This document shows, one piece after another, positions 1-64,000 of a DNA stretch of 64,000 nt. The notes below the pieces were generated by a model. That model did no database searches and was not told the origin of the DNA. It saw only the letters and a program-made list of their open reading frames with translations. The translations under genes were made by a program, and so were the position numbers. Source of the DNA: Aspergillus flavus (lineage: Eukaryota; Ascomycota; Eurotiomycetes; Eurotiales; Aspergillaceae); assembly GCF_009017415.1 (NCBI RefSeq), contig NC_092406.1, forward strand, positions 5,828,001-5,892,000. Direction: 5' to 3'. Position 1 is the stretch's first letter. Each line of letters starts with the position of its first letter.

Positions 1-2215
1 CCGTAGCTTTCAATGACGACACATATTGGATAATCCTTGATGAGTGGTGCTTGCAATACCCAGAGTACAGCTCCTGTGGTAATGGACAAGTTAGGATCAA
101 GCATTTTTTCTTGCCATCAACCAATGAATAATTTTTGAGGACTGCACGTTGCATTGAAGACCGCTGGTAGAGACGCTTTTTCTTCGTATGCCCTCTATTA
201 CTTGATGGTGTGGCCTCGCCCACCTCATCTGCATCAGTAGTATCAGCAAAATCCTCCGGTTCAGCGATGGAATCTGTCACATCACGGGCACCATCAGTCC
301 CTCTGTCAGGCTCCCGTGATTGAAGCATAGTATGTGGCGAAATATATATGCCTTCTCCGTCTTTCACTACTTCACTAGTAGTGAAAGTGTCCACTTCATC
401 AGAAAACGGTGCCTTTGAACCCTGTGGCCTCACACCCTCGACTAGCTTCTCTGTCAGTGAGTAGAGGTGGTCGTACGGTTGCGATGCAGGCCGGTGTAAT
501 GTAAAGTCTCTTAGCCTCAGAAGCTGAAAAGGCTTTCGGGTTGTATCCTTCGTAAATATAACCCGCGAGCCCCACCGGTGAATGTTATTCACTAGTAGTT
601 CAATATCCATGAATCTCCCTTGGATAGGGCTGTAGAATCCAGAGCACACATAGTTCGCATGAATTGGAGTCGTATAAAGAGTCCATGTGCTGGTATATCT
701 CCGTGGGCGCCAGCGATCTTCAGCCCGTAAGAAGAGCGGTTCAACGTCCATCACGTGAAGCACAGTACTATACCTAAACGCCTCGAAGAGTCTTTGGATA
801 TTCTTGTAGTACTCTTTTACTTTGAATTCTCGTGGAGATATTCGGATTCCGTGGTCAATTGTCCATCCTTGAAGATATAAGATGTTTGGCCTAGATGCAT
901 TCATAGTCTGAGGACCCCACAACGACAATGCCAAGGGCAATAGTACCTCTTCATCGCCGAAAGAGAGAAGTACAGCCCACTGAGCCGGGGCCCCAGGATA
1001 TGGACAATCATAGTCCAGCTCAATGCGCACAGGGAGGGCTGAAGTCACCTAACGAATCCAGTGTCAGATGCAAATTATGGCTCATATAAGAATAATTAGA
1101 TCCCGTAGTTCTATACTCACCTTACTACTTGAAGTGGCTATGCTTTGGTAAATCAATGCAACACAGTACTTAAGTTCATCATAACAGGGTCTAACTGACG
1201 CATAGGAGCCCGTGTAACCACCAGTTGGCGCTCGTACACCAAATTCGGGGGCAAGTTCGAAAAGTTGCTTATTAACATCGACAACTCTAAGAGTAGAAAT
1301 ATTGCTTTCACCTGCCCTACTCGTGTATGTGCTCTCGGCGTGGATATTCAGTGAAGGTCGCTCCTTTGATGGTGAGCCAGACACTGTAGGCGGAGGAAGA
1401 GGATGGCCTGGATGAGAATGGATATTCGGACAATCTAAAAAGTTATATGCATCTTGAAATGTATACAGCTTTCCAACTCTCCCCCCTTCGATGCCAACAA
1501 AGGGGACAGGGTGTTGGAACGTATGGAGCTAGACGAAACATGTTTCAACTTGTGTCAATTCTTAGGGAGGTTGGGGACTAACCCTATGATCAGATGCTGT
1601 CAAACTCAACATATCCCTCAGCTGCCTTGGGCTTAACTGCAAATAGTATGAGAATTTGTGATTGACGAGGGAGCTCTCATCCTCGAATAAACCCTCATCG
1701 CCAGATACTGTCTCTCTTGTACCTTGTTGTGGTGCTGCTAGTGTCTTTGCCTGAACCCGAGGACGTTTGTCGGCTCTTTTAGATCCAGGAGGCATAGCGA
1801 CTATCTGGTCCTCTTCTCTCATCCACCGTTTCAAGGTGCCTTCCTCGACCAAAAGCTTTCTAGTTGCTACTTCCATGTTAATTGGATACCATCTCGAGGT
1901 TTCAACGTTTAGCGACCTAGCCTGCCGGCAATAGCGAATCGCGAAAAGCTTCTCTTCTCGTGTATATGTGAAACGTCTTGGCCGAACCATCCTGTTTGCA
2001 GTTCTCTGGTTACCTATACACTGGAGCGACCGGTATTGTTCCTCTGTGAGAGGCTCAACTAGTGCAGGGGTGCCGTCCTGGTAGCCCGGTCGAGCTCGCG
2101 AACGCCCCCAGCTCTGACTAGACTTGGATGATGAATCCAGCCTATCACCTGTGCTGTTTTCCATGGATTGTTCATTTTTTTCAGTGGTATGGTTCTTGTG
2201 GGTACTGGATACCAT
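1..2215 (-). CDS. Partial hypothetical protein with transposase-like HTH region (runs off left edge)
   Basis: I do not recognise the full protein. Three exons can be joined, all in phase 0: 2215-1583, 1528-1121 and 1048 to beyond position 1. The introns are 54 nt (GTTAGT...CTAG) and 72 nt (GTGAGT...TTAG, branch-like CTGACAC). At least 696 residues are encoded. The start is the ATG at 2215. Residues of about 75-140 contain RRFTYTREEKLFAIRY, followed by a basic stretch with LKRWMREEDQI. This resembles the CENP-B/Psq-like helix-turn-helix found in fungal pogo-type transposases and related orphan proteins. Exon 3 is rich in aromatic residues, then acidic and disordered, and ends near position 1 with a Cys/His group (CLILTCPL, then YCKHH) that could bind metal. 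No DDE catalytic domain is visible in the part present. It may be a domesticated transposase relative or an ordinary DNA-binding protein. The exon structure is well supported; the function is not. Confidence 0.6.
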
Positions 2216-2590
2216 GGTTGCCTAGCTCGACTGTCTTATGTTCTTATGGTTGAGTATATCCTTGGGTAAAGACTGGAAATATGAGGGCACCATTTATCAC
2301 AGGGCTGGGGTGTGGGAGGGTTTTTAAAAGAAAGGATGAATAAGAAAATAAACAGTGCTGATGCTGGGAGACAATGAGAGGTTCTGTTTGAGGTTCTGTT
2401 TGAAAGGTAGAACTAGTCAACTGAATGCCCTTAGAGCCAATTCACTAAGCAGTCAAATGTGATTCACTTGACAATGAACCTTGAAATCTAAATTCACTAA
2501 GAAAACTCACCCATCACCTTAGAAATGGATCTGGTAGTATTGTGTGCTGTACGAGGCATCTCAACTAGATACATAGTGGATAAACCTATA
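2216..2590. other. Intergenic
   Basis: This is the promoter side of the leftmost gene and the 3' side of the TFIIIC-like gene. A near-direct repeat (gaggttctgtttga, twice around 2376-2403) is visible. I see no coding potential. Confidence 0.5.
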
Positions 2591-3552
2591 TTATAGAGAT
2601 TGTGCCTTTTTCAGGATTAAAGATCTCATGAAGGCTTGCTTGCGAGTGTAGTTCTGCCCGAAGCTTTGGCCATATCTCTTGCGATCACCACTACGGGAAC
2701 CACCTTTGTAGTCGTCCGGGATGTCCAATAGACACTCATAATCATCCACTGCAGGCTCTTCTCCATCTCGTATGGTCATAACTTTGTCAGACATGATTTC
2801 CCATAGTTTTGCATTCGTGCCGTTATAGAAAAATCCATTCTGGGGACAGAAAGAGTGACGAATTGTAGTTGTCGACCAGATTCGATGAAGTTGATCATCA
2901 GAAATGTCACAATATTGCCAGATATTGTCATCTGTATATAGTAAATTTCCGTCAAAAACGTGAGAGTTGTCGCTGTGTTTAGTGCGAACCACTCTTGGGA
3001 ACGATATTTCGACGGTTAGGGGTGATGTAACAGAAGGCTCCGCGATTATAGGGTCATAGTTCCACGGAAATTCATAAGTTTGATACATCCTATATTCAGG
3101 TCCCAGTCTTGGGTCAATTCCAAATGCTACAAGAGCATGTTTCCAGGGCCCATTTTTGAAGGAGTAGCCACAGTAAGGAAGCGCTTCGAATAGACTTAAA
3201 AGATCTGGGACCCGAGTGAGATTCTTCAGGACCCTTGGGGTAGCGACGGGCCGTCTGCGCATCACGAGTCTGATGTCACGTAGCAATGCTCGCATGTCGT
3301 GTGAGAGAGAGTTTTCTGATGGTAGGCTAGTCAGTGGCTCGTTCGGGACGTGAGTTGAGTCTACGGATATTTGCAACTTGGGTTGCGCATTAGAGCAAAA
3401 CTTGATGATGTGGGAGATAAAGGGGGGGTTACAATTTTCTCTTGATACTCCTGTTGCTGGACTGAGATAAACCGGCTTGGGGGAGGTATATGATTATCCG
3501 GCTCATATGTTTCCTTGTTCACGCCATTATCCTCTTCCAATCGGGCTGCCAT
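2591..3552 (-). CDS. Short TFIIIC subunit Tfc1/tau95 (GTF3C5)-like protein, C-terminal half only
   Basis: The frame 3376-2591 matches the C-terminal DNA-binding part of the TFIIIC tau95/Sfc1/GTF3C5 family. Seen in sequence: an RRRPVATPRVLKNL helix, then PYCGYSFKNGPWKHALVAFG, then IDPRLGPEYRMYQTYEF, and later FDGNLLYTDDNIWQYCDI. In full-length proteins this HTH region follows an N-terminal triple-barrel domain, and the complex binds tRNA gene A and B boxes. Here that N-terminal domain is missing. The frame stays open upstream to about 3488 but has no ATG. A separate 63-codon frame with an ATG at 3552 overlaps it, so an intron or a frameshift must join them. A 47-nt GTGAAC...CAAG intron would give a continuous phase-0 product, but its donor is weak. 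It may be a diverged truncated paralog or a decaying copy. It lies about 1.1 kb from three unusual tRNA genes. Confidence 0.5.
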
Positions 3553-4659
3553 ACTTGCGGTTCTACGATGAACACCCGGAAGATGGCAGGTGAGGTACTT
3601 GATGCTGTTACAAGGATGGAATCTCTTGACAGTGACACTCAGATGTAGTAAGCGAATAACCTCGATGTCCTCAGGAGGGGGGGGACAGATACAGGCCGGT
3701 CATATGGGTTGGGTATCGTGTGTTGACCCGGGGGTGTGAGAAGTGGAAATATAAATCTTCACTATCGGTGGATCATCTTAATGCTTACCAAGAGTAGGTA
3801 GGGCTATCTAGGAGTGAATGTGGTTTCTAAATATATATGAGGCCGTTGGCTTACACATAAACAAAGAAAGGTAGTATACTTTGGTGAATTCTCCAATAAT
3901 GGACATTTTGGGGTGACAGGCTATTTTTATCTTCGATTGTTAAGAATAAACCATTAAGCGTATACTTAGAAGAAAAAAAAAAAAAAAAAAGGAAGAGAGA
4001 GAGAGAGAGAGAGAAGGTGTGTAGATATGGATAACCGCAGAACCGTTACCTCCTCCGTACTTACTCAAAGGAGATTTGGGAGACTCTCGATATACTCCTA
4101 TAATTACAACAATTTAGAGTGAGCTTTTGAGAGTCCCAGGCATCTGGACAATGTCTTAAAGGTTTCAGATTTTAGCCTGTAGGAATACGTAGCATTCTCA
4201 TTGCTGTAGACGTTAGTTCGCAAGGCTTAGTTAGGTAGGTGGTCGAACTAGAATTCTTACAGGCATATATTAGGCCAAAACCGTCTATAGCCTAACTAAA
4301 GGTGCGAGTATAGGATACGTTCGAATATATCATTGATATTCAGAATCTAATTGCTGGTAGAGAGTCTTTGGTATATCACGTCGCAGTTGCATGAAGCATT
4401 GTTATATATAACAGATGGTCATACGTCTGTGATAATAAAATAGAATATTATTGGACCACCAGTCGCTCTCCTAGAACTCCGTGTATAGAAAGTTTCAAGT
4501 TGGCCCTCCTAATTGAATTAGGATTTAATATAGTTCCAGGTGTCTTGTTGATGAGCCCTTTTCTGCCTGCTGTACTGTCCCTTTTCTTAAGGGGAAGTGG
4601 TTGGGTTGTATAATAGTAGCCGTATTTGAATGCAAAATCCAACCAGAAGGCAATAATAA
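3553..4659. other. AT-rich intergenic region with simple repeats
   Basis: No gene is visible. It holds a G8 run near 3674, an A18 run (3973-3990) followed by (GA)10 (3995-4014), and AT-rich sequence with many stops in all frames. The nearest feature downstream is the first tRNA-Leu gene. Confidence 0.5.
3973..4014. repeat. A18 run and (GA)10 microsatellite
   Basis: Eighteen A residues are followed after a short spacer by ten GA units. This is simple-sequence DNA with no other structure seen. Confidence 0.9.
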
Positions 4660-4824
4660 GGCAAGATGACCGAGTGGTTAAGGTAAATTCGCACTGCCCT
4701 CACACAATCGATCGACCTCATCTAACAGGAAAATAGGTGTATGACTCAAGCTATAGCTTGTCCTAGACAACTAGGGTTACTTCATATGTCGCAAGACGCG
4801 TGGGTTCGAATCCCACTCTTGTCA
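4660..4824 (+). tRNA. tRNA-Leu(CAA), copy 1, with two introns
   Basis: The acceptor stem is GGCAAGA (4660-4666) paired with TCTTGTC (4817-4823), with one G-U, and A4824 is the discriminator. The T-arm is GTGGG-TTCGAAT-CCCAC (4800-4816). The anticodon stem TATGA/TCATA is interrupted by a canonical 30-nt intron (4751-4780) after G37. The anticodon is CAA (4747-4749). The variable arm GTC-GCAA-GAC is type II, as expected for leucine. A second insert (4683-4736) splits the 3' strand of the D-stem and looks like a spliceosomal intron. Removing both leaves 81 nt with an ACC/GGT D-stem. The A-box-like element (TGACCGAGTGG, 4667-4677) lies before the D-arm insert and the B box (GGTTCGAATCC, 4803-4813) is intact. 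A T6 tract follows. It could instead be a pseudogene, but every stem of the mature form is intact. Confidence 0.85.
4683..4736 (+). other. D-arm insert of tRNA-Leu copy 1 (spliceosomal-intron-like, 54 nt)
   Basis: The insert starts GTAAAT, has the branch-like motif ATCTAAC 12 nt before the end, and ends AATAG. It sits between the second and third conserved bases of TTAAG|GTG, so removal restores TTAAGGTGTATGACTCAAG. The length and signals match mRNA introns of neighbouring genes (50-70 nt). Because GT starts both the insert and the following exon, the break can slide by 2 nt, but only this placement gives GT...AG ends. Confidence 0.75.
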
Positions 4825-4827
4825 ATC

Positions 4828-4833
4828 TTTTTT
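4828..4833 (+). terminator. Pol III terminator of tRNA copy 1
   Basis: Six T residues start three bases after the discriminator base, as expected for an RNA polymerase III stop. Confidence 0.8.
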
Positions 4834-4886
4834 ACCCGTCCTAGTAGATGTTCCTGTGTTTATCAGGAGTGTCCTTTTTCTTTTTC

Positions 4887-4919
<33 letters not shown>

Positions 4920-5517
4920 CCCTGTGTTTTTCTTGTTACATACACCTCTTGTCACAGATTTGATAGCGATCATGCAAGGTGACTGTACCTGATGCCCTGT
5001 CCCATGTGCATGAACAACTCGGTGGCCGATCGGCGACGTCGGAGACTATACCCGTTGCCTTTCTAATAACGCACAGTGGCCCCTGCTGGGAATATTGTAT
5101 ACAAAGAATCCTAGGGGTCTTTCAGCTATAAATTAGCACTGGAAATCGTAGTAGAGTAAATCAAGAATCAGTCTTCTGTCTCTAGTATCTACTGCCTAGC
5201 GCTTTGCCTACATATCCTTACCTAGTTGACAGGTCCTCTACCCTGATTAGTAGATTGGCAAGTAATCACCGCTCAATTCAACACCTAATCAATTGCGTTC
5301 TTCCACCAGCTCTTTCTGTTTTTCCTATATCTTTAGAATAAGCAGTCGAATAACCAGATCAACTTAGTTTATCGTTTTTTGTATTGAATTATCTCATCAA
5401 ATTGAGTATCCTACTAGTCCTTTGAGGGTTCTATTTCAACGACTTTTTCAGTTGGGCGTCATCACTAGATGAGGTATGGAATAGATAGCCTAACTCGGAT
5501 AACTTAGTCATCAACAC
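4834..5517. other. Spacer between tRNA copies 1 and 2
   Basis: A pyrimidine-rich tract (about 4873-4921, repeated TTTTC units) is followed by unique AT-rich sequence. I found no fourth tRNA copy or T-arm remnant and no gene. Confidence 0.5.
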
Positions 5518-5686
5518 GGCAAGATGACCGAGTGGTTAAGGTGTAAGTACCGACGTCGTCTATATTGTAACTCTAGCAGTTATCTAACCTTATCTTATTA
5601 GGTATGACTCAAGCTACAGCTTGCCCTAGAGAATAGGGTGCCTTCATATGTCGCAAGACGCGTGGGTTCGAATCCCACTCTTGTCA
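5518..5686 (+). tRNA. tRNA-Leu(CAA), copy 2, with two introns
   Basis: The spliced sequence is identical to copy 1: the same acceptor stem (5518-5524 with 5679-5685), D-stem, anticodon stem, type II variable arm and T-arm. The anticodon CAA is at 5610-5612. The canonical intron is 5614-5642 (29 nt) and contains GCTTG, able to pair with the CAAG of the anticodon region, the usual pairing in nuclear pre-tRNA introns. The extra D-arm insert is 5543-5601 (59 nt). Removing both gives 81 nt. A T6 tract follows at 5693-5698. Sequence just outside the gene (CATCAACA before, TTTTTTGATACCT after) matches copy 3, so copies 2 and 3 come from a tandem duplication of about 245 bp. Confidence 0.87.
5543..5601 (+). 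other. D-arm insert of tRNA-Leu copy 2 (spliceosomal-intron-like, 59 nt)
   Basis: It starts GTAAGT (the consensus donor), has TATCTAAC 16 nt before the end, then a pyrimidine-rich stretch and TTATTAG. It lies between T25 of the D-stem and G26. Removal gives TTAAGGTGTATGACTCAAG, as in the other two copies. Its internal sequence differs from the inserts of copies 1 and 3. Confidence 0.8.
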
Positions 5687-5692
5687 TTATTC

Positions 5693-5698
5693 TTTTTT
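5693..5698 (+). terminator. Pol III terminator of tRNA copy 2
   Basis: T6 tract shortly after the tRNA 3' end. Confidence 0.8.
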
Positions 5699-5762
5699 GA
5701 TACCTATTGCTAAATCCTCTTTCAGATATATAACATAATATAGTTTTCTTTAACATCAACAT

Positions 5763-5929
5763 GGCAAGATGACCGAGTGGTTAAGGTGTAAGTACTTTGT
5801 CGTCACACAAACTCAATTGGTCAACCATTAACAGTATCCTCAGGTATGACTCAAGCTATCGCTTGCCCTTGTAAATAGGGTCGTCTTCATATGTCGCAAG
5901 ACGCGTGGGTTCGAATCCCACTCTTGTCA
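5763..5929 (+). tRNA. tRNA-Leu(CAA), copy 3, with two introns
   Basis: The spliced 81-nt sequence is identical to copies 1 and 2. The acceptor stem pairs 5763-5769 with 5922-5928, and A5929 is the discriminator. The anticodon CAA is 5852-5854. The canonical intron is 5856-5885 (30 nt), again with a GCTTG that can pair with the anticodon. The extra D-arm insert is 5788-5843 (56 nt). A T7 tract (5935-5941) follows. It is a tandem duplicate of copy 2, starting 245 bp downstream, yet both introns have diverged from copy 2 while the exons have not. Confidence 0.87.
5788..5843 (+). other. D-arm insert of tRNA-Leu copy 3 (spliceosomal-intron-like, 56 nt)
   Basis: It starts GTAAGT, has CCATTAAC 14 nt before the end, and ends TCCTCAG, a textbook fungal intron layout. 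It lies at the same place as in copy 2, after the D-stem GGT. Beyond the first eight bases (GTAAGTAC) it shares little with the copy 2 insert. Confidence 0.8.
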
Positions 5930-5934
5930 CTGTC

Positions 5935-5941
5935 TTTTTTT
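5935..5941 (+). terminator. Pol III terminator of tRNA copy 3
   Basis: T7 tract a few bases after the tRNA 3' end. Confidence 0.8.
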
Positions 5942-6076
5942 GATACCTTTGCTTTAAATCCACATTTCCTCTCCTGCTATCTTGACGGCTGGATGGATAC
6001 CTTATTATTATTGCAATCCCTGAAACCCGCTTCTCTATAGTCCTCTACTCAACCAATACGCAACTGCCGTACTACG

Positions 6077-6382
6077 ATGGTCGATTCATCTCTTCTCTTC
6101 TCCGATACTTGTATCAACCCTATGGAACTTGAACTGCTGGACTCAATCAAACAGCTGATGCAAGTACGTCGTTCTTTGTATAATCCAGCTGCTGCTTTGA
6201 CTCGGTCTGGTCATTAAATGACCCAAGGTGAATACCGACACCAGAATGATATATTCACAGTCAAGTTTCAAGTATCCTTTGATACCCAGTCTCTTCGAGC
6301 TCTACTCTTGGACGAAACAGGTCTAAAGGCCTGGAGAACGCAGTTTATCGTAATATTTACTGATGGTATCTATCGCTCTTGA
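6077..6382 (+). CDS. Possible small two-exon gene, 74 residues, unknown
   Basis: An ATG at 6077 opens 29 codons (ends DSIKQLMQ) up to a good donor, GTACGT, at 6164. An acceptor CACCAG at 6244 puts the next exon (6245-6382) in a frame that stays open for 45 codons and reads like protein (includes FDTQSLRALLLDETGLKAW) before TGA. The 81-nt intron has AATGAC as a possible branch site. An alternative acceptor at 6227 gives a different 33-codon tail. I do not recognise the family. It could be a remnant of a larger gene. Confidence 0.3.
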
Positions 6383-6871
6383 TAACTATATCTCCATTTT
6401 CAATATTATTTCATTATACAAGCGATCTAATCGTCTCTCGCCGTAGCACTAGCCTTCGAAAGAGCAGCTTTAAGAACCCATAAATCCGATGTAGGCCAAA
6501 CATGCAATTTCAACCAGGCCCCCGGAAGCGAGACGACGGGACCTCAGCCGAGCCAACATCAATTTAACTATCCGTAGTAACTCAAGTAAACATACCTCCT
6601 GTATCCAACATCCATAATATATCCCAGCCCCCAATGCCAAGACCCACACCTAACTGCGCATAGTTAGATCCAGAAAGACCCCTCGGTCTGTTTCAGAACT
6701 TGTGTTGTGATAGGCCGTAAGATCTTACAATATAAAAGAAACACGAGTGACCTCAACCCATCTTACATTAGAACCCAATTTAACAATCCCACACAAGTCG
6801 TGTATACGACCCTCAGATCCAACCACCACCTCCCAAACATCTACAGACTAAACCTCCCACTCTAACCAAAC
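6383..6871. other. Promoter region of the DUF1993 gene
   Basis: No coding signal is seen. It contains the TATA-like element listed separately and a CA-rich leader just before the ATG. Confidence 0.5.
6731..6738 (+). promoter_or_regulatory. TATA-like element
   Basis: TATAAAAG lies 141 bp before the ATG of the DUF1993 gene, a plausible core promoter distance for a fungal gene with a short leader. Confidence 0.4.
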
Positions 6872-7387
6872 ATGGCCCACACATTCTACGACGGAACCAT
6901 CCCGGTACTCCAATCCATCCTCAAAACCCTCTCCCACATCCTCCACCGCGCCTCCCAACACCCCAACGCCAATGCCCTCCTCACAGCCCGTCTCCACGAA
7001 GACATGTACCCCCTAACCGACCAAGTCCGCATCACGACCCAGTTCTCCGAGAACCTGGTTGCACGACTAACCGGTCGAGAGCCGGTGTCGTTCGACGGCA
7101 GTCCGACGACATTTGCCGAGTGCTATGAGCGCATTGAGACGGTGTTGAAGGCGCTCAACGAGGCCGAGAAGATCGTCGTTAATCGGCAGGCGGATGTTGT
7201 CGCGAAGACGCCGATGGGGCCTGAGACGGCGGTTGAGATGTCTGCAGCGGCGTATGCGCATAGTATTGCTTTGCCGAATATTTACTTTCATCTTACTACT
7301 GCGTATGGGATTCTGAGGAAGGAGGGGGTGGAGTTGGGGAAGAGGGATTATTATGTTGGGTTTTTTCCGGTGCTTGGGGGGCAGTAG
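6872..7387 (+). CDS. DUF1993 family protein
   Basis: This single-exon gene encodes 171 residues, close to the usual length of DUF1993 proteins, small cytosolic helical-bundle proteins of unknown biochemical role. Features typical of the family are the start (MAHTFYDGTIPVLQSILKTL), the central ITTQFSENLVARLTGREP, and the C-terminal segment with YFHLTTAYGILRKEGVELGKRDYY. The start ATG is preceded by AACCAAAC, a good fungal context. No signal peptide or membrane segment is present. Codon use shifts from C-rich at the 5' end to G-rich at the 3' end, a local composition skew and not a frame change. The function cannot be inferred beyond the family. Confidence 0.8.
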   Translation: MAHTFYDGTIPVLQSILKTLSHILHRASQHPNANALLTARLHEDMYPLTDQVRITTQFSENLVARLTGREPVSFDGSPTTFAECYERIETVLKALNEAEKIVVNRQADVVAKTPMGPETAVEMSAAAYAHSIALPNIYFHLTTAYGILRKEGVELGKRDYYVGFFPVLGGQ

Positions 7388-8412
7388 AGGATGACCTTAG
7401 GGATAGTGTGTGTCTGTGACTGTGAGAGCTGGTGATTTTCCTATATTGGATGGACTGTGAGGTTTATTGTTGTAGATTGCACAGATGGCTAGGTTTTGTG
7501 AGGTTCACATTAGATATAGATAAACATTTGTTCCCACCTATACGAGGCGTCGGATAGCATAGTAACTCGGATATTTATCAAATTGGTTGCTCACCGTAGC
7601 TGAATACTCTCTTCTCTAGGGCACCAATTGTCAGCGGTAATATCCATTGATCTTCCCAGTTCTCATACTACTAGTAGGTAAACAACTTCGATCTACCACC
7701 CACTAAGAAATAGATAATACATTATCTCAACAAATAGACCAGCAGCCAGCAGGCTTTTCTGTGCCCACAGTGATCCATAGAAGCGAACTAGGGTACGTAT
7801 TCAGTTGGATTTGACCTAAGACACCTGTCATTGCAGTGGGATTGTTACGATTTCTCAGAAAACGCGTGGGGCTGTATAGCTCAGCCATAAGTGGAGCTCC
7901 TACGTGACGTTATTTGATTGAGTGGAATTTTCTCTCTCAATTCAAATTGTAGTTAGGCTTATTCAATAGTCTGTAGATCCCAAAACTGTTGCTACTCACA
8001 ACATGGTCCAGTTCTCAGGCGATTGATTTCATTATCCAGCACCATTTTCTCAGCAGATCGGCCTCACCGTATTCATTGGGTAGTATGTACATATCATAAT
8101 TGAACTGTCATATATAGCGCCTATTCAGCTGCATTTAAGAGCCAATCAAACAAAGGCTTCTGGTATCATTGCTTTTCCTTGACACGTCGACCCAGCCAGC
8201 CTTGCACTATTCGGAGTCTAATGAGGCGAGTTTGCCTCATGCACTTTTTTCCGGTGCCTCATCATCTGCGTATAGCTTTCATTGCATTGAGCCCTCACTG
8301 CGTATGATAAATAGAGGAAATCTTTTATCCTTGTAAGCCCCAAAGTGTACAGTACCTTGTGTTCATCGAATGGCAGCTATATTTCCTGATACTCAATACG
8401 GAAGCAAACACC
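7388..8412. other. Intergenic
   Basis: No gene is seen. A perfect 7-bp inverted repeat (ATGAGGC-6-GCCTCAT, about 8220-8239) is present upstream of the membrane protein gene. The rest is AT-rich with frequent stops. Confidence 0.5.
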
Positions 8413-9819
8413 ATGCGCCAAAGTATTATCCTGTCCTTGCTCTTGCCTTGCCATTCTCTTGCTACTCCTATTCCCCAGACCGAGCCCTCGTACATGCCAG
8501 AACCAAATCAAAGAGGTACATTTGGATTATTCTGGAGCTGTACAAGTACACTTATTCTTTGTGTATGGACCGCAATCCATCCCAATGTCGTACCTATAAG
8601 GAAGTCATCGGCCACACTATATTATAAATCAGTCCTGATGTTAATGGCTTTCCTTTGTCCCGAATTCATGTTATGTATGGCTGCGACACAGTATTTCAAA
8701 GCAAATAAGGTTCATCGCGCTTGGCTCGAGGCCTGGAAAGGCAAGAAGGAACGAAAGCTGCTTGGAATGTCAGGCGCCTTTTTCGTCGTTATGGGGGGGT
8801 ATGCTGTTGACTCAAGCAACCAAGATGCTGGACTGGTTACTACCATCAGCGCAGATGGATTTATTAGCCTGCTGGAGAACAAAATCATCCCGACACGCAT
8901 CCAGGACCGTCGTCTTTCTAAGTCGTATTTCGAACGTTACACCATTAAGGACAAGGGAAACTCGAGTAATCTCGCCAAAACTATCGTACTCGTGCAAATT
9001 ATGTGGATGATTGTGCAACTCATAGGACGACTATCTGCAGGTTTACCTGTCACACTTCTTGAAGCCCATGTCGCCATCCAGATCCCCTTTGCTGCCGTTA
9101 CATACGCGTTCTGGTGGTCGAAGCCATTGGACGTCGATGAGCTGATTTTCCTCCCACTGGATGGAGACGCGATGCAAGGACACGATGTTAGAACAGAGAC
9201 TCGATTTAAACGTCATGGTCAACCTTTCATCACCGAGAGAACGAGTCACCACTCAGTGATTCATATGCTCTTTCGCGTATGGTATGATATCACGGTATAT
9301 TTCGATTGGCAAGCAGAGTTGGTTTCAGCCAGTACCGCGGTTCTGAACGCTGGTCTACATGTAATAGTGTGGAACTCGCACTTTCCATCCCCGACAGAAC
9401 GTTTATTGTGGCGTCTCTCTGCTATTGGAATAGGGCTGTCCCCCATACTGGTATACTTGGCTATTCGGAAGAAGGGTATTGAGCCCTACGCCCTCCGATA
9501 CTTTTATGAAGCGCGGTTGATTGGCGGCAGTTTGCGAAGCCAAATAGTCGATTTCCTAAGTGGTTTTCGGAGAACATTCCAGGATGCATGCGATCAGGTG
9601 GATCTACTAGACCCAGAGGACTCAACAAAAAGGGATGGGTGGCCCGATTGGATGCCCGTCTGGTGTCGATTTATGTTGTTGTCAATATTCGTTAGTAGCT
9701 TGCTCTTATATGGGTTCTCCATGCTGTACCTAATCATAGAGGCTTTCATCAGTCTCCGGAGTTTGCCAGTCGGTGCATACTCAATTCCTCGGTGGAGCAA
9801 TATCTTCCCTCATTTTTGA
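8413..9819 (+). CDS. Predicted multi-pass membrane protein with signal peptide (fungal-specific family)
   Basis: The chosen start is the ATG at 8413. The frame is open upstream to 8359 but has no earlier ATG, and this start gives a clean signal peptide (MRQSIILSLLLPCHSLATP). The product has 468 residues. After a short lumenal stretch comes FGLFWSCTSTLILCVW and IHPNVVP. A hydrophobic segment LMLMAFLCPEFMLCMAA follows near residue 70, and more hydrophobic segments lie near 190-210, 217-236, 305-325, 340-360 and at the C-terminus (FMLLSIFVSSLLLYGFSMLY). This is a widespread uncharacterised fungal family that I know by its LFWSC...CVWTxIHPN signature. No catalytic motif is seen. No intron is needed. 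The function is unknown. Confidence 0.7.
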   Translation: MRQSIILSLLLPCHSLATPIPQTEPSYMPEPNQRGTFGLFWSCTSTLILCVWTAIHPNVVPIRKSSATLYYKSVLMLMAFLCPEFMLCMAATQYFKANKVHRAWLEAWKGKKERKLLGMSGAFFVVMGGYAVDSSNQDAGLVTTISADGFISLLENKIIPTRIQDRRLSKSYFERYTIKDKGNSSNLAKTIVLVQIMWMIVQLIGRLSAGLPVTLLEAHVAIQIPFAAVTYAFWWSKPLDVDELIFLPLDGDAMQGHDVRTETRFKRHGQPFITERTSHHSVIHMLFRVWYDITVYFDWQAELVSASTAVLNAGLHVIVWNSHFPSPTERLLWRLSAIGIGLSPILVYLAIRKKGIEPYALRYFYEARLIGGSLRSQIVDFLSGFRRTFQDACDQVDLLDPEDSTKRDGWPDWMPVWCRFMLLSIFVSSLLLYGFSMLYLIIEAFISLRSLPVGAYSIPRWSNIFPHF

Positions 9820-10230
9820 GAAAATATGGGAGGAAAATTACGTCTAATTGATCGGAACAATTGGCTTGGCTTCCTTGATATGATGTTACGCGTAATTGGT
9901 TCAAAGTATCAGTATAATTAGTTATGTCCACATATGAGTTTACAATATAACCCTACTGTACCTTACCCTACCAACCCTACCTTACCCATCACAATAATCC
10001 CACCCAAATCCCCAACTCACCAAACCTCCCCTATGCAAGACAAACCCCACATAAAACAGCATAAAACAACACAAATTAGTAAAGTGACGTAACCCCCTCA
10101 TCCAAACGCAATAAACTTCAACCACGGTACATGTACCGCCTCCCCCGCACCTTCAACTGAAGCCCCAAAAGTACAAACTACACCAAGACCCAAGTACCAC
10201 CTAACAACTCCTACAACTTGAATTCTCAAA
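9820..10230. other. Intergenic
   Basis: It holds the 3' end of the membrane protein gene and the C- and A-rich promoter of the metallo-beta-lactamase gene (CCCTAC/CCAACCCTACC stretch around 9950-9985). No ORF of note is seen. Confidence 0.5.
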
Positions 10231-11351
10231 ATGTCCAACTCACTAGATCTAACAATCTGCTCGACCTGCGGAACACAGTATCCCACAACATCCGAATCAA
10301 CGTGTAAAATCTGCGACGATCCGAGACAGTTTATTCCTGCTACTGGGTATCTATATCCCTCCTCTCTCCTTCTTTCTATCCATGAACATAATTGAGGTAT
10401 ATATTTCCAAAAGAAAAGAAAAGAAAAGAAAAGAGAGGGACTTGTAGTACCGATACATACATATCATGTATTATGTTTACAAGGAAACAGGTCCATTTAC
10501 TAACTATAAAGCTGAAGACAATCCTGGACAACACTCCGCATCCTCCAAACCACAAAACAATATCACAACGAATTCACCCCAGACACAATCCACAAGAATC
10601 TAATTTCCATTCACACAGTCCCAAGAGTGGCCATCGGGCAACGGGCCCTTCTCTGTCGTACAGCCACCGGTAATCTCCTGTGGGATTGCATCACCTATAT
10701 CGATGACGAGACCGTTTCCAAGATCAATGAGCTAGGCGGACTGAAAGGGATAGTTATTTCGCATCCACATTTCTATACCACGCATCTTCACTGGGCGGAG
10801 ATCTTCGACTGTCCTGTTTATCTTGCGCGGGAGGATAGAGAGTGGGTGGTTTGCCCCGGGGAGAGACAGGTTTTTTGGGATTCGGGACGGTTGTCAGTTC
10901 CTGGGGTGGAGGGTGATTTGGTGGCTGTGAAGACTGGGGGGCATTTTCCGGGGAGTTCGGTGCTTTGGTGGAGGTCGTTGGGGGTGTTGTTGGTTGCGGA
11001 TTCGATTGGGGTGGTGCCGAGTGGGATTTATCATGTTGGGAGGTTGCCGGGGACGGTGTCCTTTACTTTTATGTGGTCTTATCCTAATATGGTCTGTCTT
11101 TTCTTGGGTTTCTTGGATTTTGTGATCAGTTGTTTGGTGTTTGCTGACGGGTATAGATACCTCTGCCTCCGAATGAAGTGCATAATATCTGGAGGGCCGT
11201 TAAGGATTTGGATTTCGATGATATCCGTGGTGGTTTCATGGGAACAGAGGTCAACGGCAATTGCAAACAGCGTGTGCTGGAGAGTGCTCAGATCTTTGTC
11301 AAGTCCATGGGACATTTCAACCATGCAATTCGTGAGGAACAGTGTCCTTGA
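10231..11351 (+). CDS. Metallo-beta-lactamase-fold protein with N-terminal zinc-ribbon-like motif
   Basis: Three exons join in frame: 10231-10346, 10518-11091 and 11157-11351, encoding 294 residues. Intron 1 is unusually long for the window (171 nt, GTATCT...TACTAAC...GAAG); intron 2 is 65 nt. Exon 1 encodes two Cys pairs (CSTCGTQYP and CKICDDPRQF), a small zinc-ribbon-like start followed by FIPATGQSWTTL. The MBL core shows SHPHFYTTHLHW in place of the classic HxHxDH, then TGGHFPGSSVLWW, VADSIGVVPSG and a C-terminal MGHFNHAIREEQCP. This matches a fungal family annotated only as MBL-fold hydrolase. Substrate is unknown. With an altered first metal motif (HPHFYTTH), metal binding may differ from glyoxalase-type enzymes. 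No targeting signal is seen. Confidence 0.8.
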
Positions 11352-11509
11352 AACGAGCGCTATGTATATAAAAACAGCATGTACAGACTTGTAGAATGAA
11401 CAAAAACCACCGTCCGTCTCCAACGACCCAATCAATGGGTTAACAATAATGACTGTTCAGCCAAAGCACCAACGCAGATACTCAAAGCACCGCTAAGAAT
11501 AATGCAATA

Positions 11510-12379
11510 TCACAGGTCCGAAAATGGCCGAACTGAAGTCGTACTCCGACCTCTCGTACAATGCGGCGTCATAGACAAATTATTACCATACGACCCTTCA
11601 CTGATAGAATACCTTCCAGAATAGCCCTCCGTCGACCGAGGCGACCTTGATCCCTCCTCTATTATCATGATCGTAGGGGAGTCGTTCATCAGAGGCAGCC
11701 CAACAGAGTCCATAGACAACGGCCGACCGACAGGACTCAACTGCTGTCTCTCAGGCCTGGATGCAGTGTACTCCGGGTTCAAAGTAGATACGCTCTCCTG
11801 GTTCACGCTAGGAGACTCGGTATGAGTGACGGATAAACTTCTTCGTTCTTCATCTTCGTTGGCGCCGAGTAACTGCTGTGCACTGCTGCTTTCGCTTGCT
11901 GCATGTGCTATCCCTGGGCGTTGAAGACTGGGAGGAAAAGCTTCCACGCCGCGGCATGATCCGCACTGCCACAGACGAAATCCAGTTGGTATACAAGGTG
12001 AGGTATGAATAAGAGGGCTCCGCATGTCAGACGATGTCCGATTCTCGTCTGCAGGGCCATCAACCAATGGAAAATGTGCTAACTCAATTGCATCCGGGAT
12101 TGTGGGCGAGCGGAAGACTCCCTCGGGCATGATGGATAAGAAAATATTGATAATAAGCTGCTCTCTGCGAATGACAGCGCGAGTGACTGGGCTTTTCAAG
12201 GGTCGTTTCCGGCTTCTGTCAAGGCGAAATAGGAATACTACAGCGTGGAGAAGCTTCAGGGTTATGAGGGCACCCAGAAGAGAGAGGACTTCACCGGTGC
12301 TGATAGTGATGGGGTTGTTGGGGGGAAGAGTAGACTCTTCGTCGGTGTGGGTTGCCATAAGAGCGGATGGAGTAGGCAT
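11510..12379 (-). CDS. Hypothetical single-TM, serine-rich protein
   Basis: This 289-residue single-exon frame starts at the ATG at 12379. One hydrophobic segment (about residues 29-51, VLSLLGALITLKLLHAVVFLF) is followed by a basic patch (RLDRSRKRPLK). The rest is Ser/Pro/Glu-rich and probably disordered, with phosphorylation-like SP sites. The topology suggests a short N-terminal tail, one membrane span and a long cytosolic tail. I recognise no family. It is convergent with the MBL gene, whose stop is about 160 bp away. Confidence 0.55.
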   Translation of the reverse strand: MPTPSALMATHTDEESTLPPNNPITISTGEVLSLLGALITLKLLHAVVFLFRLDRSRKRPLKSPVTRAVIRREQLIINIFLSIMPEGVFRSPTIPDAIELAHFPLVDGPADENRTSSDMRSPLIHTSPCIPTGFRLWQCGSCRGVEAFPPSLQRPGIAHAASESSSAQQLLGANEDEERRSLSVTHTESPSVNQESVSTLNPEYTASRPERQQLSPVGRPLSMDSVGLPLMNDSPTIMIIEEGSRSPRSTEGYSGRYSISEGSYGNNLSMTPHCTRGRSTTSVRPFSDL

Positions 12380-12744
12380 TGCTGGAAATGAGTGTGTATA
12401 TCAGAAAGGATGTCAAATAGGCTGATAGTTATGATCAAGAAAACAAAAGGGGGGCTTGAGATTTGAGAACGTCTATGAGTATGAGGAACTGCCCGCTCAC
12501 GTAACAAGGAAAGAGCAACTGGGCACAACACCCCAGTCACAGTCAGTCTTTACAGCTTTCGGTTGGAACTTATTCAATCAAGTAGAATGGCGTTCACGTT
12601 CTGGAAGCCAAGTATCTAGTCTGTTGATGAAATTATAATCGAACTGCTAGGTGCAGCCGGAGAGAGATGAAGTTCCTATATCCATAATGACTTAGTCTAT
12701 TCCTACTGCCGAACAAGACCAGCAGATGTATCATATCCTCAACA
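12380..12744. other. Intergenic between two minus-strand genes
   Basis: Promoter region of the single-TM gene and 3' region of the next gene. No further signal is seen. Confidence 0.5.
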
Positions 12745-13545
12745 TCAGCAAGGTATATCCTCCGAAGCAAGGAGCACCCAATCCTCCCCCGGCCCTTCCA
12801 TACTCAGAGAGTGAGTCGGTGTCCACTGCACAGAACTGCCCGGTTTCGATAACGATGTAGAAACACCGAACCACCCTTTCCTCAATTCATAGAAGTGGAA
12901 CTTAAAAGAAGGCGTCACGTTGCCGGGTAAGCACATCAAACAGTAGTTGTCCGTCGAAACGCACACAAACCGGCGTGCGTTGTCCGGTTCGATCAACATG
13001 AGCTGGATAACATCTCCACCGACTAGGACCAGAGGTTCTCCATTTTCAGGGCAAATTTGAACGCGGAATTTCGAACGGTTCGATATAGAAACATTCACTT
13101 CGACTGCACCGGGAGACACAAACCACCACTCTGGTGTATGTCGGTTGCGGATGTAGTAGCATCGATTGTTGATGTTGCCAGAACTATTGTCATCTGAAAC
13201 ATAGGTCGGGTTGACGGTTATCTGGCCGGTAAGGGGACCGATGAAGAGTTTTCCTTTCAGATAATTTTGAGCTGCCTCGGGGATTTGCCCGTTCGTGCCC
13301 TTGTCGATGTCGCTGACGAGATTGTTCAATAACGAGATGGTATCGTCGTAGGTTGGGTCGATCGACCAGAATGTGGGGGAGTAGTAGGTTGTTTTAATTG
13401 GAGTATGACCCAATGCCCTCAAGGGAGTGTGCTGTTGCAGTTGTCGGTAGAAATAGTCCGCAGCCTCCCGGCTAACGGTGGTGAGGACATGAAGGTGGTT
13501 GTTGTTGAGAGCGCCTTTCGCTGCTATATGGACATAGTATGGCAT
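12745..13545 (-). CDS. Hypothetical protein, 266 residues
   Basis: The start is the ATG at 13545 (MPYYVHIAAKGALNN); upstream extension of the frame has no ATG. The single exon encodes a globular-looking, beta-rich protein without signal peptide or membrane segment. Notable parts are an N-terminal HLHVLTTVSREAADYFYRQL and a C-terminal half rich in Val, Ser and Trp (EWWFVSPGAVEVNVSISN, MLIEPDNARRFVCVS). I do not recognise a family; a jelly-roll or lectin-like fold is possible but not supported by any motif. Confidence 0.55.
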   Translation of the reverse strand: MPYYVHIAAKGALNNNHLHVLTTVSREAADYFYRQLQQHTPLRALGHTPIKTTYYSPTFWSIDPTYDDTISLLNNLVSDIDKGTNGQIPEAAQNYLKGKLFIGPLTGQITVNPTYVSDDNSSGNINNRCYYIRNRHTPEWWFVSPGAVEVNVSISNRSKFRVQICPENGEPLVLVGGDVIQLMLIEPDNARRFVCVSTDNYCLMCLPGNVTPSFKFHFYELRKGWFGVSTSLSKPGSSVQWTPTHSLSMEGPGEDWVLLASEDIPC

Positions 13546-14286
13546 CTTGAGCCTCTCAGGCGTGGGATGACAGAGGAAAGACAAGTAGTGATGGATAGCG
13601 AGAAGTATCTAGTAACGACTGTTGTATAGAGATAGATGGTGAGCACTATGAAGGTGTGGTACATTTCATTGAATGGATGAGGAATTCGACTTTTTAGAAC
13701 TTCTCCGTATCGTTCACAATCGCTCTTTCCTTCTCATACGTCCCTTGTCGAGAGGAGGAAACTAGGAAGAACGCCTGTACTAGTATGAGGCGGAAGGAAC
13801 ATCGTGTCTCTCGAATACATAAATTGGCTCATGCGATGGTCACAAGGTAAGAAAGACAATGGAGGGAAACGTCAAAATTAATATACTGGTCTGCGCTGCT
13901 ATGGTCTGGTGTTCACACCGTTGATTATGAATGTGCATATTATGATCCTGAATTCTAGCCTGTATCAACACGAACACGATCGAGTGCTTTTGATTTGAAT
14001 TATGCATGGTAAGAAGCATCATCGCCAATAGCCAACAAGATATGTGGAAGAGAAGGGAATCGCTATTGGACATCGCAGGTACATGGTATTGTAAGGAGAA
14101 AGAAAACCAAAATTTACAGCCTCATCCACCCTTTGTCCGATAATAAACATGTTGTAAAATCAAGTCATCGTGCGTATGCAAGGACGCTAGGCATAACATA
14201 CGTAGAATCATAAAATAATAGAAATTTGTGAATGGCAGAAGTCGTAATGTCGTAAGGAAGTATTGGCATCCACTCGTCAAGCAAGA
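13546..14286. other. Intergenic
   Basis: Promoter of the preceding minus-strand gene and 3' UTR of the large disordered protein. No ORF that looks coding. Confidence 0.5.
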
Positions 14287-17200
14287 CTAGTAGAGAGATT
14301 CCTCGTCGACCTGGTCAGGGCTTGCTCGATATTGACTTCGCTTCCTTCGGCTAGGACTGCTATATTGGCTGCCCGAATTTAGCGGACGAGGCCCAGTAGG
14401 TTTACGGGGAGGCGGTGTGCTGCGTGGGGAAGAGAGTAATGCAGAATTCTAATCATTCAGTCAGCTTCTCTTCAATACTAAATACCCTCGACCATAGTAG
14501 ACTTACCCGCGAAGCAACGCGATCCACGTACGATCGCTCATCGTCCTCCTTGACCTTTGGCGGCCGCTCAGGGACCAATGGACCATCATCCTTAATCTTT
14601 GGGGGTCTCGGTGGACCAGTATGTCGAGAGCTGGCCTCTGAGTAGCCCACATCCGAGATAGGGGAGAGGCGGCTGGCGCCACTGCTGTGTCGCGGATTGG
14701 GGTTCCCAGCTGACAAGCTCGGATTCGAATTCCACTGGTCCGAGGGGGCACCAGACGGCATCCCGTAGATCTGAGCTTGTGTTTCTAGCTGAGACTGGTA
14801 TCGGCCAGTAGGCCCCTGGCGAGGCTGAGGATGTTGAAGATCCAGACTGCCTCGGTGAGCTCTGTACTTCGGAGCTTCCGAAACCTGGGAAGGAACCAAA
14901 GGCGAGGGGGGCCGGTTCTCCTGCTGTTGATCATCCAGAGTGTAGGTCGACCGCAGTCTGTCATCGCCTTGCGGATCGTACCAGTCAGCGGCCTTGTACG
15001 GTCCCTGGATATCGGACCCTGAACGCGAAGCATCGAAAGACGGGCGCTCCTTGCGGCCTGGCTGGATGCTATTGCGGATATTGTCTCCCATGGAAGATGC
15101 CGTGGTTTTAGACCAACGGGAAATCTTGGGAAAGAACGAGGAGCTGCTTGACTTGTGCTTCTTGGACTTCTCATTTGTCTTCGGGGACGTTTCATTACTG
15201 AGAGCGCCAGAGGCCATGGGTGCCCGAGGTGGTGTGGAGGCCGAGGAGGGTCCAGCCCTGTCCTGTTGGTCGTTTGTCGGGTTCGGGCTCAAGAACTTCC
15301 CACGCTCGTTGAGTTCCATCTCCTCATCGGCTTCTGGAACAGTGCTGACACGATGTTCAGAATCTCTCCGCAGTCCATTACCACGAGATTCCGGCATTGG
15401 CCGAGAAGAAGTTGACAGCAAGTACCCGGAATGGTCGGGGGAAGAAGTTCCAGCATGTCCTTCGGGCTCGTAGCCTTCTGGATCTACACTGGCAGACCGA
15501 GGTCCGCTGCGGCCCAGCCTCTCGTCTTGACCGTCGCGGAGTGCTTCAACCTCATCCAGCAGCTGCTCGAGCATGTCCTCGATCCTGGACAGGTCGTTGG
15601 AAGACTTGAGACTGAGTCCCTTAAGTGCACGCTTGAAAACGTTCTTACGCTTAGAGCGTAGGTCTTCGTCCTCTGCAGAGGACTGGCGGGCGCTTCTGGT
15701 GCTGGCCGGCAATGGTCGAGGCCCTCCGAGAGCTCGGTATGTTCGGTCATGCTGCTTGTCACTTGCCTCCATGAGCATTCCATCCTGCTGAGCAATGAAC
15801 TTCTTCATTTCCTCGAAGGAGTTGCGCATTTCCGCTGCGCTTCTAACAAGGGTAACCAGAATCTCCGTATCACGGGCATTCCGCTGGGCGTCCCGCACAG
15901 TGAGCTGCATACGAGTCAGAATCAGTTCGCATAGTTTACTTTGTGTACCGAATTACTTACATGGTCCATGAGTGCGACAATATCTTGGGACTGGATACGG
16001 TCAATGCCCCTCCCAGTTGCACTGTCGTACAGGGGCGAGCCGACACCCTGGGAGTAGCCACTGAGTTGCCGCTGGTGACCAGACATGAACTGATCATCAG
16101 CTCCAGTAGGACTGTCGAAGAGACCCATACCATTGGTGTCCATACCACCGAACCCTTTGTCCAAAGGCTCCGGGGTATCGACACCCGGTGAGAGAGGGTT
16201 TGGGGCGGACACATAGCCCTCATCCTTGCCTGGCGGCGTTCCAAACAACGGACCTCTTGAGTACTGATGATTAAGGTAGTTATCGGGATTGTAGTCGTTC
16301 GTTTCATAGTAGTCATGACCGTAATCCGGTTGGTCACCTGACCCCGGGCCTGTATTGCCAGCGGAGCCAGCATTGTCAAATATAGGCGACTGGCCACGGT
16401 TATCTGGCGTCTGCTCATATGCCCAGTTACCTCCATGCATGCCTCCTCCGATTGGGCCTTGGATAATAGAAGGATTCGTATTGATTTCCGATTCAGAATC
16501 CGGGCTTCGGTCGGCTTCTGGACTGGGGCTCTCACGGTCATGGATGCCTTCAGAAAACATGTGCGTTGGGTCGGTCTGGTCTTCCAGTGACTGTGTAACA
16601 CTCTGGGGAGGCGACGTGGCTCCCATTCGTCGGGGAAAGGAGGTCGCGTCTGGACTGGAGGCGTCTTGACGTTGTTTTAGGGGGCTTCCTTGGCGGGATC
16701 CGTGAGGAGTCTGGTTTGCCCTTTCCACTGGCTTGGGACTTTGGCCTTCCAAACGCCGGGAGAGATCAGTCTGTGAGCGATTTGGCGCAGACTGGTTGGA
16801 CTTCGTGTCCACAATTGACGGATCAAGAAGAGAGGCTACCGCGGATTCGACTGCGATGGGATGGATAACCTGGGGGTTGGCACCGATGCCTGCAACGGGC
16901 TGACGTTGGTTTACCTTTTCCATGTAGCTCACCTCACTCTCGTCCGTAAAGCCGGTCATCCTTTTGGGGTCAGTACTTGCGGTCTCCGTCATCGATCGTG
17001 GTGACATGGCGGGGGATTCTTCATACCCAAGTTCAGCCCCATACTTGTTGTTATGTCGTAGGAATTCTTTTTGGCCTGCAGGGCTGATACCGTGAGGCCG
17101 TGATGACCTTGCAAGGTTGGTGCTTGGGGCAGATGAAAGCGAATCTATGGAGAGGCGTTGTTCCATTTCCCTCTCAGTCCCGGAAAAGTCATGTTCAACG

Positions 17201-19179
17201 GGTTGGATTGAATCCTGTTTGATGTGGGACTCGCTCTGGTTGCTCGCCACACTCTGGATTGGGCTGAGGGTGCGCCGACGGTCAGTGAATTTAGAGCCGT
17301 GACGCCCAGGATGTTCATCCAAGAGATTGGCCGCTGCAGCAGCCGCGATAGCTCCCGCGGCAGCGTCTCCTACAGGTGAAAGGCTCTGTTCGCGATAATG
17401 TTCTTCAGGATAATCGTGGAGCGAGAGGTCGTGGCTAGAGAAGTTGCTGTGTTTAAGGTCATATCGCGAATCCAACAAATCTCGATGCGGGCTGCGGGTA
17501 TCGTGGATTTCGGAGGTTTCGCGGGAACCGTAGGGCTCTGCGGTCTGTTCGGAAAGAAGCGAGTCTCTGGTCATGTCCGATTCAATCGCGCTGCGCAGAG
17601 GCATGGGCGCCACGTTGTGTTTCTGGAAGACCAACTCGGTATCGTTGAAACTGCCGTTGCCACTTCTCGGTCCACTCGGCCTTCGTCGTTCGGTTTTGTC
17701 GATGCTGGAACGAGAATCATGGTGCTTCAGAGCGGCAGCGGTCAGAGCTGACCCAACCCTGGCAGCCTTTTCAGCATCCCGCAGCCCCTTGCTCTTTTGC
17801 CGACGTAGCTTCTCCTGTTCTGTCAGTTCTGGCCGAAGTCCCCATTTGACGTAGCTAGCTTCGGTTGGTGCGTCGCTGGGTCTGCGGTCTTGTTGCGAGG
17901 GAGCTGGCTCGCCGGAAAGGACTATACCCTCGTCCTGGTCATCCTTATTCAGGACGACGGTAGGCCGTGTCACGTCGGGAGCGCTGGCATGCTTGGAGAG
18001 GCGTCTTCCGAGCTCGTCCCGCGATGGGGTGCTCCCGGACGAGTGGGATGTATTCATGTCCCGTTCAAATTTGGACGTATTGGTCATCACCTTTTGGTCC
18101 TTTTTGAGCTCTTTTAGCTCGGGCAAGATCAATCGACGGATGGCATCTTCAACGGTCTCGAGGAGCTTTGGGTTGTTGATCGATGACTTGGAGGTGCCAG
18201 ACCGGAAGGAATACTGATCGCCAGATTTACGGTGGGCGGACAACGCCGACGCGCTGAGCAAACTCGGATTCGGACTCATGTCTTCGTCCGGGTACACCGA
18301 TAAGCGAGATCGAGACTTGGACTCTGGTTCGTGGAAGTCGGCAGTGTCTCCCTTTTTCCGTTGGCCTTTAGAAGTCTCACGGGGATCGTTACTCAGCTTC
18401 TCCGCTACTCGATGAGCGATGCGTTCCGTACTCAGGCTGCGGCTTCTTTGTCGCCTGGGTGTCTGGAGATAGTCTTTGTATTCCGGACTGTGCTCGCGTT
18501 CTCGCGATGAACTTTGGCTGCGTTTTCGTCGTATATTGGAAGAGGAGGCTTCTAGCATGCTATCCGCGGGCATCGAGGAGATGTCCGAGGTAGGCTGGAA
18601 ATACCTTGTGTCGCTAGACAGCTCACTGCTCTGGTCGCGATTCACAAGCTCGATTTCCACGGGTGTATGACCAGAGGGCTGCTGGTTCTCATCGGTACCT
18701 GAGTTGAAAGAGCAGATGCTATAATCATCACTGGACTTGTTGTTCTTGGATGGCGAGCTAAAAGAAATCCGGCGCGAGTAGACGGGCTTGCGATTCCCGT
18801 TGGATTCAGTAATCTGGATGTGATCTTTTGAATCCTTACGCTTCCGGGAATTTGAAGGAGTGACTCGAACTCGGACACTGGGTCGGGAGACCAAGGAGCC
18901 AGAACCCTTCCCGCCCTCGAAATATTCGATGAGCAGGGAGGTCTGGGAGTGCTGCGCTGACCGGGACAGTTTGGATTCGTCCCCGTGGGTACGGTTCTTG
19001 CGCCGGGTGGAGATAGTTACGGGACTGCCGTCGTCCGGTATGGAGTACGACGTTTTGTCTGTGCGTCGAGATACGTCAGTTGCCAAATCAGTCCCTGTTA
19101 CGCTACCTCCAGTGGTGGTAGTGTCGACAATAGATTCAGTGGGTGCAGGTAAGATCGGTCTGCGGGTGTCGACACCCAT
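14287..19179 (-). CDS. Large disordered protein with conserved C-terminal coiled-coil region (fungal-specific)
   Basis: Three exons join in phase 0: 19179-15961, 15904-14507 and 14448-14287 (introns 56 and 58 nt with GTAAGT donors), giving 1592 residues. The start is the ATG at 19179; the frame extends 30 nt upstream without an ATG. Most of the protein is Ser/Pro/Arg-rich, charged and of low complexity, with SR- and SP-type sites. The join at intron 1 reads MDHLTVRDAQRNARDTEIL and leads into a conserved helical segment (VRSAAEMRNSFEEMKKFIAQ), the best conserved part of this Pezizomycotina family as I remember it. A second helical piece (IEDMLEQLLDEVEALRDGQ) follows. It may be a scaffold or cell-cortex/nuclear protein, but no function is shown. 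Confidence 0.75.
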
Positions 19180-22059
19180 GATGGAGGAATAAGGAGACTC
19201 TCCTTTCAACCAGACCCGATCATTACCCCTGTCAAGTTAATTTCGTCCACTATTTGTTTTCCTTTTTTGTTTTTCTTTTTTTCTTATTTCCTTTTCGGGG
19301 AGTGGGACCTTTCTTTTTCTTTTCTTTCAGGGGGGGGGGGGGGGGGGGGGGGGCAGGAAGCGTGCAAGGGAATAGAGGCTGGTAGAGTGACAAGCAATCT
19401 GGGAGCGAATCCACGCTGCTTGCGGGCTGAAGGTCACTACAGATTGGACAGTGGACGTGCAGCGGTTGAGGAGGCAGGCAGTGGTGATGATGGTGTTGGG
19501 TAAGAGTGGGGGGGGGGGGGAAGGTATGATCGTGGGTCGGGGGAGGTGAGGAGGAATGTAGAGGATCTGATATCACACGGGAGAAAGGAAATTAAGCGTA
19601 CCAGCGCAGTAATTAGAAGCGATGTAGCATATATGGGAGGGGGGGAAAGAGGCAAGACCAGTGAGGAGGAATCAAGAACGAAAGAGGAAGAGAATGTGGT
19701 GGGAGGAAAAGTAAAAGCCGTTGCAAGTGAGCGGCTGATCCCTCACTTGCAAGTAGATGATGAGCGATAACAGCTGCAAGAATCGGTGTAGAAAGGCAAT
19801 AAATTAATTCGGGCCCGTCGGAAAATTTAGAGGCACATGCCTAACATGCTATACCGCCAAATAGAAAACTCATTGGATGCGAGCCTCAAGTAAGGATGAG
19901 AGAGAAAATGAAGAAAAGAAAAAAAGAAAGGAAAATTCAAAATGCAAACGGTGGGATACTGGCCACCATCGGGAGAGGACAACAATAATGGTCGTACGGA
20001 GAGCGGTGGGAAAAATGAAAAAAAGGCGAAGGCTGGTCGGAGGGGGTATAAAGACGCAGTGAATGAACAACAATAACTTGATGGATCGATGGACAGTTGG
20101 CGAACTAAAAGATGGTTTAGCGGCGGACAACAAAACAGCCCCATCTGACAAGGAAAAGATCGTTTACCAGCCTTGCCTTTTTATTTTTTAGGCTCTTGAA
20201 AATGTATTTTATTTTTTTCAGTCCTTCTCTTTCATTTGTTCGGGTTCTTCCTCGTTTGTAACTCGATCAACCATTCTCAATGGCTGGAAATTGAAAAATC
20301 ACGCTGTTGTCTGAATCGGGGTTCTCGCCCAATCCCCACGCAAGGCGCCACAGATACTACATAGTATATAGTATAGTCCGTATACGTGGATGGCCTGCCC
20401 ATACAGTATTGATATTGAACGTGACATGGATTGGGATCTTAGCCATGAGCCCCTCCGTCACTTGGGCTCTAAAAGTTCATATAAAAATCCCAATAAACCT
20501 TCTTTCCCGCTTCGCTCTTCCTTCCATTCCTTCTTGAATTCTTCTATCTAGAGGCGTTCATTCCAAAGAGGAGGCGGCCATGTCTCAACGTGGTGCGACC
20601 GGAATGTGATCTGTCCCCTGTGGGAAATTGAGTCTGCCTGTCGGACGGTCTCCAAGAGCCCTACCAATGGCCCTATGATCGTTGCACAGGTGTGTCGGTA
20701 CCTCTTGGATCCCAAAATGAAGATGAAACGAGGACTGGCCACGAGCAAGACCGCTTCACCCGCACGTATGAAGTGGCATCGAGGAATCAACAGATGAAAC
20801 GCCTCTTATGCCCGTCAATTGTGCCCCTCTTGACCTAGACAGACTTTTGATCCAGGAACGAATAATGCAGCCTAATAAGCAGCAGCATTATTTTGCAACC
20901 CTATGAAAGAATGAATCGATTCCGCAGCTGTGACGGGATAATCCTCCCAAGTGTGGAGAGGGTCAAGGCAGACCCGCCACGAGCATTGGAACCCACTCTC
21001 CGACAAGACCCTCAATCAGGTCTCCAGGACGACCCTCCCTCCTCCACTTCCATTGGCCCTCCCGCTGCCAACTCATCACAGTCCTTCCTTGTGACAAAAT
21101 GTCCGTCGTCCCATGTCATTGATTGGTCGCAATGAGAATACAGTCATGCCTAAGGTACTATGCTTTATTACTTTCTCTTCTCAATCCAATCGAGCATTTA
21201 AACACGATGTCCTAGATTCTCCCCCAAAGTTACTAACCATTAGTTAATATAATCCATTCACTCTCGCCCGACCAAACTTTGCTTGGTGGGGGATCAACTT
21301 CCCCAGCCACCAAACCAGCCACCTGGCCCTTGCTCGGCTCACCACCATCGATTAGTATTCGTAGTTTGCGCTCATCGAATCATCCTTCAAGACGCGTGTG
21401 TCTGCTATTACCCGAGGATAGTCGTATAGTTATGGATGTTGTCTGCTTACGCGAACCGTGGAACAGAAACGCTCCGTATCCTTGGTTCTGCTGACCCTTA
21501 TCTGGACTGTCTTCGTCCCTCGTTATTTAGCCGGAACTCGGTCGCCGGGGGTTGGCTGTATATAATGTAGGCTTTTTTTCTCAATACTTCTTCAATTTAG
21601 TTACTGCGGCTCTCTTGAACTAGGGATGCCAGCTTTTCTCGTTTTGCTCTTTTTTATGACCCGACGATCGTACCGAATTCGCATGGTATGTTCGTAGGAA
21701 AATATAATAAACAAACCGTAAGAGTGTCCCTGGCCGCGGGGGACGTCGTATCCCGAGGTTGCAAAAGTACAGAAATAGATGGCTGACCCTGCACCTGCAG
21801 CCGCATTGCCAATTTTGCTACCTTAGGCATCATAGATGACATACATGGCCCAGACAAGGGAACAAGGTTGAATACTGTAGTTTTCGGTATTCCTCGAAGA
21901 CGTATCTAAATACAATTCCATACTTTGGTGTATGAAGGCAAGTAAAATAGGATATGCCATGATAATAATATAGAAAAAAAAATATCCAGGTTAAACTCCA
22001 GGCCAACGGACAAAAAACATGCAAGAAAGACAATTGCTTTTTCCCTCTACTAGATCGAA
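19180..22059. other. Long intergenic region, promoter side of the disordered protein gene
   Basis: It contains homopolymer G runs (24 G at 19330-19353, about 12 G near 19509-19520), purine-rich stretches, and several short ORFs with biased composition that look like chance. A CATATAAAAATCCC element near 20478 followed by a CT-rich stretch resembles a plus-strand core promoter, but only very short ORFs follow. From about 21650 it should include the 3' UTR of the helicase gene. Confidence 0.4.
19330..19353. repeat. Homopolymer run of 24 G
   Basis: Twenty-four uninterrupted G on the plus strand, 151 bp upstream of the ATG of the minus-strand gene, so it would be a C run in that gene's leader or promoter. 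It could form a G-quadruplex. The exact length may be affected by sequencing error. Confidence 0.85.
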
Positions 22060-24149
22060 TCAGTCATCATTATGCTTGCGCTTGAACTTCGAGCCGGGCT
22101 GGCTGCCGTAGTTCCGTCGGCCCTGTGGTGGTTTGTCTTTCAGGCTGGAACCGAGCTGAATATCGATGCGGGGAGGCGTCGAGAAGCCGAAGCCCTTCGA
22201 TACCTTAACCAGGTCGAGCTTGTGCACGTCGAAGACGGACCGGAGAGAGTGGGAGGCATATGCCTGAAGGTAGGAGCGGTAACCTTCCTTGGCGGACTGT
22301 TTGCGGATGCGTTAGTATAGGAACACGATACGATGTCTAAATCAGCGAAGCTCACCTTGTTCAGATAGTAGTTCTGGCCAATGAGCTTCTCCAGTTGAGA
22401 CTGAACATTGACAATCTTCTGAGTCGGGAAGTCAAACTCCACGACGGGCACTCGAGCCTCCTTCAGATGCTTCAAGAACCCTACTTCCGAGGGTTGCAAG
22501 AACATCAGACTGCGTCCCTTTCCGTTGGATCCACGGGCTGTACGACCAACACGGTGAATGTAGTCACGAGGGTCATCTGGGGGGTCGAACTGGATAATCC
22601 AGTCCACAGCAGGAATCTTGAGAAAGTTAGACGGGTGTAACAGAGACATACATCAGGATAGAAAGGCAATTGACATACATCTAAGCCTCGGGCGGCAACG
22701 TCGGTACAGATCAGGGTTCCCTGCTTTGCATTGCAGAATTCAAAGAATGTGTTGGTCCGCTTCTGCTGCTTCTGCTTTCCGTGCAAGTCAAGCACAGGGA
22801 GGTCGATATACTATAGTTCTATCGTGTTAGCTACAAACCTCGGCTCACAAAATTAAATATACTTACGTTGAGCAATTCACCGTAGTACTTGACAGAGTTG
22901 CAGCTGCTCAGGAAAACGATGATTTTCTTCCTAAGGTTGCGCTTGAGGAAGGAGAACAGGAGTAAGAAACGCTTGTCAGCTTCACAGATGACATAGCCTT
23001 GCTCCAATCCCTCAACGGTACTGTGCTCCTTGCGATGGTCCACGTTGATGTAGAGAGGGCCAGGTCTGAGAGAGATACGGGCCAAATCTTCAACCTTGGT
23101 AGTTTGCGTGGCAGAGAACAGCATAGTTTGTCTGTTCTCAGATGGAAGGATCTTGGCAATTTGGCGCATTTCATCTTCGAAACCGACTTCCAGGATACGG
23201 TCCGCCTCGTCAACTGTCAACAGTTAGCCACTCAATTCACCCACTCGCAATGCGGAAAAGATTTATCGTACTGATAAGTGTCCGCAAGTTCTTGAACACG
23301 AATCCTTGCGTGTTCTGCAGATGATCGAGCAGACGTCCAGGTGTTGCCACGAGAAGGTTAACACCCTTCATGAGCTTCTCCGCCTCGGCTCTCCGGTTTG
23401 CACCACCGATAACAATACCGTAGGTCTGGCTGTGATGCGCCAAGAGTTCCCTAACTTGACCGAAAATCTGAAGTGCAAGCTCACGAGTAGGACTGACGAT
23501 AATGGCACCAGTACCTAATCAAAACGCAGGGGTTAGTATACAAAACCGCGGACCCACCCGAAAATGCGTAGAACATACCGTTTCTCGGCTTGAATCGCAG
23601 AGCGCTAAGCATTTCAATGGCAGGAATCAAGAAGGACAAGGTCTTTCCGGAACCAGTCTTTGCAGCACCAAGAACATCGCGACCAGCAAGCAGAGGAGGA
23701 ATTGTACGCCGTTGAACTTCAGTCATCGTCTCGAATCCCATTCCCTCGATACCCTTCATAGTCTTCTCCGACAATCCCAGCTCCGTGAACTTCACTGGGT
23801 CACCATCCTGCTGGGGCAGACGGATCGTATCCGCAGAAGGAAGATCCTCACCGTTGGCGGCGGGTGTCTCTTCAGCATCGCTCTTCTCCTCTTCATTATC
23901 AGAGGCCTCCTGCTCAGATTCCTCCGTATTCTTCTGCTCCTCATCACTAGACATATGTTCGACCTTCTGCTTCTTGGACTTCTCTTTCTTCGCCTTCTTC
24001 TTCTCGACGGTAACTTCCTCCTTTTCGGGAGATTCGATCACGGCTTCAGTCGCAGCTGGGGCAGCAGCCTCTTCCTTGCGCGCATTTCCACCATGCTTTC
24101 TCTTGCGCTTCTTCGAGATAGATTGGGCGGTATCCACAGGGATCGGCAT
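22060..24149 (-). CDS. has1: DEAD-box ATP-dependent RNA helicase Has1
   Basis: Six exons join cleanly: 24149-23579, 23514-23272, 23213-22867, 22810-22679, 22616-22356 and 22296-22060, encoding 596 residues. Introns are 56-64 nt. The N-terminus is a long Lys/Glu-rich nucleolar-type extension (about residues 10-110). The helicase core follows: [19 protein letters not shown] and the Q motif, AAKTGSGKT near 160, [17 protein letters not shown] near 273-276, FSATQ, and HRVGRTARG. The C-terminus ([17 protein letters not shown]...[12 protein letters not shown]) is the Has1/DDX18 signature. Has1 acts in the nucleolus in both 40S and 60S pre-ribosome assembly and in snoRNA release. Length and domain order fit the family. 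It is expected to be essential. Confidence 0.95.
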
Positions 24150-24879
24150 TTTGGCTAGAATTTCTCCAGAGGGGTTTCTCCTGGAAAGCTTGCCAAATGA
24201 AAATCGTGAGATACGGAGCCTTTTTTTTTTTTTCTCGGCGGAAGACAATTTTTTTGCGGAGCGAAAATATTGCCTGGCCAAACTTCCCGCATCACGTGCT
24301 GATAGCCCCTGATAGCTGGGCGGTCTGCAGATTATGAGCCATGCTAATAAGGCAGAAATTACAGGTGGCAGTGGCGCTTTTCCGTATGAAGAAGAGTATA
24401 TGAAAGGTGGACCCGACAGCATCGTGCAGATCAATATTCTACAATTAGACTAATGAAATACCTTCCCAAGAACTTCTTTATACTTATATCATACTGTTTG
24501 CTTTTCAAGACTTCTGACTAGTCAGCTAATCTATAGTAGCTCAACCGCCCCGAGAACGCTCGTAGCTGGACTATTCCAGGAATAGACAGCGGATGCACTC
24601 GGTTCAGGATCAAGAGTGAGTAGGTGTACTAGGCAGCCAAGTGAATGTATATAATGTGTTTGCACACGCATCTATTGTCTTCGCCTTCGGAAACTACCTT
24701 GTTTACGGGGACGCAAAAACAAGAATGAAAGAGTTCTATACCAAGATACTATTACATCATGCGGTGACCACGTGGAGGAACGTATTTCAAAAACGAATAA
24801 TGATGGTCGAAGGGGGTGCTTCTCGAAGTTTTCGTCTTTCATCAAAAGCATCTTAGATTGCAGCGAAATTATATGGTCA
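24150..24879. other. Intergenic
   Basis: Promoter of has1 and upstream region of the monooxygenase pseudogene. Small ORFs here look like chance. Confidence 0.4.
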
Positions 24880-26760
24880 ATGATGGAAAGTTATCGTGAT
24901 AAACCTATCCTTGCCAATCGCATGATGCGCGTCATCTGCATCGGTGCAGGGCCGTCAGGACTATATTTAGCATATAGGCTTGAGACATCATTTACAGGCT
25001 ATATGCTAGAAGTGTATGAAAAGAATGAATATATCGGAGGAACATGGTTCGAGAATCGATATCCCGGATGTGAGTATATGTCCTCTAGAGGAGGCAAGTA
25101 ACAAAATCTGATAATGAGGCTCAGGCACCTGCGATGTCCCATCGTGAGTGGATCATATACATCATGATAGAAGAAAGTACCCATGGAACAGGCATATGTA
25201 CACTTACTCCTTTGAGCCTTAATGGGACTGGTCAGCTAGTTATACTTCAGCCGGAGATCCATGGCTACTTCTCCGGGTTTGCGGACAAACATGGTTTTCG
25301 CGATTTATTCAGTTGCAACCATCGGGTGGTGGGCGCTAATTGGGACGATGTAAGCTCACAGTGGAAGCTCCGAGTCGAAGATCCCAAGAAGGAAGTGTTT
25401 GAGAGAAGGTGTGATTTCCTAATAGATGGCACTGGCTATTTAAACTCCTGGCGTTGGCTTTCTATATCAGGTCTTGGGTCGTTCAATGGAAGGCTGCTCC
25501 ATACCGCGAACTGGGATGGATCTTTTGCCGTTAACTGGAAAGCGGGTCGGGTTGATTGGGAATGGGTAAGGCTAGTTGTTTCTTGCTGCTCATGACTCCC
25601 AGTTGCTGAGTTTGCTAGGTCTTCCGGTATACAATTGCTTCCTGAGCTTCAAAGGTAAGTCAAGGTATCCGTGTATGCCACATCTCTAGCAGCTCCAGCA
25701 AGGACTGCAGGACATGGCATAGCCTTCATGCGCAGACCAACCTGGGTGATTCCAGAGATGAGATACAAACAACGCAGATACACAGACGAAGAAAAGCAGA
25801 CGCTTCGAGACAATCTCAGGAAACTGCTCCAGCTACGGAAAGATATCGAGGCTAACTATACGACTCTTCTACCCCTTTTTCTGAAAGACACGGTATCCTA
25901 GAAAGCAGCTACCCAAAGGTCAAAAAAAAAAAATGATGACGGATGCGATTGGTGATGATAGCCTTGCAGAAAAGCTGATTCCAGAGCATCGATTCGGATG
26001 TCGTCGCCTTACAGTCTGATATCCTACCTCGCTAGCAGCATATCTTACTGACAATGTTATATCCCAGTACGAATTACCTGGAAAGCCTCACGAAGCCCAA
26101 CGTAAAGCCTGTCTTTGGAAATATCAAGGAATATAACACCGTCTGGCGACATTATGCTAGACGGCAGCGAGTATGCATTTTATGTCTTGGTTTGGGCACA
26201 GGCTTCCAGACCAGCTTTCGACCTGCATTTCCATTAACAGGTCGCAATGACACCAACCTTGCCGAAGTCTGGGAAGAGGAACCGCGAAGTTACTCGGCGA
26301 ATCGCGGCTCAGGTTTTCGGAACTACTTCATGTTACTTGGCCCTAACAGCCCCTTGCCAATTCACCCCTTATCATTTGCATTGAGGCGCAGGAACACTAT
26401 ATCGCCAAGTTTCTCAACCGGTGGCAGAAAGAAGACATCCGCACGTTCGAGCCCAAGTTAGAAGCGGTCGATGATTTCATGGAGCAGAAGGACTTGCTCA
26501 TGAAGAGCACAATCTGGGAGAACGACTGTCGATCCTGGTTTAGAAAACGCCAACACCGGCAAGGTCAGTGGATTGTGGCCTGGGAGCGGGCTAAGCTATA
26601 TAGAAGCCGTGGCCGTTCAGCGGTTCGAGGATTTCTACATCACATACGCGACAAAGAATCGATTCACCTATTTAGGGAATGGATTCAGTCAAACGCATTT
26701 GCAACTTGAAAGCGACCTGACATATTAAGTGCGCCACGAGGACAACGGTGAATCAGTTTT
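24880..26760 (+). pseudogene. Decayed FAD-dependent (Baeyer-Villiger-type) monooxygenase
   Basis: The order of motifs follows a fungal BVMO-like FAD monooxygenase: an N-terminal Rossmann motif (IGAGPSGLYLAYRL), EKNEYIGGTWFENRYPG, then EIHGYFSGFADKHGFRDLF, ANWDDVSSQWKLRVEDP, FNGRLLHTANWD, NGSSGIQLLPELQ after an intact-looking intron (about 25567-25619), RYTDEEKQTLRDN, GRNDTNLAEVW, and FTYLGNGFSQTHLQLESDL. The frame is broken many times: a TAA at 25220-25222 within FEP-WDWSA, a frameshift near 25250, a TAG at 25899-25901, frameshifts near 26355 and 26540, and a TAA at 26726-26728. Intron signals survive (GTGAGT near 25071 and 25144). The gene is therefore dead, though recently enough to be readable. 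Such enzymes often act in secondary metabolism, but no cluster partner is seen nearby. Confidence 0.85.
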
Positions 26761-29599
26761 TCAGGGAGTCCGTTTAGGCAGTTACAATAATTGTTGCCCA
26801 CCAGTCGGCTCATCTGAAACGAGATTCTGAGCCACTCATAAAGAAGACTAGGGATATAAGGAGCATTTCAACTAAATTAAGAGGGATGGGTATGAAACAG
26901 ACCACTAATGAGGTAAATGGTGAAGTTAGTGGCCAAGACACGCAGTGGGAGGAAAAGTCTTCGCGGTCTGGGTTCAGAAAGACCACGTACTAAAAATAGG
27001 AAACGCCTGCCGCCCATGGTTGAGAAATCAGTTCCATTTCAAGACCTTTCCTAGAAATTACAGGTCATGATTCATGCACTTTACAAGAATTTTATGAACC
27101 AGGAAATACAGGAGAGAGATACTGTGCAAACTCACCGCGTTCCCCAGGTATTCGACGAGGATCCGATGGGGTCAAGACGTCATGACATGCATTCCGATGA
27201 TGGCAGAGGCAACGATGATCAATGCTGATCACCTCAGGGATGGAGGAGGGGAAATTTCCATTCCTGGGCTTTTTTTTCTTTTTTCATATTCAAAGAAAAT
27301 TGTGGTGATTATTGTTCTCCTTTTCATGGAATTTATTCCTTACAATGAATCAATTGACGCCCAAGACAATTTAATTACAGGATTTTCACTTCTGTAAGAC
27401 TTGGGAGTAATTCTAAAGGGCGACCTGATTGCCCTTGTTTTTGAATGGGAGGGGCTGTGCATTGTAGACTTACGAACAGAGTGCCACTTACTCTTAGTTC
27501 TTGTAACCTTCTTGGTCATCTCAACGCTAGCCGAGTTGTTTAATTAAACGAAGGAAAGAAAAGAGGAAAAAACGAATACGTCGACAAGACAGCGGAGACC
27601 CGCCTCTTGAGATTGGTATACCGTGGACTCCGTATATTACATATATTGGGAGATCACCACCATGAGGTGCGAGTGGTTGACAGTTCAACACAAGATAAAA
27701 CCACATTATGAGCATATGGGGTATGGTGTGCATATGCGATGGTACTTTCATTGCATCTCACACAGGGCCAATAATGACCGGTGGTTCTAGCAGTATGCAC
27801 CGATGCACATACAGTACATACATTTATTGCGGTAGTCTCTGTGATAAAATTGTGAGATATCATGTAAGTAGTTGGTTATTAATAGAAACCTATGAAGCAG
27901 CAGTCGCCCAGTCCCACGAAGCGCGAAGGATGTCAGTAGGCAGAAGGAAAAGGCGAGAAAAAAAAATTGTTGCCAAGTACTCCATAGTCGATGTGGTTCA
28001 TTGACAGGATGGGGTTGAACGGCGGCTATCCTCAGCATCCGAACGCAAGAAAATAGAGTACTCCGTAAGACGAGCGGCAAGAAGATCCACCGATCATACT
28101 ACTGTATCTTACTTCTTGCGGTGTCGTATCTGGAAATGTAACTCCACCAGGTCAAGTCATGGCTGTAATCTCGCAATTCTCTGGGTAGTCTTGGGATCAT
28201 TTCCATTCCCAGCCTTTTCGCAGGCGCTAACTAGGTTCTCTTGGCCGTTAGTGGTGAGCAAATGAGAGGTATGAACCGTGGGCACTGAGCATAACCATCC
28301 GCATGCGGGCCCAGAACCAACCCCCCCCTGAGAGACGCGCGTGCGCCGACTGGACCTGAGAAAACGTAAAAGTGGGAGAGAGAACTCAACTGGTCGTCCA
28401 TTTAGAGCAAAAACTGAGTTGATTTGTAGGAAAGATGGCAAGTTTGTCTGCAGGGTAGCAGTGGCAGCAGTAGTTTTTGTGTTGGCATCATTCTAAATTC
28501 TTGGTTGTTTTTTCCGGATTTTTAATTTTTAATTAATTTTTCTCTCTCTTTTCTTCTTTTTTTCCCCTCCCGTGCTTCCCCATACTTCACCCCTTCGTTT
28601 CTTTCGAGCCCAGCCGGTTGATGTCAAAAGTGTTGTGCTTCAAGACACACATACATACATACATACATACATACATTAGTTTAGTTGTTGCTACCACGAG
28701 TAGTTAAGGGAGAGGAACATCCATTCTTCAGACCAACGCTACGCCGATTGTGATTGGCTCCGACATCCTAAATCACCCCCCGTGCTGAGTCAGGGTCTCA
28801 GCGTCAGGTGTTTCACGAGCATTCCGACCGTCTCTCCTCCAACCGGGGCTGAGCGGCTTTTATTCTCCCCTGAAGAAATATCGTCGCCTGAAGGAGACAA
28901 GAGAGAGGGTATCTTCATCTCTCCACCTTCTTCTTTACTCTTTTTCGTTTCTTCGACTACACCTTTTCCCCTTCCGCTCGTTTCCTTTCCCCCCCAAAAA
29001 CTCTCCTCGTCAATCCGAGTGAGAACGGTCTCCTCTCCGTTCCTGGGAGACTCAGGCAACTAGTTTCCCTCCCCTGGTCCCGACCCCCTTCAAGGCTATA
29101 CTGTGTGTCGCCGTCCCGCTCGCTTTATTGTACCCTTCAACTCTCGACAACTCCGACTATCTGACACTCGTTAACTCGTTCCATTCTTTACCATTCGCTA
29201 CTTTGGTGCCTTTTTGTTCTTAATTATTTTTTTGTTCTCCCACCCTCGTCCTTCTCTTGTGCTTTCGATGAACAGTCGCTGTGGTCATCAATTTACCGCC
29301 CAGTGATTCTTCAATGACGTGAAGTTGTAACCAATATAGGAAGCTATTTCACAATAATTTTTACTTTTCGCCATCTTGGATACCTCCTTCCTCGCTCTCG
29401 CTTCTAGACGACTTGGCACAACTTGACGACCCAGTGTACCGTGAGACTTCCGCATCCGGCCGGTCCCAAGCTGGTGCTCTGGAGTACCACCTTCTATTCT
29501 ATCTCGCTTCTGGTGTCTCCCTATTCCCTCGCTCATAACCATTAAAATTCGCATTCGCTATCTACCGGAGGAGTTGAAGTCGGTAATCCTATCACGAAA
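26761..29599. other. Long intergenic region, promoter and leader of the FLC-like gene
   Basis: I see no gene between the pseudogene and the FLC-like ORF. From about 28500 the plus strand becomes strongly pyrimidine-rich (CTTTTTTC, CCTCTCC, TTCTTTACTC), typical of a highly expressed fungal gene's promoter and 5' leader. An (ATAC)n microsatellite lies at 28651-28676. Confidence 0.5.
28651..28676. repeat. (ATAC)n microsatellite
   Basis: About six and a half tandem ATAC units. Too short a unit, and no spacers, for a CRISPR array. Confidence 0.9.
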
Positions 29600-31872
29600 A
29601 TGCAGTTCAAGGCGCTTCTGTCAGCTCTTCTGCTCGCCTTCCTAAGTGCACCACTAGTAACCGCGACCAAGCTGATCGAATCCAATGCGCTTAACCTGTG
29701 CCAAGACAGTTCGAACTTCACAGCGACCCTTTTCAAAGTAACGTTCACGCCAAACAACAGATCCTTAGTCTTCAGTTTCGATGGAGTCGCCGCAATTTCG
29801 GGTAAAGTCAAGGCGGAAATCGTCCTTGATGCGTATGGCTACACGGCGCTTAAAAAAGAAATTGACCCCTGTGAAATGAACATTGGGGGTCTATGCCCTA
29901 TGAGTGCCGGACCTATCGATGTTCCCAAGGCTCAGATCGATGTTCCACAAGATGTAGTAAACAGTATCCCAGGTGGGTACAGACTATTATGCTCCGGCAC
30001 GGTCATTGTCGCTAACGTCATCGCGTAGGCATTGCATACACAGTTCCCGATCTCGATGCTTCCGTCCGTATCTACATCAACTCCACTGATACTGGCGAAA
30101 GCATCGCGTGTGTTGAGGCTTCGTTATCAAATGGAAAGACGGTTTACCAAAAAGGGGTCGGCTGGTCAACAGCTATTATCTCCGGGTTAGGCTTGGCTGC
30201 TTCTGCTATCACTTCTGGCTTAGGTCATTCAAACACCGCCGCGCATGTGGCGGCTAATGCACTCTCACTATTCAGCTTTATGCAATCGCAGGCGATGATC
30301 GGTATGACATCTGTCCATATGCCCCCGATCGTTGAGGCGTGGACCCAAAACTTCCAGTGGAGTATGGGTATCATCCATATCGGATTCCTGGAATCAATTT
30401 GTACCTGGTATCAAAGATCGACTGGAGGAACACCTTCAACGACCCTTTCCGAACTTTCAACAACGTCTGTGCAAGTGCTCAAAAAGCGAACCCTCGACGA
30501 AGCCACGGGATTAGTCAAGAAAGCATCAGACATTATCAAGCGTGGTTCCGGTGCCGAATCCGAGACAGCCAACACATCGAATCTTGTCGTTCGCGGTATC
30601 AAGCGTGTTGGGTTCAAGGCCGGGATTGAGGCGACTAATATTTTCCTGACTGGTCTTATCTTCTTCGTTTTCTTCGTGGCTGTGGTGATGATCCTCGTCT
30701 CGCTTTTCAAGGCTGGCTGTGAGGTCCTTGCCAAGAACGGCAAGATGAAAACCGATAAGTTTCAGGATTTCCGTAACGGTTGGAAGATCGTCGCCCGCGG
30801 TATTTTGTTCCGACTTACTTTAATCGGTTTCCCTCAGATGACCGTCCTCTGTTTGTGGGAATTCACCCAGCATGACTCTGCAGCTGAGGTTGTGTTGGCT
30901 GTGATCATGTTCTTTTCTATTCTCGCGGCTCTGGGATGGGCTGCCTTCAAGGTCATCCTTCTGGCAAAACGTTCCATCACCATGCATAAAAACCCTGCAT
31001 ACATCCTCTACTCGGACCCTACATGTCTGAACAAATGGGGATTCTTGTATGTGCAATACCGGGCGACTGCATACTACTTTGTCATTCCAGTTCTGGGCTA
31101 CATCCTTGTTAAAGGCATGTTTATTGGTCTGAGTCAAGAAGCGCCAGTTGTGATGACTATTGCCTTGGTTATCCTTGAGGCTGGTATGTTGATTGCCGTC
31201 AGTGTTCTGCGGCCATGGATGGACAAGAAGACCAACATCTATAATATCTCCATCGCTGCCGTGAATTTCCTCAACGTCATCTTCCTTCTCTTCTTCTCCG
31301 AAGTTTTTAACCAACCTGGCCTGGTAACAGGTGTCATGGGCGTCGTCTTCTTCGTGATCAATGCGGTTTTCGCGCTGATTCTTTTACTTCTGGTGCTGAT
31401 CGCTTCTATCTATGCAATTGTCTCGAAGAACCCGGATATGCGGTACCAGCCCATGAGGGATGATCGCGGTTCTTTCATCAAGTCTCAGGGCCAGCTGACG
31501 ACTGAGTTGGATGCCCTGGGTGCCGCTGCTCGTGGCGATGTTAAGACTGGAGCCTACAAGTCTAGTCCATTTGATGATGACAACGGTTCCTTCTCCAGCG
31601 GCAACGGAGCCAGTATTAACCGTCAAAACCTCGATGTGCACGGCCATGACCAAGCGCCCAATACTCGTCAAGCCCCAGTTTCTCCGGTTGATCCCTCCCT
31701 TCCACTGTTCCCCAGCGACGCTTCAGGACGACAAGAGCCTCCCAGCTACAACGCGCGGTCACCGTCACCAGTCCCGCGGGGTTACACTGCGTCCCCACTC
31801 AACAATCCCAACGCTTATAGGGCACAGAACAACCCCAGTCCATGGCAAAGAGGAGCTGGATATGATCACTAA
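29600..31872 (+). CDS. FLC/TRP-like membrane protein (flavin carrier family)
   Basis: Two exons, 29600-29972 and 30029-31872, join across a 56-nt intron (GTGGGT...GCTAAC...GTAG) to encode 738 residues. The N-terminus is a signal peptide (MQFKALLSALLLAFLSAPLVTA). It is followed by an ML-like lumenal domain of about 150 residues with cysteines in LNLCQDS, DPCEMN and GLCPM. From about residue 190 there are many hydrophobic spans (GLIFFVFFVAVVMILVSLF, LAVIMFFSILAALGWAAF, VNFLNVIFLLFFSEVF, NAVFALILLLLVLIASIYAI), and a disordered cytosolic Pro/Ser/Asn-rich tail ends the protein. This is the layout of yeast Flc1-3 and fungal TRP-family proteins, implicated in FAD/haem import to the ER, calcium balance and wall integrity. 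Which Flc paralog it corresponds to cannot be told from sequence alone. Confidence 0.88.
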
Positions 31873-32732
31873 AGGAATACAATGAATGTTTTATCGCTTT
31901 GCTTGAGATGAATTACGGCTTAGCGCGTAAATGGAGTGGGTCTTCTGCCATCCTGATTCCACTTTGCCTTGCACCAGGTGCATTTTGTTTTCTTCTCCTT
32001 TACCCGTTCATGTTTGCTCTTCTTCCAACCACTGTTCCTTTTCCGTATACTGTGATATACTGAAAAGTCCGCTTCTTTTCTTTTTATTCTACTTCTATAT
32101 AACCCCTTGCCCTCTTTTGCACCTTACCAGGATTTTCTTTCTTGTTATTACACGGCGTTCTAAAGCATTGGATTTGGATATTTGGGACTTGGGTTTGCGG
32201 TCGATGTGATCTATATATCTTAAGACAGGGGACTACCTTCGGCCTGAGCCGATGTCCCTGTGTATTATTTGTGATTTCATGTATGAGAGGAAATCATAAT
32301 GCTAGTGCCCACGTCAGTAGACGTATGGTATTTGAATTGCGAGTTATTTGAAGATACCGAATCCGTGGTCATGCCTGTACACTGCGTATAGAAAGGCTAG
32401 ACTTAACTACCTGACATTGGACGCTACATATAACTTATGAAGCCGGACGTTGTCCATCCCAGAACTCAACAGCCTGATAATAAACATAACCATAATATTG
32501 TTTCTGATTTCTCTCTCCCATCTATTCAGTTCTCAGTAGACAAAAGTTTTTTTCAAAGAAAAACACCATATACCGAAGGTCCGCACGCCGGAAACAGAAC
32601 TCTAGTAGAAACACACCTTTAACAAAAGAAAAATATAAAAAGCAGCAAGGCAAGGTATAGTTTAAATTTGCAGCATAAACCCCAAGCATAAAACCCCAAT
32701 AGTTAGACATTCCCATCCATCCACGAAACAAA
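31873..32732. other. Intergenic between convergent genes
   Basis: The 3' regions of the FLC-like and U1-C genes meet here. No coding signal is seen. Confidence 0.5.
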
Positions 32733-33760
32733 TCAACGAGGCTCGCCCAATCCCGGTGGCGGTCCGGGGAGACCCGCTGAGCCTGCACCAGGCGGGGGCG
32801 CATATCCGCCCTCTTGGCCCGGGGGACCGGAAATACCGGGGGTAGAACTGGGGCTGAAACCAGGTTGGCCAGGGATGGCACCGGGCATTGGCGGGAAGCC
32901 GGGAGCACCGGGAGCTGGGATTTGGAAGTTCGGGGGGAAGCCGCCTGGTGGTGGGGGGAAGGGGACGTTTCCTGCGGGCATGTTGGGGAGAGGTGGGAGA
33001 CTGCCTGGGGCGCCTGAGGCTTGGGGGAAGGGGGGTGGGAAGGGGAGACCCTTTGCTCCTGGAGCTGTTTTTTACCATGTGTTAGTGGATTGGGGTGTTG
33101 AGTGGTTGGAGGGGGTTTGAGTCACGTACGAGGGGGCATGCCCGGGGCACCGTTTGGTCCTCCTGGTGGGGGGAAGCCGAATGGAGGGGGTGGCAGTTGG
33201 CCTGGACGTCCTGGAGTCCCATTGTTAGCTTTTTGGTTTCTTGGGATAGGTAGGCTGTGGAAGCGTACCTGGGAATGGGAAAGGAGGGGGGAAGGCGCCT
33301 GGAGGAGCCATCGCGGGGTTCGGTACGGCCTGGCCTTCGGCGGCATACGACGAGGTGATGGAGTCGATGACGGATTGGGCCTTCTCTTGTCCGATTTCTG
33401 TATGAGGTTGGTGAGCATTTGATTGAGTTAACCTTGGTAGACGACGGAGTTGAAACGTACGTTGGTAGTATTCCAACACGTTCCTTAGATGGTTCCTTCC
33501 TGCATTGTGCGCCTTGCGCACGCTCATCGAGTCGTGCGTGAGGTACACATCACAATAATCACCTGTGGAAGTAGATCGCAGAGTCAGCGAAAGATGTGGC
33601 TGGGAATGATATCGATATATCGCTGCATCTGCTCGATGGCGAGCTTGATGAACGTCACATATATTGTGGCTCGGAGAAGCAAGAACCTACAGAAGAGTGC
33701 ACAGATAGTTAGTTGTGAGGTCCGTTAAGCTTGGGGAGGGAGTTACATATATTTTGGCAT
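32733..33760 (-). CDS. yhc1: U1 small nuclear ribonucleoprotein C
   Basis: The exon at 33562-33461 encodes [21 protein letters not shown], the U1-C zinc finger, and continues HLRNVLEYY. Further exons are 33397-33269 ([18 protein letters not shown], then a Pro-rich run), 33210-33130 and 33064-32733, with 53-79 nt introns. The C-terminal half is Pro/Gly-rich low complexity, as usual. U1-C stabilises U1 snRNP pairing with the 5' splice site. The first exon is probably MPKY at 33760, just before a GTAACT donor, but joining that donor directly to the acceptor at 33563 breaks the frame at the first zinc-finger cysteine. An unseen micro-exon or a different start is needed. The family call is secure; the first few residues are not. 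Confidence 0.88.
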
Positions 33761-34398
33761 CTTGAGAATCTGAACGAGCACTGCTTTCTGAACGTTGCAG
33801 GCGAAACTTAAACTCGGCGGCGCTCAAGTGGCGCGTTGCGCGTGATTTTGGTTTGGTCACGGATGAGATTAACTCGGTTGGTAGATGCAGCGTAGTATAT
33901 CGGATTATATGAGCCCTTCGGGAGGTCAATACGGCTTGACAGTCGCTCAGAAGGTCGTAGACAAGAATTGTATCGAAATTGGATGTTGAAGCGGAGTTCC
34001 AATGCGCCGGAGATACAATGGCGGTAGCATATGGCAGAATATGTAGGGCCTTCTTGATGCCTGAGGCATAAAACGCCATCCATACTATTTAGGATCTCAG
34101 ATGGCTCTTTTCATTACAACATAAAGAGGAGGGTGAACATAGGGAACGCTGAAGCTAGGATGAATTAAACATGGAATATACTAAGCAGACAGAGACTTTC
34201 ATTAGCTAACACTCTTTATCGCCTTCATTGACAGCTATTTTCACAGTTGGTGAATTGTTTCCAATACAACTTTGGCAATTAGTTTTTTGCTATTAATTGT
34301 TTATTATATTATACGTAACAGCTAGGAAGTTGCTGTTCCTCATCATCAAATAGGGCTATGTACATCATTCCGAATCAATGTCAAGAAGTAGAGCGTAT
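33761..34398. other. Intergenic
   Basis: Promoter side of the U1-C gene and 3' region of the transcription factor gene. The ORFs on the minus strand here do not look coding. Confidence 0.4.
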
Positions 34399-36757
34399 CT
34401 ACAAGGTCATCTCATACATTCCATCACCGCCGCCACCACTAAAGTGAGCAAAGAATGCCGAGAAGTCAAGATTAGGATCCTAGTAGAGTTAGAAAGCGTT
34501 CTGTTAGAAGATGAAGCTTCCGACTTACCATAAGGTTAAAATCTAGCCCAGGTGGCGACTCGGTACAGATCAACGTCTCAATTGGGCCCTGCGGGGTACT
34601 GACAGACTGAGACGACTGGACCGCCATATAGCAGTTCTTCACACTCTCCTGGACTGCTTTGATCATCAATGGCCGGATGTCTCTTGTGCCAGACTCCAAT
34701 GCTCTTATTTGGCAAAGTACGACTGAGAGAAAGATGTATCGCTTGAACCTCGCAATGCCTAGGGCAACAACCTGAAGCATCTGATCGTTGATATGCTCCA
34801 GGATGCGGATCATGGGCTCTCGTTGTGCTTTGGACATCTCGGCTAGAGGGTCCATAGTGAGCTGACCAGGTTCTGATGATCCTGTAGCTGTTTCTTTGAG
34901 CTGACTCGTTACCTCCAGCCCTAGAACAGTAATAATGTCGAGGTGGAGAGCACCACAAAATGGCCCAGTGCTCATTACCATGAGACGTGACAGGTCATCA
35001 AGGTTCTGGGAAGGGAGCTGAAGACTTTCAGCATATGATGCGATGATCATAGCCGACTCCCAACAGATCTTCCGAGAGAGGTAGAACCGTGGATTATGCT
35101 GAGCCTGTAACATGTAAGGCCGGTGGAGCAGTAGGATATAGCGGCGAATTTGCATATCGAGGAACTTCCTATGTAGATCAGTCTCGCCTGAGTACTGCGG
35201 CCAGTGCAGTTGGAAGTAGGTTGCGAGATCACGGCAGGCTTTTTGTAGGTCTGTTGCAATCTGAAGCACGGCATTATATGACTGCTCCAAGTTAGAACTG
35301 TTGATCAGTTTGGCTGCCTCCATACGGATTGGCAGAGATTGTCGCATCAATAATTGAATAGAGGACTCGGTAAACTGTTTCAGTGGTTTTGGGGTAGAGA
35401 ATTCCTGGGTAGCTGGCCATAGGTCTGCATCATTGATGTTATGAGGCACATGGTTATCGAAGTCCTGAGGCGAAATCATTAGTGGCATTGAAGATGAGTC
35501 GATAGATCCATGAACCACCAGTTCCAGGATAGTCGTCCAAAGCCTACTCCGCATCTCTGCTTGAAATGGTGCTAAGCCTGGAAAGACTCGAGGGTCTCTA
35601 TGTAATCCCATAGTCATAGCCATTCTTAATAGAGAACCAGTAGATAGCCATGGCGATGATCCGATAGTGTTTGTTTTTCGTGACACCAGAAGAAGGCAGA
35701 AAACTTGAATACCGTCCAGGTTTCTTGTTGATTTCTCAGAAGGCCCTACCAGCCACCACTGAGCGGCATATATCCACGTTTGCGCCAAGTGACGCAGACG
35801 TTCCGACTCTCCCAGGATAGGGTAGAAAGTCGTGCCAATAGAGAAGATAAGGCCTAGTTTGATCAAGAATGACGTTGAAGAGGCATGTGGTGCTTCCCAG
35901 AATTGATAATACTCTTTCCAGAAAGAAGGGATATGAACAACGCGATATATTTTTTCGAAAGTCCGTATGTAAGCACTTGCCAACTCATCACAAACATGCC
36001 TTTCAGGAAAGGTACTTAAGAGGTCAGGAACAGGGTCGTTTAGTTGCAGCTTTCGCTGGCTTTTTGCCGCCTTCCGTAGGTTTCGACATTCCTTAACCAT
36101 ATCTGCTAAATCTGCTTTCATGTCCACAATGCTGATATCCATATTTTGAGAGTCGATTTGGTCGCTGGCGATCTACAACAGATCAGCTAACAGAATTTTC
36201 TTGAGAGCTTCCTAGATACCAACCTTCTCGGCAGTGTACATCCAGTGGCTTGGTCCGAACAGCTTCGTCTTTTCTGCCGTATTTCGCAGGCGAGGCATGA
36301 TACCAGGAATAGTCAAGTCCCCACTCACAGCACAAAATTGTCGAGTCCGAGAGAGTTCGGACAATTGCTGTTCGGCTTTACACAGGCGGTCCTCTAAATG
36401 CTGTAGAGAGCTACCACTCGCTCCTGTCCTTGTATTGACTACATCGTCTTGCTCTAGTTGAGTGAAAGATATACTCCCCAAGCCGCGAGACTGTTGTTGA
36501 GATTGATCCCCTTCAGCGAAAGTTGACGCAGGTATGTCCGGACTTCTTGAGACTGCCCGAGCATCGGTCTGAGAAGGTCTCGGCCGCGGCGATTCTCTAT
36601 ACGTGCAAGTCAAGTTTCCCCGAGCATGTCGGCAAGCCCTACAAGGCAGTTGGAGATCGCAGCGGACCTTACGCTCTCGGCATTGCTCGCATGATTTGGC
36701 GGGACGACGGCGTTTACGTGGCAGTGACGATGAGGTTGTCCTGTTACGAGCCGTCAT
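34399..36757 (-). CDS. Zn2Cys6 fungal transcription factor
   Basis: Three exons join in phase 0: 36757-36224, 36172-34529 and 34479-34399 (introns 51 and 49 nt), giving 752 residues. Near residue 23 the Zn2Cys6 cluster reads CEQCRERKVRC followed by DLQLPCRACRHARGNLTC, the spacing CX2CX6CX5CX2CX8C. It sits behind a basic RKRRRPAKS run. A likely dimerisation helix follows (LEDRLCKAEQQLSEL). The large second exon holds the fungal transcription factor regulatory (MHR) domain, with HVCDELASAYIRTFEKIYRVVH, FWKEYYQFW and LLRMAMTMGLHRDPR. The last exon ends with an acidic/aromatic DFSAFFAHFSGGGGDGMYEM, perhaps an activation segment. The target pathway is unknown: no enzyme genes cluster with it. Confidence 0.9.
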
Positions 36758-37568
36758 TTCAAGCCAGATATATAGGAGGGTAACACAAGGATGAAAACAG
36801 GAGTGTAGTTGTGGAGAAATGGCCGTGAATGTCTAGAATGTTTATTGTCCGGAGTCCGGGGATTTGCTGGAATACCCCGAAGTTCGGGCTGATATTCGCT
36901 TATCTCCGTGGTTGTATAACGTTGGGGGCTGGATTTGCACTGCCAGCTCCTGTCTCATTCCAGTCCAGTCTAGTTCAATTTTATATACTGACATTGATTA
37001 ATCCAGGCAATTGTGTTGTTCAAAATTAATACCGTTGCTCCGATGAGTAGCTCTACATGTTTTTGTATACAAGCCTTTTACCCGCATAAGAACGGCTTAA
37101 ATGAAAAAGGAAACCAAAGCTTATTCCAGTCAACAGTCACACTGCTAACATCCACGAAAAATGGCTATCATAGAAGCACGATAGGGGGAGCCGTTTTGGC
37201 TCAATCTGTGGAGATAAATATGCCGAAGTTTTTATACTAATCATTGTCAATTATAGCAGATCAAAACCCTAACTTATCTACAAGTTCGGGTAGACACTGG
37301 CATTCTACAATTTCGCTTGAAGCTACAGGACGAGATTCCTTAGCTGACTGCATAGCTCTGGCCTATGCATCATATCAAGAATGAGCAATGGTATTAGCAT
37401 AGACTGCAATGATGATGGCACTCTGCAGGAAGCTCGACTCAAAACTCAAACCCTCAATTCACCCGAAGAAAATAGCTTATATCCTCGAAAAATAATTTTT
37501 ATGGGCACTTTCTTCGCCCGAGTCAACAGCATCACCAATGTCACGGACGATCCAAAAGGCTGATTATC

Positions 37569-37826
37569 ATGATGATATGCATAAGCATCACCATTATTGC
37601 GCTATGGCTCGCAGGCTGGTACGACACAGCTATCATGATCTACGCTGTCATTTTGATAGCAGCTCTGGAGCTCGTCAATTTTACTTTGGATTGTCTTTAT
37701 GACAGGGGCTACACACCCGCCTCATTGCGACGACAAGTAGATGTCCACCAGCTTAGGTACTTCTGCGATGTCAGTTTTGCTATGCGTGATTTTCCATGTC
37801 CTTCCGCAGCTTGGGCGGCCGGGTAG
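37569..37826 (+). CDS. Doubtful small ORF with two hydrophobic segments
   Basis: The 85-codon frame starts with tandem ATGs and has two hydrophobic stretches in the first half, then a polar tail with LRRQVDVHQLRYFCDVS. It has no recognised family and no clear splice partners. A chance ORF or gene relic is as likely as a real gene. Confidence 0.15.
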   Translation: MMICISITIIALWLAGWYDTAIMIYAVILIAALELVNFTLDCLYDRGYTPASLRRQVDVHQLRYFCDVSFAMRDFPCPSAAWAAG

Positions 37827-40800
37827 AAATTTGCAATGTAGGGTACGGGGATAACGGCCGGTTAGGGCTGTGCAGATCATGGTCTTTGCTTTCTTACATC
37901 TTTAACGACCCGCTTCTTATGTTCCATTGAATGGGTCATTCTTCTGCTCTGTCGTCTTCTCTTCAATGTTACCCTCCGCTCAGGTCATTATAGATATGAT
38001 ATTGCGTTTTTTAAACGACATGGGTACATAGACAAGCCATTTCACCCCTGTCCAAGCAGGAAACCCCTGCTCCTACATTGCATATGCACTAGATTCAGAT
38101 CGGGCGCCGACGGAGTCGGTAATCGAACGAGCACCACATTGCTCATAACCGAAAAGGCGACGAGAATGAGGGGATACCCCTCGTTTCTATGATCAAAGCA
38201 CTACATTGATCACGTCAACGAAAGCGATTGCCAACACATGCTTGTCTCTGACGTGATTGGCATGGTGCAGTTGGCATTTGTCAACGAGATTAAATTGAGA
38301 TTCTCAGCCTGGGGAGAGAATCTTATTCGCGCATTCCGATACTACCGAGCCTGTCTATGACTATCCATCTCACACTCGCTGCTGTTGTCATATCTCGGGA
38401 GGTTAACTTCATTAGCAAGGTTCTTCCAAATGAAAGCACTCTGGTATCGATTCAACGGTATAGATTGGATGAATGTTCGATAAACGTAGCACCTGGTTGG
38501 AATACAGACGACAACTATGGATGATATGTCACGGATTAGAGTTTTCCCTACAGTATGACCTGCATATTCAGTGTTATGTGTGCTTGCTATATTCACCAGT
38601 AGAAAAGATAAAGAAAACATGTTGATGACGTATCCGTGAAAGGTCCTAGATGAAGTAACGGTATCCTTCCAGAGGCGATCCTGTAGGCATCAGAATTCTC
38701 CAGAATAGCGAAGAATCCTACTCGGCGTGTCGTGTAGTATCAGCGAGCTGGGAAGTACCCGGGGCGTGACGATCTAGGGTTTCACGGCCATTCGGTGCAA
38801 AACATCCGAGGCAAACCGAGGGGCGAGGTAAGTGACTCCGGGGCGCCATGTCAGGCGGCGATGAGCGAGACAAATTCCTTGGTCAAGGGCACCTGAATTA
38901 GGGAATTGGGCATCTGGTACTCTCACTTACCTGAAAGATGTACGTGACGGAGACCGAGAGTCAGGACCCGTGGTTGATGCGATCGAAGATGCAAGAGTGA
39001 TGCGTGACAGTGTGACCTGCAAGCGTGGCTGCCTGGGCCCAAAATCCGGGGAAGGATCGTAGATTTCTTTTTTTCCGGCAGTTCAAATTTTTTTCCTGAT
39101 CAGTTTTTTTCCCCTCCAGTGGATCAGCTTCCAAAAAGAGGCCGGTATTCTCACCGGTTCGACCGGGTCGGTGGATTAGACCAGTCAGCGTTTTATGACA
39201 GTGGGGCTGAGATGGAGAATGGAAAAAATTTTCAAGGACGTGTCAGTGGATGAGGCATTTCTGGGTCAGCGTCATTTTTCTCTGACAAAGGTCGCTAAGT
39301 CCAGCCCTCAATAGTCTGGGGAAGCTGCCTGTTTTCGGTTTAGCCTGGCATATCCGTGGATCCTCTCAATTCCAGTCGCATCTCGTTACATGATGATATT
39401 CATGCTCACGGCAGACGCTGGTGCGGGGGTTGGTTTCATGCCACGATGTCCGGTCTGGAGCCTGGACTGGGACTTGATGACCGATGATAATATAATGTAG
39501 AAACCTATACATGTGCTGAGGATTTACAGTGAGTGATTTATTGAAGCAGATCGGTGTTTCTTGAGATCAGCCCCATGCCAAGAAGGACAGCCAGCATGGC
39601 CGCCATGCCATCCGTAACAATAGTAACATTAGTAGTCCGTTAGCCCTAATTGGAGATCACAGACCGTTCGTCCCCCTGAGCATCACTTTGAATTTTGAGT
39701 CATTTCTCTTCGGATATTGCCGCTCTTCCGGAGACAGGAACTGACGAGAGAATGACAGGGATAGTTCCATTCTTTCCGTGCAATCTAGAAGCATCTGTTT
39801 TACCCGGAATGTAGTATTAGGAAGCTGGAGAGTTTGGTCTGGCAAGGCAGTACAGAATCATAATGGGAATCATATTAAAATTTTGCTATGATGCAATCAT
39901 GCCGCCGGTTCCCTTTTGCGGGGAAATTCTTTCCTTGTCTAGAAGGAGGCATGAGAGTCCCAGAAAAACAACTAATTATCAAATTATAATAATTAGGATT
40001 TGTATAGTTTCCTCCCCTGCCTCATTTGGAGCTAAGATGTACAGAGTCTGACTATGACCTGTAGTTTCCTATAGCATAGAACTCATCTAGAATCCCCCAG
40101 TGATGCAAAATCGCGTCCTGACCGCAAAATTCAGGGCTGAACCAAGAGGACAGAGAGTCTCACATACTGTAAGGATCAACTTTCGCAATTGAAGCCAACA
40201 AAAGGTGACGACTCGTGACCGTCGAGTCAGCAATTTTCATTACCCCCAGAAAACTCCCATGTGAGCCGCCACCGCCCCTTATTGGCTGCCAAGCCAGTTT
40301 CTATTACGTTTCGCCACGGCTTGGGACCCATATCAGATGATCTGAAAAAGCCATAAAGCGGCAACGTGGATCAAGCGACAGTGGAACTCTTTCCCTCCAA
40401 TAGACCGCTCGGAATGCCCCCCAATGCACAACGTGACTGGATCAGACAGCCGCCTGATTCTGCCGCTGCTTTAACCCAACTGTCAAAATCATGGCGCTGT
40501 ACCGCGCGCATAACTCGTGCCGGATGCTGGTTGGTCGGGGGTTCGCTTACCTAACATGGGACAAGGAAAGAATTTTCCTATTTTTTATTTTTAATTGCGC
40601 ATCCCATGATTCCCAAAATCATAACTTCGGTCAATATGGAGTACAACAAATGGGCTCCACAATTCCAACCCACCGCGCAGCGACTGCGTGTGACCCTTGG
40701 ATCCAGAGTGCCTGTGCCTGGAAAGGAGTCAGAGCAACCAATGGTGCAATCATAGGCGTTCGTCACGGCACAACAGGGGAATTGCGAGCTTTTCTTGGCC

Positions 40801-40837
40801 TCTTTCCCTGGTAACACTGGGGGTCATACTTCCTGAC

Positions 40838-40847
40838 TATATAAAAA
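40838..40847 (+). promoter_or_regulatory. TATA-like element
   Basis: TATATAAAAA lies 300 bp before the ATG of the GRGGAGN-repeat gene. It is followed by an AG-rich then CT-rich leader, typical for a strongly expressed or stress-responsive fungal gene. Confidence 0.45.
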
Positions 40848-41137
40848 CCTTCCCCGCCGCAATGTCCGGTACCAGTCTATAGTAGTCCCATCAGCTAAAC
40901 AGAAGAGAAAAAAAGGAAAAAGGAAAAAGAAAACATTTTTTCTTAGTTCACTTCCCACTTCTGTCTTTTCTTCTCGTGAACTCATCTCGACTTCTTAATT
41001 GCACTTTGTACCGTTGCATTCCGGTCCATCGTTTACGATACTGCTATATATCCAGCGACCCGCTTGATATCTGCTATCATTGAGTCATCGAGCCTAGATC
41101 GTTGTTCAGATACACCGCCCACAGTCATACAGCAATT

Positions 41138-41611
41138 ATGCCAGCAACCGTGAATTACCGGGTCGTTGAGCCCCATCCTTCCGTTTCGCGCCCAGCTCTT
41201 CATACAGCTCGCGGCGGCGCAGGCAACATCATCAGCCTGAAGAACACCAAGACCACCCCTTCACAGACGGCCACCGGTCCCCCATCCTTGACACGTCTGG
41301 ACTCTCACGTCCCTCCCGTCTACAAGTCCGGCCGTGGCGGTGCTGGAAACGTCCACAGCAGCAGTGAGCGCGCCATCTTCAGCTTCGACGAGGAACTCGA
41401 ACGGGACCTTCGTCGCGCCGCTCCAGTCTACCACGTCGGCCGCGGTGGTGCCGGAAATATGGTCTACAGCGACAATGGAAGCACCCTGAGCCGCAAGTTC
41501 TCCGCCAGTAGCAATGCCACGTCGAGTAGCACGGGGTCGACCAGCTCTACTCGGGAGAAGGCCCTGCGCGGCTTAGAGAAGGGCTGGGGCAAGTTGAGAG
41601 GAATGGCATAG
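41138..41611 (+). CDS. GRGGAGN-repeat protein (DUF3602 type)
   Basis: The start is the ATG at 41138, giving 157 residues; the frame runs 36 nt upstream without an ATG. Three spaced copies of a glycine motif are seen: ARGGAGNI, GRGGAGNV and GRGGAGNM, each preceded by a short polar/aromatic stretch (VYKS, VYHV). This is the signature of the fungal DUF3602 family, small, disordered, cytosolic proteins of unknown biochemical role and often abundant transcripts. The C-terminus (REKALRGLEKGWGKLRG) is a short amphipathic basic helix. The GC-rich, biased codon use differs from the flanking DNA and fits high expression. The long CT-rich 5' leader points the same way. Confidence 0.8.
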   Translation: MPATVNYRVVEPHPSVSRPALHTARGGAGNIISLKNTKTTPSQTATGPPSLTRLDSHVPPVYKSGRGGAGNVHSSSERAIFSFDEELERDLRRAAPVYHVGRGGAGNMVYSDNGSTLSRKFSASSNATSSSTGSTSSTREKALRGLEKGWGKLRGMA

Positions 41612-43325
41612 AGACGCTTTGCAAGACACATTCGCATACGGCCTGCCGTCCTTTGGTTCGAGCGTTCTCGCATTCGCATTTCGAACATGAAACATCACGA
41701 CTTACGACCACGCCAAAAAAAAGTTTTTGTTTTCCACATCTCTTCAATCTCCTTTTCCACTTCAACTTCATTTGCGATTCTCGAAACCCCCTAATTCAAC
41801 ATCCCTTTTTAATCTCGCCACTTCGCTTTCTCCAACGAGAGAAGCATATCTGTTTAACTTGCTGTTCTCTTGCGCCATTTCTCGACTCCCATGTCGATAT
41901 TGATACCCCCCAATCGCCAACCGGCACTTTACTTTCTTGACTGCCTGTTCAGGGTCAATTAAACCTTGTTTCAACACATCTTCACTCTCCATGTCTTCAT
42001 TATCTACATGTACGCCCGGTTCTGGAACCGGCAATAGGGCTTTTCACGTCCTTTACCTTTTATATACTATATCTCCGAACTGGAAACCGTTGCTTTAGTC
42101 CCTGAATAAATGAACCGGAACAAGAAAGTTCGAACACACATTGTTATCTCCTTACTTTCTCTTTCCCGGATGTAGAGGTATATCTTGTAGACTGTATGTT
42201 TCAGACTGTACGGAGTATACATCCCTGGTATGTGTACCCCTGAACAATCAATGTGGTATGACGATATACGATCCACCCCCTTACTGCGGGGTTAGAGCTG
42301 GGTATAATTCCTATACTATGTATGCACTATGCACTCTCGTGTCTTGGTATATTTTTTGGATGTTTGACCACCTCATCCAAGGACACTTACATCGTATGCA
42401 GTATTGAATAATTGTATATAGCTGGTGCCTTTTGTAACAGTTCCTATTTTGAAGGTTTTATACTCTGTATTTGGGTAGTATTACTAGCACGTCATTTCTG
42501 ATATGATGAGCATGGTCCGTTGTAGAATGTAGAAGCCGCCAATTGGAACTATAGAGTGGGTATAGTGTCTGTATGAGCTGTGTTCAGGGGTAGGGAGGTT
42601 GTTCTGTTAGATTGGTGGGGGTTTTCATTTGCTGTGGTGCTTTGTTTATGTTTTGGTGGTTATAGGCTATGGTTCATGGCCTGTTCTTGTGTGGGTGGAT
42701 CTGGTGTAGTGTTTTGAGTTGTGTGGACTATACTCTTCGGAGGAAGGTGTTAGTATTTCTGGACTACTCATGAATCAAATAGGTACTAATGCCGTTTTGC
42801 AACCTTACACTTGGTCCAAATACTATGTACTAATGTGATCGAGACTGCAATTCATAAAGATTCATTTATCTATCCCAATATTTACACAGCTTAATTCAAT
42901 TCAAACCACCCACTTGACAGGGGGTCAGACATAACAATTAGACAAGGCGCAGAGAAGAGAAACACATGAGTCGATTCATCCGTGGTCGTGATAGCCGGTG
43001 AGAAACGTGATGGATGATCGAGCATGTCCGCTAGGACATGGGGTGTGTGAGTTGGTGGGTGAAGAAATAGAGATGATACGAGGGTATGGCAGATGCTGCC
43101 ATGAGTATATCATAGGGGGTGCTAAGGTGAGAAAAAAGAGGGGTATCAAAAGCTGCTGCTCATCTGCGGACAACAGCAGCTGACGGTTCTATCGAGGGTT
43201 CGTGACTTCCCAATAACATCACTTAATGTATGTTTAGCTTGGGTCTGTCGCTGTGTCGCTGCTTGCGAGCAGTGGATGACTAACGTCACTTATGCTGTCT
43301 TGCGTTCAAGGTGTTGAATGCAGAA
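41612..43325. other. Intergenic between convergent genes
   Basis: It holds the 3' UTR of the GRGGAGN-repeat gene, GT-rich sequence around 42550-42730, and the 3' end of arp1. No coding signal is seen. Confidence 0.5.
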
Positions 43326-44597
43326 TTAGGCGAATTTCCGATGGATGATCTCCGGATCTTCGTGCCATTCGTCTGCGCTAACCCACATCTAAAGGTTGTT
43401 GGTGTTAGTATTGAAGAAAGGTGATGGAACTTTGTGTCACTGGTAGTGACAGCGGACTTACCTTGCGGAACGTGCTCAAACCAGCCAAGATTCCTCCTCC
43501 GATCCAGGTCGTGTATTTCCGCTCGGCCGGTGCAGAGATACGGATCTTCATGTCTTCAACAGCCAATCGCTTGATCTCGCGCATCAGTCGGTCTGGGAAG
43601 TTCTTGCATAGCGTCGAGCCTCCCGACAGGACAATGTTGAGATATAGATCTTTGCGCAGGTCCAGGTCTGTGCGGGTAATTGCATCCTGAACGATCTGAT
43701 GAACACCAGGATACTCCAGGCCGATCAGCTCGGGGTCGAAAAGGATCTCGGGAGCACGGTAGCGTTCTTGACCAATCTAACCGGACGTTAAAACTACCCA
43801 AGCAATCGTAGATGCACGTAGGGTCAAACCTTGATCTTATGGCCATCAGGCAACCTGTAGTCCACGGCCTTAGTCTCCGATTTATGATAACTGTTCATCC
43901 ACTCCTTCTCTTCACGCTTCGGATCCAACGAAACATAGCACACCTCCTCCTTGATCTTCCGGACAACCTCCTTCTCAGCACTTGTATACAGTACATGTCC
44001 ATTCTTGCGGAGCAACAACTGCAACTGTTCCGTAACATCTCGCCCCGCGACATCAATCCGCCGTATACTGTTCGGGATCGCAAAACCTTCATACACCGGC
44101 ACCGCATGGGAGACACCATCCCCTGAATCCAAGACCACACCGGTCGTCCGGCCGGACGCGTACAGCGACAGCACGGCCTGAATCGACGTATAGAGAGCCG
44201 GCACATTGAACGTCTCGAACATAATTTGGGCCGCTGTATCGCGGTTCTTGCGGGGATTGAGCGGCGGCTCAGTCAGGAGGACGGGGTGCTCTTCGGGCAG
44301 CGTTTTCAACTCGTTCTCGTAGACGTAGTGCCAGATTTTCTCCATGTCGTCCCAGTCCGTTACGATGCCGTGTTCCAGCGGGTACCGGATCTTCAACAGG
44401 CCGCGCAGCTCCTGTGCTCGCGATCCGATGAAGACATCTCCTTCTAGACCGCCGGCCATCACCCGCGGGTGTTTTGGCCGACCGACGAACGACGGGAAGA
44501 AACATGAGGGGACTTCCTCTCCTGCGAAACCGGCGCGGATTGTCCCGCTGCCATTGTCGATGACAATGGGGGCGTTATGAAGGGTGGCCTCGGCCAT
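43326..44597 (-). CDS. arp1: Actin-related protein 1 (centractin), dynactin filament subunit
   Basis: Three exons join in phase 0: 44597-43830, 43776-43462 and 43388-43326, encoding 381 residues, the family's normal size. Introns are 53 and 73 nt. The actin fold shows [17 protein letters not shown] near residue 10 (phosphate loop 1), [50 protein letters not shown] (phosphate loop 2) and, near the end, [13 protein letters not shown] and [18 protein letters not shown]. The sequence is closer to Arp1 than to conventional actin, as judged by [17 protein letters not shown] and the [19 protein letters not shown] stretch. Arp1 forms the short filament of dynactin and is needed for dynein-driven nuclear migration and organelle transport in hyphae. 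Confidence 0.93.
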
Positions 44598-45249
44598 TGC
44601 GAGAGCGAGGGGTGTGGTTCGGGGGATAAGTTGCGGACGATTAAAGGGACGGTGTTTGGGTGAAGCGCGATTGTTGTCAGAAGGCCCCACGGCCGGGGAG
44701 GTTGTGCCACGTAGGTCCTAGAGTGGAGGAATTGTTTCCGACAGCCTGTAGTTAATTGGAGTCCTTGGTGTCGAGAAACTCGGGAGAAATCGAGGGAGGG
44801 AGGAGTGCACAAAGGGAGATGTTCCTGGCCGCAGCTTTCGCGTACATCTGGAGTCTTGCATGTTTCCCGTGCCCGTCAACAATCACTGGAGCTTGGGCCA
44901 CCTCCGACTACAACTATAACGATCAATCGCTACCACAATAATCTATGTATAATTCGTTCAATTGCTTATTTTCGGTACTAAGGTAATATTTGCAATTGAT
45001 TCTATGCTTGTGGAATTTATAAAGCTGACACCTGCGCAGCATATAAGACTTGTAGAGCAACATTTCGTGCAGCTAGTTGGCCTGCAAGTTTGGCAACACA
45101 AATGAAAAGCCTGAATCCGTACGCCTTCTCGAGCCAATCGTATACTCCGTGTAAGGGCCCACATGTACGAGTATATAAGCTTCAAAAACACACCAGTAGG
45201 TTCAGACACAATGCCCTTACGGCAGAGGTACCCGGGGGAGGAAATGGAT
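44598..45249. other. Intergenic
   Basis: Promoter of arp1 and 3' region of alg13. No further gene is seen. Confidence 0.5.
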
Positions 45250-45971
45250 TTAATCCAAGAAGCCCAATTCATCCGACATCACTTGCTCCAGCGTGCGATG
45301 ACGTTTCTGATTTGCTCCATTGACAGGCGGCCAAGCCAGCATGCGAGCCCGTAGTGCCTCTGCGCGCTCTACAGCAACAGACACCTCCCTGGAAAAGAGG
45401 TCAGCGTAATCTACGGGAGTATTCACAGGGTACCATACTGATGTCCGCTAGCAATGACATATCCTTGCTTCTGCAACTCACGGGCCAGTTCTACCTGATG
45501 GTTGTCCTTCAAGGTCGTATTGGGAACAACTACAAGTGGCACCCCTAATCGTAGTGCGCCCAGGATACTGCCCGATCCTTCAATTGTGATCAGTCTCTCA
45601 CAATCTTATCCGTGGACGAGATTGCAATAATTACCTGCATGACTGATAACTAACCCCCCATTTCGACCTTCGTCAGGTCTTGCTTGAGCAAGCCTCATCT
45701 CCCTGTCTAGACCTGCATGATTGAAATCGAACCCGTCGATCTCAATACCGTGCCGACTCGGGCTCCCAGGGGGATATTTGCTGAGAAGCTCTTCAAAGAG
45801 AGCCTGACTGTCCTTCCCGTATTGAACTAGGAGATGCGTATAGTTTGCTTCATGCAAGGCAGCTAAAAATTTGTCATCCAATATGGCCTGCAGAAGTAAA
45901 TGAAAAGAAGCCGTAGCTCCCACTGTGACGAAGCATAGCTTCATAGGGCGGTCATGGTCCTGCGGTGCCAT
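45250..45971 (-). CDS. alg13: UDP-GlcNAc transferase subunit Alg13
   Basis: Exons 45971-45635, 45577-45439 and 45388-45250 join in frame (introns 57 and 50 nt) to encode 204 residues, the usual size of fungal Alg13. The start MAPQDHDRPMKLCFVTVGAT contains the Rossmann-type TVGAT motif. THLLVQYGKDS lies in the middle. The sugar-nucleotide site of GT28-type enzymes follows: LVISHAGSGSILGALRLG and LVVVPNTTLKDNHQVELAREL. Alg13 is the catalytic subunit that pairs with membrane-bound Alg14 on the cytosolic face of the ER to add the second GlcNAc to the dolichol-linked glycan. The gene is divergent from rsm24 with only 271 bp between start codons, so the two probably share a promoter region. Confidence 0.92.
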
Positions 45972-46242
45972 GACTGGTGCCTTTAGGTTTCAAGGACCTG
46001 TATCTGGCAAGAACAATTGTACGGCACCCTGCATGGGCCGGAGAAGCATATTAATCTTTCTCAATCGGACCAGTTTAACGCTGGGCCGAGTGTCGCATCG
46101 GTGCAACTGTATTGATAATGCTCGTAAGGCGGTGGATGACAACCCACCAGATTTGGCTTAGTGCATCCGTGCGAACTTCAATCCGCAGAAAAACATCGCC
46201 GAGTCCTGTTCAAGCAAACCCCAGCCCAACACCCCCATCGCA

Positions 46243-47450
46243 ATGGCCTCAGCAGCAAGATACCTGGGCCGGTCGGCCTTGTCCATGGCCCGGAGAGGCC
46301 CAATTGCGATCCCATACCGCTCATTCTCCGCCACTACGCCCAGTTTCGTGTCAGAAGATCCACCAGTGCCGCCTGCTCCCCGAGAACCCCGTCCGGAGGA
46401 ACTGCCTTCTATGGCGGAGTACTCCCCCGATCTACTTTCCAAGGAGGAACGGTCAATGTATGACATGCTGGCTCCCGAAGAACGGGAGCAATTCGACGCC
46501 GAGAACCGCCGGATGGTGGAGGAGTTCAATGACCCGCAGAAGCGAGCGGCCGCGTTCGCGGAGCTCGAGAAGAGCGTGAACCAGATCGATAAGGAATATC
46601 CCATGCGGTTTGACGATGTGCGGGAGAAGCGAGTTGGATTCTGGGGTGACGAGGAAGACGATGAATTCGCCCTAGTCGAGGACGCTGACGAGGAGTTCAA
46701 CGACGACGATATCACGTCGATGGCCCATGCGGAACTCGAGGTACACCGCGAGATCAGAGAATACGCTAGAATTGCCGCTTGGGATATGCCATTTCTGAGC
46801 CGTAAGTGCTTCATCCGAGTCTGTTCCCCATCCCCGCTAATCCCTGGGTAGATCTTGCCAAGCCGTTCACCCTCCCTCCCCAGTCTCACATTCTCCGCTT
46901 CCGCTACACCACATACATGGGCGAGTCGCACCCCGCCGAGAACAAGGTCGTCGTCGAGCTGAGCTCCCAGGATTTGACCCCTAAGCATCTCTCCGAGGCA
47001 CAGCGCCAGACGTTCCTTAAACTCGTCGGACCGCGGTACAACCCCGACACCGACATTGTACGGATGTCCTGCGAGAAGTTTACCACTCGTGCTCAGAATA
47101 AGCGTTACCTGGCCGATACCGTAAACTCACTGATCAAGGAGGCGAAGGAAGGAGATGCATTCGCCGACATTCCCCTTGATCTCCGTCACCACAAGCCGAA
47201 GACCAAGCTCCAATTCCCCGACTCCTGGAAGTTGACCCCGGAGCGCAAGAAACAGATCGAAGCTCGCCGTGCTGAGAGACTACGCCTGGAGAAGGAAAGA
47301 GCGGGCATCATTGATGGCAAGGCGGTCATCGCCGACGCGGCCCGGGTCTTGCCAGCATTGAACCCTGCCTTGAGGGCCAAGGCAACTGAAGAGCGAGAGA
47401 GGGTTGCTGTTCGGGTCACTGGTAAAGCACAGAAGAAGAGACTACGCTGA
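46243..47450 (+). CDS. rsm24: Mitochondrial small-subunit ribosomal protein mS35 (Rsm24)
   Basis: Exons 46243-46801 and 46852-47450 join across a 50-nt intron to encode 385 residues. The N-terminus (MASAARYLGRSALSMARRG, then RSFSATT) is Arg/Ser-rich without acids, a typical mitochondrial presequence. The body has an acidic linker (GFWGDEEDDEFALVEDADEE) and the mS35 core: HLAKPFTLPPQ, LRFRYTTYMGESHPAENKVVV, and LVGPRYNPDTDIVRMSCEKF, followed by a basic C-terminal tail. It is a structural protein of the mitochondrial 37S ribosomal subunit. Confidence 0.9.
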
Positions 47451-48311
47451 ATATGAGCAACGTACGAATGCGGGGTGTACAATTTATCTGTCTGTTGGTC
47501 TGGGTGCTTTTTGAACTTTAAAATATCAGGAGCGGCGCAATCGCAATGTCATATTAGACTTACTTATCCAATGTATTATACTCATTCATCTTCATACATA
47601 CACCTTATTACTCCTTTCAATTAGTACCATGATACTGATCTTGGCCAAGTCTTCCTGTATAAAGTAGAAAAGCATTCATGTGAATCCATTGCTGTACCTA
47701 TCCCTAGAGTCCTATTTTTTTTTCTTGTTTGTTTGTTTTCTGGATCAGTGTACGTATGTTATAGTCGCAACTCCCCTATAATACACCGAAACACAAGCCT
47801 TTTAAATAGGGAAAAGAAAGGACAGAAAAAGAAAGAAGCTATCCACAGGTACTTCACAGAAACCGATATCTCGAAGAATCTCAAAAGCTTCACAGTGCGC
47901 AGTTGTTGTATCCTGATCGTCATATCGTGCTATACCCCTCGAGGATATACAACGATGAATCCATCCAACAAAAGCGAAAGAAAACACACGAAAAGAAGAA
48001 GGGGATGAGATCCGGCATAAACGCAAGGTATCCTAGCATGGTCCGGTCTTGCAAACTATCCACCCATTCATAAATGACATCCTGTCCGGCAGAAAGGTAT
48101 ATTTAGTTGAAATAGATGTTAGTCGATTTATCATATGGTCAAGCTTCCCAAATGCTTCGTATCCATATGGTCGAAGTCATAAATAGAGGGAAAGGGGAAA
48201 AAAAAAGCTCCGCCACGAGTTTTAAGTTGATGATCGTACATGGAGGATGGAGGACAAGAGAAGTCTTTTCGCTGTGTGTGGTATTTACTGCAGATGTCCC
48301 AATCCTTCGGC
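47451..48311. other. Intergenic between convergent genes
   Basis: 3' regions of rsm24 and of the CCCH gene. AT-rich, with no coding signal. Confidence 0.5.
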
Positions 48312-50013
48312 TTAGAATTCATAATTGACTGGGGATCCGGTGGATCTGTTGACTAGTTTGGTGCCGATGGGTGCCTGCATCGTTTTGGAATCTTTTTCCT
48401 TGAACTGATTGCGATGAGCCCGAGGGCTAGATCCAGAGGAGAACGAGGCCCCAGAATGGGTCGATGGAGAGGCGCCCCGAGTTGGAGGCTCTGAGGACGC
48501 GGCGCCCAGATGAGAAGGGTCAGGGATGGGGCTCGCCAGCAGAGAGATGGGGGTCTCCTTGGACATGACCGAAACCGCACTGGGGGACGCAGTTTCATGA
48601 CTATGATAGGTACCGAAGGAGTCAATTTCGCCCTTTTCCATGCTTATATCGTGCATAGCCATTTGGGACCGGGGCTGGTAGAGACGGCGCGACTTTTGGC
48701 TTTTCTTAGAGCGTGGCTGGGTCGGGGCACCTTCAAAGGAAGTTGACAGGTAGTCGGCACTCGTGGCGATAGGAGCTGGCATAAGAGAGTGAAGATTGCG
48801 AACAAACTCTTCGTGCTGAACCCTATCAACGTTCTCGATGGCGGCATGACCGGTAGGACTAGGGTAAGGCAGACCACTCATACCTCCTCCCATATGATCC
48901 AGGGTTGGATATTCTGGGAGGGAATCAAAAGACAGGAGATCCATCCTTCTGGGCACTGAGTTAACCGCACCGGAGATATGCTTGTGTGTATGCTTAGGGT
49001 TGGTTGAGATCTTGGGCGAGCTCACAGCCTGATAAGCATGTCGAGATGGTCCGGTAGCCCCTGTAGCATGTTGTTGAGAAGAAAGATAATGAGTACCCTT
49101 CTGCTTAGAAGCCTTTTCGATATCCGAGGAATCGATCGCGCCATTGATCTCCAGGCGGGAAGGATACTGGATCGACTTCATAGCGCCACGCTCCACAGTA
49201 TCATCCTTCCAGTGTTGACCATGACTAGCGTGAGAACGTGGGTGACCATGTCCATTGGGCAGGAGGCTGGGAATGCCGTATTTTTCGCGGTACCAACGTG
49301 GAATATCCCGAAGGCCAAGCTTTTCTAAGGTGGGGAGGTCATTGGGCATCTCGTGCTTATAGAGACAACCTGAAGGATATATTAGCTGATTTTATGCCTT
49401 TGTAAACCGCGCTACTTCCTATGTGCCCTTTACCTTGCTGCTGATAATCGCATTCGCCATGGCGGATCCAGTACGAACAAAATTCTTTCTTTGAGTTGTG
49501 ATGAGCGCCCTAATAGGACATTAGCTGGTGCTGTATTTTTACTGGCGCAAGTCCTCGTCAGGTTACATGTTGGGTAGCACTTACCTGCCTCGAACTTCCG
49601 TTACCTGTGCCACCACTGCTGCTAGGAACCAACCAGCTAGTGGTCGAGGCGTTGGACATGAACCAGTTCTGGGAAATACCTTGCTGAAGGAGGGCATTCA
49701 CGGCCAGGCGCTGGTTTGCCGGAACATTTTCATCAGAGACGAGTCTCATGAGAGAGGCCTGTAGGTCAAAGTCACGGGAACGAGGACCGGAAGACGCGCG
49801 GGTCGACGCTGACACCAGGCCATCGATGACGTAGGTTTGCGCTCTTGGACTCACGGTGCCTAAGCTAGTCATGCCCTGGGTTTCGTTGGCGGACAGTGTA
49901 CGAGGGACTCCTCGAATCGATATATGGGAGGGAAGCTCATCAACAGCAACCAGGGGGGTGATCGTGCCATTTGGACGGGCACAGAAGAACTGGGGGCGAA
50001 GTGGAGATGACAT
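48312..50013 (-). CDS. CCCH zinc-finger protein (fungal, RNA-binding type)
   Basis: Exons 50013-49585, 49509-49434 and 49369-48312 join in frame (introns 75 and 64 nt) to encode 520 residues. The short middle exon and the start of exon 3 together encode one CX8CX5CX3H finger, FCSYWIRHGECDYQQQGCLYKH, split by the intron inside the finger. Next to it is a conserved block (MPNDLPTLEKLGLRDIPRWY, then REKYGIPSLLP) that marks this Pezizomycotina family. The N-terminal 140 residues contain FFCARPNGTITPLVAVDELP, and the C-terminal 300 residues are Ser/Pro/His-rich and disordered. Single CCCH fingers usually bind RNA; the targets are unknown. The upstream gap of 1.6 kb may hold a long leader. Confidence 0.85.
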
Positions 50014-51596
50014 GATGGTTCGCTCAGGCCTCGAATCACCTCAAGTCCTGCTGTAATGCTGTTTTGGACGTTAGATATAAGAGAGCGATGAGATAAAGTG
50101 ATCTATGGTGCGACGCTGGAGTATACCGTCATGGAAGGGAAGGAAGTGAGTAATGAGTTGAGACTAAATAGGGTGAACTAGAGAAACAGAATTTTTACAA
50201 GGAGTTGGAGAAGAACAAAAGCGAGAAAGAGGAACAGAAAGGGAGATTCGTGATTCAGTGAATTTCCAGACGATGTCGTCGTGCGTAAAAGATTTGTTGA
50301 CATTCACTGGTTGACAGCACCGACACCGAGGGATCTCCAGAGCCAAATAGCATAAAGGACAAGAGAGGAAAATAAAAATGAATCTAATCAGCTGCTATAT
50401 ATGAGCATAATAACTATTTGGAAGAGAGAAAGCAATGCAAAGACATGAATGAGAGTAGAGAAAAACAATATAAGAATGCAATCTAAAGAGCCTCCGAGTA
50501 TAACAAAGCAAGAAAGCAGAGAATGGCGAAAAAGAAATTCACACACAAAGTTTCAAAAGGGCAAAGAACAAAAGAGGAAACGCCCCAAGTGTATAAGAAA
50601 AGTGGACTAGAGCCCAATGCCGCCAGTGTTTGTCCGATAATGTTGGTCAGTACAACCATCTGCACGGATGGCTGCAGCTTCTGAGGCGCAACTTCTCATT
50701 GCTCGTTTCCCGCGTCTTGCAGGAAACACCCTACAGTGTTTTCGGGGATGCTTAATCTCCTGCTGATCCTGCTCTCTCTTTTCTTCTTTTCTTTCCCATG
50801 ATTTTGCCACTTCTCTGGCTCTTTTCTCCAGGGAGATTACCCTGGAATTATAACTTGTCTTGTAGAGCAGCTCTCGGACCGGTCCCTGAAAGTCACATCG
50901 AGGGTAAGCATATGTTCTGGTACTGATGCTAATCCACCATCCTCACTGTTTCATCCGTATTCCAAATACTGATCCTTATACAGATCGTGTCCCCGGGATC
51001 GGTGGTTCGTGGCATCGTGGAATACGACGAGCGTATACACCTTTCAAACGACATATACCTTGTGCCGGCGCCGATTCGACGAAGGTGAACGAAGATCAAA
51101 CGGACTGCGTCGTCCTTTAATTTTGTAAGTAGAAGTGGTGTGGTTTTTGTCCACATGGACGCATAGTTGACATGTTGAAGACTTGGGGGTCAACCAATAA
51201 CTGAGCAACCCACGACATGTGACCACCATCCCCAAATCTGCCATTGGAATTGGTCCTTTGGACCTTTAATCCTCGTAGTGAGTCGTTTCGTGCAACAATT
51301 GTTCCCGAAGGTGTATGAGATTACTATGTATTGTACATCTCTCGCCTTGCCAACATGGCGACGATCATTCTCTCCCTCTAAATGTATAATGATGATATGA
51401 GCGCCAGTATGAACCTGAAAAATCGCTAAGGACAAGAAAGAGAAGAAAACAAAATAAAGACAAGGAGGTAAGCAAGATCGGTTAGAAAATGTGTGTTCCA
51501 CGTATTTACAGACAAAAGTCCCATCTTATGTTCATCCCCTCTCGCCATTCGTCATTACGTACGTACTCGAGCCATGAAAGCCTTGCTTCCTGACTT
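50014..51596. other. Intergenic, promoter of the CCCH gene
   Basis: It holds purine-rich sequence on the plus strand (pyrimidine-rich in the direction of the CCCH gene) from about 50170 to 50590, consistent with a long CT-rich leader. The remainder reaches the stop of the remodeler gene. No coding signal is seen. Confidence 0.45.
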
Positions 51597-54500
51597 TCAG
51601 AACCTCTGGTTGTAGGACTGAAGGAACCGGGGATCCGTCCCCGACTGTGTCGCCGGTTTAGCAAACCGTGCATTGCCTGTCAAGTTGACTACTGACGGTT
51701 TTGTGGCAGTGGTGTTAACAGCGGTGGGAGTCGCACCATCAGGTGTACCATGAGTTGCCGTGAGACTACCTGTAGCCTTACTGGCCTGTTTTCTTTTACG
51801 CTGTGCAAGGTCACCGCGAATACCGGTCAAATATTTCTTAGCTTGAAGGACGAGTTCAGGGTCCTCGGTACTTTCCTTCAGGGCGTTCAGCATCCTGGCC
51901 ACATGAGCGTCTGATTGTAAATGAGGACAGGTGCGGGAGATCCCAAAATGCGCAAGACCGCAGAGGCCGCAATGCTCCACGCCGGCTAGTTTCAAACGAC
52001 AAGAGCCGACCGGGTGATTCTGATTGCAGGCGAAGCACGAGGGCCGGGTCTCCGTGGGGCCGTCCATGCCTGCTGCGCTCATCGAGAGGTCGTGGTCGGA
52101 TATGGGGTTGACTCGTTCGAATGCGCGTACTTTCGTTCTCTTTGCCGGGCGTTCTATTCCTTCGAAATCAAGCTCGGGAGAAGTGTCAGACTCAGATTCC
52201 ACGATTTCATCTCCCTTGAATTCGGTATCGCTTTCAGCATCTCGTTTACGGGGCGTTTTCGTAGGGGATAGTTCCGTAGTAGCAGTATTTGAATAGTCAA
52301 CTGTCACCCGCTTTCTCTTTCCACGCCCAAAGTTTTCAGCTTTTCTGGCTTCTTCAGCTGCCGCCTCTTCTCGCTCCTTGAGGATCTTCTCCCAGATAGC
52401 ACTATTCTCTGATGTAGGATCTTCTGTGTCTTGTAGTTCGCTTAAATTCTGGTTGTCATTCGCCCAGACCCGAGCGAAGCTAAACTGCGATTCAGGGGCG
52501 TCCTCATTGGAAGAGGAGGCCTGTTCAGCTTGACTGCGGTCAAGAAGCTTATCGACAGACGCAGAATCATACCGTATATCCCCCGAGTCATCGTCTTCAA
52601 ATAGCGCTTGAGCTCCGTGTCGAAGGATAGACTCCAGGTCCTGCCCGTCGTCTTCTTCTGAGACCATTCGGTCAATCAGTACATGATCTAGCACCATCTT
52701 CTTCTTGCCAATCTGCATGATCTTCTCTTCAGCGCTGCCCCGGGTCATCAGTTGGAACACAAGCACCTTGTTCTTTTGTCCTATGCGATGAGCACGGGAC
52801 AATGCTTGCATGTCCTGGTGAGGGTTGAAATCAGGGTCCATGATGATGACGGTATCTGCAGTGGCAAGATTGATGCCCACACCTCCAGATCTAGTGGAAA
52901 GCAAAAATGCGAAGTACGGCGAGTCTTGAGCATTGTACTGATCAATCATTTTCTGCTTCTCCAAAGATGACATTCTTCCATCAAGGCGGCAATGCAAAAG
53001 CCCCAGCCCATCAAGAAAATCTTCAACTATATCCAAATTGTCAAGGAATTGACTGAAGATCAAAACTCTATGTCCGCGCTCTCTGAGCTTTGGCAGCATC
53101 AATTGTAAGAGTTGGAGTTTTCCAGCCGCCTCTACCAGATGCTTGTGAGATGCTGTAGCATTGTTTGTCCGCTCCTCAATAGCTGTACTATAAATAAATG
53201 GATGGCACAAGCATTTCCGAAGCTGCATCAAGATATTGTTCAGGTTTTGGCGTTCCGCTTGTTTGGGGCCCTGGTTGTCATTCTTCCGCTGGAAGATGGC
53301 CTTGATCAACTGTGGGTTCTTCGCCAGGATGGACTTATACAACTTCTTCTGGACAACGGACATCGAAACTGGAACAATGATCTGGACAACCGGTGGAAGA
53401 AAAGTGAGCACCTGAGCTTTTGTCCGGCGTAGAAAAAATGGTCGGATCATGTTGTGTAGTTCAGGAATATTCTCTTTTGATAGTATTCCATACTCTTCCT
53501 CCAGTTCCTCTGCATTCTTCGTTGGGTCGCAGAATTGGAGAAGGTTGAACAATTCCCTGGTGTTGTTTTGCAGAGGTGTACCCGTCAATAGAAGTTTGAA
53601 AGGGAAGTGAATCCGAGACAGCGACTCATATAACTGGCTCTTGTCATTTTTCAAACGTTGGCCCTCATCGACGACCAAGCCAGCCCAGGGTATTTTGGCG
53701 AGGACTCTTCGAGAGGCATCATCAGCCATGGTTTCATAGGAAGTCACAACTACATGGCACCTTAGGTCATGGCTGCCCTCATTAAACATCTCATATTTCT
53801 GCGCTAGTTGACGCGAAAACGAGGATCCATAGTATGTGACCACCCGAATAGAAGGAACCCATGCCTTTATTTCCTTTCGCCAGTTTGGACACGTCGAGTT
53901 TGGTACCACAACAAGGAATGGCCAGCATTTGTGATACTGTATCAGAGTCGCAAGCAGGCCAATCACTTGAATGGTCTTCCCTAGACCCATCTCATCGGCA
54001 AGAATGGCGTTCTGCTGTTTGAACCACATGTAATACAGCCAATTCAAACCATCTTTTTGATAGTCCATCAGTTGTCCCCCTGTCATGGTTTCAGGTTGTG
54101 TGTCTTTGACTATACTTTTCTTAAAATTTTGCTTTCTGACCTGCTCCAGATGCTTTCTGAGAGAGTGTTGATTTGGCATATGAGTGTAGTCACGTTTCAC
54201 CCAGTCCTCGTATGCAGTTTTGAAATCGGCCCACCTCTCAGCATTGTTACGGTCAGGTGGAGAGTCCCATACTGCATCCTCATATGTCAGGCCCTTGAAC
54301 TTTATGTAGGCTTTGGACACCTTGTCAACTCGTGATATATCTGTTTCGATAGATCGATCCTCTGAGCTGTCGTCATTCTCGTCATCTGCGTACTGGACAT
54401 CGAAGATAATGTCAGCTCGAAGGAAGTCTTCCGGTATTGCCTCTTCAGTTGTCATATCTGGGTTCAAGTTTCTGTTCGATCTGAAAAAAGCTCGTCGCAT

Positions 54501-56033
54501 GGCCGGGCTCACAACGCTCCAAACCCAGCTGCCAGGCATCCAGGTAGTATGATTATAAGACATAGTCTTCCATTTTATTAGGTACTCTTTGTCAACCTCC
54601 TCCATGATATTTGCGCTGTACCCAGCAACGTATGTCTTAAGGTCTGTTGGCCGCCAGGCAACTATTGCACCGATCTCTCCAGGGGCCGATGAACAGTCTC
54701 CGCAACGAGTTGTTGTTGTATGATCTGTAGTGACATGATCAAAATGAAACGCTCTATGACATTCAGTACAGCGAAAGAGTAAGTTGGCTGTATTGTTCAA
54801 GCAGGCCATATCCACATGGGTGATAGGATCTTTACCACCATTCTCCTGTCGAAGCTGCTGCTCCTGCTTTGGCGTCAAGCGCTCCCGAAGTGGCTTAGAC
54901 ATATTCCCTTTCTTAGAACACGCAGTACAGCGGCCTTGGTGTGGGCAGACCTGGTCTTTCGTATGGGCAACACCTAGGCAGCGACGACACTGAAGAACAA
55001 ATAAGTCATCCGAGACCTTAGTTACAAGGTGTTCGCGTGTAGCTCGAGGACCCAGACAAGCTTGATGATAAGCGGTTGTACATCCCTGACAGAAGACAAG
55101 AGGGCCTTTCGCATAGTCATCTCCACTGCGGTAGCAAACTGCGCACATTTCATTGTGAAGACTTCGGAACGGGTCATCAGATGGGATCTTGCGGAATGAT
55201 TCCTTCGCCCCGAAGAACTTCTGTGTCTTGGTGGCGTCTTCAAACTCAGAAATGTCCTCTTCATACCGCTCCCTGAGACTTTTCCGAAGCGTCTTTCGCT
55301 GCCGGGTTGAAAACCGAGAGCCTGTAGGTCTTGGGGAATAGCCGCTTTCCATATCTGAGCCTCCTGAGTGTATCTTGGCTTGTTTGCGTCTCCTTAAACG
55401 TCTCTTCCGGGTAGTTGCCGTAGACGATATAATAACATCATCACTCGAAGGAGATCCAGAGCGAGATTCCTCGTCCTCACTGCTCATACGGCGAAAGAAA
55501 TCCGTGAACTGAGTATTCCTCGCTCGAGTGGAGCGTCGCCTTGCCCCTGACTCAGACGAAGTATATCCCTCTTCATTGGATGAGGAAGCCATGCTGGATG
55601 GGAACTGTGAGCTTCCGTAGACTTGTTCTGTATTTTGGAAACGTGTGAGGGCTTCGGGTCCGTTGCTTAGGCTCTCAAGTCGGGAGGATGACATCTATAT
55701 GGAAGCAGATATCAGTAAGATAGAGGTCAAGTAAAGGTTACGTGAGAGAAACATAGTACTTACCGTTTCAGTTTCTCCACTGCGCAATTTCACTAAATAG
55801 GATGGCTCCTTCGCAGTCTCTATTGCTTCACTTATGACACAACGGACATCAAAATGTCCGGGGAGGAAGTCATATTCCTCACTATTAGAAATCGTCGGAG
55901 TTTCTACCGCCAGCTGTGATTTGGTCGGTTCTGGTGAGCCTTCAGGTATATGGGCATGAGACTCGCGCTGAAATTGTGACAGGAGGTCTGCGACAAGATC
56001 CTCGTTCAATTGAGATGCAATTTCTTCATCCAT
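51597..56033 (-). CDS. mit1: Mit1/CHD3-type SNF2 chromatin remodeler with PHD-like fingers
   Basis: Two exons, 56033-55764 and 55694-51597, join in phase 0 across a 69-nt intron to encode 1455 residues, close to fission yeast Mit1. Exon 1 encodes an acidic N-terminus with a chromo-like YLVKLRSGETET. A PHD-type zinc region follows at about residue 273 (CAVCYRSGDD, FCQGCTTAYHQACLG, CPHQGRCTAC, FRCTECHRAFH). A degenerate chromodomain (EYLIKWKTMSYNHTTWMPG) comes next. The SNF2 ATPase spans about 640-1090, with [23 protein letters not shown] in place of [14 protein letters not shown] and ALSRAHRIGQ. The C-terminus has a cysteine module (CFACNQNHPVGSC, CGLCGLAHFGISRTCPH). Mit1 is the ATPase of the SHREC complex in heterochromatic silencing in fission yeast. 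It is divergent from mrm1. Confidence 0.85.
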
Positions 56034-56476
56034 CTTGAATATTTCGTATCTTGTGGTTCTCTCATACAAATTCACGATAGCAGGGACACCGATAAGGGAG
56101 AGGAAGGGTACTTCAAATTTGAGGTCGTTGGCAATTGAAATATAAATGAAAGAACACCAATGAGAAAATTACAAGAAAGAAGCGGACTCATGAATATCCT
56201 CCATAAGGGAGCAGAATTGAATGAGCGAACCAGTCGCTAGTACAACTGTTTATCGAAGGATTCATCAAATTTCCTAACTGCGTAATATTGCATCTAAACG
56301 CGACGCGTGACCCCTCGGATCAAAGATTATCCGCTTATCTTATCGGACCTTCAGCAAGCTCCCGTGGGAAAAAAAAAAGAAAACAGCGGATTTGCGAAGT
56401 TATCATGGTTTCGACAGCGATAGCTTTACTTATAGAGTCCTATTATCACTATTATTTGTTTCTCTGATTGTCTGCA
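56034..56476. promoter_or_regulatory. Divergent promoter between the remodeler gene and mrm1
   Basis: A 443-bp gap separates the start codons of two genes pointing away from each other. No clear TATA box is seen in either direction; the sequence is AT-rich near both ends. Confidence 0.45.
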
Positions 56477-57964
56477 ATGTCTCATCGTTCGTTAATGAAG
56501 CCCTTGCATTTGTATATGCGCTTATCTATAGCTCCGTCTATCCACCTGAATCATGTGAGACGTGCTTCACTTAACTCGGCCATTGGTCGTGGTATCCGCA
56601 AGACCCGGGGCTTCGACAGTCCATCTTCGTCGCGAAGTTCATACGATTCTGACTTTGAACGGCCATATAAAGAAAGTAGGGACACAAGATCAAATATAAC
56701 CGAAAAAAAAAGCCAAGGCAGAAAGTGGCTCGATGATGACTTTGACGAAGATGAATTTATCAGGACAGGAAATTTCCGCGCACTGCCTCGTGAACACCAA
56801 CGCTTTCAGAGCAGTAAGAGGTTCACGAATAATGAAGCCAGGGGATACAATGGCCGTGAGGATAGCAATAGACCTCAAGACAAGCGTCATTCTCGTCGAG
56901 CAGAACCAACGAAACACCACCGTGCCACAGAGAGAGTACCAGAGCGGGTAAAAGAAAACGTGCAAGTCCCTGATGCAATCCCATACACAACACCGGCATC
57001 AGAATTCATCTATGGAACCAGCGCAGTGGAGGCTGCACTACGCTGTAGCAGACGTCGCATGTACAAATTGTATGTGTATCAGGCCTCTGGTGAGGAACTA
57101 AGCTCTGCCAAGGTTGCACTACGCAAATTGGCGCTTTCGAAGAACGTCAAAGTCAAGATGGCATTCGGCGGATGGGACCGGCTTCTTGATAAGATGAGCG
57201 CCGGTCGACCTCATAATGGCTGCGTCCTTGAAGCGTCCCCTCTGCCAAGATTACCCGTGAGGGGTTTGAAAAGTGTTCCATCTATAAAAGAGGAGGATTT
57301 CGGTGTGGAACTGGGCGCTCAATCACGAGAGGAAGCATTGGTGAATAGCACGAACGACAAGCTCAAAATCCATCATTGGGACCAGAGAACAAGGTACCCT
57401 GTTGTATTATTACTCGATGGAATCGTGGATCCTGGAAACCTGGGCGCCATCATTCGCTCCGCATATTATCTTGGTGTCGATGCTATTATATTCGCTGGTC
57501 GAAACTCGGCGCCTTTATCTCCCGTGACAATCAAGGCCTCGGCTGGAGCAGCTGAAAATATGACTCTTCTCGAAGTGAGTAACGAAGTAGATTTCATCCA
57601 GCGCTCGAAAGCCAACGGATGGAAATTCTACGCGGCAGATGCCCCAGGTCCAGCTTCCAAATACGTGGACACTGCTTCTATTGTCGAGGGTAAAGGTACG
57701 ACCGAAGGGGAACATGTTAGTACTCAATCGCCTTGCGTTATCATGATGGGGAGCGAGGGATCAGGATTGAGTCGTCATATTAAGTCTCATGCGGACTCTA
57801 TCGTGAGCATCCCTGGAGCCAGACTTGCTACGCCCCTCGGTGTCGAGTCCGACCCTTCTAGAGTGGACAGCCTTAATGTCAGTGTGGCAGCAGCGCTGTT
57901 GATGGAAATGTTTCTACGAGTACCACTTGCGGTGGCCGATGTGCCTCCCAAAAAAACTCGGTGA
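56477..57964 (+). CDS. mrm1: Mitochondrial rRNA 2'-O-ribose methyltransferase Mrm1 (SpoU family)
   Basis: This single exon encodes 495 residues from the ATG at 56477. The N-terminus (MSHRSLMKPLHLYMRL and onward) is basic, fitting a mitochondrial presequence. Residues of about 50-165 are charged and low complexity. The SpoU substrate-binding domain begins with EFIYGTSAVEAALRCSRRRM. The catalytic trefoil-knot domain has LLLDGIVDPGNLGAIIRSA (motif 1, Asn and Arg present), VIMMGSEGSGLS (motif 2) and VDSLNVSVAAALLMEMF (motif 3). Mrm1 methylates a conserved guanosine in the peptidyl-transferase region of the mitochondrial large rRNA. It is convergent with the next gene, 154 bp between stop codons. 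Confidence 0.92.
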   Translation: MSHRSLMKPLHLYMRLSIAPSIHLNHVRRASLNSAIGRGIRKTRGFDSPSSSRSSYDSDFERPYKESRDTRSNITEKKSQGRKWLDDDFDEDEFIRTGNFRALPREHQRFQSSKRFTNNEARGYNGREDSNRPQDKRHSRRAEPTKHHRATERVPERVKENVQVPDAIPYTTPASEFIYGTSAVEAALRCSRRRMYKLYVYQASGEELSSAKVALRKLALSKNVKVKMAFGGWDRLLDKMSAGRPHNGCVLEASPLPRLPVRGLKSVPSIKEEDFGVELGAQSREEALVNSTNDKLKIHHWDQRTRYPVVLLLDGIVDPGNLGAIIRSAYYLGVDAIIFAGRNSAPLSPVTIKASAGAAENMTLLEVSNEVDFIQRSKANGWKFYAADAPGPASKYVDTASIVEGKGTTEGEHVSTQSPCVIMMGSEGSGLSRHIKSHADSIVSIPGARLATPLGVESDPSRVDSLNVSVAAALLMEMFLRVPLAVADVPPKKTR

Positions 57965-58118
57965 ACTTGAATCAGAAGGATAATAATGACAGCTTGTAAA
58001 TATACCTCTTGTACATTAGCATAATTAGACCCTATGGACAAACTCATCATCTCCATACACAACATTCATCGAGGAAACGTTCACATCATAATAACAATAC
58101 TTGGGCTCGACTCTTATT

Positions 58119-59503
58119 CTACACTTTTGTTTTGGCCTGCACAGCACCAAATCGAAGAGAACCGAAATCAAATATCTATACCATTTGTTCTGTTAAAAGA
58201 GCCTTCGAGGGGTGTTTGGAGCATGCAACTTACCGCATATAATCCATCCAAGAATGTTCCACCAAGGACGTCAAATTCGAGCGATCCACGACTCTGGACA
58301 CCGCCATATATGTAGCCAGGTTTGGCTTCAGCAAACATCAGACTCTCCTTTGACATAGCGAACGATTTCTCCCCAACTGCTAACTGGACGACTGGAAGCT
58401 GGTCTACATTGATGTCGGATGGGATGAGAAAGCCTTGGGTTTCACTGTCATAGAATGCGCCTGGGATAGAATCATAAATGGCTTGACACGTTTGGTCATC
58501 AAGTAGAGTCAATGCTGCGTCGGTATCCACAACAGCCTTGTTCTCAGATCTACTCATGGGTTTTCCTCCAACCGTTGCAGAGGGGGACTCAAACATCCAA
58601 TAGCCTCGACTATTGTCGATAGGCGTATGATGAACATCATGGCCACAATAACGCACAGCATCCTCATCAATGGAGCCAAATGTGCAAAATGACTTCTTTA
58701 GGTCAGAGTCGCCCCAAGATCCAAGTTTTGCAGTAAACAGTTTTGCAGATTGTTCTCGGTCGTCTCTAGTATTCAAGCGCTCGGCCAGGGCCTTGATGTC
58801 CTGTTGGGGATGATTAATATGCCCAAACGCCAGCCCCAGAACGCCATCTGCTGAGAATTGTGTAAACATTGGTGACATGGTTTTGGCAAGCTGTACGGGT
58901 TGTGTCTTGAAGGCCACTCCTCCAATGGTGATGTCTTCTGTACCGATGGAACCAGACACTGAAGAACCGTCCACGTAGGTAACCTTCCATGGCGAATCTT
59001 CGATGTTTTTGAATGTGCTCGATTTTTCAGGATCAAAGGTATGGCTCTCCTCTTCACCCTTGGGTAGTGTATCTGCAGGGAGCTCACTAGATCGCACCTG
59101 CTAGGGTTAGTACGGTGGATTTTGTCTTTCTCATATCTTGAACGATATAGATATATCTTACCCAAAAATCAACAGACGCTGTATCCAAAACTAGGTTGAA
59201 AGTTTGAGCCGGGGTTCCGATGCTCACGGGCATAAAGAACGCTGCATCGTTTTGGATATCATCCTTCTCAACTTGCTGGAGTTGATCGTCCGAGGTTTGT
59301 TTTCGCATCACGTCGTGAAAACGAACTCGACCGCCGATAGGCTTGTCAGTGAAGGGCCGGCCAGTCTGATGGATAGCTCGACCGATGGAATAGGGACCAT
59401 TTTTGGTGGGGTGCAAGCGGTATTTGCGTATTAGATGCACATAGGACTTGATCCCTGATTTGCAGTAGTTTGGATTCTCAATAAGGAAGATCTTAGATGC
59501 CAT
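58119..59503 (-). CDS. Pepsin-family (A1) aspartic protease-like protein with variant active-site motifs
   Basis: Exons 59503-59162, 59097-58234 and 58175-58119 join in phase 0 (introns 64 and 58 nt) to encode 420 residues. The first catalytic motif is LDTASVDFWV near residue 107, and the second is VVDTDAALTLLDD near residue 305, where pepsins have DTGT/DTGTTL; both aspartates are kept. Other A1 features are present: YVDGSSVSGSIGTEDITIGG (flap region), DGVLGLAFG, and GGTFLDGLYAIFDFGSLRFG at the end. There is no signal peptide: the start MASKIFLIENPNYCKSGIK is not hydrophobic, and a propeptide-like basic region follows. Most fungal relatives are secreted, so this one may be intracellular, or a true first exon may have been missed. 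Activity is uncertain with the D-T-D-A motif. Confidence 0.83.
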
Positions 59504-60213
59504 GATGATACTACTAGTAGTTGCGTTTTCGTCCGTTCAGGCGAACTCGGGAGTAGATTTATACCAAAGACGATGACGGAATGACAATAAGTTTCAAGAT
59601 AGCCATCGCTTCTGTCCCAGTGTCAGGGTCCCCACTATTAACTTGTCTGCGGATCTTATTCTGGGCGCATACCTTGCACGCTAAGGATGATCTACAGTTA
59701 CAGTGAGCGACCGTCGGTCCAATGAGATTCAACACACGGCAACATTGAGGGGTCAGAATAAATTAGAAGCTGCGTAAGATAGATAGCATGTTAATATTTC
59801 AGTGGCAACGTCACATGTTGTATGGCGAATCAAGCAAGGCAAGTGTCATCATTGCCGACTTGAAAGTGATTTGATCCCGATTCCCTGTCATATGATCCAT
59901 GGCTGCCTGAGGATATTCCACGGTCAAGACAGAAGCTGATGGAAACTCCACATTAGGAAGTATTCTATTGCTTTTTGTATACATTTCAAATACCGTACCG
60001 CACAGGTACAGATAGATAGCTATTGTGTTACAGAGAAAGATATGACAAGAACCGTGAAGCGACATCATGAACAATGGCATCTATGGGCCAACGCCAGACC
60101 GACTTATATCGAAAAAAGAACCAAACCCCTCGCATGGCCAATTACCTTCCCAAGCACTGCAGAACGGTCATAACAATATTTAGCTGTTTAACAACTATCG
60201 AGCACTGTAAGGA
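59504..60213. other. Intergenic
   Basis: Promoter of the protease gene and 3' region of the ISWI gene. No coding signal is seen. Confidence 0.5.
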
Positions 60214-63200
60214 TTACTTCTTCCGACTTTTCGCCTTTGATGCTGTGTTGGATGAGACACTAGCTGCCCGCGACGTCGACGTAGAATTGGCTTTGCTGTT
60301 GCCTTTAACAGCCTTGACCTGCTTGTTCTATGAGACCATACACGTCAGTTGAGTACCCTCGAGAGTTTAACAGGACCAAACTTACCACTGCGCCGCCCTT
60401 ATTCTTCTTTTTAGCAGGTGCTCCATCATCGTCGTTTTCAGCATCCTCGTCTTCTCGATCACGTCCACGGCCCTTGCCAGACTCGCCATTGGCTTTCTCA
60501 TCCGCAACCTCAAACTCCTTTGCAACAGTATTCAATAATGTAGTACAACGGCGTCCGATTTCCACGGGTGTTCGGCTAAGGAAGAACCAGTCGAACCGGA
60601 AGAGTGGGGACTCGCGAATTTCGTCGCGGATTTTCTCGTACAGTCCCTCACCATCGACTCCATACTTATCGAGCATCACCAGTAAAAATCGATCCTCTTC
60701 TTCGGTATACACCTTCTTATTGGTGGTAGACACCGTGTAGTTGATCTTGAGTTGCTGAAGAGGAACGCGGTACATCTCCATCTTCTTGCGAAGCATTTTA
60801 CGCTGATGGTTCATCTTGCGTAGCTTCTCCTCTCCCTGCTCAATAACGCGGAGATATTTAGGGTAGTCTTGGATCTCGGTGTACCGTTTCCAAAACACTT
60901 TGGCGTATTCTTCAACTTCATCTGGTTCCTTGCTGTCCACTTCAGTGGCGATCCCAACATAATCAGTGCGCCCGAATTTGGCAGAGCCATTGACAAACTG
61001 CTGGAAATCACGGCGATTCCAGGTCGAAAAGCCTTCTTCTGACATCTCAGCCTTCTGCGCCTGCTCTTCTTCCGTCAATGGCACCGCATTGTCAATTTCT
61101 TGTTGCTCCAGATCGCGCTCGGCTTCACGCTCACTAAGTTCCTCTTCAGGCCCATCAGGGAGCGGGACCTTATAGCCGATCTCTTTGTGGAAGTAGGCGG
61201 TCTCTTTCTCCTGGAGTTCTTGGAGTCCCGGAGGGAAGAACTGCCAGTCATGAACAGCAATTTGCTTAGGTGCCCGAGGGACCTTCGGTTTGGGATCGGC
61301 CGTTCTTCCACCAGTAGCTAGCGCTTGGCGATAGTACTTGTCAATAGAGTAGAACTGCTCTTTCCGTTCGCGTTTTGCGGGATTGATCCAATTGAGGCCG
61401 ATGTCCTTCTTGCGATCTGTGAAGTCCTTTCCGTTCCATTCATATGCACTCTCGGAGCTAAACTTTTGCAAATCATCGATACCCAGTTTCTCATACTTCT
61501 TGCTCAATTCTGCAGTTCGCTCCTCACCCTTGCGTAAAATCGCATCAATATCGTCATCAGAAATTTGTTTGTCGGCATTGAAAGGTGCAGTCGAGTTATC
61601 ATTGCTGAAAACATTCGCAGCTCCGTGCTGAATCATGCCAAGCAGTTCCTCCTTTGACGCGGCGTTCTTGGTCTGTTGTTGAGCACGGCCTTGTTGAATA
61701 ACAAGCTGGTCTAGCCGCAGCTTCTGGGCTGCACGTTCCAAGACCTTCTCCTCAATCGCATTCTCTGTGACAAATCTGAATACAACCACTTGCTTCGTCT
61801 GACCAATACGATGAGCACGGTCCATGGCCTGTAGATCAGCCTGAGGGTTCCAATCACTGTCGTAGAGGACAACGATATCCGCAGTCGTCAAGTTAATACC
61901 GAGACCTCCTGCCCTAGTCGTAAGCAAGAAGACAAACTTATCCGATCCTGGCTTGTTGTACTCGTCAATTGCGGCGATTCTATCCTCATGAGCTGTCGTG
62001 CCATCGATACGGCAATAATTGTACTCTCTAAAAACACAGTAATCTTCCAAAATATCGAGCACACGACTCATTTGGGAGAAGATAAGAACGCGGCTTCCCT
62101 GTTTCTGCATACGTGCCAAGAGCTTGTCTAAGATTGACATCTTGCCGGCGTTGTACACAAGGTGCTCGTCTGTTGTATAAGGAGGACCCGGCTCAGCTCC
62201 TTCAAACAGGTATGGGTGATTACAACATTTGCGAAGTTGCATGACAATGTTCAAAAGACGGGTCTTAGATTCGCGCTTTCCAGCAGCACCGTTGACAGCG
62301 TCGATATCCTTCTCAAGAATCTTCTGGTACCACTTCACCTGCATTTCTGACATGGGTACATATAGATTGACCTCCTTCTTGGGAAGCAAGCTCTTCTCTA
62401 CGTCGCTCTTAACACGACGGAGTAGGAAGGGTCGTAGTACTCGGTGAAGTTGCTGGACAACGGTGTCCTGGTCAGATTCTTGGTTTGAAAACCATTGATC
62501 GAATGCCTCCGAATCACCGAAAACATCCGGCAAAAGGAAGTTTAGAAGGGCCCAAAGTTCATGGAGGTTGTTTTGGAGAGGGGTACCGGTAATCAGCAGC
62601 CGATTCCGAGAATGGAACACACGGATGATCTGTGCGAGTGATGACTCTTCGTTTTTGATTCTATGGGCCTCATCGATGATGATGTACTCCCAAGCGAACT
62701 TCTTAAGGTGAGACTTCTCCCGAAGAACCATTTCGTAACTTGTGATGCACACATCGAAATCCTCATCAAGGAGTCTTTCGTTTATTAACTTATGGCGCTC
62801 CTCCTTGTCTCCCTGAAGAACAAGAACATTAACGTCGGGTGTCCATTTGTGGAATTCGCGCTTCCAATTGTCGAGTGTGGATTTCGGCACGGCAACCAGG
62901 TGAGGTCCTGTAATATCGCAGACATGTCTGAGGTAACCGAGGAAAGAAATGGTTTGAAGGGTTTTGCCTAGACCCATTTCATCGGCAAGGATACCAGAGA
63001 TACCATTCTCATGTAGAGACACAAGCCAGTTCAATCCGGCAATTTGATAATCACGCATTTCTCCATGAACGAATGGCGGGGATTCACGGAAGACGGTGCC
63101 GGTCTCGCCGCCACTCTTTTCATCCTTCAATAGCTCTGCGTCTTCCTCTTGTTCCGTCCTGCGACGTCTATCACCACCTGCACCCCCTGAGCGTGACGAA

Positions 63201-63876
63201 CCCTTTTTCTTGGCTTTTGCCTCGTCCTCATCATTTTGCCGGTCTATCTCGGCCATTATTTCTTTGATCCGTGGGTTGGGGTTGGTTTCAATGAAATGGC
63301 GAAACAAGTCGGTAAGCCCGAGGAGGTAGCGGAATCTCCGAATGGAATCATCTTCCTGTAACAGACTGTTAATAAGCAACTCCAGCCGCGACAAAGTGAG
63401 ATAACAGGTGGGCTACTATACCTTTGACTCGTCCAGACGACCATGCTTTTTACCTAGGATGCTCTTCCTTAAATGAAATGCCTCAGATCGCTTCCTTCGG
63501 CCATCGACAGGAACTGTGTCGCCTGCAACACTGCTTGCTGTGGTGTTAGGGTTTGTATCCGAATCCTGGTTTGCGCGGGTTAGCCTGTGTGATGGGAAGT
63601 GCTGGTAAATCGCGTAGAATGTACCGTATAGTCTGGAGTGTCATGGTAGCCCTGTTTGGAAAGAAAGTCAGCATAAACTCAAGTCCCCTAATATGCATCA
63701 CTCATCAATGCGCGCAAGCCAGAACTTGTGCGGAAGTGATTTGACCGGGTTCTGTCACCTACCCCCATTTGCGCGTCATCTACGGGTACTGACGTGACAG
63801 GTTCATCATTTGCATCTGTCATAGGAGTATCTGCTTGAGAAGGTGTTTCCGAATTGGGGGCGAGCGAAGGCGCCAT
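60214..63876 (-). CDS. ISWI-type chromatin-remodeling ATPase (Isw1/Isw2)
   Basis: Five exons join in phase 0: 63876-63763, 63651-63625 (only 27 nt), 63565-63422, 63355-60386 and 60327-60214, encoding 1122 residues, equal to the family's usual length. The N-terminal exons carry an acidic start and [19 protein letters not shown]. The SNF2 ATPase follows, with [13 protein letters not shown] near residue 223, DEAHRIKNE near 325, [20 protein letters not shown], and [19 protein letters not shown] near 612. HAND, SANT and SLIDE regions come next ([31 protein letters not shown] near 980; [17 protein letters not shown]). The C-terminus is Lys/Ser-rich, nuclear-localisation-like. ISWI enzymes space nucleosomes. 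Choosing between Isw1 and Isw2 would need a tree. Confidence 0.93.
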
Positions 63877-64000
63877 CTTCGTTCTGGGCGCACTCAGCGC
63901 AGATAACGTGTGTTATGTATATAGAGCCGAACACGCCTTGCAAGCGCTCCGAAACCACGACAGGAGGTAAACTGGGTGGAGGCACTAAGATGTTGATTGC

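Follow-up and report, generated by a model that had tools for sequence, protein, structure and literature searches.

Results

Three tRNA-Leu(CAA) Genes with a D-Arm Insert and a Canonical Intron

A 345-aa protein encoded in the window aligns along its whole length, at 99%, with a protein of Aspergillus oryzae var. brunneus, and matches proteins of A. sergii at 95% and A. caelatus at 90%, which assigns the DNA to an Aspergillus of the oryzae group. Direct reading of the window, the whole stretch of 64,000 nucleotides analysed here, places three tRNA-Leu(CAA) genes on the + strand, at positions 4660–4824, 5518–5686 and 5763–5929. Each has three exons, separated by an insert in the D-arm (54, 59 and 56 nt in genes 1, 2 and 3) and by a canonical tRNA intron at 37/38 (30, 29 and 30 nt). 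A preliminary description of the locus had reported this arrangement with the same sizes, and our reading confirms it.

In gene 1, exon 1 (4660–4682) contains the A box (4667–4677) and is followed by an mRNA-type insert of 54 nt (4683–4736), which begins GTAAAT, contains CTAAC and ends TAG. Exon 2 (4737–4750) has the anticodon CAA and G37 at its 3′ end, the canonical 30-nt intron occupies positions 4751–4780, and exon 3 (4781–4824) carries the B box (4803–4813); a T6 run of the RNA polymerase III terminator type lies at 4828–4833. Gene 2 is built in the same order, with exon 1 at 5518–5542 (A box 5525–5535), an mRNA-type insert of 59 nt (GTAAGT..CTAAC..TAG) at 5543–5601, exon 2 at 5602–5613, a 29-nt canonical intron at 5614–5642, exon 3 at 5643–5686 (B box 5665–5675) and a T6 terminator run at 5693–5698. 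In gene 3 the corresponding features are exon 1 at 5763–5787 (A box 5770–5780), an mRNA-type insert of 56 nt (GTAAGT..TTAAC..CAG) at 5788–5843, exon 2 at 5844–5855, a 30-nt canonical intron at 5856–5885, exon 3 at 5886–5929 (B box 5908–5918) and a T7 terminator run at 5935–5941. All of these features are on the + strand. Counted back from the 3′ end of the insert, the A of the branch-like motif stands at 11, 14 and 12 nt in genes 1, 2 and 3.

The joined exons of the three genes give one common cloverleaf of 81 nt (81/81 identical nucleotides in all three pairs), in which the D-arm restored by removal of the insert reads TTAAGGTGTATGACTCAAG. The A box TGACCGAGTGG and the B box GGTTCGAATCC are intact in all three genes, at a spacing of 125, 129 and 127 nt, and the T6 or T7 run begins 3–6 nt past each gene; inside the inserts the longest T runs are 2, 2 and 3. 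The genes thus show, by sequence, the cloverleaf, A and B boxes, T-run and anticodon of intact tRNA genes. With numbering assigned by hand on the deletion products described below, the GT-AG rule puts the insert of gene 1 between 23 and 24, 2 nt upstream of those of genes 2 and 3 (between 25 and 26).

Inserts of the Same Type in Other tRNA Genes of the Genome

We searched the genome (37.7 Mb, 8 contigs) with the 5′ half of tRNA-Leu(CAA), allowing up to 3 mismatches. Nine places were found, namely the three window genes and six others, five of which are further class II tRNA genes and the sixth a degenerate piece. Read from the letters of these matches, two are tRNA-Ser(UGA) genes on contig C3, near 3,508,267 and 3,508,748; in both, a 55-nt insert that begins GTATGT, contains ACTAAT and ends TAG or CAG lies between 33 and 34, and both were also parsed with a canonical intron of 17 or 15 nt. 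At C6:3,350,942, a tRNA-Leu(UAG) gene (LeuUAG-2) is interrupted between 32 and 33 by a 63-nt insert (GTTCGT...ACTAAC...AAG) and also has an 11-nt canonical intron. The second nuclear tRNA-Leu(UAG) gene that was found, at C3:4,264,699, is without an insert and has an 11-nt canonical intron alone; the fifth class II gene from this search is a plain tRNA-Leu(UAA). In this genome, mRNA-type inserts are present in each of the two tRNA-Ser(UGA) genes found and in one of the two nuclear tRNA-Leu(UAG) genes found. The six insert genes lie at three loci of the window and at three on two other contigs.

Allowing the same 3 mismatches, the 3′ half of tRNA-Ser(UGA) occurs twice and that of tRNA-Leu(CAA) three times in the genome, and a genome search with the spliced tRNA-Leu(CAA) sequence (E up to 10) gave no further locus. 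The preliminary description had named an intron-normal tRNA-Leu(CAA) gene as a finding that would speak against its reading; sequence searches of the genome found no insert-free gene for tRNA-Leu(CAA) or for tRNA-Ser(UGA), although a strongly diverged copy could escape them. When viral contigs were scanned with the 3′ halves, the Leu sequence matched at 0 places and the Ser sequence at 3, one of which ARAGORN calls tRNA-Pro, the other two having the same 3′ half. A scan of prokaryote genomes gave 23 short matches.

Among 60 distinct tRNA genes whose letters were read, mRNA-type inserts occur in six, all of class II (Leu, Ser), and by our own parsing all six also carry a canonical 37/38 intron. 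These 60 genes are a partial census, and the 54 without such an insert include one mitochondrial-like pair; a search for the class II A box gave 36 places, of which 30 were read, and the 235 B-box places were read in part. The set is skewed to class II because the search used the class II A box. A canonical intron without an insert was seen in genes for Leu(UAG), Ser(CGA), Gln(UUG), Cys(GCA) and Ile(UAU). In each of the six insert genes a run of at least five T starts 0–6 nt past the tRNA. The insert of LeuUAG-2 itself contains a TTTT run, which could act as a weak polymerase III stop and would count against full expression of this gene.

Insert Boundaries Defined by the Cloverleaf

To place the boundaries without reference to splice signals, we removed the canonical intron as parsed and, on its upstream side, deleted in turn every stretch of 20–99 nt; the products were scored as cloverleaves with GT and AG ignored. 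The insert-free product reached the full score of 27 in all six genes, and no single deletion scored higher among the 1,935–2,502 distinct products per gene; for tRNA-Leu(CAA) genes 1, 2 and 3, 0 of 1,935, 2,207 and 2,051 products exceeded the GT..AG product. The number of products that share the top score is 27, 1 and 1 for LeuCAA-1, LeuCAA-2 and LeuCAA-3, 3 each for SerUGA-a and SerUGA-b, and 2 for LeuUAG-2. The weakest case is LeuCAA-1, with 27 tied best deletions; among these 27, 5 give 81 nt and two have a GT..AG placement. For SerUGA-a, SerUGA-b and LeuUAG-2 a single placement of the deletion is possible, and this is GT..AG; in the tRNA-Leu(CAA) genes GT..AG is one among 4–5 equivalent placements. 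In all six genes the boundaries that the product dictates carry GT and AG.

ARAGORN gave a concordant picture. With the inserts kept, it called nothing, SeC and Tyr at tRNA-Leu(CAA) genes 1, 2 and 3, and over the six genes either no tRNA or a wrong one (SeC, Tyr, Asn, Asp, Pro). With the inserts removed, isotype and anticodon were correct in all six (three Leu(CAA), two Ser(UGA) and one Leu(UAG)), and the three tRNA-Leu(CAA) genes were all called with a canonical intron. The length of that intron agreed with our parsing in four of the six genes, the discrepancies being SerUGA-b (3 nt against 15 parsed) and LeuUAG-2 (none against 11 nt parsed). In the unaltered window, neither Rfam at the gathering score nor ARAGORN in its bacterial setting found a tRNA; such blanks are expected if the D-arm is broken and so do not count against the genes.

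Splice Signals Compared with Chance and with Host Introns

We defined a set of signals as GT followed by at least three of the four letters of RWGT at the 5′ end, YTRAY with its A 8–25 nt from the end, and HAG at the 3′ end. The background consisted of random pieces of the same length, drawn from 20 other loci of this genome and from the part of the window beyond the tRNA region, and set between the same exons. The full set is present in five of the six inserts; per gene, the background shows it in 11–35 of 200,000 draws (21, 35 and 25 for tRNA-Leu(CAA) genes 1, 2 and 3). The exception is LeuUAG-2, whose GTTCGT fails the 5′ rule while GT, branch motif and AG are retained. YTRAY was found in all six inserts, with the A at 11, 14, 12, 12, 11 and 11 nt from the 3′ end; taken alone, a branch motif so placed also occurs in about 11–12% of the background. 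Since the genes within a family are paralogs, the chance figures are not multiplied over six, and three families are the fair count.

The strict fungal consensus consists of GTRWGT, RCTRAY and YAG with a branch-to-acceptor distance of 6–36 nt (PMC5832005). Judged by eye, GTRWGT fits in four of the six inserts, RCTRAY in three (the two Ser genes and LeuUAG-2), YAG in five and the distance in all six; the misses are GTAAAT and GTTCGT at the 5′ end and the AAG of LeuUAG-2 at the 3′ end.

Two mRNA introns nearby in the window were resolved with homologous proteins, one of 75 nt at 49510–49584 (GTAAGT..GCTAAT..TAG) and, by eye, one of about 69 nt near 55695–55763 (GTAAGT..ACTGAT..TAG). The preliminary description had likened the inserts to neighbouring mRNA introns in both size and signals; of these, size is the weaker point, the inserts (54–63 nt) being shorter than both resolved introns (n = 2).

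Divergence between Copies

The exons are identical at 81/81 positions in all four within-family pairs. For the inserts of these pairs, identity is 54, 61, 60 and 63%, against shuffled means of 47, 49, 50 and 51%, and three of the four pairs lie slightly above the best of 100 shuffles, so some kinship is left between inserts of one family. The canonical introns are 72–80% identical between copies, and the flanks are at or near the shuffled level. That the exons stay constant while the inserts diverge almost to the shuffled level argues that the exons work, be it through selection or through gene conversion under selection, and that the inserts are removed. Moreover, a functional tRNA cannot hold 54–63 nt in its D-arm or anticodon loop, and the inserts should therefore come out.

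UUG and UCA each occur 22 times among the 1,712 codons of two window ORFs. By wobble, tRNA-Leu(UAA) could also read UUG, and inosine-modified tRNA-Ser(AGA) could cover UCA, so the insert genes need not be essential.

Discussion

Proposed Scheme

The inserts of the tRNA-Leu(CAA) genes are very probably U2-type spliceosomal introns within tRNA transcripts of RNA polymerase III, and their splicing would come before the cut by the tRNA endonuclease. Given the intact A and B boxes and the T-runs, polymerase III would transcribe each gene to its T-run; as the signals suggest, the spliceosome would then excise the insert in the nucleus and so restore the D-arm, after which the tRNA splicing endonuclease and a ligase would take out the 37/38 intron. 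This order is proposed because the endonuclease subunit Sen54 is reported to contact the D-arm and because the extra introns of Cyanidioschyzon merolae are supposed to leave first. The preliminary description had inferred such a division of labour, with the spliceosome for the insert and the endonuclease for the 37/38 intron; we infer the same, as it gives the best account of the sequence, and it is strengthened by the mRNA-type inserts at other positions in two more tRNA families. The scheme would apply equally to both tRNA-Ser(UGA) genes and to LeuUAG-2.

The introns may have arrived by reverse splicing or by insertion at the DNA level. Their position varies between families, and by 2 nt within the tRNA-Leu(CAA) family, which suggests repeated insertion. 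There appear to have been at least three entries of mRNA-type introns into tRNA genes, unless the introns spread between families; within tRNA-Leu(CAA), the shift suggests sliding or a second insertion.

Alternative Explanations

The inserts might instead be ectopic tRNA introns, with GT..AG coincidental or secondary; the tRNA splicing endonuclease would then cut them, as happens in archaea and perhaps in C. merolae, where the multi-intron genes include D-arm introns (PMC9602550). We consider this very unlikely. The inserts are off 37/38 (at 23|24, 25|26, 33|34 and 32|33), a position already occupied by the second introns, and in tRNA-Leu(CAA) the insert breaks the D-arm that Sen54 is reported to contact (PMC4090602). 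Nor would endonuclease introns be expected to combine GT..AG with a branch motif, at ends that the structure defines, in three families. Bulge-helix-bulge structure does not help to decide: in a relaxed test the inserts scored 5–7 of 10 and the canonical introns likewise, so that the test has no discriminating power, and the scores of the inserts are not above those of shuffles (20–89% of 2,000 shuffles were as good), the canonical introns doing no better. Folding was of no more help, as the unspliced precursors of genes 1, 2 and 3 gave weak structures (z-scores of −1.49, −1.57 and −2.46) that by eye are unlike one another.

Slightly less likely still is that the six genes are dead, with the insert never removed and the codons read by other isoacceptors. 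Genes for tRNA-Leu(UAA), which could wobble-read UUG, and for tRNA-Ser(AGA) and tRNA-Ser(CGA), which could cover UCA and UCG, are indeed present. However, a dead gene fits poorly with exons that are 100% identical between copies against diverged inserts and flanks, with intact stems, boxes and T-runs, and with splice signals retained in inserts that have otherwise diverged; the sequence searches also gave no other Leu(CAA) or Ser(UGA) gene to serve codons such as UUG (22 of 1,712 in the two window ORFs). Least credible of all is that the inserts are self-splicing or mobile DNA, or an artefact of assembly or chance. Group I and group II introns need more than 54–63 nt, and the window inserts have no Rfam match at the gathering score, a weak point since Rfam missed the tRNAs of the window too. 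An artefact would have to recur at three window loci and at three more on two other contigs, and the probability of chance is small.

Comparison with Known Systems

A spliceosomal, mRNA-type intron is known in U6 of Schizosaccharomyces pombe and other fungi (PMC10484740, PMC5832005), where the interrupted RNA is again small, structured and made by polymerase III. There, however, the host is part of the spliceosome, whereas here it is a tRNA, in three families and with a second intron of the endonuclease type. Two U6 matches in the present genome are full length (106 and 100 bases) and hence uninterrupted, so not every polymerase III gene of this genome is interrupted. Fungal U3 snoRNA genes also contain spliceosomal introns, with similar signals, a mixture of intron-bearing and intron-free copies within a genome and small shifts of position, but these average 92 nt, compared with 54–63 nt for the tRNA inserts (PMC5832005). 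As of 2017, U3 and U6 were given as the sole small structured RNAs known so far to be often interrupted by introns (PMC5832005). Spliceosomal introns occur in the rDNA of lichen fungi as well, and yeast excised them from a polymerase I transcript (PMC8527467, citing Bhattacharya 2000); these are likewise ectopic spliceosomal introns in a stable ascomycete RNA not made by polymerase II, the host being a polymerase I rRNA rather than a polymerase III tRNA.

A similar architecture is known from the red alga C. merolae, whose multi-intron tRNA genes combine a D-arm intron with one at 37/38, the extra introns being supposed to leave before the anticodon intron; the text excerpted from that source does not describe them as spliceosomal (PMC9602550). 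D-arm introns in multi-intron tRNA genes being known there, the new part is the spliceosomal type and not the location. Eukaryotic tRNA genes are stated to be limited to one intron (PMC8450103). By our parsing, each of the six genes has one canonical 37/38 intron of the eukaryotic kind (PMC8450103, PMC4090602), and with the insert each carries two introns of different type, in contrast to that statement. Among the matches listed from the open-licence literature, preprints not included, there was no published case of a spliceosomal intron in a tRNA gene. Stable RNAs of other kinds are already known to hold ectopic spliceosomal introns, and it is for tRNA as the host that no report was found among those matches.

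Implications

Introns of tRNA and of mRNA are taught as separate worlds served by separate enzymes, and eukaryotic tRNA finders assume a single intron at 37/38. On the sequence evidence, the tRNAs described here probably pass through two different splicing machines. If this is true, the spliceosome acts on another kind of polymerase III transcript, the genes offer a natural test bed for the splicing of very short RNAs, and they have a bearing on the spread of spliceosomal introns to new hosts.

There is also a practical consequence, in that the sets of tRNA genes listed for such fungi can contain errors, as the ARAGORN calls of SeC, Tyr, Asn, Asp and Pro at Leu and Ser genes illustrate. Genomes that seem to be "missing" genes for tRNA-Leu(CAA) or tRNA-Ser(UGA) become open to direct test. 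Taken as a whole, the data make it likely that spliceosomal introns have repeatedly entered tRNA genes, and this would couple the decoding of UUG and UCA to splicing capacity.

Identified by sequence on the minus strand of contig C3 of the A. flavus genome (G000), near 3508267 and 3508748, are two tRNA-Ser(UGA) genes (L054 and L055), in both of which the anticodon loop is interrupted at 33|34 by a GTATGT..ACTAAT..YAG insert and a canonical intron is additionally present. A tRNA-Leu(UAG) gene, also recognized by sequence (L061, G000:C6:3350942, plus strand), holds a GT..ACTAAC..AAG insert at 32|33 together with a canonical intron; the second nuclear tRNA-Leu(UAG) gene found (L056, C3:4264699) is without an insert.

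Three loci, C4:3731551 (L058), C6:3484207 (L062), and C4:388203 (L076), hold fragments that resemble class II tRNAs and are degenerate or truncated. At L082 (G000:C4 near 4540159, minus strand), the T-arm-like stretch GTGGGTTCGAATCCCGC was observed, with no recognizable 5′ half of a tRNA; this locus is either a chance match or a tRNA gene that is interrupted more heavily. Two AT-rich tRNAs lying side by side, called as Leu(tag) and Phe(gaa), in the G000:C2:1627355 region (L018) look like a mitochondrial piece within the nuclear assembly.

In the window, tRNA-Leu(CAA) gene 1 (4660–4824, plus strand) is flanked on both sides by simple-sequence tracts, A/AG-rich at 3974–4015 and T/TC-rich at 4878–4919, which show 76% complementarity across 42 nt.
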